DNA from: Escallonia rubra
Lineage: Eukaryota; Streptophyta; Magnoliopsida; Escalloniales; Escalloniaceae
Direction of reading: 5' to 3'
NCBI GenBank assembly: GCA_033065855.1
Contig: JAVXUO010000131.1
Span: 384,501 to 448,500 of the forward strand
Length of the DNA stretch: 64,000 nucleotides
Positions 1-64,000 of the stretch are shown here, in pieces (position 1 is the stretch's first letter; the number at the start of each line of letters is the position of its first letter). The position numbers and the translations under genes were made by a program. The notes beneath the pieces are model-generated. The model was not told the DNA's origin. It was given only the letters and a program-made list of their open reading frames with translations, and did no database searches.

Positions 1-869
1 AGTTGGTACTAGAGTTTAGCTAATTGAGAAGGTCTCTGACTAAAGAAAAATACAACATAAGGAGTGAAGTATCATCAGAGATATCATGGCCAACACAAGT
101 TGATAGTGCAAGAGAAGCATGGGAGAGGCTTAAAAATGATTTCTAACGTGATCATAAGGTAAGAGTCGTCTAACTTCGATCTGTTAGAAAAGGATCTAGA
201 TAATATGATAAATCAAATGAAAAGTCGTGTGGTGAAGATATTAGTGATGAAAGACTTGTTAAGAAGATTTTAATTAGTTTGCTAGAAAAGAAAAGAAAAA
301 TATTCTTATTGTAGCTGTCAATAAAGAAACAAAAGACCTCTTGCCTTAAGTGTTCAAGAAGTGATGGCCTCTTTTAAATTAAAGAACAAAACTTTGATCA
401 ACATAAAGAAGAATCAAGTAGCGGTGGAAGATATGGAAGTGGAAGAGGTAGAAGTAGAGGCAGAGGCAACTATGACATGAATCATAATTCTGACGAATAT
501 TATACCTTATGGAATTTGTAAGAAGATAAGTCATGATGAAAAAGATTATTGGTAGAAGGGACAACCTCAATGCCAAAGAAGTTTGACCACGTGCAAAGAG
601 ATTGTAGAGCGAAATCGCCACGGCAAGCAAACTTCATTAAAGAGAAAGGGAGTGAAGCAAGCTTATTTTATGCATTTCAAAGTGCAGGGAGTGAAGCAAG
701 CTTATTTCATGCATTTCAAAGTGCAGCACATCAACGTGATGATTTTTTGTTCCTGGATAACGGCTTGTAGCAACCATATGGCAAGAGAAAAAAAAATTAT
801 CTTGTCATCAACTGTACCCACAACTTTAGAGTGAAGCAAGGAGGTGGTACTATAGTTCAAGCACTAGGC
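1..869 (+). pseudogene. Decayed Copia gag and protease fragment
   Basis: Conceptual translation in shifting frames gives pieces typical of Ty1/Copia polyproteins. These are an AREAWERL-type gag segment near 105-140, a glycine/arginine-rich stretch near 425-475, a broken CCHC knuckle followed by HVQRDC near 590-610, and the start of a protease with CSNHM near 766-780. The canonical D-S-G active site reads D-N-G and is split by a frameshift. The next residues (VKQGGGTIVQALG, 832-868) fit the segment after the protease. At least three frame changes and several stops make it non-functional. A 39-bp block is duplicated in tandem (about 648-725). The family is clear from motif order; the clade is not resolved. 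It is a separate element from the Sirevirus starting at 2572. Confidence 0.72.
648..725. repeat. 39-bp tandem duplication in Copia remnant
   Basis: Two adjacent near-identical copies beginning GGGAGTGAAGCAAGCTTATT differ at about one position. The duplication keeps frame (13 codons), so the peptide block GSEASLFxAFQSA appears twice. Confidence 0.85.
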
Positions 870-2086
870 TGTTGCGCACCACCTTCGAAATTTCCTTAGG
901 CATCTTATTTTATCATCGACAGAGGAAAAATAAGCAAAAACCCTGAATGACTAAATTTTCGATATATGCATCTAGGGCACCCCGTTATACCCTAATTAGT
1001 CTGTACTACAATTTGAAGATTTTTGGCTTTTATGACAAATAACAAGATATGCACGAAACAAACACTAACCGGTCCTAAAATTTGGTTCGAAGCCAACATC
1101 GGAGGTCCAGTGGCCTATGTACCATATTGGACAAACCGGGATCAAAATCACGTAGTTCTGACCGAACCCTGTGGGAGACGACCTTAATCTCGGTGTTTGT
1201 CTTATAAAAAATGAATTGACTTATTGTAGTCGAATGGGCTTAGAATTCTAGTTTACTACACTCCAAGACTTTAGTTAATGGTTTTTAATGGTTTTATCTT
1301 TTTTGTAACTAGATCTGGTCGCAAAGGAAGGGAGACAAAAATATTAATCTAGAAATGAAATGAAAATGTAAAAACAATACCTTTTGGTTCTCTTAGATTG
1401 CTTAATACAATATTGATATGGATCCGCGATGTGAGTAGACTAGCTAATTGGTTGCAGGGGGAATTGGAAATGGGTATTTTCAAAATTTCTCCTCCTAAGC
1501 GTTGGTTGAAGTCAGAATCCCCTTTCTGAAGCCTAAGGGATCTATTTATCGAGGTTTAAGGCTAAAATATGGTAAAGCTGACCTTTTCGTCTATATCCTT
1601 AAAAAAAGGATAATATCGGAATTAAATCAAAAGGTCTAAAAAATCAACTTACTTGATGGTTTTATCCAACTAAAAAGCAAAACTGGTCGATTTTCATTCA
1701 GATACGACTTAATCCCAAATTTGTGGGATATTTATCTAGAATGCGGTTAAAATTTCCTAAAACCATATGAGATACACCAGACTTCTGGAGTAATCGGAAT
1801 CAATCTCAAGTCAATCTCTGAATCAAGGATCAATCCCAAATCAAATCTAAATCAAGCCAAATCTCATTACCTCAACCTAGGATAAACCCAGATAACTAGA
1901 CCAACTAACTGGACTGGACTACTGACAGTAGTGGATTATTCATTGGATTCGACCTAATTAAATAAGTTCTGCTCATTATATATTATTAGGCCTAAACTAA
2001 TGATGATAATAAGTTTAATTAACAATAAAGTTTAATAACCGACTAAAAAAAAGATAAAAACAAGGCTACAAAATAGGGTGTCTACA
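870..2086 (-). mobile_element. Probable solo LTR, minus orientation
   Basis: Read on the minus strand the block begins TGTAGACACCC (at 2086) and ends GCGCAACA (at 870), the TG...CA form of an LTR. A TATA-like motif (GATAAATAGATC, minus strand) lies near 1550. The flanks are TAGGC (865-869) and GAGGC (2087-2091), a 4-of-5 match to a target duplication. It interrupts the Copia fragment directly after VQALG. No coding sequence was found inside. The imperfect duplication leaves the boundaries unproven. Confidence 0.4.
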
Positions 2087-2091
2087 GAGGC

Positions 2092-2454
2092 CCTTAATGA
2101 AAGAGCTCGCTTACTGGTGAAAATCACCGAAAAGAAAGCATTTTTGTAGAAGAAGCATGAAAATAACCACAAAACATAGGACAGACTCACCACTTCACAC
2201 TTATTCGACGTTAGACTTAGGACTCCTCGAAAACGACCACAAGACCTACCACTAGGACTCCTGAGTAATAGGATGTAGAGTCCTAATGTCGTTGTAAGAG
2301 CCTGGTATGTATTAGATACAAATTGAGGACTAGAGTCCATGTAGGGCGTAGAGTTCGTGCCATACACGTCTGTAAGACGTAGTGCTTGTGCCACTCATGC
2401 GAATCACAACCTTAACGGTCTTCTTATCCCAAATGGTGGCAGAGATTTATCACA
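2092..2454. other. Unassigned non-coding stretch
   Basis: I recognise no gene here. A short repeated word (GGACTCCT / GAGTCCTA) recurs between 2215 and 2345. A 120-codon minus-strand open frame (2032-2394) has no recognisable domain. The stretch lies between the putative LTR and the first TNP2 segment, so it may be decayed CACTA sequence or part of another insertion. Confidence 0.4.
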
Positions 2455-2571
2455 CATATGTACTTTTCTAGAAAGAGAATAAGGATTTGACAAATTTTCC
2501 AGTATATGATCATTCGAGGTAAAAACCAGACAAAAGGGAGAAGAAAAACATTGCATGGAAGGTATTGTGAT
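2455..2571 (+). pseudogene. CACTA TNP2 transposase, segment left of the Sirevirus
   Basis: Frame-conscious translation gives GFDK, then FPVYDHSR, a stop, then KPDKREKKNIAWKVL. This matches the part of plant En/Spm TNP2 transposases (Transposase_21 family) where a Cys-pair knuckle precedes the catalytic region; both cysteines look mutated here (F and Y). The frame runs up to the GTGAT duplication at 2567-2571 and resumes at 12830 with the next conserved block. The two pieces were therefore one exon before the retrotransposon inserted. The tryptophan of the SRW motif is a stop codon. Confidence 0.65.
2567..2571 (+). other. Target site duplication GTGAT, left copy
   Basis: The 5-bp GTGAT directly precedes the TGTTAACC start of the 5' LTR and recurs at 12830-12834 directly after the 3' LTR's terminal CA. 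This is the size expected for Copia integration. Confidence 0.9.
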
Positions 2572-2971
2572 TGTTAACCCCACGGTTATTTAAGCTAGGA
2601 TTATATTTGATTTTGATGATAACTAACATTGATGATTATGTTGTCTAACATGCATTGAGTTGATGAAGAAATAGGTACAATCTCATACTCATGCAAACGG
2701 ACAATTAGACGAGCAAATCGATCAAAGACACTCAACGGAACGCATCAAAGATGGAATACTTCGATTGACTTTTACAATGCTATTAATTCCTTTCTTTGTA
2801 ATTAGACATAGAGAGTTGATCGTATCGATGACTGTGACCTAGAATTTGCCCATAGGTTTCCGTTGCATGCATAAACTTTTTCATTCTTTGAAAATAAGGA
2901 AAACTGCATATTCTGGAATACAGTCGACTGCATTGGAATGCAGTCCACTGCAAGTTGGGCAGTGAGGTATT
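2572..2971 (+). repeat. Truncated 5' LTR (U3 only)
   Basis: Collinear with the first 400 bases of the LTRs at 9780 and 11526, including TGTTAACC and the first GCAGTCGACTGC-type palindromes (2925-2955). Homology stops after GTGAGGTATT; at 2972 the sequence becomes gag coding. The TATA box and R/U5 are missing. Confidence 0.9.
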
Positions 2972-4153
2972 CCTCTTGATGAATTCATGTGCTCACTAAT
3001 GACGTACGAAATGCAAGTCAAATCTTTAGATCAAGAGAACGTCAAGAAGAAGCCTACATCAATTGCTCTTAAAACTTCATCTTCAAACCTTGAGTCAAGT
3101 GACGATGAAAAAGAATTTGATGAAGATGATGTTGCAAGGATTGCAAAGAACTTCAAGAAGTTCTTTAAATTTAGAAAGAATGGTGGGAGAAGACAACAAA
3201 ATGCTAGCAACGAAAAGAAGCTTTGCTACAAATGCCACAAGATGGGACACATGAAGATGGATTGTCCCATATACAAAAAAGAAAAGAAGGAAAGAAGAGA
3301 TGTATGTGAAAGAGTTAAAAGGAGACAACTCTCTAAGAAAGAGAACAAAGAGAAGGAAAAAGAATGAATGCCGAACATACTCCAACATGGAGTGACTTCG
3401 ATTCAAGTGATGAAGACAATGAGAAGAATGACCAAGCAAATGTGTGTTTCATGGCAAATTATGAGGTAAGCTCTTTTTCTGGTAGTGATAGTGATAGTGA
3501 AAGCTTCAAAGATGCTTATGATAGCCTATATGAGGAATCCAATAAAAATTTTAAGAAAAATATTATTTTGTCAAAAACAATTCCTTGAGGCAAATAAGCA
3601 AATTGAGAAGTTAAGAAAGCAAAATAATGCGTTGCATGCCAAAAATGAATGCATTTCCAACCATTTATATGTCAAACATGTGAATAATGACTTGGTTGAA
3701 TTAATTGTTAACACTCTTAGCTCAAAACAAATCTCTTCCAAAACTTTGGCTTTAGAAAAACAAAATGAAGATTTAAAAGTTGAGATTTGTGATTTGAAAA
3801 AATGTCTTGAAAATTGTGTTGATGGTCAAAACAATTTGGATGTCATGTTTGGACGCCAAAGAATTGGCCTAAACAAAGGTGGTCTTGGATTAGATCCCTT
3901 GGCCTTGCCTCCTAAAATTTTTCAACAACAAGCTAGGTTGAATACTCATACAGAACAACCAAAGAACTATTGCACACCATTTACACATTGTGGTTGGTGC
4001 AACAAGAAAGGGCATACGACTAATTATTGTCCTTGTAGAATTGTTTATGTTAGAGGTAGAAAGAAAATATGGGTTGTGAAAGGTCAAGATTACAAATGTA
4101 AGACTAACACCCAAGGATCCAAGAAAATATGTGTACCAAAAGTCATTACTTGA
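2972..4153 (+). pseudogene. gag: Sirevirus gag with two CCHC zinc knuckles
   Basis: The piece starts mid-protein with PLDEFMCSLMTYEMQVKS, the C-terminal part of a Sirevirus nucleocapsid gag; the capsid portion is deleted. The first knuckle CYKCHKMGHMKMDC is near 3226-3267 and the second, CGWCNKKGHTTNYC, near 3988-4029, both CX2CX4HX4C. Between them are an acidic DSSDEDNE segment and a coiled-coil-like lysine/leucine-rich region. Frameshifts occur near 3360 and 3585, and the frame changes again near 4150 at the protease. Gag would package RNA and form the particle. The double knuckle with a long spacer is characteristic of the genus. Confidence 0.85.
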
Positions 4154-5555
4154 TTTGTGTTTATATGTATGTCTCAAAACAAAATCTAGTAGCAAGAAGT
4201 GGATTCTTGATAGTGGATGCTCAAGACATATGACCGGTAACATATCTATTTTCATCTTGATCGATCTTAAAGAAGGAGGAAATGTGACCTTTGGTGACAA
4301 TGCACAAGGAAAAATCAAAGGTAAAGGTACTATTGGTAAGGAACCACATTCAATTGAGAATGTGTTATATGTTGAAGGTTTGAAGCATAATTTGCTAAGT
4401 ATTAGTCAATTTAGTGATAAAGGCTTTAGAGTAATCTTTGAGGCTTCTCATTGTACTATACAATCTATGAAGAATAATGAAACTATTTTGTTAGGAAGTA
4501 GAGATGATAATGTTTACTCTATACAATTAAATGATTTAGCTAACCAAGATGTTAAGTGTCTTAGTGCTATAAGTGAGACATCTTGGCTTTGGCATCGAAG
4601 ACTTGGACACATGCATATAGAGCATTTGAAGGATATTTCAAGCAAAGAACTTTTGAGGGGACTCCTCAAGGTTGAGAAAAAAAAAGAATGTGATGCATGT
4701 CAAATGGGTAAGCAAAAGAAAGTCTCTCACAAACTGAAGAAAATGGTATCTACTTCTAGACCTTTGCAATTACTTCATATGAATTTGTTTGGACCAATCC
4801 CTACTACTGGTTTTGGTGGTAAATCATATTGTTTTGTCATTGTTGATGACTATTCTCGCTATACTTGGACTTTCTTTTTGGCTACCAAAGATGAATCTCT
4901 AGATGTGTTCGCTTCATTTGCAAAACGTGTTCAAAATCAAAAATGATATTTGATATCTTACATTCGAAGTGATCATGGTAGAAAATTTGAAAATTTAAAA
5001 ATAAGAGCTTTGTGTGATGACTTTGTAATATCACATAATTTTTCAACTCCTAGAACTCCTCAACAAAATGGTGTTGCCGAAAGAAAGAACATGTCATTGT
5101 AAGAAGCGGCAAGAACAATGTTTAATGAATATGGTTTACCTAAGTACTTTTGGGCGGAGGCGGTCAATTGTGCTTGTTTTGTTCTAAATGGAGTTATCTT
5201 GCAAAAAAATTTGTTAAAAACCCCTTATGAGTTTTTCAATGATGAGAAACCTAAGGTGAGCTTTTTTAGAGTCTTTGGATGCAAATGCTTTATTTTAAAT
5301 ACTAAGGATCACCTTAGCAAATTTGATTCCAAAACCTATGAGAGAATTTTTCTTGGTTACTCTAATAATAGCATGGCATATAGAGTTTATAATAAAAGTA
5401 CTTTTGTTGTACAAGAATCCATAAATGTTACTTTTGATGAGACTAATCCTTTTCTTCGGAGGACTAACATTGTTAATGTAGATGATATGGACAATGACAT
5501 GAGAACTTTGGACATAAGTGAAACTCTACAAGACAACCCCAAAGAATTGTTCTAG
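4131..5555 (+). pseudogene. pol: Copia protease and integrase domains
   Basis: One frame holds the aspartic protease motif WILDSGCSRHMTG (about 4200-4240), the GAG-pre-integrase segment WLWHRRLGHMHIEHL (about 4588-4630) and the integrase core. Two internal stops (TGA 4944-4946, TAA 5100-5102) interrupt it. The first catalytic Asp of the DDE triad is Asn (HMNLFGP, near 4780). The second Asp (IRSDHG, near 4960) and the Glu (GVAERKN, near 5075) remain. The region after SDHG reads RKF instead of the usual G-E-F. The downstream FFRVFGCKCF and ERIFLGYS motifs (about 5260-5370) are typical of Copia integrase C-termini. The frame ends at TAG 5553-5555 and coding continues in another frame at 5558. 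Confidence 0.9.
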
Positions 5556-5557
5556 GG

Positions 5558-6280
5558 GAGCAACAATCAAGCTCTCAAGGGGGAGACAAGGAAACAAGCA
5601 ATGATGCTTCAAACTCGGACAACTCACAAGCATTACCAAAAGATTGGACCTACAAAAAGGATCATCCAAGCGATCAAATCTTAGGTAATATTTCGAGTGG
5701 GGTAAGAACTCGACACTCTCTTCAACAACATGTCAATTTAGCTTTTCTTTCCCAAATTGAACCTAAGAACTTCTCCGAAGCTCTACATCATGAATCTTGG
5801 ATGCTTGCTATACAAGAAGACCTAGTTCAATTTGAAAGAAATTAAGTTTGGACCCTTGTGCTACCTCAAAACTATAGGATTGTAGGCACAAAATGGGTAT
5901 TTAGAAACAAACTTGATGAATTCGTAGTCGTGGTTAGAAACAAGGCTAGATTAGTGGCCCAATGTTATAACCAAGAGGAAAGAATTGATTTTGATTAGAC
6001 TTATGTACCGATAGCTAGACTTGAATCTATTAGAATGCTATTAGCTTTTGCTTGCTATAAAAATTTTAAACTCTATCAAATGGATGTCAAGAGTGCTTTT
6101 CTAAATGGTTTTATTTCGGAGGAAGTATATGTGGCTCAACCTCCCGGTTTTGAACATGAAAAATAACCAAACCATGTTTTCAAGCTGAAGCTCTTTATGG
6201 TTTAAAACAAGCTCCTAGAGCTTAGTATGATAGGCTAAGTAGTTTTATTTTAGAAAATGGTTTTTTCAAGAGGAAAACTT
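5558..6280 (+). pseudogene. pol: Copia reverse transcriptase, N-terminal half
   Basis: There is no ATG because this is polyprotein interior. The frame reads EALHHESWMLAIQEDL (about 5777-5825), VGTKWVFRNKLDE (about 5880-5920), ARLVAQ and YQMDVKSAFLNGFISEEVYV (about 6075-6130), all diagnostic of Copia RT. In-frame stops lie near 5843, 5997 and 6164. A one-base deletion near 6190 shifts the frame inside the LYGLKQAPRA motif, and the Trp codon after it is TAG. It continues in the next entry. Confidence 0.88.
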
Positions 6281-7289
6281 GACACCACTCTTTTTTATAA
6301 AATCTAAGGGCAAGGACTTATTATTGGTGCAAATCTATGTTGATGCTATTATATTTGGTGCTACTAGTGGATCCTTGTGCAAAGAGTTTGCTTCTTGTAT
6401 GAGTAAGGAGTTTGAAATGAGCATGATAGGAGAACTCAAGTTCTTCTTTGGATTGCAAATCAAACAAAACAAGGATGGAATCTTTATCAACCAAGCCAAA
6501 TACACCAAAGAGCTACTCAAGAGATTTGACATGGAAGAATCAAATGCTTTTGACACTCCAATGAGCTCATCATTAAAGCTTGATAAAGATGAAAAGGGTA
6601 AGGATGTTGATATTAAGCGCTATCGAGGTATGATTGGATCACACCTTTACCTTACCGCAAGTAGACCATATATAATGTTTAGTGTTTGTTTATGTGCTAG
6701 ATTTCAAGCTTGTCCTAAGGAATCTCATTTGGTAGCCGTTAAAATAATCCTTAGATATCTTAAAGAAACTCACGACTTAGGGTTATGGTTTCCTAGGAGC
6801 AAGTCATTTTTTGACCTAGTTGGTTACTCCGACGCCGAGTACGCCGGTTGTAAAACTGAGCGGAAAAGCACTAGTGGCGATTACCAATTCTGAGGACACT
6901 CACTTGTTTCTTTGAGTTCCAAAAAGCAAAATTCGGTTGCACTCTCTACCACCGAAGCCGAATATGTGGCGATTGGTGTTTGTTGTGCACAAATTCTTTG
7001 GATGAAACAAACCCTTTTGGATTTTGGACTCAAGTATGATCACATACCTATCTTATGTGATAACTCTAGTGCCATTGACTTGAGCAAGAGAAAAAATCCC
7101 ATCCAACATTCACGGACTAAGCACATAGAAATCAAACACCATTTTATCCGTGATCTCGTGCAAAAAGGTGATATCGTTCTCGATTTCGTGGACACAAATT
7201 ACCAATCAGCGGATATCTTCACTAAACCATTAGATTCGAAGAGGTTTACCGCTCTTAGAAGAGAACTTGACATGTCTTCACCTATGTGA
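6279..7289 (+). pseudogene. pol: Copia RT C-terminal half and RNase H
   Basis: The frame opens with the RT catalytic palm motif reading YVDAIIFG (about 6337-6360); the family motif is YVDD, so the second catalytic Asp is Ala. Next come FFGLQIKQ, a long RT thumb and connection, and RNase H with YSDAEYAGC (about 6826-6852), ALSTTEAEYVA (about 6943-6970), LCDNSSAI and KHIEIKHHFIRD. A single TGA at 6891-6893 splits RNase H. The natural stop is at 7287-7289. All ordinary pol domains are present to the C-terminus, so inactivation came from point changes. Confidence 0.9.
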
Positions 7290-8280
7290 CTAAATTGTTA
7301 TATGTCTTGTGCTTAAACATGCAAGTTGCACTTCACATGCTTGAGCATTATCTCATATGCTTATAACATGCTTTGGTTGACTTTTCTCTTTCCAAAATTA
7401 TTGATTTTGTTGATATTCATTTAATCTCATTTGTTTAAATTGATTTGCACACACTTATATTGCCATTTACATATGCATAATCATTTCAAGACTGTTTGAT
7501 TTTTTTGCAATGAAGTCGACTGCATGTGGGAATACAGTCGACTATATTGTGGAATACAGTCGACTGCGTTACGGGGAAAGGGCTTAAATCTGGCCCATTT
7601 CGGCATATTCTCTCACCCTATCTCTATTAACTTCGAAACCTCTCTCTCTTCTCTCGCACAAGGACTCAATCCTATCGGTTTCGGCTTGAAATTGGTACGT
7701 AATTCTTCCGAAATCTTATTCTATTACATGTTTTACACACTTTCACCGATTGATTTCACCCACATTGTTCAAAATCTTTGAATATTCGAATTCTTACACT
7801 ATAGTACCATTTCATCATATTCACTTCTATTAAGCATGCTACTACATGTTTTAATGCTTGATTCATGCCTAGGGATGTTTATTACTTGATTCTACATAGT
7901 TTGATTACATGTGAATATGCAAAAATCGAATTTTCCCAAATTTCATAAACTAGGGTTTTAGATTTGTCAAAATTTCTTCAATTGATCATGCAATTACATG
8001 TTTGATCACTTAATTCTTGTTTAGTTATGTCTATTGCTCGCTTCTACATGGTTAATTACATTCATTTGACCAAAATTTGACTTTTCCCCAAATTGCATGA
8101 ACTAGGGTTTATATTTTTCAAAAATTATTTAAAATTCATGTATCTTTCATTTATTTTAGGCCTGAATTCATGTTACATTACCTATCTAGCATACTTTAAC
8201 ATGATTCATTTCAACAATTTCATAGAAAACATCAATTTTAAAAAATTTCATAAACCCTAATTTTCAATTTTTCTTAATTA

Positions 8281-8334
<54 letters not shown>

Positions 8335-8403
8335 CTTTATTTACATTCACATACATCTTACTTATTTTATGTCTCTTTTCAAAATTGTTAGATTGTCTCA
8401 AGA
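7290..8403 (+). other. Spacer between pol and env-like ORF
   Basis: Non-coding. Three imperfect GCAGTCGACTGC-type palindromes lie at 7513-7567, like those in the LTR U3. From about 7860 to 8260 there are two to three diverged repeats of roughly 130 bp built around AACTAGGGTTT and ATTACATG. The spacer ends in an (AT)n(GT)n microsatellite just before the env-like start. Long post-pol spacers are usual for env-bearing Sireviruses; the palindromes may be regulatory, but that is inference. Confidence 0.6.
8277..8334. repeat. (AT)n(GT)n microsatellite
   Basis: Uninterrupted AT then GT dinucleotides, about 58 bp, located 70 bp upstream of the env-like ATG. Confidence 0.95.
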
Positions 8404-9646
8404 ATGGCACGAGAAAAACGTGCACGTGCTAGTTCGTCTCGTTCACGAGCCGCACCCGAGCCCCGAATCTATCGCAGTAGAGTTTGATCGTAACCGCTAT
8501 CGAAACTGCGAGGCCTTAGACCATTTTTCCGCATAACTATCTTCCCCGCTGGTTCCAGGTTTGCGATTGGATACTCCATTTCTCTTTGGCATAGATGTAC
8601 TTAGGCACCTCCAGGACTGTCATTTAGATCGTCTTACTGATAGAGACACCGTTCTATATTATCCTGATGCCATTCGTCTATTCTATGCAAACCTGAGTTG
8701 GAATATTTCTAGTGAGTCTTGTGCCCTCACCTCTTATGTCATTGGATGACGTATTTCTTTCTCCCAAACTCGTCTAGCCACTCTTTTAGACCTCTCTAAC
8801 ACTGGATTTTCATTCACACTAGAGATGATACCTGTAGCCGGCCAATCCCATTGGTTTGACCGACCTTTCTTTGTCGAGGAGCAACTTCACCATACTCTCC
8901 ATCGACGTCGCATTAGGGCTGGGAGCAAGCCCAACTTGCGTGACCTACCTCCTATTTCTCGACTATTTCATCATATTATCGCTCATAATGTCATTCCTAG
9001 AGCCGATAGTTTTTCACTAGTATCTTATCTCGATGTCCAGCTTTTTACATTCTTTCGCTCTGGCACACATATCAACCTCCCTCGTCTTATTATGTTGAAC
9101 ATGATTAGGAACGCCTCACATCCATCCCTAGTTATACCCTATGGCCTTCTACTCACTTGCATTTTCCGTGCTCTTGATATACCTCTTCACGGTGAGTACA
9201 TTGAGGTGCATCAGCATCAGGTTCTTGACTCTTCTACCCTTCGTAGGAAGGGCCTTTTAGATCGACATGGTCAATTTCTACCCGAGCCTGACATGGATGC
9301 TGTCATGGATGATGAGGAGGATGAGGATGAGGATGAGGATGATAATGATGATGATGATGCTGGTGCTCATGGACATGCTGGTGACGGGACTGATCGTGAT
9401 CCACCTTCGTTTGTCATGCCGAGTACTCATGAGGCGGGCACTTCTTCCAGTTATTCTGCTATCAAATTTGAGGCGATCCTTGCACGCTTGGATATGATGC
9501 AGCAGCAGATGCATGCCGATTTTAGTCGGATGGATCTCGCTCATGGTCAACTCAGTCGACGCCTTTCTCGTATGGAGGATCATTGCGGTATTCAGTGTCC
9601 CGGGGAGGACATATTTCATCCACAACCTCCACCGTCTGGTCCTTGA
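8404..9646 (+). pseudogene. Env-like ORF (putative plant transposon protein family)
   Basis: An ATG at 8404 starts MAREKRARASSSRSRA. The frame shifts near 8480 and then runs to 9646 with two internal stops (TAA 8534-8536, TGA 8747-8749). The body reads PGLRLDTPFLFG, LVRLFYANL-like text (DAIRLFYANLSW) and RLFHHIIAHNVIPRADSFS, fitting the domain catalogued as 'putative plant transposon protein' that follows pol in many Sireviruses. An Asp/Glu run at about 9315-9357 is followed by a C-terminal segment (QQQMHADFSRMDLAHGQLSRRLSRMEDH) that could form a coiled coil. I see no signal peptide or transmembrane segment, so an envelope role is not supported. The function of the family is unknown. Confidence 0.75.
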
Positions 9647-10123
9647 GCTAGGACATAGTTAGTGTTTTGTGCTTAGGCTTTTCGACTCTATTATGTATTC
9701 AAAACTTGTCATGGATGCGACTCGTAGTATTGCATTAGAACTTGGGTTGATTTTTTAAAATTAGCACTTTGAATCACGCTGTTAACCCTTCGGTTATTTA
9801 ACCTAGGATTATATTTGATTTTGATGATAACTAACATTGATGATTATGCTGTCTAACATGCATTGAGTTGATGAAGCAATAGGAACAATCTCATACTCAT
9901 GCAAACGGATTATTAGACGAGCAACACGGTCAAAGACTCTCAACGGAACGCATCAAAGAGGGAATTCATCGATTGAAGTTTTCATGCTTTTATTTCCGTC
10001 TTTGTAAACTAGACATAGAGAGATGATCGTTACGATGACTGTATACCTAGAACTTGCCCATAGGTTTCCCTTGCATGCATAAAAGTTTTTCATGCTTTAA
10101 AAACAAGGAAACTGCATTTTCAG

Positions 10124-10338
10124 GAATGCAGTCGACTGCATTGGAATGTAGTCGACTGCAAGTTGGGCAGTGAGGTATTACAGTCGACTGCATTGGAATG
10201 TAGTCGACTGCAATACTTCCAGTAGCCTATTACAATCGATTGCAATGGATTACAGTCGACTGCAAGTTGGAAATTTGAATTTCCAACGGCTACTTTTGGG
10301 TTACAGTCGACTGCAATGGTGCATTGCAGTCGACTGTA
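10124..10338. promoter_or_regulatory. Cluster of GCAGTCGACTGC palindromes in U3
   Basis: Eight 10-12-bp palindromic sites, perfect or with one change, spaced about 20-50 bp and lying 60-280 bp upstream of the LTR TATA box. The same cluster occurs at 11872-12052 in the 3' LTR. Position and repetition suggest protein-binding sites; that is inference. Confidence 0.55.
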
Positions 10339-10399
10339 TTTACCGTTTGGCGCATTTAATGCCCTACCTAACTCCAAACGGTCATATTTATTCCCACCT

Positions 10400-10407
10400 C
10401 TATAAAT
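10400..10407 (+). promoter_or_regulatory. TATA box of the solo LTR
   Basis: TATAAATA inside the LTR, at the same relative place as CTATATAAAAT near 12114-12123 in the 3' LTR. It would mark the U3/R boundary about 25-30 bp downstream. Confidence 0.65.
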
Positions 10408-11064
10408 ACTCATTTTAGGCATTGGTTTGATTCATCAATTGCATTGAAAGCTCTCTTATCTTTCATATTCTCAAATATCAAAGCAATTGTTCAAATCTTT
10501 CTTGTTTTCATTGATTTCTCATCCTTTTCAAGAGAGCATTTATTGTGAGCTTATATTTGAGAGATATACACTTTCATAAGTCATCATACACTCATCTCTC
10601 TTATTCTAGTACTTCAACTTGTACTCATCTACTTATTGAGAGTGAAATCTTGTACACATTTCTTCATTGAAAGGTTCTTGTATCAAAGCTTGGGGTTGTC
10701 AGCTTTGGAGCTTTGGGTTTGTCAAAGCTTGTTCTTGATGTGGGCATAACATCAAGGGTTTGTAAGAGGTTCGATCTTGACCCGTAAGGAAGATCATACT
10801 AGTGGATTCTAGGGCCTTTCAAGGGACTTCCTTGAAGGGGTGGACGTAGGCTTGTGGGTATATCAAGCCGAACCATTTAATTCTCCTTGTCAAGTATCTC
10901 TAAACCTTTCTCTCTTTACATTATCGTTTTACATTTGTGTTGAGATTGGTTGATTGTTTATTTGAGTTTTTGAGATTGAGGTTTGTTGTTCATTAATTTT
11001 TAAAGTAGTCTTAAAACCCTATTCACCCCTCCCCCCCCCCTCTAGGGTTATTTTATTGGTTTCA

Positions 11065-11525
11065 CACGCTTATCTTGCTGCACATCTGATTCATATTACG
11101 CTTCTTTTTATGTGTTATTTTGTAACATGTGCTTGGTACACCTCTTCATGGTTCTTCAAGTACTTGCACTTTCTTGTTTGAATGCCCTTCTTGGCTAGAT
11201 TGATTATCCATGGATGGATACATATTTTGATCACTTTCACACACACACATACATCTCTTGATCTTTTTAATGATGTCAAAAGGGGGGGGAAATTGTTGAT
11301 TCATACTTGTGTGGATTTGGATTTGATATGAGCATATATTACTTGAGATAGAGAGAGCCTATATTGCTTAAGATATGAGGAGCTTATTGTCATGCTTCAT
11401 TACCTTATGACCCCTTTATGATTTATAATGATTGAAATTGAGATAGTCACGCTTCATTGCGTATACTATCTTATATATCTCATATTAATTGAATCAATGT
11501 TTGTCATCATAAAAAAGATGGAGAT
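11065..11525 (+). other. Sirevirus 3' untranslated region with polypurine tracts
   Basis: Resumes the element interrupted at 9779. A purine run AAAAGGGGGGGGAAAT at about 11278-11293 and a second one, AAAAAAGATGGAGAT, at 11511-11525 lie upstream of the 3' LTR. The latter abuts the LTR start and is the likely plus-strand primer. Extra polypurine tracts are known from Sireviruses. Confidence 0.8.
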
Positions 11526-12829
11526 TGTTAACCCCACGGTTATTTACCTAGGATTATATTTGATTTTGATGATAACTAACATTGATGATTGTGTTGTCTC
11601 ACATGCATTGAGTTGATGAAGAAATAGGTACAATCTCATACTCATGCAAACAGACAATTCGACGAGCCAAACGATCAAAGACACTTAACGGAACGCATCA
11701 AAGATGGAATACTTCGATTGAATTTTACAATGCTATTTAATTCATTTCCTTGTAACTAGACATAGAAAGTTGATCGTATCGATGACTATAACCTAGAATT
11801 TTTCCATAGATTTCCCTTGCATGCATAAACTTTTTCATTCTTTGAAAACAGGAAAAACTGCATATTCTGGAATACAGTCGACTGCATTGGAATTTAGTCA
11901 ACTCCAAGTTGGGCAATGAGGTATTACAGTCGATTGGATTCCAATGCAGTCGACTGCATTGGAATACAGTCGACTGCAATTGAAAATTTTGAATTTTCAA
12001 CAGCTAATTTGGAAATACAGTCGACTGTAATGGTACAATGCAGTCGACTGTGTTTACCGTATAGGACATTAAATGCCCCACCTACTTCCAAACGGTCATA
12101 TTAATTCCCACAACTATATAAAATCATTTTGGGCATAGTTTTGATTCATCAATTGCATTCAAAGCCTTCTTATCTTGCATAAACTCAAAGCTCAAAGCAA
12201 TTGTTCACTCTCTCTTAGTTTTCATTGTTTTCTCATGCAATTCAAGAGAGCTTTTATTGCGAGCTTGCATTTGAGAGACATGCACTTTCATAAGTCATCA
12301 TACACTTATCTCTCTTGTTCTAGAGCTTAAACTTGTACTCATCTACTTCTTGACAGTGAATCTTTGTACATAATTCTTCATCTAAAGTTTCTTGTATCAA
12401 AGCTTGGGGTTGTCAAGCTTTGGAGCTTTCGGATTGTAAAAGCTTGTTCTTGATGTGAGTATAGCATCAAGGGATTGTAAGAGGTTCGATCTTGACCCGT
12501 AAGAAAGATCATTCTAGTGGATTCTAGGGCCTTTCAAGGGACTTCCTTGAAGGGGTTGACGTAGGCTTGAGGGTAATTCGAGCTGAACCATCTAAATCTC
12601 AAGCGTCAAGTATCTCTAAACCCTTCTCTCTTTACATTATTGTCTTATACTTTTGTTGAGATTGGTTAGCTTGCTTATTTGAGATATTATGATTGTGCTT
12701 TGATGTTTTAAGCTATCTAAGTGTTCATCATAGTTTCTCGAAGTTTGTTGTGATCTCTTGTTTATTTTTAAAGTAGTCTTAAAACCCTATTCACCCCCCC
12801 CCCCCTCTAGGGTTATTTTATTGGTTTCA
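11526..12829 (+). repeat. 3' LTR of the Sirevirus
   Basis: 1304 bp, TGTTAACC start and GGTTTCA end, directly followed by the GTGAT duplication (12830-12834). It contains the palindrome cluster (11872-12052), a TATA box near 12114 and a poly-C run near 12794. It differs from the nested solo LTR by many substitutions and small indels, so the two insertions are not recent copies of each other. Confidence 0.93.
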
Positions 12830-15160
12830 GTGATATTTTTCGGCTACCTTAAGGCTTCAACGGATGTACCACTCCTCCAATACAGCTGAACATATGGGGG
12901 CTCACTATGAGACTCGTAGCAACGATGTTGATGTGCCGACATACCCCGTTGATGGAGATTGACGTGGAAGGAGTTTGACTGCAGGCGTCCAAGCTTTGCT
13001 TAGGAAGTTCAGAGTATTATACTTTTTTTGGCAATCGATGGGTTTAATTCGTTCGAACAGTCTAACATGCCTTACTCCACATGGCCTGTTATTATTGTCC
13101 CGTACAACCTTCCACCAGGCATGTGTATGAAGAAGTCGTACATGTTTTTGTCTTTGCTTATTCTGGGGCCGAAGAGTCCCGATAAGGACATAGATGTGTA
13201 TATAAGGCCTTTGATTGATGACCTCAAACAGCTATGGGATCATGGAGTCGAAACTTATGATGCATCCCTTGAACAAAACTTTTAGATGATGGCTGCTTTG
13301 ATGTGGACTATACACAATTTCTATGCATCGGGAATGATGTGTGGTTGGACCACACATGGAAAGTTAGCATGCCTTGCTTGTATGGGTGTGAACCCTGGTC
13401 ATACGTTAAAGCACGGCAAAAAGCCCGTGTGGTTCGGATGTTATCATAAGCTTTTACCACCAGACTATCAATTTCGTAGACAGAAGGATAAATTCGACGG
13501 GACAATAGAGTGTGAGGTTGTCACATTGGACTATCCATTTGGTGAATAAGTGCTCTTACACCTAGAGGCACTTGATACTGACATACGATACTGCAAGGGT
13601 GTACCGGATCAGAAGATTATAGGATACTGAAAAGAGCACAACTGGAGGAAACAATGTATTTTCTGGGATTTAGACTACTAGAGGACACTCATTATTCGAA
13701 ATAACATGGATGTGATGCACATTAAGAAGAATTTTTTTGATAATGTGTTCAACACAATGACGAATGTCAAGGGAAAATCGAAAGATCACCTTAAAGCTAG
13801 AAAGAATCTACAAGAGTTGGGTGTACACCATGAACTGTATCCTCGGACAGTCAGCGGGAGGACGATACTTCCAAAAGCACCTTACTGTTTAGACAATGAA
13901 TAGGTGGAGAAGGTCTATCAGTGGGTTAAGAATTTGAAGCTACTGGATGGGTATGCGTCTCATTACTGCAATGTACCGGAGTGCAAGTTCCAAGGCATGA
14001 AGAGTCACGACTGCCACGTATTTATGGAAAATTTCATTCCTATTACCTTAAGCCTGGGGACTGTTGCCAAGGGTTGTATGCGAGACTTTGACGGAATTAT
14101 CTCATTTCTTTCAAGATATATGTTCTTCTACAATCCCGGTGAGTAACATGGAGGTGCTTGAGAAGAACATTATAGTGACAATTTGTAAGCTCAAGAAAAT
14201 CTTCCCACCATCATTCTTTAATTCAATGGAGCATTTTCCTGTTCACTTGGTGGACCTGTGCAATATCGGTGGATGTATCCATTCGAGAGGTAATCCTTTA
14301 ACTTTATGTTTTTCGTTTACACGTAATGCAAACCTTGTTATTATTGATATTCCACTTAACTCTATTCGTTAAACTTCTAGATTCATGTTCCATCAGAAGA
14401 AAAAGTCTGTAATAAAGCTCGTGTTGAGGGCTCAATTACTGAGGCTTACACAGTGGAAGAGCTTGTAAATTTTTGTAGTCAATATTTTGGGCCTAATGTT
14501 GATACAAGGTTAAATCAACTAGGCCGAAATGAGCCCAGAGCCAGCACAAATTTTGAAGAGCATTTATCAATATTCAAGCAGTTAGGTAGTCCGTTCGGAC
14601 GAACCAATACTTGGTGGCTAACGGATGAAGAGTATAGTGCTGCAACAATATATGCCCTTCTAAATTGTGATGAAGTTTTAGCATTCGTTGACTAAGTTAT
14701 TGTCTTCAGATAATTATTATAAACGCTTGAAAATGTGTGATTAACGGGTTAACTATATCAGTTTGCAGTGAGTTCGATGCGGAATCTCTAACCACTGATC
14801 CCGCTGGACTCAAATCTCATCAGAAATTGCAATTTGTTGATTGGTTCAGAAGGCGTGTAAGTCTCTAACCAAACTATATATACTATGTGCTATATATAGA
14901 TATGTGGTTTATTAGTATGCTGATTCATCCTAAATTTTCATCGTCTTCTATAATAAGTTCAATCGGTCGACAAATCAGTAGACTCATGCTTGAAAGTACT
15001 AGCTCAAGGGCCTAGTAAATAAGCATCTTGTCATGGTGGCTATATCATCAACGGGTTTAGGTTTAACACAACAGTTGATGACCAAACAGTCTTGGTCAAC
15101 GAAAATTGCATGGACTTTTATGGAAAGTTAGATGAGATTGTTGAGCTAACATATTTAGGT
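12830..15160 (+). pseudogene. CACTA TNP2 transposase, segment right of the Sirevirus
   Basis: Broken exons read LQRMYHSSNTAEHMGAHYE (about 12853-12910), WKEFD, DGFNSF, MPYSTWPVIIVPYNLPPGMC (about 13066-13125) and GPKSPDKDIDVYIRPLIDDL (about 13168-13228). Then come the GWTTHGKLACLAC-type motif, SHDCHVFM (about 14007-14030) and KIFPPSFFNSMEHFPVHLV. These are Transposase_21 followed by DUF4218 features of En/Spm transposases. A GT-AG intron is visible at about 14290-14380 and another near 14857-14957. The last exon (VDKSVDSCLKVLAQGPSK and DFYGKLDEIVELTYLG) is the DUF4216 region and stops at the LTR-like insertion at 15161. Stops at 12958, 13283, 13547 and 13901 and several frameshifts inactivate it. 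Confidence 0.88.
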
Positions 15161-18100
15161 TGTGACACCCTCAACTATGGTGACCTCACGAAGCTGAGTT
15201 ATCGATCATAATCACAATCAACCCTGTACAGAATACAGAGCAACTACACCTTCATACCTCATTAAACGCTCCAAAATACGTCCTTACAAAAATTTTCTTA
15301 CAAACATACATCACACTACAGCGGAACACTTTCAAGTCCTTAAGCAAATTAAGCACTACCACATAATACACGACTGCAGATGTGTAGCTTCTCTCGACGT
15401 ACCCCGTAGCTCAACCTTCACCTTACCTTTTCTAACTTGTCTCACCTCGCTCAACTTATCACCTCGCTCAGCTTTTCTAGCTTTTGCTTCCTTTTTCATC
15501 CTAGGGTTCTCCCTGGTCAATCTTATAACTTGCACAACACAATTTAAGGAATGAGCACAAATTGCCAGTAAAGACAACACGAGGAGTATCGTACCCAAGT
15601 AATTCAAAGGTCTCGGAAGAATAGCAATCATCTCAACGATAACAATGAATCAAGAGTTTACAATAAATTTCAGCATCAACATATTTGTCCAACGATATTT
15701 TTCTTTCGTCAGACTGAGCGGCTTCAAAGCCCAACAGAACAGCATTATTGCCACCTCCTCATGGACAATACTGACTGACTATGCAAGTGAGCATTAAACC
15801 AAGAATCACTAAAGTAAACATCAATGAAATACAAGTCATTAAAATCATTAACATCAAAATAAAATCAAATGCAATGCAGACTCAAACCCGACAGACTGGA
15901 CTTGACCAGACACGACAGACTCGACTCGAGCACCATACATCCTTTTTGGCCAATGATCATGTTTCATAGGCCTTCCTCCTCATTTTGGTGTCCCATTATA
16001 TGTGATGTTTATCTCAGTCTCAAATAATCAAAAGAGACGTTGTCATCAAGAAGGGAACTCACGAAGAGTGTTTATCCCTAACCGCGTTACAGCTAAAACA
16101 GCAAGGCTTCACCAACAGGGCGGACTAAGGGAAAATTATTCCACTTTATGTCCTCAACGACACAACCCAAACAAAAGATACCCGGTCAAAAGATCAACCG
16201 ATGTTTCAAACATAACAACGGGGATTCAACATAAACATCATCCATAGGATGGACTCAGGAGAAATTTAACCACGAGTCCTCAACAACGCTCTTAAATAAG
16301 AGAAATATCGGTCATCAATAGTTACCGACATCTCATAACCACCACACCACAATCTCTACATAACATCACCAAACAATGACTGGGTAGACTCGGGAGAAAT
16401 TTGCCACCAGCCCTCAACAAATTTGTTAAATAATAGAAATGTCGATTACCAATAAGTGCTGACATTACACCACAACAATGCATCCATCTCTACGTAACAT
16501 TATTAATCAACGACAGGGCGGACTAGGGAGAAACTTAACCACAAGTCCTCAATAATGTTCTCCATCAAGAGAAATATCGCCGACATCTCACAACAACCCC
16601 TACACAATATCATCACCAACGTCAGGTATGCTAATCAAATCGAATCATAGCATACTAGGACACGAATTATTCTTACCAAACTTCATCAACGGGGCGGACT
16701 AGGGAAAATTCTTCTACCTTGAGTCCTCAACAACATAATTCAAATAAATGTCAAAGCATAACAAGAGTCTAACAAAAACGTCATCAACATGGTATACTAA
16801 ACGAAACAAAGAATTAGCATATCAGAACCGCATTGTCCTTACCTCATTAGCTTATAACTGAAGCAACTCGCAACTTATAATCGCAACGAGCGGCATCACC
16901 TAGTCAAATAATATCGTGCTCGTTAGATATCATTCAAACATATACACACTATTTATTCTACCCCTTCTTATTTAACCGTTCATAGCGTTATACTACAGCT
17001 GGATAATCTGATCCGATGCCTGGATCCTTAATTTAGCATTATTGAGGCATTAACGACAACAAACCTCCCTCATTTTAAACGTATTAACATCATTCCTCGC
17101 TTCCCACCCCTCCACACGCTTAATAACGCACATTCCCAAAAATTTAACGCCAACATGATAAATTAGCAAAATACCCCCTGATGGCCGCTACACCACCAAC
17201 ACCCCAAAACTGCTTGCAAACCACTTTTTAAATGTACTACATCCCTTTCCAGACCAAAAAGTCCGTCAAAAAATTTATAGGAAAAATTACCAAAATACCC
17301 TCTATGGGTGGCAAATTACCAAAATGCCCCATGGGGATTCCCAGCACCGGAAAAATCTCAAAAGCACTTTAAAATTCTATTTTAAGCATGCCCTAAAATC
17401 CCAAACCAGTGTCCGGACCGAGAGCTTAAAAGCTGGTTCGGCCAAAAATAGCTATCAACTATGGAACGACATAAAATTTTAGGAAATGAAACATCTCAGC
17501 ATCTTAGAGTCCTCATAAAATTTTCGTGTGAAACCGCATTAGTTTGTTATTTTAAATTTCACTTTGAAATGTCACGATAACCGCATCCATTGATCCTCTT
17601 TTTCGACTTCGAAAAAATCTGAAACTTTTCGACATTGTAGATCTCATGAAAATAACTAGGGTCTCTTTTTTGTACATTGTCTAAATCTCATCCCAATTAT
17701 TTATAAAATGTTAGACTAAAAACTGCTTAATTGATTTTCTACCTTTAGCGAGAAAAACGATTACTGTTCACATCAACACACACAGTGTTTCACCTTTTGC
17801 ATACATAGTCACCTCCTTCAACCTCAGTCAAGGCCCATTTCTCTCACCCTCACACAGCTCACACACACACACACACTCTAATCATCTAAACATATTCCAT
17901 CTAAAGGTTTTGATTGGGTTGTAATTTGGGTTTGAGTTAAATGTAAGTTTTAACCAGTATTTGGGTCACACAGATTGGCTCCACTTAGTTAATTGTCAAT
18001 TGATTTCACTAATTTGTTTTGAGAATTTCAATGCCCCCCCGAAATATTGATTCTTGACCATTTTAACACTGAATTTTTTGGGTTTGCTTTTAGTGGTTAT

Positions 18101-18321
18101 TCTACTAATGAACCCGTCAATTGCTGGGTCCTTGTAAGTTTTCTGATTGAGTGATTTAACCATCTGGGTACTGTGTTTCACTCACATTTTCTTTTAACAT
18201 TTTAGCATTACACATCTTGTGTAATTATCTTGGTTAAGGAGTGTCATTGAGAGATAAAGCTCATTCCATAAGGCTTTTCTATGTGGCTATTGTAATATTG
18301 GCCCACTGTTGGTGTATTACA
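15161..18321 (-). mobile_element. Gypsy-type LTR-like block, minus orientation
   Basis: On the plus strand it begins TGTGACACCC directly after the TNP2 reading frame. The minus-strand equivalent, GGGTGTCACA, is a usual plant Gypsy LTR 3' end. A plausible start is the minus-strand TGTAATACACC at 18321. No coding domains were seen over 3 kb, consistent with a long solo LTR. Five diverged repeats around GGGCGGACTAGGGA and CGAGTCCTCAACAAC lie at about 16118-16735. The 5-bp flanks (TAGGT and TGATC) do not match, so the right boundary is uncertain. A (CA)n tract lies near 17857-17876. Confidence 0.5.
16118..16735. repeat. Diverged tandem repeats within the LTR-like block
   Basis: Five recurrences, spaced about 115-190 bp, of a GGGCGGACTAGGGAGAA-type word. 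Each is followed within about 30 bp by a GAGTCCTCAACAA-type word and often by a GAGAAATATCGxCGACAT-type word. Copies differ by substitutions and indels. Confidence 0.6.
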
Positions 18322-18419
18322 TGATCCAGCTTACTAGTGCTAAATGGTGATGGTTTAGAGTCTAGGTGATTTCAGTGGCACAAAAACGGTAGCCAGATAG
18401 TTGGACATTGATTATTGTT

Positions 18420-18899
18420 AGAAAAATGATACAAGTAATATATAAAAAGCCTCGAGAAAGAAGATGCCAGAGAGGGAGAGGGAGAGAGAGAAAGAGAGAG
18501 TGAAAAGGAGATAGAGAGAGAAAGGAAAGAAGTCGTGTAACCGCTACAAAGAGTAACCGTTAGGGCCCCACGGTGACCACAAATCTTTGTGGCGGTTACG
18601 TGGGCCAGTGACCTCCACTCTTTGTAGAGGTCAGCACAAATTGGTGGGCCATTAACCTCTACAAAGAGTGGCGGTTAGCTTATTGATGCTGGGCCATTAA
18701 CCTCTACTCTTTGTAGAGGTTAGCAAATTTTGAACTGGGAAGGGCATTTTTGGCTTTTGCCCTAACCAGTTATAAGAGTGGCGGTTAGCACTTTTTGCAG
18801 AAATAAAGAAAAATCTGGGCCATCCACGGGTACACGTGGACGGCCAGATATGTGGTGGAGAAATTGTTATTTCTCTACCGATAGACAGGGATCGGCTAT
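18420..18899 (-). mobile_element. Terminus of a second Mutator-like element, facing left
   Basis: Read on minus from 18899 it starts GCCGATCCCTG and continues with CTGGCCGTCCACGTG. This parallels the end of the large element next door (GCTGATCTGTTG ... CTGGCCGTCCATCC). It contains paired hairpin words built on CTACAAAGAGTGGCGGTTA and its complement (18540-18800), the same design as the neighbour's palindromic inverted repeats but with a different core word. An AG-rich tract occupies 18465-18535. No coding sequence or opposite terminus was found, so it is probably a truncated or non-autonomous relative. Confidence 0.5.
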
Positions 18900-18924
18900 A
18901 TATATATATATATATATATATATA
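18900..18924. repeat. (TA)n microsatellite between two Mutator-like termini
   Basis: About 25 bp of TA repeats separates the left-facing terminus ending at 18899 from the large element beginning near 18925. A longer (TA)n lies at the other end of the large element (28053-28114). Confidence 0.9.
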
Positions 18925-19190
18925 ACTGATCCGTTTACCGCACGGCAATCCTTAAAGGATGGACGGCCCAGATCCGTCCGCCACACAGAATGGTGGACTA
19001 ACCTTTTGACCAAAACACCCCCCACTGCCCATCCGCTATTCAGTGTAGCGGATAATTTTTTGACCCTGACAATTGTCAGTCAAAAAATCATCCGCCACAC
19101 TGTTTAGCGGACGACTTTTTGACTGACCTACTGTCACATCTTGTCCCCCCCCCCCCTCCCTCGTCCACCAGACAGTGTGGCGGACGCCAA
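18925..19190 (+). repeat. Left terminal inverted repeat with internal hairpins
   Basis: Aligns with the reverse complement of about 27690-28046. It contains four imperfect palindromes centred near 18990, 19040, 19102 and 19175, each made of GTCCGC(T/C)ACAC and its complement, and a poly-C run (19146-19156). Confidence 0.75.
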
Positions 19191-19756
19191 ATTTTGATAA
19201 TTCCCAGCTCTTCTTCCATTTTCAGCTCTTCAGCTCCACTTGCCTCCATTTCTAGCTCCCTTTAAGTTCCTAGCTTCAAGCTTCACTCAAGCAAGGTAAA
19301 TGGGTGAATGGTGAAGTTTTTTTTATGGGTAAATTGTTAAGATTTTTTTCGATGTTTATATAAAAAAATTTGAGATTCTGTTTGTTGTATTTATCAGCTA
19401 TTCATCAAATTAATTTTAATTTGTTATGTTCAAGAAATTAATTATTGTTAAATTCGCATTTTTTTTAGATTATGTTTGTCGTATTTGGCATGCTAAATTG
19501 GTCTATTCATCAAAGTTATTTTGATTTGTTATGTTCAAGAAATTAAGTTGTTAATTTCAAGAAATTAATAATTGTTAATTTCGATTTTTCTTGAGATTAT
19601 GTTTGTTATATTTGTCATGCTAAATTGGTTTATTCATCAAAGTAATTTTGATTTTCTGTGTTCAAGAAACGCCCTTTTTTAATTAATTTGCATGCCTAAA
19701 AATGTTACAATCTAATTGTTAAACGTAATTTATTTCTACATAGGTTTTGTTTCACA

Positions 19757-22015
19757 ATGTCTGATTCGTGTCAAGCTCGAAGACCCCAGTAGATGTTAGT
19801 GATCTGTATCTAGGGCGAAGGTTTCGAATATTGGAAGAAGCCGAAGAATGTTTTCGAGCGTATTCGTTGAGGGTTGGTTTTGGCATTAGAGTCAAGACAA
19901 CTAGAACAAGCAACATAACAAAACAAATATGCTCTCGCTTATACAAGTGTCATAGGAGCAGATACCCATTGCAAAATGAGCAACACGTCGGTAGTGATGA
20001 TAGTGATGAGGAAATAAGATATGCGCGGAGAAGACGAGATTTCTTTGCGCACACGAATTGCAAGGTCAACATGTTCATAAGCCATAAACCCAAGAAAGAT
20101 CATTGGTTTATTAATAGCTTGGAATTGGCACACAATCACCCGTTAGTAACCCCTTCGAAGGTGAGTCAGATGCATCAACAGAAGAAGATGGGTAAGGTTG
20201 CAAGGAGCCTGAATCACACAATGAGTAATGCACGGATAGGACCTATCGACATTGTTAATGTTCTTACTGAACAGCCTGGGGGAATTCAGAATCTAAACTT
20301 TAACACAACAGACGTTCGTAACGTGGTAAACCCAAAGACGAGCCGCGTATGAACTCAACGATGCTCAATCCACAATGAGCCTATTGAAGCGGATGCAGAT
20401 GGAGGACCCGCACTTTACCTACGATTATAAACTTGATGACGAGCACCGAGTTACCACAATTTTTTGGGTCGACGGTCGTTCAAGACTTGATTATAAACAT
20501 TTTGGGGATGTTGTGACTTTCGACACCACATACCGTACCAACAAGTACTCAATGTCGTTCGCTCTTTTCACAGGCGTTAATCACCATTATCACTCCATCC
20601 TGTTCGGGTTCGCATTATTAAGAGATGAGAGCGAGAGTTCTTTTGTATGGTTGTTTAAGACGTGGCTAGAATTCATGAACAACAAAGCACCTAAAGTTAT
20701 CATCACCGATCAAGATTTGGCAATGAAGAAGGCTATTGCTACCGTCTTCCCAGATACTTGACACAACTTGTGCAGTTGCCACATAAGCAACAAACAAGAT
20801 TTTGAGAGGTGCGTTAACAAGTCGTTAACTATTGAAAAATTTGAAGAGAGGTGGGAAAAGCTTGTTCAAGATTACTCACTGCAAGACCACGAGTGGCTCC
20901 AATACTTGTATGAGCTCAAAGATTAATTGATTGGCGTTTACACGAGAAGGTATTTTTCTACGGGCATGAAAAGGACGGGCATGAGTGAATCTATGAATGC
21001 CACATTCGATAGTTATGTAGGTACAGCTACAAATTTGAAGAATTTCGTCACATCCGCTCAAAAAGCGGTTGCACAGTTATTCGTGAAAGAAAGGGTTGCG
21101 GACTTTCCAGGCACGTACAAACAAAAGAGAAGGTTGCTTGAGACCCCGTTAGAGGTGAATGGTGCAAAAGTCTATACGAAGGAGATGTTCATGCAATACC
21201 AAGTGGAGCTACAAAATCGTGACGATACAGTATAAACAAGGTCATAGAAAAGTCTACACGTGAGTACAAGGTTTATTCGTTGGTGAACGACCTCGCCCCT
21301 GAGATGGTACGTAGATTGTATATGGTGAGCCATGACACATAGACGGATTCGGTGAAATGTGTTTGCAAGAAGTTTGAGTTCATGGCATGATGTGTAGACA
21401 TATTCTGCAGTTTTTCACCCAAAATAATATCAAGGCAATCCCCAATAAATACGTCTTGCCGCGGTGGACTAAGGTTGCCAACAGGTTGCAGGGTACCATT
21501 GCCTTTCCGAAACATCTGTATACTGACTTTGAAGAATCAGAGACGTTGCGGTATAATCATCTGGTGACAATGTTTACAAGTTTGTCCGTAAAGGGTGTTG
21601 CTACAATGGTCGGATATAAACATCTCTACGAGATAGCAGAGCAGTAAAAGCCGATCGTCGACCAGTTTGAAATAGCTTCAGTCACCAATGCGGTTGACAC
21701 TGAGCCTACGCAGGGATCAGAAGATGATGCACTGGTTGAGGAAGAGGACAATGATATCGGGCCTTTGGATCCAACTATATCGCAAACGAAAGGCCGCAAG
21801 AGATCTACACGGATGAAGAGCTCTATTGAACAAGCAACTCAACCTAAAAAGCTGAGAAGGTGTGCACTATGCAACAAAATGACCAACCATGACAAACGGA
21901 ACCATTACAAGGCACTGGGGATAAGTCCAGGGGGTTTGCAAGATGAGGAAGAAGATGATGCCGAACAAGATGCAGTGGATCTTTGGACTAAAAGAAAAAT
22001 TATAATAATGTTTTA
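19757..22015 (+). pseudogene. FAR1/MULE-type transposase (MURA-like)
   Basis: The first ATG (19757) is out of frame with the conserved body. The frame VSDLYLGRRF then shows a FAR1-like N-terminus (EEAEECFRAYSLRVGFGIRVKT, about 19830-19900). The MULE transposase core follows at about 20460-20760: FWVDGRSRLDY, VVTFDTTYRTNKYSMSFALFTG (first catalytic Asp) and KVIITDQDLAM (second Asp). A SWIM zinc finger (CVCKKF then CRHILQFF, about 21360-21415) is split by a stop and frameshift. The C-terminus has an acidic stretch and CALCNKMTNHDKRNH. Breaks: frameshift near 20350, TGA at 20759-20761, TAA near 20923, TAA at 21233-21235, TGA near 21388 and TAA near 21645. The order FAR1-MULE-SWIM is the standard MURA architecture. 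It would catalyse excision and integration in the nucleus; this copy cannot. Confidence 0.88.
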
Positions 22016-22155
22016 GGAGCCATCATGTCTGTTGGCGTATTTAAATTGTAGACTTTGTAATAATCCTAAATGTTTATTCATATTCAAATGTTACTGTACC
22101 ATTTGGTTATTCACGAATTGTGTTTCTTTACCATCTAAATTTTAATGTACTCTTG

Positions 22156-24000
22156 CAGAAACATTACACTCCAACACTTAGAATATTTTTGGTGTTCTAT
22201 ACCATTCGCTACACTATGTAGCGAACGGTGTAGCAGAAACATTAAACTCTAACACTTAGAATATTTTTGGTGTTTTACTCCGTCCGCTACACTGTGTAGC
22301 GGACGGCGTAGCAAAAACATTACACTCCAACACTTAAAATATTTTTAGTATTTTATACCGTCCTCTACATAATGTAGCGGACGGCGTACCAGAAATATTA
22401 AACTCCAGCACTTAGAATATTTTTTGGTGTTTTATACTGTCTCCTACATAGCGTAGCGGATGGTGTAGCAAAAACATTAAACTCCAACACTTAGAATATT
22501 TTTGGTGTTTTATTACGTTCACTACACTGTGTAGCGGACGGTGTAGCAGAAACATTGCACTCCAACATTTAGATTATTTTTTGTGTTTTATATCATCCGC
22601 TACACTACGTAGCGGACGACGTAGCAGAAAATTTACACTCCAACACTTAGATTTTTTTTTTGGTGTTTTATTTTCGTCCGTTACACAGTGTAGCGGACGG
22701 CTTAGCAGAAACATTAGAGTCCAACACTTAGAATATTTTTGGTGTTCTGGCCGTCAGCTACACTATATAGCGGATGGCATAGCAGAAACATTACACTCCA
22801 ACACTTAGAATATTTTTGGGGTTTTATACCATCCACTACACTATGTAGCGGACGGTGTTGCAGAAACATTAAACTCTAACACTTAGAATATTTATGATGT
22901 TTTACTCCGTCTGCTACACTATGTAGCGGACGGCGTAGCAAAAACATTACACTCCAACACTTAGAATATTTTTAGTATTTTATATCGTTCGCTACATAAT
23001 GTAGCGGACGGTGTAGCAGAAATATTAAACTCCAACACTTAGAATATTTTTGGTATTTTACTACGTTCGCTACACTGTGTAGCGGACGGCGTAGCAGAAA
23101 CATTGCACTCCAACATTTAGATTATTTTTGGTTTTTTATATCGTCTGCTACACTATGTAGCGGACGGCGTAACAGAAACATTACACTCCAACACTTAGAT
23201 TTTTTTTGGTATTTTACTCCATCCGTTACACTGTGTAGCGGACGGCTTAGCAGAAACATTAGAGTCCAGCACTTAAAATATTTTTGGTGTTCTGGCCGTC
23301 TGCTACACTATATAGCAGATGGCATAGCAGAAACATTATATTCCAACACTTAGAATATTTTTGGTGTTTTATACCGTCCGCTACACAACAGAAAACATTA
23401 CACTCCAACACTTAGATTTTTTTTAGTGTTTTACTCCATCTGCCACACAGTGTAGCGGACAGCCCAGCAAAAACATTGGAGTCCAACACTTTTTTGGTAT
23501 TATGGTCGTCCGCTATACTATGTAGCGGACGGAGTAGCAGAAACATTAAACTCCAACACTTAGAATATTTTTGGTATTTTACTACGTCCCCTACACTATG
23601 TAGCGGTCGGCGTAGCAGAAACATTAAACTCTAACGCTTAGAATATTTTTTGGTGTTTTACTCCGTCCACTACACAGTGTAGCAGAAACATTGCACTCTA
23701 ACACTTGTTTTTAGTGTTTTACTCCATCCGCTAGAATGTGTAGCAGACAATGTAGCTGAAAACATTACACTCCAACACTTAGATTTTTTTTGGTGTTTAA
23801 CTCTGTTTGCTACACAGTGTAGTGGACGGCCTAGCAGAAACATTGGAGTCCAACACTTCGAATATTTTTGGTGTTCTGGCCGTCCGCTATACTATGTATC
23901 GGACGGAGTAGCAGAAACATTACACTCCAACACTTAGAAATTTTTTGGTGTTTTAGCCGTCCACTACATAGTGTAGCGGACAAAGTAGCAGAAACACCTA
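22156..24000. repeat. Hairpin tandem array, about 25 units of 77 bp
   Basis: Each unit reads roughly AGCAGAAACATTACACTCC, AACACTTAGAATATTTTTGG, TGTTTTA, then an imperfect palindrome of GTCCGCTACAC and its complement around a central A/T. Units are about 68-80 bp. Some palindromes carry compensating changes and some are decayed. The palindrome is the same word found in the terminal inverted repeats. A higher-order period is visible: the block starting at 22156 recurs at about 22779, and that at 22546 recurs at about 23091. The array fills the gap between the convergent transposase and PMD/Ulp1 genes and encodes nothing recognisable. Confidence 0.92.
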
Positions 24001-24195
24001 AAAAAAATTCCCTCATTTTCTTACCCACCATCAACCTGTCTCAAGAAGGGCAAAAAAAAAAACCACAACACACAAAATTCTTAACCACAACACAAATGTC
24101 TAATTCACATTGACTTTCATAAACAAATGAGATCAAATGTTTCAAAATCACAAGTAGTTTGAAGTAACAATGTTGTGTCATAAAAATAAATGTTT

Positions 24196-25060
24196 ACAAT
24201 TTCATTTGGCCACATCTTGAGCCGGATTCTCGTCGTTAGCCAGATTTACAATATTCCTAACTACTCTAGGTCGGCCAGTATGAATCTGCCAAGCTATCCT
24301 ATATCTAAAGTTTTCTATGTTTGCTTTGCTCCAGACGGCCTTCTTGAGGCTCTCATTCCGACAAATGTAGTCCATGTACATAATGACGAAGACGCCGCAG
24401 TCCGAATGATTAGCTTGTTTGGCTCTCCGTCTCTTCAATCGAACTTCAGTCTTCGGCTTCCCCGGTACTTTTAGTCCACAGAAAGAGTGAACCATGGCAC
24501 AAAACAGAACCTGTGGATAAATAAAAAATGGCGCAAGCTACGAGATGACAATTACAATAAGCAAAAAACAACAATCGCAAGATTACCATAGCATCCAATT
24601 GGGCTTTAAAAATTTTCTTCGCGGGCATCTCTCTGGCATTGTCGTGGAGACTATCGAGGATTGTTATGATCATTTTTTTTATTCATAACAAACCAAGTAC
24701 CAGTGGTTCACATTGCCCAAGAAGGGTAATAGAAAGACGTCCGCATCAAGGGCACTCACCGGACTCAACCTATTCTCAAGAAATGCAGTTAGCGAACTAG
24801 GCTGACGCCACTGGAGCAAGCTTTTCCTCCCCCTCACTGTTGTCCAACTTCTCCATTGGGGAATAAGCATGTCATGAAAAATCGCATCCAACAAAAAAAT
24901 GCGGGGATACGCATTCCCCCAATCCCAACCCCGACGCATCAAAAGTTTGACGTAGGCAGTGATCACAGTGTCTTCCAACCAAGCCCCCGGAGTTAGGGTG
25001 GACATTCTGTCCCACGAGATATTATAATCCATATTATTCAAGTTGTTCACACCACTTTCC
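24196..25060 (-). pseudogene. Ulp1-like cysteine protease domain
   Basis: On the minus strand, WLEDTVITAYVKLL (about 24940-24980) is followed by VFLLPFLGNVNHWYLVCYE (catalytic His in NHW, about 24682-24735). Next come ITILDSL (catalytic Asp, about 24645) and, after a GT-AG intron (about 24511-24586), QANHSDCGVFVIMYMDYIC (catalytic Cys, about 24368-24425). The His, Asp and Cys of the C48 (SUMO protease) fold are all recognisable. A stop and frame change lie between the His and Asp segments (about 24672). The C-terminus (ENPAQDVAK) ends at 24202. Transposon-borne Ulp1 genes are common in plant Mutator-like elements; whether they cut SUMO is not known. It probably forms the 3' part of the PMD gene upstream. 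Confidence 0.82.
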
Positions 25061-25795
25061 GCTCGTAACTTGGGGGGGCCCGCTAAAGTAACATTGGTGG
25101 ATTAAAGCATATTTTGTCGGCTTTAGAGGCTATAACGGATGCCCTTTGGAATAAGTGGGAATGACACGGGGGGGGGGGGGGGTCGACCGAGGGATATTAC
25201 CATCCGGGGGGATGGACATGAGGATATTGTCCTTTGTGCGGCTCTTCGGCTATCCCAAGGCCGGAGGGTCCCGCCCAAGGGATGAGTGGCAATGACTCGA
25301 AGAGATTGAAGTTTGCAAAGTCGAAGTCTTGTGTGACTTGACTCCAAGAGAGTGGTGTAACCTCCGAGTCTCCAAGCAAAGCAAACAAGGGGGCACTGAA
25401 CTCATCCCAATGAGCCATTCCCATCCCCTTTGGCGGCCTCCAAGCACCACCCATCCCAGCTACGGAGGGACCACCAACTCCCTGTCTCACCCTCTAAGTC
25501 TGCCCCTAGGGATCATCGTATCCCTCGCTCACATGAGGAGGCTGCCACCCCAGATAATCCGTATAACGGCTCATAAACTCCCCGCAGCCCTTCGTTAGTA
25601 CCTCAACCTAGAAGTGAAGATCCATTCCCAGGGCATCCAGCAGATCCTGCCGCTCAATGAGCTTCTGGAAAAAGGCGAGCGAGGCATGAACCTACATCCA
25701 AAGAGACAAATAAGTAACTTCAAATTCTACAAACAGGATTGAATGTAAAACAAGAAACATTAAATTCAACTAAAAGCATCAGGCGACTTACGAGT
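25061..25795 (-). pseudogene. Linker between PMD and Ulp1 domains
   Basis: Open minus-strand text at 25197-25490 (GVGGPSVAGMGGAWRPPKG, then SQVTQDFDFANFNLFESL and Gly/Pro-rich residues) has low complexity and no domain I recognise. A G12 run at 25170-25181 and stops on both sides break the frame. It may be a disordered linker of one PMD-Ulp1 protein, or the separate ends of two genes. This is inferred from position only. Confidence 0.4.
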
Positions 25796-27170
25796 TCATA
25801 TGTCCTACCGTCATCGATCTGACCCCTACGGTGGTACTTCTGCCCTACTGTCCACCTTATTGGGCTATTCTCTTCTGAGTGATGTGCTAGTACCACCCGA
25901 GATATTGCTCAATGCTGACGACGGGGTCAGGCTCCGAAACAATGGCTGTCAGCGTGTCTTGCCAAGAACCCCACAGTTCAATTTCGTTTGCACACAATTC
26001 ATGCGCATTCACCTTGCCAAACCATGGGACACCCAGGGGGTTCCTATTAACCCTCATATCTGAGGCATCGGCTCCCAACCCCTGCAGGCAGTCAAAATGG
26101 TGCATTGTGCGATCCGGTAGTTGCCACTCCTCGATCTCGAAGTGGATTAGTGGTGTGAGTTGCAACCCAGAGAGCGTGAAGATGAAAGACTTTGCCACCT
26201 GTCCCGTCAAACTTTTGTACGGCGCCCAACACATTTGGCCCAGAGATAGCGAGTCGAACTCTCCCCGATATAACGTAATGTTGTGATGGGGATCATCTCT
26301 CCTTGGGTAGTGGCTCTCCCTCCGACTGTACTCCCAAGTGCATTATCGAGGCCACACATTATTGGTTCCCTTCCTACGGTTGGGTGCGCCGGTAGTAATA
26401 TGTTCATAAGACCACACCTGAGAACAATAAAAAAAATATGTAATGCACCGACTAATAAAAAAATATCAAAAACTTAATTACAAAGAGCTATATGATATAC
26501 CTGCAACAATGAAAGACATGTACATATAGATTTAGAGTCATGCCTCGTTGCCATGTGCAATGCTCGATACAAGTATGCAAGAGTTGCTGCACCCCAGGCA
26601 TACTCCCGAACCTCTTGCAGGTTACCCAACAACACTAAATATTTAGTGCTTACCGTATTCTTCGAGCTCGTTGGGAATATAATTGGCCCCATCACCCACA
26701 GCAAGAAGGCCTTTGTGTGCAACACAAGCATCTCCTACGTGTAGTATTCCGGCAGAACCCCGAAGTTTTCTAACAACCACCTCAACTTTATCCCACCAGT
26801 GCTAAATTCACTCTCGGGTATCGAAGTAAAGAAGTCCCTAGCAGCTCTCTTTTTTATACTTTCGACGGAGGAGCTATTACCGGCCGCCCCGTCACCGGTA
26901 ACCCTAAGATGAACCCTACTTCTTCTAAGGTTATTGTCATCTCTCCAAGAGGAAAGTGAAACGTATTCGTTTCACTTCTCCACCTTTCAACAAGGGCACC
27001 TATTAAGTTTCGGTCAATTTGCTGAAAGATATTCCCATGCTTGAAAACCCCAAACCTAATTCCACGCAGTAATTTTTTTTTGGAATTTGTTCAATTGCCA
27101 GCTATTGAATTGTTCGGTTACTTCTACTGTATTGAGTGGTGCTCTTTCCTACGAATTAATAAAGACAATT
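25796..27170 (-). pseudogene. Plant mobile domain (PMD) gene
   Basis: Minus-strand pieces in family order. LIGALVERWRSETNTFHFPL and GEMTITLEEVGFILGLPV lie at about 26880-27020. They are followed by AFLLWVMGPIIFP and EYAWGAATLAYLYRALHMAT (about 26540-26720), and CLSLLQ ending at an intron (donor near 26500, acceptor near 26419). VWSYEHITTGAP begins the next exon. ITLYRGEFDSLSLGQMCWAP (about 26225-26283) and LTPLIHFEIEEWQLPDRTMH then lead to VSIEQYLGWY near 25890. This is the PMD fold found in MAIN/MAIL proteins and in transposons. Frameshifts lie at an A-run near 27075 and near 26890, with a TAG near 26735. Host PMD proteins act in transposon silencing; the role of the transposon version is unknown. 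Confidence 0.85.
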
Positions 27171-27640
27171 TAAGCAAAGCAAAAGGTATACAATGTTCGT
27201 GAGAATAAGAAAATAAACAAAAAATAAGCATCTTACTTGTCCATTCTAGATAGATGTACTAATATGGTTTTCTAGGTCATATAATATGCCATTTTTTGTG
27301 GCTAAAATTATGGAAAAACATCGAATTTTGGAAGCGCACATACACACGGAATCTAGAAATTACCAACATTAGCACATGCTCAATACATATATATAAATTA
27401 CCAACGTTAGCATATGCATAATACATAATCAAAACCATGCATAATACACAATACTCATCACAAACTCTAGATTATAAACAAATAAAGGATTTGTTTGTGA
27501 ACTTACGTGATTAATTAGACGATTAAAGGACTTCTTAGGATGAAATTGCACAGATATGCTTGCCAACGCCGCTAAGAAGATTGGGAAGAAGAAAGAAGGG
27601 AGAAGACTTTCGAAATTAGGATTTGTTGTATATATATAGG
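27171..27640. other. 5' flank of the PMD/Ulp1 gene
   Basis: AT-rich, no coding content recognised. Two near-repeats around ACCAACRTTAGCAYATGC lie at about 27362-27420. This is where the promoter and any first exons of the minus-strand gene should be. Confidence 0.35.
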
Positions 27641-28046
27641 CCGTCTGCTACCTAATGTAGCGAACAGTGTGGATAAGGAAAAAGTAACAGTCATGGGGGG
27701 ACAAGATTTGACACTTGTCAGTCAAAAGCCGTCCGCCACACTGTGTAACGGATGACTTTTTGACTGACAATTGTTAGGGCAAAAAAGTTGTCTGCTACAC
27801 TGTGTAGCAGACGGGCAGCGGGGGGTGTTTCGGTCAAAAGGTCTGTCCGCCACACAGTCTGACAGACGGACCTTTTTAAAAAATATATATATATTTTTTG
27901 GGCCGTCCATCCTCATCCTTAAAGGATGGACGGCCAGATCGCGCGGGCAACTTAGCCCATATTGCTCATGCAGTCAACATATCAGCTATATATATATATC
28001 GCGCGGGCAACTTAGCCCATATTGCTCCTGCAGTCAACAGATCAGC
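27641..28046 (-). repeat. Right terminal inverted repeat with hairpins
   Basis: Reverse-complement partner of 18925-19190. It has four palindromes near 27655, 27742, 27801 and 27856 and the outer GGATGGACGGCC hairpin at 27901-27934. A 60-bp unit beginning CGCGCGGGCAACTTAGCC is tandemly duplicated (27940-27999 and 28000 onwards) at the very end, which the left side lacks. Confidence 0.75.
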
Positions 28047-28049
28047 TCC

Positions 28050-28052
<3 letters not shown>

Positions 28053-28114
<62 letters not shown>
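28053..28114. repeat. (TA)n microsatellite
   Basis: About 62 bp of TA repeats between the right Mutator-like terminus and the acidic coding tail. It yields a spurious Tyr-Ile reading frame. Confidence 0.95.
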
Positions 28115-28118
<4 letters not shown>

Positions 28119-28273
28119 ACGCGAAAGACATAGAAAGTGTTGAAAATGATGAGGCTGAGTCCACTGACGAAGATGATGAATTACAAGATGAAAAGGACGA
28201 AGAGTCCCAGGAAGAAGAGGATGACGAGTCTAAAGATGAAGAAAATGATGATTCTCAAAATGAAGATGATTGA
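28115..28273 (+). pseudogene. Acidic C-terminal tail, possibly of CACTA TNP2
   Basis: The frame after the TA tract reads DDAKDIESVENDEAEST and continues almost wholly in Asp, Glu, Ser and Lys to a TGA at 28271-28273, followed by AT-rich sequence like a 3' UTR. TNP2 proteins commonly end in an acidic tail, and the position (after TNP2, before the second CACTA gene) fits. The connecting DUF4216 remainder was not found, so the assignment is tentative. Confidence 0.4.
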
Positions 28274-28495
28274 CTTGTAATGTTGTCACATGCATTGTAA
28301 TAAGTAACTTGAATATTTCACTTAATGTTACGACATAACAAAACCATCTTCTCAGTGTGACGTGTACTTGATTACTCCATAATAATATGGTGTTTATGCA
28401 GTTTTAGTGTAATTAAAAGCATGTGGTACGTAGCAGTTTCGTGTTGTCATTTTAATGTATTAATTTCTTTGGACTTCTTTTATACAAAGTCAGTT

Positions 28496-30183
28496 ATGGA
28501 TAGATTACAAGCCATTCGTGGTCGCGGTGGACGCCGAGCTGCATCCACCCCGGTGGCTCCCACCTTGTCATTTCCCACTGATGACGAGGCACATAGTGCA
28601 GGCATCCAGCAGGTGGGGCTCCAGCCCAAGCCACTGCCTCTACCCAGCCCCAAGTCGAGTCCTCTCATCCGCACGCTAGTTCCCCTTCTTCTGTGGGTTC
28701 GATCTCAGGAATATTTGAAAATAGCGTTTAGTCGTAATGTTAGACTTATATTTAAATTATATTTCAACTGTATTAATCATGATGTTTTGTAGGATCTCTC
28801 AAAGCTATGGCTCTGCGGGGTGCGCATCGATCCCTAGCGTAAATAAAGAGTTACTCTCACCGAGGGGCAGTAAATAAAAAAATCACATAATGCAACACTT
28901 ATCAATTTAATTTTGATAGTTATTATGATTCACTTATTTAATGATATTAGTCTATTTCTTTATCAGGATCTTGGAGTGTCCGGCAAAGAAGAAGATCGGC
29001 GTCCTTATGAATTGTCGATTCTTTTAGGCACGAATGTACTGGAATGACTGGGTTGCCGGGACGAGGGAGGCATTGTGGGAGGAGTGGCTGGTATGGTTTT
29101 CCTTTTTGTCAGTTATTATTTGTTTAATAAGTACCTGAAATTAAATTCATCATATTGATTGTGTAATTGGAAGCCTTGCAGAGGGGTTCGACTTTGAGTC
29201 ACCAGAGCAGCAGGCATTAGGGCAGCAGGCATTTTTTGCCTATATCGGTAAAAATTACCGGCGATGGCTACATGATGCATGGGAGTGGGTGAGGAAGATG
29301 TTGCCCGAGGGTGCCCCGATGGAGGAGTGGAAGGGGTGTCTCCCTCATTAGATCTCACCATATGTATGGGGGCAGATAGTTAATAAGTGGATCACCAATC
29401 CAGCATGGGAGATGAAGAGTAAGAGTGGGAGGGAGAACATGCAGGATCGGGATCCTACGCACACGGGGGGGTCAGTGCCTCACGACGTCATCCGACACAG
29501 GAATGCGGCTGAGCACCCGAACCTGGAGCCGGATGAGGTCTGTGCTCTGACGAAAAGGATAAGGATGATGCACATCGGGCAGGGGACTTTATTTCAGATA
29601 TTTCCCGACAGATCGATGTAAGTTAAAACTTAATTTGTTTATGCTATAATTTCGGCTATGTATTCAATGTCTGTCGACGTAATGTCTTCAATGTCAATCA
29701 CTAATTTGCATGACTTGTATGACCATATCAGGGGATCTGGGCAGCAATCCAACTAGCCATCAGCGTCCATAAGTACGGGCACGAGTACCAGGGGATTGAA
29801 GCGGTGGCTGTATACACCGGGGGTCGTCAATAGGCCGAAAGGGCTGTACACAGCCTGCCTAGCACGACTGTAGGTGTCATGATAGGAGCGTACCCACCCT
29901 CTATTGCCCCTCCACAGCCGCAGACACCACTCAGGAGCGATATTTTCACCTGGATGATATCTGTCACATTACAGAGGAGGTGTTTTGGATGATCAGTGCA
30001 CGGGGGGGGATCAGGTACAAACACTATATACGATTACTATCGAGATTAATTTGTATGTGCCTTTACATGCAGAGCATTGCTGCTGGACATACCGAGCCGG
30101 AACTGGATGACAGTACCCCTATGGACGAGGACGAGGACAGGGATGATCAGCAGGATCAAGATCCATGGCTCGACGAGCCCTGA
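28496..30183 (+). pseudogene. CACTA second gene, Transposase_24 (Ptta/En/Spm) type
   Basis: The first exon starts MDRLQAIRGRGGRRAAS at 28496. Introns with GT-AG ends are visible at about 29091-29181 and 30015-30070. The central exon (29182 to about 29619) is one frame with a single TAG (29349-29351). It holds WGQIVNKWITNPAW, RENMQDRDPTHTGGSVP and PDEVCALTKRIRM, matching the HTGGS-containing domain of plant Ptta/En/Spm transposases. The last exon reads AAGHTEPELDDSTPMDEDED and ends DPWLDEP, stop 30181-30183. Another stop lies near 29833. In En/Spm elements this second protein binds subterminal repeats, which here follow directly downstream. Confidence 0.7.
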
Positions 30184-30474
30184 GCCCTTCCCCTCTTCCC
30201 CTCCCGTGCTTTCCTGGACTTGTGCTCCTCTCCCCTCCCCCATTTGTATCCCCCTTCCGCTCTTGTCCCCGCTCCCTGTTATATCATGTCCAGAATGAAT
30301 AATATTGTATAAATTTTATATTTAATTAGTATACATATTTTTTATTTTTGAATAAATATATTGTGTTTTAGGGTTAAATGATATTGATGGATCAGCAATC
30401 ATTTAACCCTAATGTGGATTGAGAGAATTGGGATTGAATTTGAGTTACAGGTTTGGGTATTAAAAAAATTAAAC

Positions 30475-30869
30475 TTTCAGCGACGGATTTTATTTCGTCG
30501 CTAAAAGTTGGGTACATTAATTTTTTCCCACGAACTTTAAGCGATGGGGATTATGTCGCTAAAATCTTTAGTGACGGTATACTCTGTCGCTAATTATTTT
30601 TTGAACTTATTAATTTAAAAAAAATTAAACTAAAATATGAAAATTATCTTTAGCGACGGAATTTTCATCTCTAATGAATTTATCGTCCCGTCCCTAAAGT
30701 TGGTCTTTTTGGCGACAGATTTTCAAATTCCATCCCCAAACTTTTAGTGACGGGCTTAATCCGAACAGACTTTTAGCAACGGGGCTTCCGTTACTAAAAG
30801 TCTTTTACGACGGGACATTGACTTTTAGCGTCAGAATTTTCCATGGAAAAAGTCCAATTTCTTGTAGTG
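30475..30869 (+). repeat. CACTA right subterminal repeats and terminus
   Basis: At least ten copies of TTTAGCGACGG-like words in both orientations, many as small hairpins, end in TTTCTTGTAGTG at 30869. Its complement, CACTACAAGAAA, is the standard CACTA terminus. The next 3 bp are CTT, a candidate 3-bp target duplication. No left CACTA terminus is visible in the window. Confidence 0.85.
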
Positions 30870-32018
30870 CTTGAGCTTGAGCTGTACTTCTTCTTTGACA
30901 TAGAAAGGGTGAAAGGAAAACAAATTTCACTAAGGGGATGATCGGAGGTTAGGGCGTAGTATACTAGTTCAAGTGTTTTTACCTAATAATGCAAAATAAA
31001 TACTTATTTATCCGTTTGTTGCATTTCTAAACTTATTTACCTCCATTCTGCACTTTTGAAGGTCATGGTTTGCAACCACAATATCTAGGCTGAAAAGTGG
31101 TTTGTAACCACGATTTACAAGGCATTTTTTATTTTTAATATAACCCAAGAACTTTAAGATAATTACTACACAACCCTACTACTTTAAGATAGTTGCGATC
31201 TAACCCCAAAATTTTAGGAAAATGCAAATTTTTGCACTATTCGAGTGTTTACGTATGATATATTATTCACACCATGTAATTTCAAGATACAATGTTATTT
31301 TTGTGTATGTCGTCTATGGTTTATGACTTTATTGCCCGCCACGCTTCTCTTGTCATTTTTCAGTATCGAATCTTTTTACCAAGTGGACACACAGTCCGAT
31401 GCCTTACTTCCTTCTGAGTTGGACTAATGGTTATTATCAAGCACCGTCAAGCTTCTAGGATATTGGTTTTGTTCATGCCACTATTTAAAATAATACTCTT
31501 TTGTAGTAGATATTGGCAGAACTTTTTCTTTTATTTTTCTCACCACTTGGCTTTATCACTTTTCATTAATATGGGTGTCCATTTTAATCATGCTTATCAT
31601 GTGGTCAGAAACCATCTTGTATAGCTCGTATGCTTGGCTAGGGAGATCATGTTCCTTTGTCCTTGGCTATTGAATTATTCATTAAGCGTGACCACTTGGT
31701 CTTACTCTAGTCTTGTGGGTCTATGACTGCATTGCATTCTCTTATAACTATGATTCTTCGTCCACCACAAAATCATGTTGCTTTGTGGTCGGTTATCATG
31801 TTTTCCATAGCGCCGTGAAAAAGAGTTATTCTTTCCATTTCATCTTTCTCTAGATTATTTGTGTTACATAGTTCCTCAATATGGTTCACCTTCATTACTT
31901 TTTATTAGTTAAAGGGTAAATGAACCAAATTTTGTATAGCTAATAGAATTTTATTTCGCTTCTTCCTGCCAAAGTCGACAACATTTGGATTCTGATTATC
32001 TCTGCACTGAGTCTTATA
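30870..32018. other. AT-rich stretch without recognised gene
   Basis: Short open frames near 31245-31624 have no domain and no coding signature I can support. A GGTTTGCAACCACAA-type word occurs in both orientations near 31068-31105. This is the sequence into which the CACTA and hAT elements are set. Confidence 0.35.
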
Positions 32019-32026
32019 AATAGAAG

Positions 32027-32998
32027 CAGTAGCGGAGGCAGCAGGGGGCATAGGGGGACACGTGCCCACCTGCTGCCTCCTTCACAACTGGTTGTAGATG
32101 ATGAGGGGCTGGTTGTAGTCTTGTAGATGGTGATGTCCAGATGAGGGGGCAAGAGAGAGAGAGAGAGGGGTGCAGCTGGTGATGTCCAGATGAGGGGCTG
32201 GTTGTAGAAGGGTTGGAAGGTGGGTTTATGGACTTAAATGCTTGAATTTCAACCATTGATTAAATTAACGGTCATGATTTTCTTGAAAGAGCTCCATGTG
32301 TTTTATATTAGTACTAATAGATGATGCTATGATCAATGAACACAAAAGATGAACATTTTATCGGAAAAATGCTCCTACAATACGTTTGTTAAAACGCCTA
32401 GAAAAATACAACACTTTAACAAATTACGTTTAAATTAGAGAATCAAAATAAAAGACGCGTTAAAAGAATGACACTCAAATAAACGTCCTATATAAACGAT
32501 CTTTATACTATATTTTGTTGACGCAGCGTCAATCTTTGTCTCTGTAGTCGTCTCAATCTTTATTCTCTTCATATAACTATGTTGTTACGTGTTGACTCTT
32601 GTGTATAGTAAATTTTAATAAATTATTATGGAGTATAAGATTGTCTCTTGATCTCTTTGTGCTTTCATACTTGCAAATGGATTATGCGTTCGACAAAAGG
32701 TAAGACACAAAAATTAGGAAGTCTATTTTGATCAATAAAATGCAGTTTGTGTGTAATCTAGAATTAAATTGACACACAAGTTTTTGGGTTACCTTTAGAT
32801 TTACCAGGTGTAGGAAGTGAGTGTTTGAATTGGCTACTCGTAAATTTGTGGGTGTTTCACTCATGTCCGTTCGACCTACGCTCGTTTGATTTGTCTGTTT
32901 GTTGAGTTCAATACATTATCACAAAAGTTAGGCTTAGAAAAAAATTTCCTTTGTCAATTAGGTGCCCACCCCATACACAGTTTCTGGCTCCGCCACTG
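32027..32998. mobile_element. Non-autonomous hAT element, 972 bp
   Basis: The left end CAGTAGCGGAGGCAG and the complement of the right end, CAGTGGCGGAGCCAG, form a 15-bp imperfect terminal inverted repeat. The 8-bp flanks are identical, AATAGAAG (32019-32026 and 32999-33006), the hAT target-duplication length. No transposase is present. A GATGTCCAGATGAGGGG(C/G) word is repeated at about 32132 and 32182 with a (GA)n tract between. Relatives of its left end occur at 62600-62694. Confidence 0.92.
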
Positions 32999-33006
32999 AA
33001 TAGAAG

Positions 33007-33500
33007 AGATAATTTAATTGTGGTTGGGAAGTCCTCAGTGAGTTACAAATCTTCGTGGTCTATTTCAATTGTATCTGCAAGTCCATGTTCAATCAATTTG
33101 TAACACCCTAAAATTTTAGAAGTGCTCAAAATATTATTGATTGGTTGACAGAAAAATGATGATGATGATTTTAAGTGACAATTGGGATTGATATTATCGT
33201 GCTTGTTGGGTGTCATCTTGCAATTGTGCCACATTTTGTGAACGATTTTGGTGCAAATGGTAGCATAAAGCTTAGCCATTCATAATCCCAGTTTAGGAAT
33301 GATTTCATCTCAGGCATTCGAAGGATTTCTCGTGCTCATTTTCTTTCCTTGCTAGCCTTTTTATGTTGTCAGTATATATTAGATGAACATAGTCATTCTA
33401 GTTCTTCTTGTAATTTGACTCTCCCTTCCTTGTCTTGTGGAAGTATCTCCATATCTTCTCTCTCCATATTTAAACTTCACTTCTAATTTCTTCACATAAT
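33007..33500. other. Unassigned flank between hAT and pararetrovirus
   Basis: No recognisable coding content on either strand. It may include the end of the pararetroviral copy, whose boundary on this side I cannot place. Confidence 0.3.
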
Positions 33501-34599
33501 AAGTTAGATTGTTGAGGGTCCTTCATAATTCTTTTCTATGGTTATCTCTCAATAAGTACCATATATCACTATAAAGGTTTTTACTCTTCATACTTAAGCT
33601 AGGTTGCGAATAGTTCTGTTTAAATATCTCAAGTTTATTACGGTGACATTCTATTTTGATAGTTTTAATTTTAGTTTGTGCATATGTTGTCATTTTCCTT
33701 TTCCGAATCTTTTCATTTGTATTCTCCTTTTTGTTGGGGTAGTATTTTGTGTTCTCTTGCCAATTTGTTTGTTAGAGAACTTGTTGTTGAAGTTTCAGAT
33801 TTACTCTTTTTCTTCCATGTGGTGGTGGCCTGGTCTCGATGCATTGCCTTGATTATGGCCTATCTTTTGGCAGTTCCAACAATTCTCTACCGTCACCTTT
33901 TTCATTTTGAGAGAAGTTTGTGGATAGTAAGGAATTATCGTCTTTCATCTCGGCATATAGGATGTAGTAGTCGAATTCCCTAACGGTTCTCTTAGTAGAC
34001 TAACTTCAGGATCTTCAGCTTCGTACCTCTCTTTTAAGGCCTTTTGAGTAGTCTTTTTTGGGCTTTCCATTTCCTGCACCATAAAACTTAGTTCCCATGT
34101 TAGGCAATTCGCAAGTGCATTTTTAATTGATAAGATGTATTCAACATCAAAGGCATATAATTGAACAAATGTTATTAATGATAGAGTCTTATCTGATTAA
34201 CATATCATAGATCTCTTTGAAGCAAGGCTTTAAAACACCTATCATTTGTTTTCATAAGAAAGTGTTCTGAAACTAAAAATATATAAAATGATTTTATAAC
34301 CCGTTTATGGCTAAAAATTCTTTTTCATTTATATGATATAGAGTTTTTGTATCTTTAAAAGTTCCTCTACAATATCCACCTAATTGTTCTTTAGTTTGAT
34401 TTGGGGATATTGCTTTTAATACAACACCCTAACAGTTTTTAGAAGTAGACTAAGTTTCAGTAAGTTATTAACTTGACTTTTTATCTAAAGGAATCATTGG
34501 GTATGTTCATCTTCACATCCTTTTCTAATTTTTGCTTAGAGTTTTTATGAGGTTTGATAAATCGTGATTGAACTTTCTTGCATAATATAACAACGCAAT

Positions 34600-35420
34600 A
34601 AACCTTTGAAGTTGTTTTACATCGTTGATATGTTCTGGCAAAAGCCTCATTCTTTTGGCTACATGATATTGATGAAAAAAAATTTACTGTCTTCTGCCCT
34701 TAATTCCACAAAGTCAATTGTGGTTTGTTCACATTCACATTTCTTTTGTGACAACAATATCCATAATCTATGATTTCTCGTGTTATCATCGTCAAATGGT
34801 TTCTATGTTCTACTCTCGTTTTGGAGAACACTAATTATCATCTATGTATATACAACATAGTAGTCTCCATGTTTTTTACAAATATTGTTCGTCCTTCTTT
34901 AGAATATTAGTGGAGCATTTTTTTCATTAGAATGGTAATACAGTCCATTCATAATGTCCTTGTGGTGCGTTAAAGGCTATTAATGGAATTAAAGATTCTT
35001 TCATTTTGATTTACCTATATCCGCTTTTTAAATCAAATCTCGAGAAAAAGATGGCTAGCTGAATTTTGTTTCTTTGTATATACAACATAGTAGTCTCCAT
35101 GTTTTTTAAAAATATTGTCCGTCCTTCTTTAGAATAATAGTGGACCATTTTTTTCATTAGAATGGTAATACATTCCATTCATAATGTCCTTGTGGTGCAT
35201 TAAAGGCTATTAATGGAATTAAAGATTCTTCCATTTTGATTTACCTATATCCGCTTTTTAAATCAAATCTCGAGAAAAAGATGGCTAGCTGAATTTTTTT
35301 TATCAGCATCCCCTTGTTTCAAATTTTACCGTTATCTTTAACAGTAGCCGCATTTAAAACTCTATCGTCTATTACTAGCTTTCCTTCTAACATATTCTAC
35401 ATGTTCTTTTACCATGAAAG
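34600..35420 (-). pseudogene. Pararetroviral reverse transcriptase remnant
   Basis: Translation shows a finger/palm segment with SRFDLKSGY-like text and FNAPQGHYEWNVLPF followed by a stop. The segment occurs twice because of the internal duplication. The catalytic region downstream is frameshifted and was not read with confidence. It belongs to the minus-strand pararetroviral copy. Confidence 0.6.
34846..35305. repeat. 230-bp tandem duplication in RT
   Basis: 34846-35075 and 35076-35305 are near-identical, with the same start (TATATACAACATAGTAGTCT) and end (AAAGATGGCTAGCTGAATTT). They differ at a handful of positions, so the duplication is fairly old but younger than most of the decay. Confidence 0.9.
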
Positions 35421-36689
35421 GCTAACTTGAGTGCAGACTCACGCTTGGTCTTATTAAGCGATATTCTAGGATTTCAAGAATCAGTTTTGTAAACTAATGT
35501 ACCAATTCAAGACTATGTTGCATTGGTTTAACATTTACCATATGATCTTTATCGCTTATAATTAGTTTAGCCCAAGGTTTATCCTTCTCTCATAGTTTAG
35601 TAGGTTATTACTAAAATTGTTTTCTAACATTCTTATATTGTCTAGACAAATAATTTATTTTCCGTGTTTGGTTTGGACACTTCAAATAGCCTTTCTCATG
35701 ATCATTTTCTTGAGATCTCACCATGTTGGGCTGGATAAAGAGACTCACTTTCTATAGATAGTTGGAATTCTGCTTGTTTTTGGATGAAATGCAAATTTAC
35801 ACCTTTGAGAAGCAAATGTTAGCAACCGAATTTTGTGACGTAGTATTTCTATATCCGACTTATCTTGAATAAATGGTCGATCTTCTACTTGCTTGAGAAA
35901 TAGCACTTCCAATACTAGAAAATCTCATTTAAGGAATCAAATTGGACCGATCGCTCTATATAAATGATTTTCGTTAATAGTTATCAAAATATGATTGCTT
36001 CATATTCTGGTTCAAACTCATCTATATTTTCCATTCGTATATGCATGAGTTAATCAGTTTCGATCCATTTGCCGGCAGGCAAAAGTCCTACTTTTTGCAG
36101 GACAATATGATGCTTCATATCGCATCTATCTTCTAAGGATGGTATCCTTGGAATTTAAATGCCATTTCCATGCAAGAGTTGTTCAGTTGTACTATCATAA
36201 GTTAGTTATGTACTTTTAATTTTATGGAGCTTTCTATTCCAAGATCCTTATCCGATAAATCCCTGCCTTATAACATTTGCTTGATAGTGTCAGACAATGA
36301 TATCATTGACATCACGTGTAAGGATTCCACCAGGAGTTGACAAACTTCATTTTATCAGAATTACAACTAATTTGTAACCAATAATATTACTAGAGGAACT
36401 TCCGTCGTCCTTGATGGTAGAATCTATTACTATCTTTCTTTTTTTTAAATCTATGTAGATACTAAAAGTCTGGAAGATAATTAATGTCTTCTAGGCTCTT
36501 TGAGGATAAGAACTTCCTTATTTTCACTCATGTACATGTGTTCTAGTTGTTTATTAACTAATGCTTCGCCTATCACCCATTTTTTGGCCACGATAGCAAT
36601 TTTGGATTTATCTTTTTTGGTTTTGTTGCTCGAACATTACTATTTATTTGTTTAGATAATTCGACCTTGATATTCAGCACCGTGATTTC

Positions 36690-38270
36690 AAATTCAAAAT
36701 TGGATTTGGAATTCAATTCATATTTTTTTTTTTTGTTTGGAACAAAAGGGAATTCAAATCACAGAATTCTTAATTTGTGTTTGAAAAACAAAGAAAATAG
36801 AAAGGTAATAAAATTTTGAACAGTTATAGCCTTGGCTTATGACGAAAAACAAATTACAGTAAGTGATTTCAAGTGTGCTAGTGCCACCACGTGGTGGTGG
36901 TGGCAACACCACACAGGGTTAGCAACATCAAAGGTGGAAGCGATGGGGTGGTCAAGTGATGCTAATAATGGTGGTGGTGGTGGTGGTGGTGGTGGTATTG
37001 AGCTATAACTAGCGGTATGAATGGTGCCAATAGTGACGCTAATGGCATTAACAATGATAGTGGTGGTGGTATAGCGTCAACGGTAGTGTTGTTCAGTGGC
37101 ATCTATGGCAGCTGACAACGAAATGGTGGTGGTGGAGTGATCTAGCGATGGTAACATTAGTAGTGGAGCTAGTGGTACCAAAGTATAATTAATGGTAATG
37201 ATGGGGACATGAGTTACAGTGATAGTGACAGTACCAGAGACGAAGGTGTTGGTAGTATTGTGACATCGCCAATGGTAATGGCATCAACGGTCGCGGTAGT
37301 GGGGCAATCCAGCGATTGTAACAATAGTAGTGGTGGTAGTGGTATTGGTGTCTTGTGATTATAACGATAGTAGTGGTAATGGTGGTATTAAGGTTTCACT
37401 AGTTGTATGTAGACAATAATAGTCATGGTGGTGGTGGTGATGACAGACAGTGATTGTAACGAAGGTGGTGGTCATATTGTGACATCGACAGTGGTGGTGG
37501 TGGTGTGGCATCAATGGCAGCAGTGGTGGGGCAATCTAGTAATTGTAACGATAGTAGTGGTGGTGGTGGTATTAAGTTTTCACTAGTGGTATGTAGACAA
37601 TAATAGTCATGGTGGCGGCAATAAAAGAGATAGTGCTGGTGATGACAAACTTAAGGTCGTGATAGGGTTGATATAGTTGCACCAGTTGTAATAGTAGTGA
37701 TAATGATGGCAATGGTAGCATTGATGATGGTGGTAGTAGTTGTAGTAGTGCTAAGACGGACGAAGTGAAGATGGCAATCTGTTGACATAATGGTGGTCGT
37801 GGTAGTGATGTAACACACTTGACAGCAGTGATGACTATGTTGGTGTTGTGGTGTTGTGTCGCGTGACAATGACAATAGTGTGGTAATTGTGGTGGTGTAA
37901 CCGTCGAGTGGTGGTGGGTATATCGATCCATTGGTGGTGGTAGTGATGGTAACGTAAGGTAGCAGTGGTGATGGCGGTGGTGGTGGTAGTAAAAGGGGTG
38001 GCAGTAACGGCATTGAAGACGGTGCTGGTCGGTTCATTGTTAAAGTGACTCGTGATATGGTGAGATAGGTAAATAATTTTTTTTAATTCAAGTAATTACA
38101 CATCCTATAAAATCCAACCATTTTTCACTGGATTTCACACTATAGAAACAAATCCAGTCAAATCCCATAAAATTCCAATTCCTCTCTTTAATGTTCCAAA
38201 AACTAAATTTGAACATTTGAAATAAAATTTCATCAATTCTGTGCTTCCAAACACCCTCTTAGTAGATTTA
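36690..38270. repeat. GGT/GTG-rich minisatellite-like insert
   Basis: About 1.2 kb (36885-38050) is built from GGTGGT, GGTAGT and GATAGT triplet variants, with longer recurring words such as TTGTAACGATAGTAGTGGTGG and TATGTAGACAATAATAGTCA (37409 and 37590). The flanks (36680-36800 and 38090-38265) contain AATTCAAATCACAGAATTC- and GAATTGATGAAATTT-type words in opposite orientation, suggesting a transposon frame around an expanded repeat. Open frames inside it are composition artefacts. Confidence 0.6.
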
Positions 38271-39027
38271 TTCTATTCTCCATTCTGCATACTAGACGAT
38301 ATTGTACTGCAATATCTTTACGGACTTCTCATAATGCTGTCATGCCTTCAGTTTGGATTCATTGCCCTAATGCTTTATTAAGATATGGATCTACCAAAGA
38401 CATGAAGTAGTTTGGCATTGTTTTATACCAAACTGGGTCATTACACAAGTTACTTTAAGTTCCTCCTATCATGGCTTTTTCAAAGGTTCTCCGTATATTT
38501 TTTGTTAAACAAAAAATTATTGACGTATCCCTTCCATCTATAAATAATGGAAAAAGACTAACTTATCATATTGATATAACATAGTGATATCCTTATCTAA
38601 GGTATTGTTTAACCTTATTTAGTTTGAAGAGAGAGATGTCTATTACCCTTTCTTGTTTATAGGTTTCCCTTCATCTTACTTCTAAATCTAAAGAAGGATT
38701 TTTTTTACTTTTGTTTTGTTTAAATTGTGGCATCCCCTAATGGTTTATGGGTGATTTCGTGGTTTCATCCTCAATTCATGTACTCCAACTAGTTATGTTA
38801 TTAGCTAAAAGAACCATGATCTTCATAGTTTTCAGACAACGTGAAGATTATGCTTACGATTTTCAAAGCGCTGTCTAAGCTTTCCTTGTCATCTGATCTT
38901 GCTCCTTCATCAGTATTCTGAACAAGTTTCTCCGCCTTGTCTTCAAAGTCAAGTTTGTATCCCCATGGCTCATATCTTTCTTCAGAAAATAAAAAAGCTC
39001 TGACATTTTTTTTTCATTTCTTACTTA

Positions 39028-39085
39028 AGCATTTATTGCATAATGTCCTTTCTCATCACATAACCAGTAATAGTTACACTCTTCA
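39028..39085 (-). pseudogene. Degenerate zinc knuckle of pararetroviral coat region
   Basis: The minus strand reads ECNYYWLCDEKGHYANA. It has the CysxxxxCysxxxxGlyHis shape of a CCHC knuckle with two residues out of register. In Caulimoviridae such a knuckle ends the coat protein, just before the protease-RT, which matches its position. Confidence 0.5.
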
Positions 39086-40771
39086 GGTGATTTTCCTTTA
39101 AGGCATGAGAATTTTGTACCATTTTAACTATTACCAGATTTTTTTTCTAGTGTAACTCCCTTAAGATTTCGACTTTTCTCTTGATGGGTTAAATTTGTTT
39201 TCCTAAAAATCTTTCCACCTCTTTACATATCCTTTATTGTTTTCGGATTTTGTTTTCTCAAAAAAATTTGTCGTGAAATTTGGCTTATTTCACAACCTAA
39301 CTATAAACTATGTTATCGACTATCGTTCAACATTTGGAACTCATATAAGCCTTTCTCATATCTTATATTGCATATCTTTCAGGACAATATTTCTTAAATA
39401 CTTCCCCGACACCGGCTATTCTTCTTCCTAAGAAATCACAAAGCATTCTTTTATTTATGTGTTTATCAAGTTCCTTATATGACCATTCATCTAATAGTTT
39501 GGGGAGTTTAGCAATAAGTTGTTTTTGCCGATGGTGACTATCTCTTATAAGTTCTAGCTTGTAAAAGTATTTTTCATGTTGACAAGTATGATTTTACAAA
39601 CAGCACATATCACATTTTTTAGCTTAGTCAAATTTGTGGAAGCAATTTTTTCTTGAATACCTATAATATTATAGACATTCCTTGAAAATCTAATTTGAGG
39701 TTGCCTTCGTAAAACAATACCCATTGTTCAGAAATACTTAGCTCTTTTGCACTTCAATTATCATTTCGTTGTCTAATATGCTATTCAAAAATCTAGCTAC
39801 GTTTCCTTGCGGATTACTCATATGAAATTTTTCATGGCGTGTATTTATAGCAATTCTTAGACCTTGTGCCCAGTTATCGATTGCTTCCTCCGCATTCGAA
39901 AGACAATCAGTATTAAGATATATGGTGAGTATATAGTAATTGACTCTTTCTTCCATGTTTGGGAACAAAATCATGCTTTAATTTTGTTCTTGTAGCTATA
40001 CAAAATTTTGAATTCCTTTCTAAATTTATCTTTCAGTCGCATATTCATACACAGTTGGGAATGTTTCTCCATTCTATCAGGGCATATTAGAAAAGGTTTT
40101 ATTCACCTTATACCTATCTTTCTTTCAAATTATATTCTTGTTCTATTAAAACTGCTGGATATATTTCTATGGAAATTGGCTTTTTTCTTTCTCTGTTGCG
40201 TCGAAACATATGCAAGAGTTGATTTATATCCATTAAATTAGATATACCTGATTCGACCTTTCCTCTACAAACCAACCCATTTGTATGACTCCCATTTTTT
40301 TGTAAGTTCTTTTCTCCCTTTTTTTTATCATTATCCTGCATCCCATGGATACAATCTAAATAGATAAATAGATTATTATGTGGTCATTTATTAATTTTTC
40401 TATATCTTCCACACTCATTCCTTGTAATGGATCTGGTTTGTCCATTGAACCACTCACAGAGGGTTTTTTGTCACCTTCACCACAACTGTATGCTATTACC
40501 TCTTCAAACACACATGAAATCACAATTTTATAGCAAGTTTTAGTTGTTTGGTGCAAGTAGTTGGTTTTGTCTTCTGAACCTTCTTAAAATTAATGTGAAT
40601 TGGTTAACAATTGTGATATTATCATGCTTAGGTTTTTACGTCCATTATTTGATTTAATAATTTGGTGATATTAGTTTTCCCTACTCCACAGTCTAAGTGT
40701 ACATTCCTTTACATTTATCATATAAATAAGGAATTTTTATGGGTTTCTAAGTCTGATTTTGCCTCTAGCTA

Positions 40772-40784
40772 GGCTCCGATACCA
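40772..40784 (-). other. tRNA-Met primer binding site-like sequence
   Basis: The minus strand reads TGGTATCGGAGCC, one base from the initiator-tRNA primer site used by plant pararetroviruses and many LTR elements. It sits at the start of the pararetroviral copy and about 150 bp from the TRIM array, whose own primer sites are separate. Confidence 0.6.
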
Positions 40785-41084
40785 GTTTAGGATTGTTTTT
40801 TGGTACTTCTTAAACTTGAAAAGATTCAATTCTAGTTTTTCAAAAGATGGGGTAGTTTAACGAGATGTTGGAAAAATGAGAGGCCAAAGAGATCATTTTT
40901 ATTTTGCCTATTTGTTTAAAAAAACATGGTTTCAAATCTTCCTCTCTAGCCAATGTGGGATATACCCGACTCACCCTTCGTTGCCCCAACCATCCTCTTG
41001 ATGTGGGATATACCCGGGCTTGCCTTTGTTTTCCCCAACCATTGGCAACCCGAGTGGATAGCCCAGCCCAAGCTTTCGAAAGTC

Positions 41085-41097
41085 GGCTCTGATACCA
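41085..41097 (-). other. TRIM primer binding site (first of six)
   Basis: TGGTATCAGAGCC on minus, separated by two bases from the LTR at 41100. It recurs at the equivalent place before each LTR (near 41445, 41805, 42165, 42525, 42954), with single-base changes in some copies. Confidence 0.85.
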
Positions 41098-42539
41098 TTT
41101 GTAACGACCCGGTTCACTGCCCCACCACAGGGCAATGCCTCCCTCAAAAGAGCTAGCCAAGTATGTACTTATGAGTTCCTTGGCAAGGTCTTATAAGGGT
41201 CATCTCATACTATTCCACAACTGATGTGGGATATTACAATCTCCCCACCTTATTCCTTAGCGTCCTCACTAAGGCTCGATCACACATAGCCCAAAATCTT
41301 CCTCTCTAGCCAATGTGGGATATACCCGGCTCACCCTTCGTTGCCTCAACCATCCTCTTGATGTGGGATATACCGGGGCTTGCCTTCGTTTCCCCCAACC
41401 ATTGGTAACCTGACTGGACAGCCCACCCTGAGCTTTCGAGAGTCGGCTCTGATACCATTTGTAACGAACCGATCCACGGCCCCACCACAGGGCATTGCCT
41501 CCCTCAAAAGGGCTAGCCAAGTAGGTACTTAAGAGTTCATGGGCAGGGTCTTATAAGGAAAATCACAAATCATCTCACATCTGATGTGGGATATCACAAT
41601 TTTCCCACCTTATGCCTTAGCATCCTCGCTAAGGCTCGGTCACACAAAGTCCAGAATCTTCCTCTCTAGCCAATGTGGGATATACCCGGCTCACCCTCCG
41701 TTGCCCCAACCATCCTCTTGATGTGGGATATACCCGGGCTTGCCTTTGTTTTCCCCAACCATTGGCAACCCGACTGGATAGCCCAGTTCGAGCTTTCGAG
41801 AGTCGGCTCGGATACCATCTGTAACGACCCGATCTACGGCCCCACCACAGGGCATTGCCTCCCTCAAAAGGGCTAGCCAAGTAGGTACTTATGAGTTCAT
41901 ATGCAGGGTCTTATAAGGCCAATTGTAAACTCTCCCACAACCGATGTGGGATATTACAATCTCCCCACCTTATTTCTTAGCGTCCTCGCTAAGGCTAGAT
42001 CACACATAGCCCAGAATCTTCCTCTCTAGCCAATGTGGGATATACCCGGCTCACCCTTCGTTGCCCCAACCATCCTCTTGATGTGGGATATACCGGGGCT
42101 TGCCTTCGTTTCCCCCAACCATTTGCAACCCGACTGGACAGCCCAACCCGAGCTCTCGAGAGTCGGCTCTAATACCATTTGTAACGACCCGGTCCACGAC
42201 CCCACCACAGGGCATTGCCTCTCTCAAAAGGGCTAGCCAAGTAGGTACTTAAGAGTTCATGGGCAGGGTCTTATAAGGCAAATCACAAATCATCCCACAT
42301 CCGATGTGGGATATCACAATCTCCCCACCTTATGCCTTAGCGTCCTTACTAAGGCTCGGTCACACAAAGTCCAGAATCTTCCTCTCTAGCCAATGTGGGA
42401 TATACCCAGCTCACCCTTCGTTGGCCCAACCATCCTCTTGATGTGGGATATACCCGGGCTTGCCTTTGTTTTCCCCAACTATTGGTAACCCGACTGGATA
42501 GCCCAGCCCGAGCTTTCGAGAGTCGGCTCTGATACCATC

Positions 42540-42747
42540 TGTAACGACCCGGTTCACTACCCCACCACAGGGCAATGCCTCCCTCAAAAGGGCTAACCAA
42601 GTAGGTACTTATGAGTTCCTTGGCACGGCCCCATCACAGGGCATTGCCTCCCTCAAAAGGGCTAGCCAAGTAGATACTTATGAGTTCATAGGCAGGATCT
42701 TATAAGGCCAATCGCAAACTCTCCCACAATCGATGTGGGATATTACA
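42540..42747 (-). repeat. TRIM LTR with internal 69-bp duplication
   Basis: 208 bp instead of 139. The segment carrying CACAGGGCATTGCCTCCCTC and AGTAGGTACTTATGAGTTC is present twice in tandem. Confidence 0.9.
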
Positions 42748-43071
42748 ATATCCCCACCTTATTTCTTAGCGTCCTCGCTAAGGCTCGATCACACATAGTC
42801 CAGAATCTTCCTCTCTAGCCAATGTGGGATATACCCAGCTCACCCTTCGTTGCCCCAACCATCCTCTTGATGTGGGATATACCGGGGCTTGCCTTCGTTT
42901 CCCCCAACCATTGGCAACCCGACTGGACAGCCCAGCCCGAGCTTTCGAGAGTTGGCTCTGATACCTTCTGTAACGACCCGGTCCACGACCCCACCACAGG
43001 GCATTGCCTCCCTCAAAAGGGCTAGCCAAGTAGGTACTTATGAGTTCATAGGCAGGGTCTTATAAGGCTCA

Positions 43072-45108
43072 TTTAACATTAAATATCTCCATAAAACAAA
43101 AATCTAATGCAATCTGTTCTCTTAAAAATCCGTTACAAAACAAATTTACTAAACGCAGCGGCTAAACCAATCATATGAAATCAATTCTATCAAATTACCC
43201 ACTTCCGGGTAAAGTTCTCAAAACAAACTGCAATCTAAATAACTAAAAAGGAATCTCAAAGCTCCAACGCCGTCACACGGATCCTTAGTCACTTTCATGA
43301 CCTGTGGCAAGGGGCAAGGTAGAGTGAAAGGGTGAGCTCAAATAGCCCAGTAAGGTACAAAAACGACAAGATATCAAAGCAACAACTAACAGAGTCAAAC
43401 ATCAATACTTGATGGAATGGGTAAACCAAATTCTTATATCAAATGCCGAAACAAACGTGATTAAGCATTAACCCTAAACATATAAATAATATGTCGGGAA
43501 TGCTACACAACAAAAGTATACGATGACTATGTTGGTCATAAGACTTAAAAGTTGAACCAAACGTACAAACATCAAACATGTACTACCGGTAGCATGCTAA
43601 GCATCTATTAATCGCCAGCATATAATCAAACGTGTGTCCAAAGGACCCTCTCAAATTTGAGAGTTGTTCAAACATAGTCATTAGCCATCGTCAATTGACG
43701 AGCACTGTAAGAAAGGTTCAACGAGATTAAAGCCACTTAACTCTGAAATTTGATTGAACGGGACACGTTAACATAAGTAGTACACAAAATACGAAAGATA
43801 AGCAAAATGTTGCCAATTTGGCAGTATACCCAATAAATGGCAAAGCACAAAGTGTATAAGCATTGGCAACAGAACACTAACCGGACCGAAATGGAAATAA
43901 ACAAACCATGAAGTTCCTGAAGCATTGCGGTAGTCCAATGATTTCAAAGGAATGCTTTGAAGGGAATTAAACTCAAAGCATAGAAATGCACTAGAACTCA
44001 ACTACTAAGCTGTACAGTTGTGGAAAAGAAAAGCATGAAGGCATGTTTACTAACCCAAAAACAAAGAACACTGCCAAAGGAATAAGGCATTAACAATAGC
44101 TGAAAAACTTTGCTGCCAACAAGCCACGAAACAGAAATTATAGAGGAAATGGTGAACTGAACATGGAAGACATTCTAACGCCCATGTTGCGGCTTCTGGC
44201 CATCTACGGGTTTGTGAATTTTAATGTTATGGGGACTTGAGCAAAAACCTACAAGTCCACAAGCTGAAAAAGAACAGAACAATAGTTTACAAGTTGATGT
44301 AGGGTTTTGCAATCAACTACTACCTAAAGTACCACTTCCGTAGCATATTGCTGGAACCCCTTAACAAGAATAAGTGGGGGGCTGTTTCAACAAAGCAACC
44401 ACTTCTCCCTGAAATGGTCTCAAGTACCAAGACCCACCATGAACAATAGCAATAAAAGAAAGAACAAGGATAAGGAATAAGATGAAACTGCACGAACATG
44501 TGGATTCTAAGGCAAATACTTGTGCCGTAACCAAGAATAGGTAACAACCATCAAAAAGCCACGGTCAAAGATTAATCCAAAGTCTAAATTTAACAACCGG
44601 TAATTCAACAATTAAATGCTTAGGGACTAAATTGTGGACAATAAATTGGATTAAAGTTCCAGGACCAATTTAATTGGATAAGACTCCATCTACAGATCGA
44701 ATTGTGTTATGGAAAAAACCCTTACCACAGCAAAGAGAGGCAAAATCCCTTACCTTATACTAACGAAACGATGAAAACACAATCCTCCCAAGCTACGCTA
44801 CTCGAATACGCCAATCTTCTCCCAAGGAACAAGCAATTTAGGGCTTAAAATGAAGAAGAGAGTGGAAGGGCCGGCTACCAGAGAAGGAAGAGGAGGCTGG
44901 AGAAAAGATATATTATTTAAATGAAACCCTAGCTGGCTAATTACACAAAGCCCCCCCCCCCCCCCCCCAAAAAAAAAACTTTAGCCTCTTACTCAAAAGG
45001 CACCAAAACTTTCATAATAATGTAAAAAGACCACAAACTTGCTTATTTAGTTATTTAATTATTTTAAAGTAATAATATCGCATAAAAAAAATATATTGGG
45101 GTATTACA
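43072..45108 (-). repeat. Truncated 3' LTR of a Tekay-like Gypsy element
   Basis: On minus the LTR begins TGTAATACCCC at 45108, immediately after the polypurine tract. It extends at least 2 kb to a break at 43072, where TRIM LTR sequence begins, so its CA end is missing. A C/A homopolymer run occupies about 44950-44978. No ORFs. Confidence 0.8.
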
Positions 45109-45123
45109 TTCTCCCCACCTTAA
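45109..45123 (-). other. Gypsy polypurine tract
   Basis: The minus strand reads TTAAGGTGGGGAGAA just before the LTR, preceded by TTCGAGGACGGAATTC, the conserved context 3' of Tekay-type pol. Confidence 0.85.
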
Positions 45124-45153
45124 AAGAATTCCGTCCTCGAAATTTAACGTACC

Positions 45154-46418
45154 TTAAAAGTCAAAAAGCTGAGGGTGCTTTTCGCGCATAGCATCCTCGA
45201 GTTCCCAAGTGGCTTCTTCCTTTGAATGGTTACGCCAACGCACCTTTACTAATTTAATAGTTTTTGTGCGTAAAATTTGGTCCTTGCGGTCTAGAATCTC
45301 CACCGGGTATTCCTCGTATGAAAGATCCTCCCGAATCTCTACAGGTTCATAATGGATGACATGAGAAGGATCTGGTACGTATTTCCTCAATGTTGACACA
45401 TGAAACACATCATGCACTCGTGACAAACTCAGAGGTAAGGCAACCTGGTAAGCGACTAGTCCAATCCTCCGCAAGATCTTGAACGGCCCAATAAATCTAG
45501 AGCTAAGCTTGCCCTTCTTCCCAAAACGCATTATTCCTTTCCAAGGTGACACTTTGAGAAAAACATGATCTCCTACTTCAAACTCTAACTCACGTCTTCT
45601 ATTATCAGCGTAACTCTTCTGGCGACTCTGAGCAACTAGTAAATTATCCTTAATCAAACGAATTTTCTCAGATGTAACTTGTACTATCTCTGGCCCCAAG
45701 GCACCCAAAAGTTTCTCCTCTCCAACCTCATACCAGCAAATTGGTGTTGTACACCTTCGACCATATAAAGCTTCAAAGGGTGCCATACCAATACTAGCCT
45801 AAAAGCTATTGTTATATGCAAACTCAACAAGGGGCAGTTGCTCACCCCAATTACTCTTAAAGTTTAGTGAGCAAGCCCTAAGCATGTCCTCTAGAATTTG
45901 AATAGTTCTCTCTGATTGTCCATCACTTTCAGGATGATAAGTTGTACTGAGGTTAAGTCGCGTACCCAGAGCATCTTGCAAACTACGCCAGAACCTCGAT
46001 GTAAAACGTGCATCTCTATCCGAAACTATTGAAACGGGCACGCCGTGTAGTCGAACAATCTCCTGAACATAGAGTTTGGCCAATCTCTCTAAGTTATAGG
46101 TAACTTTAACTGGGATAAAATGCGCTGACTTAGTCAAACGATCGATTATCACCCAAATTGAATCATGACCTTGCCTTGTCCTAGGCAAACCAGACACGAA
46201 GTCCATAGCAATATGTTCCCACTTCCATTGAGGAATGGTAAGTGGTTGCAAAGGTCCACTTGGCCGTTGATGTTCCACTTTAACCTGTTGACAAATAAGA
46301 CACCGAGCTACGAAGTCTGCTATCTCTCTTTTCATATCATTCCACCAAAACACGTCTCGTAAATCCCGATACATTTTAGTACTACCGGGATGTACCGTGA
46401 AGCCTGAACTGTGCATCC
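45154..46418 (-). pseudogene. pol: Tekay-like Gypsy integrase with chromodomain
   Basis: Minus strand, truncated at its N-terminal side. The zinc-binding part of integrase (HPGSTKMYRDL ... CLICQQVK) is followed by a complete DDE core: WEHIAMDFVSGLP (Asp), IVSDRDARFTSRFW (Asp) and YHPESDGQSERTIQ (Glu). A single in-frame TAG at 45799-45801 precedes MAPFEALYGRRC. The C-terminal part (GDHVFLKVSPWKG, LSRVHDVFHVSTLRKYVPDP) leads to a chromodomain (EYPVEILDRKDQILRTKTIK ... VRWRNHSKEEATWE), stop near 45156. Chromodomain plus this polypurine context identifies a chromovirus. With one stop in 420 codons it is among the best preserved coding pieces in the window. Confidence 0.93.
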
Positions 46419-46554
46419 TGCATCCCACATCGGTTGTGAGAGAGTTTGCAATTGGCCTTATAAGACCCTGCCTATGAACATATAAGTACCTACTTGGCTA
46501 GCCCTTTTGAGGGAGGCAATGCCCTGTGGTGGGGCCGTAGACCGGGTCGTTACA
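46419..46554 (+). repeat. TRIM LTR in inverted orientation
   Basis: The plus strand reads TGCATCCCACATCGG ... GGTCGTTACA, the reverse of the array copies. It begins with a small deletion after TG. It abuts the broken 5' edge of the Gypsy pol and has no primer site after it. Confidence 0.85.
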
Positions 46555-47178
46555 TGTTGATTTAAATTGAGCTGAAGTTATGCTCTGCTTTGACTTGATT
46601 GTAGTGTGTAAGAGTTTATTATTGGGGTCTTGTATACAAAATCACGGGTATATCATGATCTAATAGCTATTTGTGATGTCTTGAGACAACTTGAAAGTCT
46701 CTATAACATGTAATTGTCAATATCATTCTCTTAATACAAAAAAAATAGTAAATAAGTTTTGAAAATGCAACATGTGCATAAAAAGCTCGTACTAATGCCC
46801 AAATTAGTATACAATCGTCTATTTGTCGAGGCGAGCGAACAGAGTTACTTTAACGACAGCATTGTCGCATATGATGGAGTAAACGCACGGCTTCTTAACA
46901 GAGGAAGATCTGACAGAGAAATTGGCTTCTTAACAGAGATGGATGCCTTCCGGTACAGGATAATGTAAACTGTCACTATGCTTTAACTTGATCGTTTGTT
47001 ACTGTTTATGACTTAGCAGAAAGATGACCTTTACAGGATAGAGTTACTTTAATGACGTTTGTTTTTTATGACTTAGCAGAAAGATGACTTTTGTCTCTGA
47101 GTTTTTCACCTAGTTAAGGGCAATGTTAGGTGCGAAACTCTCTCGTTCTTCCTCCTCCTTCAATTCTCTTAGACTAAG
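46555..47178. other. Unassigned stretch before the LINE
   Basis: No recognised gene. A segment around ATGACTTAGCAGAAAGATGAC is repeated about 62 bp apart (47007 and 47069), and AGAGTTACTTTAAYGAC occurs at about 46842 and 47040. A 69-codon frame at 46759 has no domain. Confidence 0.35.
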
Positions 47179-48905
47179 ATGGGTTCTTCCAGTTTAGACT
47201 CCTCAAATGTAGATGAAGAGCTGGCCATTGAAAGGTGTGGTCACCTAGTTCTAATTGACCCGGATCTGATCTAAAATCGACAAAATTGTGGACTCCCGTG
47301 TTTTTCCCAACTCTTTGCTCCAACGTTGTGTGAATCAAGAAATTAAGGTGACCAGTTGAAGTAGAAACTATTGGTGATCTCTTTGCATTTCACTTATCTG
47401 ATGCTTTGGATATGGAGTGTTTACTTTTTGATGGACCTTGGAATGTCCATGGTGCCCTGTTAGTGTTAGTGAAATGGCTGCCTTTTAAGTGTATTTCTCG
47501 GTTGGATTTTAGTACTGTTGATTTGTGGGTTAGAACCAATGAAATATCTACTGAGATGTTCTACCATGAAGTGGCTGGGCAAATTGGGAGTTTCTGTGGG
47601 GGAGTGTTGCCGTCGATTAGTCTCTCACTCGGCAACGCCGGTGAGATTACTTCCAGGTTTTAGTTTGCGTCGTGCTTTCGAAACCGTTGGTTGATGGTGC
47701 ATTTGTTCGATAGTGGGCGAGCACGGGAGTTGGGTTTAGACTACCTAGGAGAAAATTTTCCACATTTGCTACCGATGTGGAGTCATCGATCATGTTAATC
47801 AAGATTGTCGTAGCTCGCCAACGTGTGGAAATGGTGGTTGATCGTTATGCTCATCGACAATCTTCTCAATTGTTTCATTAACCTCACCGTCCCATTTTTT
47901 TCCCGACAACTTTTCGCGTTTGCTAACACCAGCTAGAACTGTACAAGCCACATTTACATTGATCGAAAAATGGCTGATGTTTTTGCTGCCGAAGGTCATA
48001 GTTCTACGGGTGGTGTTGTCAATGCTTCAGGTCACTCTTTGCATAGGTCCTTGCCGTCTCCTGTGAATTCGAAGGAGGAAGACGGTTTTTTTTCATTTCA
48101 GAGTGCTTCGGATGACTTCATCGCCAAAAATTACGTCTTTTCCGACGGAAGCTGCTATGGTAACGCTGGAATTAGGGGCCACTTGTGCGTGTGACACCTG
48201 TTATGTCTCCTGTCCACCTGGCAGTGAAGTGAAAAAACGCGTGGCAGAGGTTGTTTGAGGTGGCTTATTCTCTATTTGACTCTATCTTCTCCACTCACCA
48301 TGCTAAGGAGAACGACAAGGAAATGGCCCGAAGTGCTTTTCAGGCCTATAGCTACTGAATTGGATAACTGTTTATGGGGACAAACCCCTCAATCAGCCTA
48401 ATATCTCTGCTGGACTTGTTGAGTCCGTCCCCTTACAACCGAGGCTTGGCTAATTTCACTGCATTTATTAGACTCTAGTCATGGTAATCTGATCAATATG
48501 GTTCAAATTTAAATTTGGACTTAACATCTATGCACCGGGGTGTCCAATTCTCCTCATTTTGTTTAGTCCAGTGACTCGTCATGTGGTTTCATCGCCGGGA
48601 TTACATATGCGGGTCGGTTCTCTTTCTGATGTTTCCTCAGACGGTGATGACATGGTCCATGGCGATGCTTTGAGTGTGCATTCGGATAGGGAACAGGCTA
48701 TGGCTGCTGCTCTCGGGGATACTGCTGCTTGTATCCTTTAGACAAGTGGAAATGGGGGAACGACATGCTCTTAGTTGCTGGGAGGCTACTTCTAGCACCA
48801 ATATGCTTCCTTCTTCCTCATCATCGTCGGATACTAGATCATATGGCTCCTCTAGCTTCCGTAAACGTAGAGCCGTGGCTGATACCTTGTTAATTTCTGA
48901 GACGT
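47179..48905 (+). pseudogene. L1 LINE ORF1 (DUF4283 and CCHC knuckle)
   Basis: The start MGSSSLDSSNVDEELA at 47179 is followed by frameshifted pieces. DMECLLFDGPWNVHGALLVL (about 47410-47470) and VDLWVRTNEI are the DUF4283 nucleic-acid-binding region typical of plant L1 ORF1. CYRCGVIDHVNQDC (about 47768-47812) is a CCHC knuckle. The tail (to about 48905) is Ser/Asp-rich with several stops. ORF1 proteins bind LINE RNA. It lies about 560 bp upstream of ORF2 on the same strand. Confidence 0.75.
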
Positions 48906-49467
48906 AACCGTAAAAGTTAAATCGGAGTGCCCACTCCATTTATCTTTTTCGTCAGAATCTACGGACTTCATGGAGGTTGGCGAAACCGAGCAGTGTGTCA
49001 AGTCCTCAGGATGCTTGGATTTGGTGTTGTCTACTTCCCCTGGATTTGTCCCTTAGATTTCTTCAAGTACGACAGCGGTGTAGCATTTGGATGCCAATGA
49101 TTTTTCCTTGTCCTCGTCTTCCAGCTCTCACAAACGCAACCATGATGGACTCTATAGTGCAAGTGTTGAAGGGGAGGTGAAAAATTGCGCACATCTGGGG
49201 TGTTGGCTACTTATCAACCCCCAGGTATGCGTAATTTCATGTTGTTACTGCAATTTCACTTCATGCTTTATTTGATGCTCATAGTACATGTCCTTGTTTG
49301 AGTTATTTTGGAAGGCACCTTGTATGCTTTTACTATTTGAATTTGGCATTGGGTTTTCTAAGGGGTGCAGATCTTAATTTGCAGTCCTCTTATTTAACGG
49401 GAATTCTAGTTGGTTTGAAAATGCCTTTGCTGGTTGGGCCGAACCAACCACGAGGGGGAGGGGGTCC

Positions 49468-50459
49468 ATGATTATCCTCATCTGGAATTGTGGTGGTATT
49501 GGTCAAGCTACCACAATTCGTACAGCTTTTGGTTTGATCTAGACACATAATCTAGATATCGTATTTTTTATGGAGACGAAGTCTTTGTGATAATAAGGTT
49601 GGGTCGTACTTTCATAAATGTGGTTTTACTTCGTTTGTGGGGGTTGATCTGGTGAGATTAAGTGGAGGATTATGGTTAGGGTAGAGGTCTCATGTTTGCT
49701 TGTCAATCAGAGTTGTGCATTCTAACTACATTTTAGCTTAATTTTTTGGATCCTCTGGGGAGCATGAGCTTTATGGGTTCATCTATGGAGACCCCCAAGT
49801 CTCTTTAAGAGAGAGTACTTGGTGTACTCTCGTTTCTTTGTTGGTACCCTTTTCCTGTCCTATTTGTTTGTGCGAGTGATTTCAATCGGGTATAAGATCC
49901 GGTGGAGAAATCTGGTCCTCATTCTTCTACCATTCTGAGGGTAATGCTTTCAAGGATTTTTTTAGCCTCTGGGGAGGGTTTTGTGTTTACTTGGGTTCTG
50001 GGCTCCCTGCTCCGTGATTTAATTTATGAAAAATTGGATAGAGTCATGGCTTCGGCCTCCTGGATTGTGCTTCATAATCATGCCTTGCTAGGAATCTGGG
50101 TATTCAGAGGTCTGATCATGCTCCTGTTTTGTGTGATTCTGGCCCAACACATAATTCTTACCCCTCACCTCGCCGTTTTGAAGCCATGTGGTTCTCATCT
50201 CCATAGTGTCTTCTTGTTGTTCGCAGCGTTTGGTCGTCACCAGTGATAGGTTCACCTCTTTTCCAATTAATGCATAGACTCTCGAAACTTATTGTTGCTT
50301 TTACATGGTTGGAGTTGAGATAGCTTTATTAATATTGGGGCTCAGATTAAAGACATTAAGAAGGTTTTGTCTTCATCTACTTTGCATGTCAACTCCTCCA
50401 AAACCTCCCAATTAGCGGATCACCGAATTCGTTGCAAACTAGGTTTTCTACTTAAATGT
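49468..50459 (+). pseudogene. L1 LINE ORF2 endonuclease domain
   Basis: ATG at 49468 reads MIILIWNCGGIGQATTIRTA (active-site WN), then DIVFFMETKS (catalytic Glu), GGLWLG, a degenerate Asp-Asn step near 49870, and RSDHAPVLCDS (Ser-Asp-His, about 50108-50140) near the end. This is the exonuclease-endonuclease-phosphatase fold of L1 ORF2. Stops are frequent (for example near 49540). Coding is cut at 50459 by a solo LTR and resumes at 52667. Confidence 0.78.
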
Positions 50460-51179
50460 TAATGCCAAGGAAAGTGGGTTCGTACCTACGTGGAGGTGCC
50501 ACAAGGAATGCAGTCCGAGTCAGATGCCAAGTATGTTGATGTGAGACACAGCAAGGGTGGAACAAGGGCAGAGACCAAGGGCTTCCCAGACAAAGCTTGA
50601 GGGTGGCAGTGCTGCGAGGGCGATAGCGCAGGATGAATACACGACGACAGTCACAGTCCGATGCTTAGGTCCAGAGTCAGGGTCATGTATGTTTCTCTCT
50701 CTAGGATTCTAGAGTGAGAAAGTAAAAAAGTGAGAATTCTAAAAATGTCCAACCGTCTGAATGAATTCTCAAGACCTCTATTTATAGAGATTGAGATGAT
50801 GATGTCATTAATCGACAAGTGGAACTTCCCGGGAGTGACACGTCACCGGGGGGTCCACGGGTGCCGGTGCTCCATGGACTGTCGGATCGCATATTCACTC
50901 GGCCTCTCCCTCACAGCGTCACTCTGTCTGTTTAGAACGACTGGCTCCCACAGCGTCGGTGTGGCCAGAGAACCCCCTTGATCTAGTCTCCAATCCAAGC
51001 GCTTGCAGAGTCCCACAGGTCTGGCAGCAGTGGGGAAGACCCGACGCCCAACTGCCAGGCGAACTAGGCGCGATGCCCTCCAAAGACCTGCTCTCGTCTC
51101 GGAGTGACCCGGGGGTCATAGTCCCTAGGGGTGCCGACGTAAGCCCCAAGTGCTGGAGCACGTAGGCCAGTCACGCAGG

Positions 51180-51800
51180 CACCCTGGCAAAAATAGTTTC
51201 CCGAAGGAGTCGCCTATTCTACGGGCTGAGGTAGCTTCCCGGAGGAGTCGTCTACCTGGCGAAAAAAGAGTCCTCATGCCGGAGCACTTAGAGCTCCCTG
51301 GCAGAGATAGTGTCCCGGAGGAGTCGCCTATCCCCGCGGGTGAGTCCTTGTGCCGGAGCACTCGGAGCGCGTCAAGGTAGCATCCCGGAGGAGCTGTCTA
51401 CCCGACTGGCCGAGGTAGCATCCCAGAGGAGCCGTCTACTTGGAGGAAGGGGAGTTGAAAAGCTCCATGGCAGAGATAGTGTCCCGGCGGAGTCGCCTAT
51501 CCCCGCGGGTGAGTCCTTGTGCCGAAGCACTCGAAGCGCGTCAAGGTAGCACCCCGATGGGCCGAGGTAGCATCCCGAAGGAGTCGTCTACCTGGCGGAA
51601 GGGGAGTTGAAAAGCTCCCTGGCGGAGATAGTGTCCCGGAGGAGTCGCCTATCCCCGCGGGTGAGTCCTTGTGTCGGAGCACTCAGAGCGCGTCAAGGTA
51701 GCATCCCGGAGGAGCCGTCTACCTGGCAGAAGGGGAGTTGAAGAGCTCTCTGGCGGAGATAGTGTCTCGGAGGAGTCGCTTATCCCCGCAGGTGATGTAC
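51180..51800. repeat. GC-rich minisatellite in LTR A
   Basis: Units contain TCCCGGAGGAGTCGCCTATC, CCCGCGGGTGAGTCCTTGTG and GAGCACTCGGAGCGCGTCAA in fixed order. Three full and several partial units are visible, diverged by a few percent plus indels. Confidence 0.85.
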
Positions 51801-52189
51801 ACTCCGGAGAGTGGGTCGAAGCATGTTCCACGACCAAGGCAAGGTGCGCATGGTGTGGTGAATGAGTGTGGTGCCCGGGGGCATGTAACATGATTGTGGC
51901 GCATGGGCGCGATGAAGTGAGTAAGGTGCCGGGGGCATGTCTTTGTTAGTGGCGCGACGTAGTGCGTATGGTGCCGGGGGCATGGTAGTGTGACAGAGAG
52001 CCTGGGGGCACGGCTGTATCAGCGGCGCGGCGCACGGGCGCGGCGGAGTGTTGAAGTGCGGCGCCCGGACGCCGGCGACGGGGGTCGCGGAGTTGTGTCC
52101 GGGCGACGGGGGTCACGGAGTTGTGTCCGGGCGACGGGGTCGCGGAGTTATGTATGGTCCCTTGAAGAGAAATGAATGTGTTAAGTATG

Positions 52190-52410
52190 GAGACCAAAGG
52201 CCAACCCATAGGGGAAGTCCAAGGCCAACCCTTAGGGGGAGGCCAAGGCCAACCCTTAGGGGGAGGCCAAGGCCAACGCCAAGGGAAGGCCGAGGCCGAC
52301 CCCCAAGGGGAGGCCGAGGCCGAGGCCGACCCCATAGGGAAGGCCAAGGCCGAGGCCGACCCCATAGGGAAGGCCAAGGCCGAGGCCGACCCCAAGGGGA
52401 AGGCCAAGGC
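52190..52410. repeat. Short tandem repeat GGCCAAGGCC in LTR A
   Basis: About nine copies of a 24-27-bp word, first of form AGGCCAAGGCCAACCCTTAG, then AAGGCCGAGGCCGACCCCAT. All frames stay open through it, which explains the overlapping Ala/Pro/Gly-rich frames. Confidence 0.85.
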
Positions 52411-52666
52411 AAACTTCTTTGGGCAAGTGCCATGGTGCGCCGATGGGAGACATGCGAAGTGCGGCGGTCGAAGTGTCATGAGGCTTTGCGCGAAAATGAG
52501 CTTCTTAGTGACAAAGTAACGTAACGAAAGTGAGAAGTGCACGTGACTTGAGCGTGCATGCTTTGACCGGTTGTGAGCGTTGAAAATGACTGTTGCTTGT
52601 GCGGATGTGTCATGGAAAATGGGACCCCAGTGGGCCTTTGGGTGCGACCAGAATAGGTTGGGAACA

Positions 52667-52783
52667 AATGTGAGGAAGTGTTTTGGGCACAGCGTTCAAA
52701 AATTTCTTGGTTAACTTTGGGTGATAGAAATACGAAACTTTATCATGTTGCGATGATCATTCATCGTCGAAGTAACCACATCA
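52667..52783 (+). pseudogene. LINE ORF2 segment between the two solo LTRs
   Basis: One frame reads EEVFWAQRSKISWLTLGDRN, then TKLYHVAMIIHRRSNHI, the conserved L1 block between endonuclease and reverse transcriptase. It is bounded by the right AATGT and the left CATCA duplications. Confidence 0.88.
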
Positions 52784-55047
52784 TGTCACGACCCGAACCC
52801 ACGGGTAGGTCCGCGAGCTAGATACATGACCGGCCGCAGACCCAATGGATTCCAACCAAGGGCTCTGTCATGCCTTACTACAACCTGTGCACAAGAATCT
52901 ATAACCAAGTAATTTAAATCTATCTCCTTAATAATATTTGTAAAATCACGCTTATAATTTCTCAATAAATCTCCAATGACATTCTTTATTTAACAACTAA
53001 CATAGATCATTTTAAATTCGGTGAAGATCTACGCTCCGAAAAAAAAATATCAAATTACAAATTTAGTACCAGCATACCACCTAATGATTTATTAAATAAT
53101 CTAAGAGGACTACAACTCCGCTAGCAGTCGTCTACCATAATCCTCGTGGCCTTCATCAGTGCCGGTTCCATCTAGATCATCGCCTGAAAAATATTTAAAA
53201 AAGTGAGCTTGGGGCCCAGTCAGTACACATACCATATCCCTAAAATAGGTTTTGGGGTTTATAAAATATGCCATGGTTTCTTCGATTTAAAACTGCTAAA
53301 CATTTTCATAGGAGATACTATACAAATATATATACTTTATGAAAGCAATTCATCCAAGATTCTCAAAATCGGAGTATGATATCAAGAAGGCTCATCAACA
53401 ACTATCACAGTTCATCATAACTTAGGTATGTTGCGGTCAGCGAACATTCCCCTCTGACTAGGGCCCACAATCCCTACTCCACCTGATTTGGTCAAGGTAT
53501 GCGCCCTCTGACTAGGGCCCACAATCCCTCATTTGTCCGGGATACATATTATTGTGGATGCAAGAGGGCAAACCACGAGCAACAGTACTGTGTGTCAACG
53601 TATAGTCCCGTTGACCAGGATCCAACAATCCAACTTTCCCCCGTGGATATGGGGCGCAACAACCAAGTCAGAAATAACGTATCATTCGACATAAGCCAAC
53701 TTTAAAACACTACTCATAGAAACATTCCATGGTATTTTTAATGCATTTTCTCATCAACCAATTTACACAAAAGCAGTAGCGTGTGAAAGGCTTTAAAACT
53801 TCTAATTGGAACAAATCATTTATACATATACATAGACAGAAAATAGGGTTTACGGATGAATATGGCAAGAGTACTTACTTGGATAGTTAAGCGGTTCTGG
53901 TTCTTATTCCCAAATCTGCCCTAACTCTTGTCTATCGAAACCTAAACAATAAAAAGATGTTATTTATTGCCGCTCAATCATGCCTAGGTGCTAAATTTCC
54001 CCTCGAAGTGCGCAAAATTACCAAAATACCCCTAGATTTATGTAAATTTACCAAATTACCCATGATGCCTAACTTACCGTTACACAACCAATATAACTCA
54101 AAACATCCTTTTAAATAACTAGGTGAGTTTTTCGGACAAAAAGGACCTTTTGTAGGAATTTTTCATTCGGAATCCCAATCAAAAGTATATAAAATGGTGT
54201 CAGAATGCTACAAAATTTTAGAGGCTCAAGCATCTCAGTAGGATCCGATCACTGTAAAATTTTAGCTAAAAATAATTTCGTTTACTATGCCAATTAATTC
54301 AAAAACCTATTTTCAAAATAAAATTATTTGTGGCCCTTCGCATGCCCAGAAAAATCTCAGAAAATTCTACATTGAAGGTTTCATAAAAATAAGGGGAGTT
54401 TTAGTTTTGCATTTTGCCCAAATATACTCAAAAATGGCATAAAAAGTTTTGGCAATTGACTCATAAGTAATTCTAGAAACAGCAATTTTCAGCAAATCTT
54501 AGTTTTGTATATTCACCATTTTGAGGCAGAAACATGATAAAGTATACTTTCTAAGGTTTTCAAAAATATAAGGTTCACAAAAAGTCAATAAGTTTATGAC
54601 ATATCTATAGTAAATCGAAGTGGCTGATCAAAACAGCACATCTCTATACATACCAGTTTGTTTTCAATGGTTAATTTGTAGCTGAAACACTACGAATCTC
54701 AGAAAACTCAAAACTAAAAAGTTGAAGAGGACTTTCTAAGGTTTCCAGAAATATAAATTTCACAAAAATATCATGAGTAATTAATTTATATGACAAATCG
54801 AAATAGCTGCCCGAAACAGAAAAATCTAGACTTCTATAGTAAATTGAATTTTAAGTCATTTTTTTATATCAAAACATAAGATTCTGAAAAAGCTTAAAAC
54901 TAAAAAGACTCCGAACTAATCGGATTAATAGTTGAAATTATTAATCCGAACTTTTAATATTATTAGAAGACTCCGAACTAATCGGATTAATAGTCGAAAT
55001 TATGCATTCTGATCAACTAAAAAGAAAACACGAAGTTGGAGTGTTAC
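52784..55047 (-). mobile_element. Solo LTR B in the LINE (Gypsy type, minus)
   Basis: Plus strand TGTCACGACCC ... GTGTTACA; on minus it starts TGTAACACTCC and ends GGGTCGTGACA, the usual form of chromovirus LTRs. Perfect CATCA duplications (52779-52783 and 55048-55052). 2264 bp without coding sequence. A word with CTGACTAGGGCCCACAATCC is repeated near 53455 and 53510, and GACTCCGAACTAATCGGATT is repeated near 54908 and 54970. Confidence 0.92.
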
Positions 55048-57230
55048 ACATCACTTCTATTAAAGGACATAGAGGTGAGGTTATCTCTGGGGAGGCTGAT
55101 ATTAGATCTCATATTGTTTCATACTTTCAAAATTTATTGTCACCCTCGAATCCGCTGTTTACACTGGTTCTGAGGTGTCTGCTCATCTGGCTTCTCTTTG
55201 CCTGATAACTCTTTCCTCTTAGCAGGTTCTTCATCTCAATCAATCCTTTTTGCCTGCTGAAATCAAAACTATCGTTTTCCAATTAGCATATTTAAAAGCT
55301 TCGGGGCCTAATGGTTACCCTACTTTAGTATTTAAGCACTGCTGGGGAATTATGGGACCTTTGATTACTCATGCAATGCTCTCCTTCCTTAAATCGGGTA
55401 GGATGTTAAGGGAGGTGAACCACATTTTTATTTCCCTAGTTCCAAAAATTAAGTTTCCTGAGTTGGCGGAACATTTTTGGCCTATGAGTTTGCGTAATGT
55501 GGTCTACAAAATTATTTCCAAGACACTTTTTAATCGTATGACTCCGATCATGAAGCTGCTGTTTTCTCATTTTCAAAATGCTTTCATTCAAGGTCGATGC
55601 CTTTTGGATAATGTTATGCTCGCTCAAGAAATCACTGATTGTGTTAGACATCAAACTAGAGGGAAGGTTGTTCTTGTTGCTCTTAAATTAGACATGAGCA
55701 ACACTTTTAAGCGTTTAGGATGGAATTTCATTGAGGCAATCATCATTGCTTTAGGCTTTCCTTTTGATTGGATCAGACTTATTAACCAATGCATTTCAAT
55801 TGTCTCATATTCGATTCTGATCAATGGTTCGCCTTCACCGCCTTTTGTTCCGAATTGTGGAATTAGGCAAGGTGATCCCCTTTCGCCTTTCCTCTTTATC
55901 CTTCGTGCGGAAATTCTTTCCACCGGCTTACGCCAAGCTGAGGTTATGGGAAAACTTTAAGGAATTAAAGTAGTCTGTCATTCCCCTTCGGTTTCCCACC
56001 TCATGTATGCTGATGATATCTACCTTTTCTTGAGGCTTAGGAAGGATGTACAGTCTGATATCGTGGAACTTAAGAAAGTTCCTCCAGAGTATTGCCAGTT
56101 TTTGGGTCAATGTATCAGATGGTCCAAGTCTAGCCTAGTGATTAGCCCAATGCTCCTGCTGACATTCGAAACTTGATTGAAGTTGGTTCTGATTTCTCGG
56201 CCAATCCTGGATTCGAGAAATATTTGGGCATTCAATTGGATATTGTATCAAACCGGAAAGAAATTTTTAACAGTTTAATTTAGCGGGTCCAAGATCCGTG
56301 TGCTTATTCGTTAGATCTTTTGTTAAACGAAGCAGGGCATGCTACCTTAATCCAGTCTATCCTATCTTCCCTCCTTGTGAATTATATGTCGGTTTCATGT
56401 TTCAGTTTGTCAGCAACTAGATCAAATTTTAGCCCGGTTTTGGTGGTCAGGTGAAGCAACCCATAAATCTATTCATTGGATGGCTTAGCCTACTTTGTGT
56501 CTGCCTAAGAGGCCTTGGGGTTAGGGTTTCGTGATTTTGCTCGGTTTAATGCTTGGAAATTTTGGTCTAATCCTCATAGCCTATTATCTCAAGTCCCCAT
56601 AGGCAGATATTTTGTTCGACGTACCTTCTTGCAAGACCATCCATCCCAAACTTCCTCTTGGATCTGGCACAGTATTTTGGTCAGAAAGCATACCCTGAAA
56701 CACGGTCTACAATGGCATATTGGGGACGGTCGCTCGATTTCCATTTGGATGGACTGGTGGCTGCCTTGTGTGCTATCAGTGTCATTATGTCCTTACTATA
56801 CTAATTAGAATGCTCAGATCTGTTGTTTGGGATTTAGGGGAGTTTTTTTAGACGTTCCGAGCTGACATCGTCACTCAGATTATCCAACTTAAGCTTCTGC
56901 CGGCTGGCTCGACAGATCAGTCCTTTGCCAAAGACAACCACTTTTCAGTTGCATCAGTCTATGGATTCTTGTCTACTAGACTGTACACTTCATTTCCTTG
57001 TATCCCCTTCATGACCCCTGCGTTGTGGTTGAGACTCTCTAAAAGCTCCCAATCCCTGAGAAAATTTTTCTACTGGCAGTGTCTCCATGGTCAACTACAC
57101 CTTGATTTTGAACTTATCAAACATCATTGCCCTACAGTTGATTGTTGTTCGCTTTGTTCACTTACTTCTGAAACTCATGAACATCTTTTTCTTGAGTGTC
57201 CCAGTAGCCAACCAATTTGGTAGTCTTTTT
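55048..57230 (+). pseudogene. LINE ORF2 reverse transcriptase and zf-RVT
   Basis: Resumes with TSIKGHRGEVISGEADIRSH. The RT domain shows FIQGRCLLDNVMLAQEI (about 55585-55635), VALKLDMSNTF (about 55676-55710), NGSPSPPFVPNCGIRQGDPL (about 55823-55882) and the catalytic YADD (56006-56017). C-terminal text includes ARFNAWKFWSNPHSL and TSSWIWHSI. The zf-RVT domain (FFYWQCLHGQL, CSLCSLTSETHEHLFLECPS, about 57060-57205) follows. Several frame changes occur (near 55960, 56100-56400 and 56810). It would copy LINE RNA by target-primed reverse transcription; this copy is dead. Confidence 0.88.
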
Positions 57231-57267
57231 TTGGCAATAGTCCTTTTCCTTTTCCTTAATAGCTTGT

Positions 57268-58016
57268 TTGCGAGTTTTGAGACGAGAGAAAAGAAAAGAA
57301 GAGAAAAGAAGAGAAGGGAAGACAATTATCCTTCCTCTTGTTTGTGAGTTTAAGAGAGAAAAGAAAGTATCATTCTTTTATCTTGTTTGTGAGTTCAGCA
57401 GAAAAGAAAAGAAAAGACACGTGATTACGTATATACCCTTATAATAAATTGTGATAATTCTAACAAAGATTATGAATGTATGATCCTAAAAAAACATGAT
57501 TTTGTTGGTAAAATAATTTAGTTATCGATAAATCATACAAAATACATATCATACTAATGTCATAAGCCTTACATAGTTGATTAATTTCATCATGTAAAAA
57601 ACAAAAATAGCCATGAGATCACGACAAACATCCCAACATCTAAATCTAATTAATGTCACACCAAAAGTAAAATAATCAGTTACGAGTCAACTCTAATATC
57701 TAAAACAATCACTTAATTGTAAATAAAGTGATAAGCTTCCATAAGAAACCTCAAAACCTAGAAGTCATTCAAAATTTAGTCTTCATTGTCTCAAGGGTAA
57801 TATGGGCATTATTAAAATGTTACTTATGAGAGTTTCCTTTCTCTCCGTTTCTTCCCAATTTTGGGAGGAAAGATTTAGAGACGAAAGAAGCCCAAACTTT
57901 CCTCCCCTTTCTCTTCTTTTCTCTCCTTAAAAAAAACTCACAAATTAGAGAAAAGGGAGGAAAGGAGTTACTTTCCTTTCTTTTCCTTCCATTTCTCTCC
58001 TAAAAAAAACTCGCAA
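57268..58016. mobile_element. Small inverted-repeat element in the LINE 3' part
   Basis: The left end TTGCGAGTTTT and the complement of the right end, TTGCGAGTTTTT, are inverted. AGAGAAAAGAAAAG-rich text on the left mirrors CTTTTCTCTCC-rich text on the right. About 750 bp, no ORFs. LINE-like coding flanks it on both sides. The target duplication is not clear. Confidence 0.55.
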
Positions 58017-58200
58017 CTCGTCGTTGTTCTGCTTTAATAGGTTTAATGACCATTACTGTTATTCGCTGGTCACTTTTGCTTGGTAGAAACGCTTTAATTT
58101 TCGAAGGACTTAAATTTTCACCATGCCAAATCATTCAGCAGTCGTTTCTTGCTCTCTCATATTAAGGGTACGAGGCCTTTTCTTTGTTGTTTTTGTCGAA
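58017..58200 (+). pseudogene. LINE ORF2 C-terminal tail
   Basis: Resumes after the small insertion with WSLLLGRNALIFEGLKFSP and CQIIQQSFLAL, the end motif after zf-RVT in plant L1 ORF2 (Trp ... Arg-Asn ... Phe). The LINE's 3' end and poly-A tail were not located. Confidence 0.6.
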
Positions 58201-59278
58201 TAATGCGTCATGATCACTCCTTTTGTGTGGATAAACTTGACTATTTTCATCATTTCTTGTCCCCCCACCCCCCACCCCCCCCAAAAAAAATATTACATTA
58301 CTCTCGAAGTTGTGATTGTACGATTCATTCTTCTCCTGCTGTTTGTGCTCTCTCTGTGGCCGGCTCTCTAACTGCTAAGGGGCTGTACGTTTTACGTTTT
58401 TCAGTTTTCATTTTTGTAATGATGATGAATAAGATGCCTTTTTTCGTGTATGTTTACGTTTTTTCCGGTTCCGTTTTGAATAAAATTTTCAAATAGTATC
58501 AAAAAAGCTGAAAACACCCAATTACCTTTTTCCTTGAATTGTATTCTCGTTGTTAGAGAATACATAATCCAGTCCACTGTCCACAATTTCTTGGGCATGA
58601 CATTCTGACGCCCCCAGCTGTTTCGTCTATTCTCATAGCCTCTCCCAGCTTTTTTTTCTTTCTCTGCTCTCTCTCATTCATTATCTCCTCCATATTTCCA
58701 TGAATAACCCCTCTTCTGTTCACTCTCAAGAAGCCAATCCCAGATCAGAAGGCGTCGAAGGAGAACCTGCACCGGAAGAAAAAAAAAACCCACATCTGGC
58801 TGCCAAAGATCCATTCTAAACACGACAAAGTCGCCGCCGGTACCCGCCGTATCCGAAACAAGCACTCACCATTCCGTAGTCGGAGAGAATGACGTCCCCT
58901 CTTCTGCCCAGCTCCTCGAGGTACGACCATCTCTCTCTCTTTTAATTTCTCTTTTGTTGGATCTCCATATGAAAGATCTTGGACATCTGAGCGACTTCCC
59001 GGGTATTGAGGTAGTTGGTCACGACGCGCTAATGCGGCTGTGGTTGGTTGAGGTGCCGCGACCGTTCTTCACTTCAGCCCGACAGGCTCCTCAAGGTCAT
59101 AGCACATGTCCTTCGCTTCTTTGCAATCGGTGACGTTGCCACCACCTGTGTTGCAAAGCAGTATGATGTGCAACCAGGAAAAAAACCATACATTAGATAA
59201 GACTACCAACATATGGATTAGGTTTTTCTTCTAATTAACTTTTTGACATGAGGAGAGGAAAGAAAGCATGCCCTAGGA
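58201..59278. other. Unassigned region, possible gene 5' end
   Basis: C-rich (58260-58280) then low-complexity sequence. At 58700 an ATG opens MNNPSSVHSQEANPRSEGVE with codons that look ordered. An A10 run near 58779, a stop at 58817 and a switch to a frame reading PAVSETSTHHSVVGENDVPS follow, then GAG/GTACGA, a possible splice donor near 58920. A CT-rich leader precedes the ATG. It could be the first exon of a low-copy gene or of another transposon; I cannot name it. Confidence 0.3.
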
Positions 59279-59287
59279 TTACAGTTA

Positions 59288-60646
59288 GAGAAAATTAGGA
59301 AAAAGTGGGTTTTTGGGTAAAATATTTGGGGTTGGTGGTTTTTTTTTGGGAAATTGTGAAAAGAGGGGGGGTAACTTTGAAATCTCTGAAAAGTGGGTTG
59401 GGTTGAAAAAAAATGGGTTTTTTGAAACTCACTATTTCCCCTTCCCCAAAATACCCTTCCCCGCCCAACTCTTCTCCCCCAATCCCTTCAGACCCCTCCC
59501 CCTCCAAAATTCTGCCTACCCCCACTCCACCCCCCACCCTGCTGCTGTAACACCAGTAGTGTAAACCCATTTTGAGTGTAACCATGAGTGCATGAGTGTA
59601 GTGTAATGTGTGTATGTGAGTGCTATGTGTGGTGATGTGTGTGTGAACCTGTGTGTGTGTATGTAATATATATCCACGAAGTGGTGTTACAGAGGAAGGA
59701 GAATGAGATGAAAATGGGGAGCAAGGGAAGCTGCGTGAACAGTAACCACGAAGTGGTGTTACAGAGGAAGGAGAATGAGATGAAAATGGGGAGCAAGAGC
59801 AGCTACGTGAACAGTAACCACGAAGTGGTGTTACAGAGGAAGGAGAATGAGATGAAAATGGGGAGCAAAGGAAGCTGCGTGAACAGTAACCACGAGCTGG
59901 TGGAGAGAAAGAAAAGAAAGGAAGAAGAAGAGAACCGAGCGGGTATTTGAGTTAGCGTTAAGTTTTGCACGTGCATATGTTAACGCAGGCTTATCGTTAG
60001 CAAGTGAAAATTTACAGTATAATACATTTGACCATATTAGAATTCTTGGCAAAGTTTTATAATTTTCTGAGATCGTATGAATTTTTAGTATTTTCTGTAA
60101 TTTCAGATTTGGAAAATTCTTTTGGAGCCTTTAAACCCAGAAAATGTTCTGGGAAAAATTAGAGTAATGTTCTTATGGTATAAATAAGACTTAGTTTGAA
60201 TTTGATGATTTTTGGAGTTGTTTTGCTATGATTTCCATATCGCATTGGTTTTAGCAAAACAAAAATCTAAAAATATTTTTATGTCTTTTAAATTTTGATT
60301 TTTATTTGTATTATTTTTTTATATACTTTAATGTTCTATTAAATATTATGGGACTTATTTTGCAGCTGTAGGTAATTATTGCTATTATTGGGTTTTCATT
60401 GTATTTAAAGAAATTATTTTAATTCGAAAATATTCAAAAATTCAGAAAATGCATATTTTGACTTTTAATAATATTTTAAGCTATAAGAGTATTTTAGTAT
60501 AAATTATTATAAATTCTAGAGTGTCGGTACCCGTTAAGGAGTGTATAGGATTTTTTGTCAGGTTGGCCGTGTGCGAGAACTGTTTTGAGTGCGCGATTTT
60601 CAGAGAGAGTGGGTACGCAGTGGGTAGTTGCCCACCCCCAGTAGCG
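59288..60646 (+). repeat. Left arm of the palindromic element
   Basis: Inverted copy of 62687-63971 with scattered substitutions. It holds three full 72-bp repeats (starting 59675, 59747, 59819; core CACGAAGTGGTGTTACAGAG) and a partial fourth; the right arm has one fewer. Confidence 0.93.
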
Positions 60647-62686
60647 TTATCTACTTACCAAATGGGGAACTAGTTTTGCACAGGAAATTCAGGCGGTGGT
60701 TTTGAAAAGCGTTTGCAAGACATCTCGTGTTTCCTGAAGGGGAAATAGTCTATTCACATATATTAGTACTAGGTTGGCTTAATTGGCCTGAATAGGGTAA
60801 GTTGGTACACTTCCACTATTGCCAGAAACCCAGACAATGGATGTTACAGTTTTTTTCGGTTTGTGTTACTATTCATCACATGTCATGTCTTAATATTCAT
60901 TCACATGTCATGTGCCCAAAAAAATTCATCCAGACAATGGAAGTGCTCGTCTAGTTTACGTGCGAATATTGGGGTCCCATGAACAACAAGGAAGTGGAAG
61001 TGTAGGCGCAAACGGATCGTGGTGGCACCAGTCGGTTTGTGCGAAAACAACAGTCAATTTCTGCGAAAACACCAATCGGTTTCTGCAAAAACACCAGTCG
61101 GTTTCTGCAAAACCACCAGTCGATTTCTGCAAACGTGCTCGTCGGATTGTGCGGATGCGCAAGTCAATTTATGCAAAAGTTAGCATATGGGGTTCGGGCC
61201 CCGCAAGAAAAACGATCTCGGCGGGACCACTACATATGTGGGGGGCCCTTGCGGGCCCCACGCAAACACATTGCCCTTGCACCTCTCATGTTCACTGAGG
61301 GCTGTCAGTGTCCCCTGCTAGTATGCGAACTCGGTTTTATGAAATTACGTAACCTCTCCGTTAGGGCGCATCTTATCGCCCAGTTTCATCGTGGTTGTTT
61401 CGGCCATGAGGAGTCCGATGCGGGGTGGTTGATGTGTTTAGTGTGAATTTTCTAAAGAAGCGGAAGTGTAGACGCAAATGGATCGTGGTGGCACCAGTCG
61501 GTTTCTGCGAAAACACCAGTCAGTTTCTGCAAAAACACCAGTCGGTTTCGCAAAACCACCGGTCGGTTTCTGCAAATGTGCTCATCGGATTGTGCGGATG
61601 CACAAGTCAATTTATGCAAAACTTACGGGGCGGAGCCCAGCTCCATTTCTTCTGGGTGGGAGCACTACATACGTGGGATGACCGTGTGGAAATCACGGGC
61701 TAAGCGGAACATTGCCAACTTATACTATTCAACCTTTGCAGCGCATGGCCATCTTAGCCATGACCAAGGGCTGCTCGCTAATATTATCTGTTGTTGAAAG
61801 TCCCGTAAAGGTACTTCTTCATGGGACCCCCTTATTCGCACGTAAACTAGACGAGCACGTCCCATAAAGGTACTTAAAATGACCTTAGCCTTCCCCATGT
61901 ACTTAAAATGACCTCCGTAAGTTTTGCATAAATTGACTTGCGCATCCGCACAATCCGATGAGCACATTCTCAGAAACCGATCGGTGGTTTTGCGAAACCG
62001 ACTGGTGTTTTTGCAGAAACCGACTGGTGTTTTCGCAGAAACCGACTGGTGCCACCACGATCCGTTTGCGTCTACACTTCCGCTTCCTTAGAAAATTCAC
62101 GCTAAACACATCAACCACCCGCATTGGACTCCTCATGGCCGAAACAACCACGATGAAACTGGGCGATAAGATGCGCCCTAACGGAGAGGTTACGTAATTT
62201 CATAAAACCGAGTTCGCATACTAGCAGGGGACACTGACAGCCCTCAGTGAACACGAGAGGTGCAAGGGCAATGTGTTTGCGAGAGCCTGCCTCTTACTAA
62301 TCTCTGTCATTGTGGTTCTGTTGCTGCAAGCAAGGATACAAATAGATCACCAAAATTGCATTGTAATCCTTGTTTTCCTTATGTTGTTCCTTGTTCGGCA
62401 TTATCGAAAACAAATGAGAAGAAAAACAAATAAACCGCTGTCATCAATCAGTACTTTTCAAACGCTTGGGCATCTCTCTCTCTCTCTCTCTCTCTAGACA
62501 TCACCATCTACAACCAGCCCCTTCATCTGGACACATCAACATCTACCAGCAGCCCATTCAACTTCTGGACACATCACCATCTACAACCATTTGTGAAGCC
62601 GTGAACGGATGGTGCCCCTCATTCTCTAAGCGAGAGAGAAGGAGGCAGTAGGTGGGCACGTGCCCCCCTGTGCCCCCCGCTGCCTC
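60647..62686. repeat. Central region with nested inverted repeats
   Basis: About 61263-61625 is the inverted copy of about 61915-62275, separated by roughly 290 bp. A related third copy lies at about 60915-61185. All contain a 21-22-bp tandem word ACCAGTCGGTTTCTGCAAAA (61030-61130, 61490-61580, and inverted at 61965-62050). Alternating frames stay open across these repeats without recognisable protein domains. Confidence 0.85.
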
Positions 62687-62694
62687 CGCTACTG
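62480..62694 (-). mobile_element. hAT-like terminus inside the palindromic element
   Basis: On minus from 62694 it reads CAGTAGCGGAGGCAG, followed by CACGTGCCCACC and CTGCCTCC words and GATGTCCAGA/GATGTGTCCAGA repeats. This matches the start of the 972-bp hAT at 32027. The other hAT end and a duplication were not found, so it is partial. Confidence 0.6.
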
Positions 62695-63971
62695 GGGGTG
62701 GGCAACTACCCACTGCGTACCCACTCTCTCTGAAAATCGCGCACTCAAAACAGTTCTCGCACACGGCCAACCTGACAAAAAATCCTATACACTCCTTAAC
62801 GGGTACCGACACTCTAGAATTTATAATAATTTATACTAAAATACTCTTATAGCTTAAAATATTATTAAAAGTCAAAATATGCATTTTCTGAATTTTTGAA
62901 TATTTTCGAATTAAAATAATTTCTTTAAATACAATGAAAACCCAATAATAGCCATAATTACTTCCAGCTGCAAAATAAGTCCCATAATATTTAATGGAAC
63001 ATTAAAGTATATATAAAAATTATAGAAATAAAAATCAGAATTTAAAAGACATAAAAATATTTTTAGATTTTTCGTTTTGCTAAAACCAATGCGATATGGA
63101 AATCATAGCAAAACAACTCCAAAAATCATCAAATTCAAACTAAGTCTTATTTATACCATAAGAACATTACTCTAATTTTTCCCAGAACATTTTCTGGGTT
63201 TAAAGGCTCCAAAAGAATTTTCCAAATCTGAAATTACAGAAAATACTAAAAATTCATACGATCTCAGAAAATTATAAAACTTTGCCAAGAATTCTAATAT
63301 GGTCAAATGTATTATACTGTAAATTTTCACTTGCTAACGATAAGCCTGCGTTAACATATGCACGTGCAAAACTTAACGCTAACTCAAATACCCCGGTTCT
63401 CTTCTTCTTCCTTTCTTTTCTTTCTCTCCACCAGCTCGTGGTTACTGCTCACGTAGCTTCCTATGCTCCCCATTTTCATCTCATTCTCCTTCCTCTGTAA
63501 CACCACTTCGTGGTTACTGTTCACGCAGCTTCCCTTGCTCCCCATTTTCATCTCATTCTCCTTCCTCTGTAACACCACTTCGTGGATATATATTACATAC
63601 ACACACACAGGTTCACACACACATCACCACACATAGCACTCACATACACACATTACACTACACTCATGCACTCATGGTTACACTCAAAATGGGTTTACAC
63701 TACTGGTGTTACAGCAGCAGGGTGGGGGGTGGAGTGGGGGTAGGCAGAATTTTGGAGGGGGAGGGGTCTGAAGGGATTGGGGGAGAAGAGTTGGGCGGGG
63801 AAGGGTATTTTGGGGAAAGGGAAATAGTGAGGTTCAAAAAACCCATTTTTTTTCAACCCAACCCACTTTTCAAAGATTTCAAAGTTACCCCCCCTCTTAT
63901 CACAATTTCCCAAAAAAAAACCACCAACCCCAAAAATTTTACCCAAAAACCCACTTTTTCCTAATTTTCCC
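62687..63971 (-). repeat. Right arm of the palindromic element
   Basis: Reverse complement of the left arm, 1285 bp. It is shorter by about 74 bp, essentially one 72-bp unit. It ends 29 bp before the window edge, with the TTACAGTTA duplication outside it. Confidence 0.93.
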
Positions 63972-64000
63972 TTACAGTTACATAGAGAGGAACCAAAGAA

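Follow-up and report, generated by a model that had tools for sequence, protein, structure and literature searches.

A tandem array repeating the terminal dyad between the convergent genes of a degraded FAR1-type Mutator-like element in Escallonia rubra

A degraded FAR1-type Mutator-like element (MULE) of Escallonia rubra, located at about 18926-28041 of the stretch of DNA analysed here (the window, i.e., 64 kb), contains a tandem array that repeats the dyad of the element's own ends; the observation made in the original prediction is confirmed. By analogy with known transposon systems, the array may represent tandem binding sites for a protein encoded by the element, the likeliest role being anti-silencing. 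This reading is put first only tentatively, and neutral repeat growth is a close rival.

The element and its internal array

The features of the element are the following (coordinates in the window, strand, nature):

18926..19187, plus: left terminal inverted repeat (TIR), abutting a (TA)n tract at 18897-18924
18974..19000, plus: left TIR dyad L1 (dyad search)
19029..19055, plus: left TIR dyad L2 (dyad search)
19088..19114, plus: left TIR dyad L3 (dyad search)
19161..19187, plus: left TIR dyad L4 (dyad search)
19765..22016, plus: degraded transposase gene, with a FAR1 DNA-binding domain followed by a MULE (DDE) domain (Pfam; 3' end putative)
22155..23996, plus: tandem array of 24 units, most commonly of 78 bp, 23 of them with the dyad (Tandem Repeats Finder, spacer split)
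24202..27287, minus: degraded gene for a plant mobile domain (PMD) and a C48/Ulp1 protease, in several frames (Pfam, reading frames)
27641..28041, minus: right TIR, its terminal 60 bp repeated (27938-28062, a short TA tract separating the copies) ahead of a long (TA)n tract
27641..27667, minus: right TIR dyad R4, innermost (dyad search)
27729..27755, minus: right TIR dyad R3 (dyad search)
27788..27814, minus: right TIR dyad R2 (dyad search)
27843..27869, minus: right TIR dyad R1, outermost (dyad search)

The TIR arms 18970-19150 and 27695-27873 are 81% identical over an inverted alignment of 181 columns. A longer inverted alignment reaches similar ends, each adjoining a TA tract (18897-18924 and 28050-28114), i.e., the element is inserted inside a TA microsatellite. 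Both flanks are (TA)n, in which a target-site duplication of about 9 bp cannot be read.

On the plus strand, Pfam matches FAR1 (PF03101, 1e-13) and MULE (PF10551, 3.8e-26). On the minus strand, it matches pieces of PMD (1.3e-22 and 1.9e-21, a third one at 2.6e-8 being just below the cut-off) and of Ulp1/C48 (PF02902, 8.1e-7, a further piece at 0.0019 being below the cut-off). The Ulp1 (C48) gene runs opposite to the transposase gene, and both the transposase and the PMD/Ulp1 genes are interrupted by in-frame stops and frame changes. The frame 21648-22016 is without Pfam match and presumably represents the 3' end of the transposase gene. The closest relatives found belong to Escallonia, for the transposase (78% over 69% of the query) as well as for PMD (66-69% over 54-67%). 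PMD and Ulp1 are joined in 3 of 52 hits (P0104, P0222 and P0223, including Apium and Heracleum), and the carrot protein P0081 unites FAR1, MULE and Ulp1. In viral contigs, a pattern scan gave no match, a scan for a transposase relative gave 13 pattern matches of which none was confirmed, and one for a PMD relative gave none.

Tandem Repeats Finder gives a period of 78 across 22155-23386, and periods of 156 and 234 across 22155-23996. Cut at the spacer, the array is made of 24 head-to-tail units (the last one cut at 23987), of which 14 have exactly 78 bp and the others 62 to 81 bp. A unit consists of a dyad with 12-bp arms, CCGTCCGCTACA ... TGTAGCGGACGG, and of an AT-rich spacer, GCAGAAACATTACACTCCAACACTTAGAATATTTTTGGTGTTTTA. 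A dyad close to CCGTCCGCTACAC.T.GTAGCGGACGG is present in 23 of the 24 units, including unit 20; unit 16 has half a dyad only. The left arm is often imperfect. About 25 tandem units, each with a palindrome, had been announced: the tandem array stands, while the count is slightly lower and one unit lacks the full dyad.

The window contains GTCCGCTACAC 37 times with at most one mismatch, vs. 0.31 times expected, and none of 100 shuffles reaches this count. Searched over 24 scored positions and allowing up to 7 mismatches, the 27-base dyad occurs at 31 sites of the window: each array unit except unit 16 has one (23 in total), and either TIR has four. The four palindromes announced for each TIR are thus exact. 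The dyad is absent from the genes and introns of the element, and from the rest of the window outside the element (up to 8 mismatches); 1000 dinucleotide shuffles of the TIRs contain no dyad site. A dispersed satellite inside the window is ruled out, since no dyad occurs there outside the element.

The array lies in the 3'-3' interval, as had been stated, because the plus frame stops at 22016 and the minus Ulp1 frame ends at 24202. It starts 138 bp beyond the last frame on the transposase side, and is separated by 205 bp from the end of the Ulp1 frame. The CpG observed/expected ratio is 1.06 for the array, 0.84 for the element and 0.69 for the window, i.e., the array is without the CpG depletion of its surroundings.

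A second TIR-like stretch, at 18530-18900, meets the same TA tract from the left. It has different palindromes (e.g., TAACCTCTACTCTTTGTAGAGGTTA) and four matches to the core CCGCYAC/GTRGCGG, and may be one end of a related element. In 1-15 kb, the presence of a second MULE was rejected: the six-frame Pfam search gave Copia-type, tnp2 (Transposase_21) with DUF4218 and Transposase_32 (PF20167) domains, and no MULE, FAR1 or PMD. Scattered palindromes of the CAGTCGACTG type are found at 2914-2952, 7514-7567, 10123-10338 and 11925-11978, amid Copia-type and other transposon domains. A large inverted repeat at 59281-63978, which aligns at 97-98% over 905 and 550 columns, contains 72-bp tandem repeats within the arms and 22-bp repeats in its interior; it is perhaps a young long-TIR or foldback element. 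Tandem repeats of 360 bp and 429 bp are found at 40935-43054, with inverted partial copies at 46422-46554.

Growth of the array and conservation of its arms

Seen from the first block, the nearest partners of units 1, 2, 3, 5, 6, 7 and 8 are units 9, 10, 11, 12, 13, 14 and 15, respectively. Unit 4 has no such partner; units 12 and 14, seen from their side, are as near or nearer to other units. The mean identity between units peaks at lags 7 (0.805) and 8 (0.796), lags 10 (0.792) and 5 (0.790) being close. Units 16-24 are more ragged than the rest. We read this as growth of the array through block duplication, followed by later change.

The two arms of the dyad are unequally conserved in the array, as counted on 22 of the 24 units (units 16 and 20 omitted). 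Departures from the consensus number 40 in the left arm vs. 19 in the right arm; by block, they are 14 vs. 7 (units 1-8), 12 vs. 3 (units 9-15) and 14 vs. 9 (seven of units 17-24). Parsimony on a tree derived from the spacers gives 36 changes for the left arm and 17 for the right arm (p 0.013). Transitions at C/G sites amount to 31/176 in the left arm and 15/176 in the right arm (p 0.017). Across seven block-duplicated pairs of partners (unit 4 omitted), differences amount to 12/84, 4/84 and 21/350 for the left arm, the right arm and the spacer, respectively. Divergence per site is 0.152 for the left arm, 0.072 for the right arm, 0.333 for the loop, 0.193 for the 4-base tail, and 0.074, 0.123 and 0.081 for the three parts of the spacer. 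Strand-biased deamination does not fit these counts as the origin of the asymmetry, because C-to-T changes and G-to-A changes alike are about twice as frequent in the left arm as in the right one. The asymmetry hints at a directional half-site, but this is suggestive only: the units are not independent, the test was chosen post hoc and the p values are modest.

In the eight TIR dyads the arms are equal (21 vs. 21 mismatches), thus a directional half-site is unsupported in the TIRs. Between the left and right TIRs, identity is 51/69 in the dyads, i.e., below the 96/112 of the spacers. Unless it results from CpG decay, which is possible, the difference argues against dyads under strong constraint.

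Pairing between the arms is close to that of shuffled controls. The array gives 211 pairs vs. 211.6 when the right arms are shuffled among units, and the TIRs give 67 pairs vs. 65.5. For 30 dyads, paired cells represent 86.1% vs. 85.8% when shuffled (reached by 188 of 500 shuffles), and cells changed on both sides are 9 vs. 6.3 (73 of 500). As for the covariation score, 42 of the 500 shuffles reach it. These both-side changes and the covariation score lean weakly toward conserved pairing. Slid controls pair far less, as expected with a structure taken from the consensus. With arms that pair at the level of shuffles, there is no clear sign of selection on pairing. A conserved RNA or cruciform structure is unsupported, the search of Rfam giving moreover no match at gathering score.

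Candidate roles of the array

The reading which we prefer, without holding it as probable, can be described as follows. The array would be a tandem amplification of the recognition motif of the element (TGTAGCGGACGG and its mirror copy), and a protein encoded by the element would bind this motif at both ends and in the middle. Numerous copies of either the PMD/Ulp1 product or the FAR1-type transposase would gather at the ends and in the intergenic interval. The recruited protein would then keep silencing marks off the entire element, as VANC does on VANDAL elements. The motif is found only at the ends and in the noncoding middle, the array grew by blocks and one arm is better kept; these facts call for a cause, and a motif-binding protein of the element would supply one.

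Several observations point to binding. A directional half-site would give the asymmetry of the array arms. The association of PMD and Ulp1 in the second gene argues for a VANC-like function, as some VANDALs carry a VANC with an Ulp1 domain (KIU), and the block-duplicated units resemble the expanding tandem targets of VANC. DUF1985 (the VANC domain) has matches inside the PMD stretch of all seven PMD proteins among eight proteins scanned (E from 1.5e-6 to 0.16); none of these matches reaches the Pfam cut-off and most are weak, and the protein with the strongest one, P0190, had been picked for a DUF1985 label that it already bore. PMD may be akin to the VANC domain. On the contrary, the TIR dyads, without arm asymmetry and less conserved than their spacers, argue against binding sites; so does the fact that array and element are known from a single decayed copy.

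Three roles had been proposed originally, i.e., internal binding sites for the transposase, a bidirectional terminator and a source of hairpin RNA. Protein binding sites fit best, the transposase being only one possible binder. By analogy with VANC and KIU, as reported in excerpts of PMC5735166 and PMC13317346, the product of the second gene may be at least as good a candidate. A stronger version of the binding reading would be that a sequence-specific anti-silencing system exists outside the VANDALs of Arabidopsis, in an asterid MULE with TIRs and a FAR1-type transposase. Its target would be the amplified TIR palindrome, through which a single protein (PMD/Ulp1 or transposase) would mark the ends as well as the centre of the element. 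This version is considered rather unlikely.

Neutral growth, the close rival, is judged only a little less plausible than binding. A copy of the TIR palindrome would have landed or arisen in the tolerant interval that separates the 3' ends. It would then have been amplified without function through slippage or unequal exchange, the dyad perhaps helping. The block duplication and the shortened units are what such a by-product would leave. The arm pairing similar to that of shuffles, in the array as in the 30 dyads, and the weaker conservation and equal arms of the TIR dyads agree with it also. Moreover, satellite expansion from tandem repeats of a foldback transposon is known (PMC4079207, in part). 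However, the array has a kept arm and a free arm, and the right arm, though CpG-rich, has not diverged more quickly than most of the spacer. It is also placed in the 3'-3' gap and nowhere else.

It is unlikely that the array acts in transposition itself, as a set of internal transposase binding sites serving as an enhancer, as a looping bridge between the ends or as a sink limiting the transposase. The array dyad is of the same kind as the TIR dyads, FAR1 supplies the transposase with a DNA-binding domain, and the THAP domain of Galileo binds sites in tandem repeats of the TIR (excerpts of PMC3688188). The core CCGCYAC/GTRGCGG, with its four matches in 18530-18900 vs. seven in the window outside 18530-28041, can be counted on the same side, though this was noticed post hoc. 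Against this role, the secondary sites known from the excerpts cited lie in or near the termini and not about 3 kb inside, and the ends might suffer competition from numerous internal sites.

A role as RNA has a still smaller probability. Read-through would produce a hairpin RNA, which would stop both transcripts or feed small-RNA silencing. Both strands of the array fold far better than shuffles (-664.2 vs. -423.6, z -23.8, and -662.5 vs. -447.7, z -24.3; 20 shuffles each), and the convergent 3' ends could supply both strands. AATAAA is absent between either stop and the array, and two copies lie inside it on the minus strand (22509 and 22667). Variant signals nevertheless precede the array (AATAAT at 22059, plus strand; AAGAAA at 24022, minus strand), so transcripts may end earlier. 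The excess of folding would be expected of any array of palindromes; the arms are without clear compensation beyond shuffles, and Rfam offers no support. The hairpin and terminator roles originally proposed thus keep a low, non-negligible probability. As single-stranded DNA, three units fold at -17.3, -11.9 and -7.5 kcal/mol (0, 0 and 20 of 200 shuffles being as good), and three TIR dyads at -5.9, -7.3 and -10.1 kcal/mol (4, 0 and 0 of 200).

That the units encode a tandem peptide repeat ending one of the proteins is scarcely credible: 78 is divisible by 3 and the consensus unit is open in one frame per strand, but in the open plus frame, where the coding repeat was rejected, the three codon positions have 62, 88 and 64 substitutions, respectively (i.e., no third-position excess), synonymous changes are 34 vs. 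53.5 expected, and of the 10 units which, as cut for this count, deviate from 78 bp, 9 do so by other than a multiple of 3.

Comparison with known systems

The comparisons given here follow excerpts of the papers cited. VANC21 binds YAGTATTAY in vivo and in vitro. The protein occupies noncoding sequence, whether intronic, intergenic or terminal, and its targets form tandem repeats that change quickly (PMC5735166). RNA-directed DNA methylation (RdDM) and VANC work on common regions (PMC10398659). According to a 2026 review, some VANC genes have Ulp1 domains (KIU) and act on motifs of noncoding regions (PMC13317346). MULEs with tandem or internal copies of TIRs also exist (PMC3310237). In view of the internal sites of VANC21 and of such MULEs, the original prediction goes too far in its premise that binding sites are normally confined to the termini.

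The VANDAL and KAONASHI (KI) elements are MULEs with a transposase and a second protein, and with tandem repeats of short motifs in noncoding regions; in KI-MULEs the Ulp1-bearing second gene is opposite to mudrA (PMC5735166, PMC13317346, PMC2528002). VANDALs are however non-TIR or have degenerate TIRs, and their motifs (YAGTATTAY; AGTTGTCC, AGTTGTAC) are short and not long palindromes. The Escallonia element has a FAR1-type transposase, a second gene with PMD rather than a DUF1985 match above the cut-off, and a motif common to the array and the TIRs. It is not a VANDAL, because it has clear TIRs.

MuTAnT, a MULE of Medicago, has foldback TIRs and (TA)n tracts as insertion sites (PMC4486113). 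AutoMuTAnT differs by its single transposase ORF, no internal array being mentioned in the excerpts of the same paper, and the GGGG terminal bases of MuTAnT are absent from the Escallonia element, as compared by printed termini. MuDR, from maize, has two convergent genes between its TIRs and a transposase binding a TIR motif of about 32 bp (PMC3310237); its second gene is mudrB, and no such array is named in the excerpts. Galileo, Tetris and other Foldback-like elements have repeated TIR units, which in Galileo hold transposase binding sites (PMC3688188, PMC4079207), but these repeats are inside the TIRs and not between convergent genes. In multiple-TIR MULEs the TIR sequence recurs internally (PMC3310237); whole TIRs are duplicated there, whereas the Escallonia element repeats the palindrome only, with a different spacer. 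Among the open-licence titles and abstract openings listed, which give weak evidence of absence, no MULE was found with an array repeating the TIR palindrome between convergent genes.

If neutral, the array would be a clean case of a TIR palindrome seeding an internal satellite. If it does bind a protein of the element: (i) proteins of transposable elements with tandem noncoding targets would not be peculiar to VANDALs; (ii) the PMD/Ulp1 genes borne by plant transposons would receive a testable role; (iii) it would suggest how one motif could serve both end recognition and anti-silencing.
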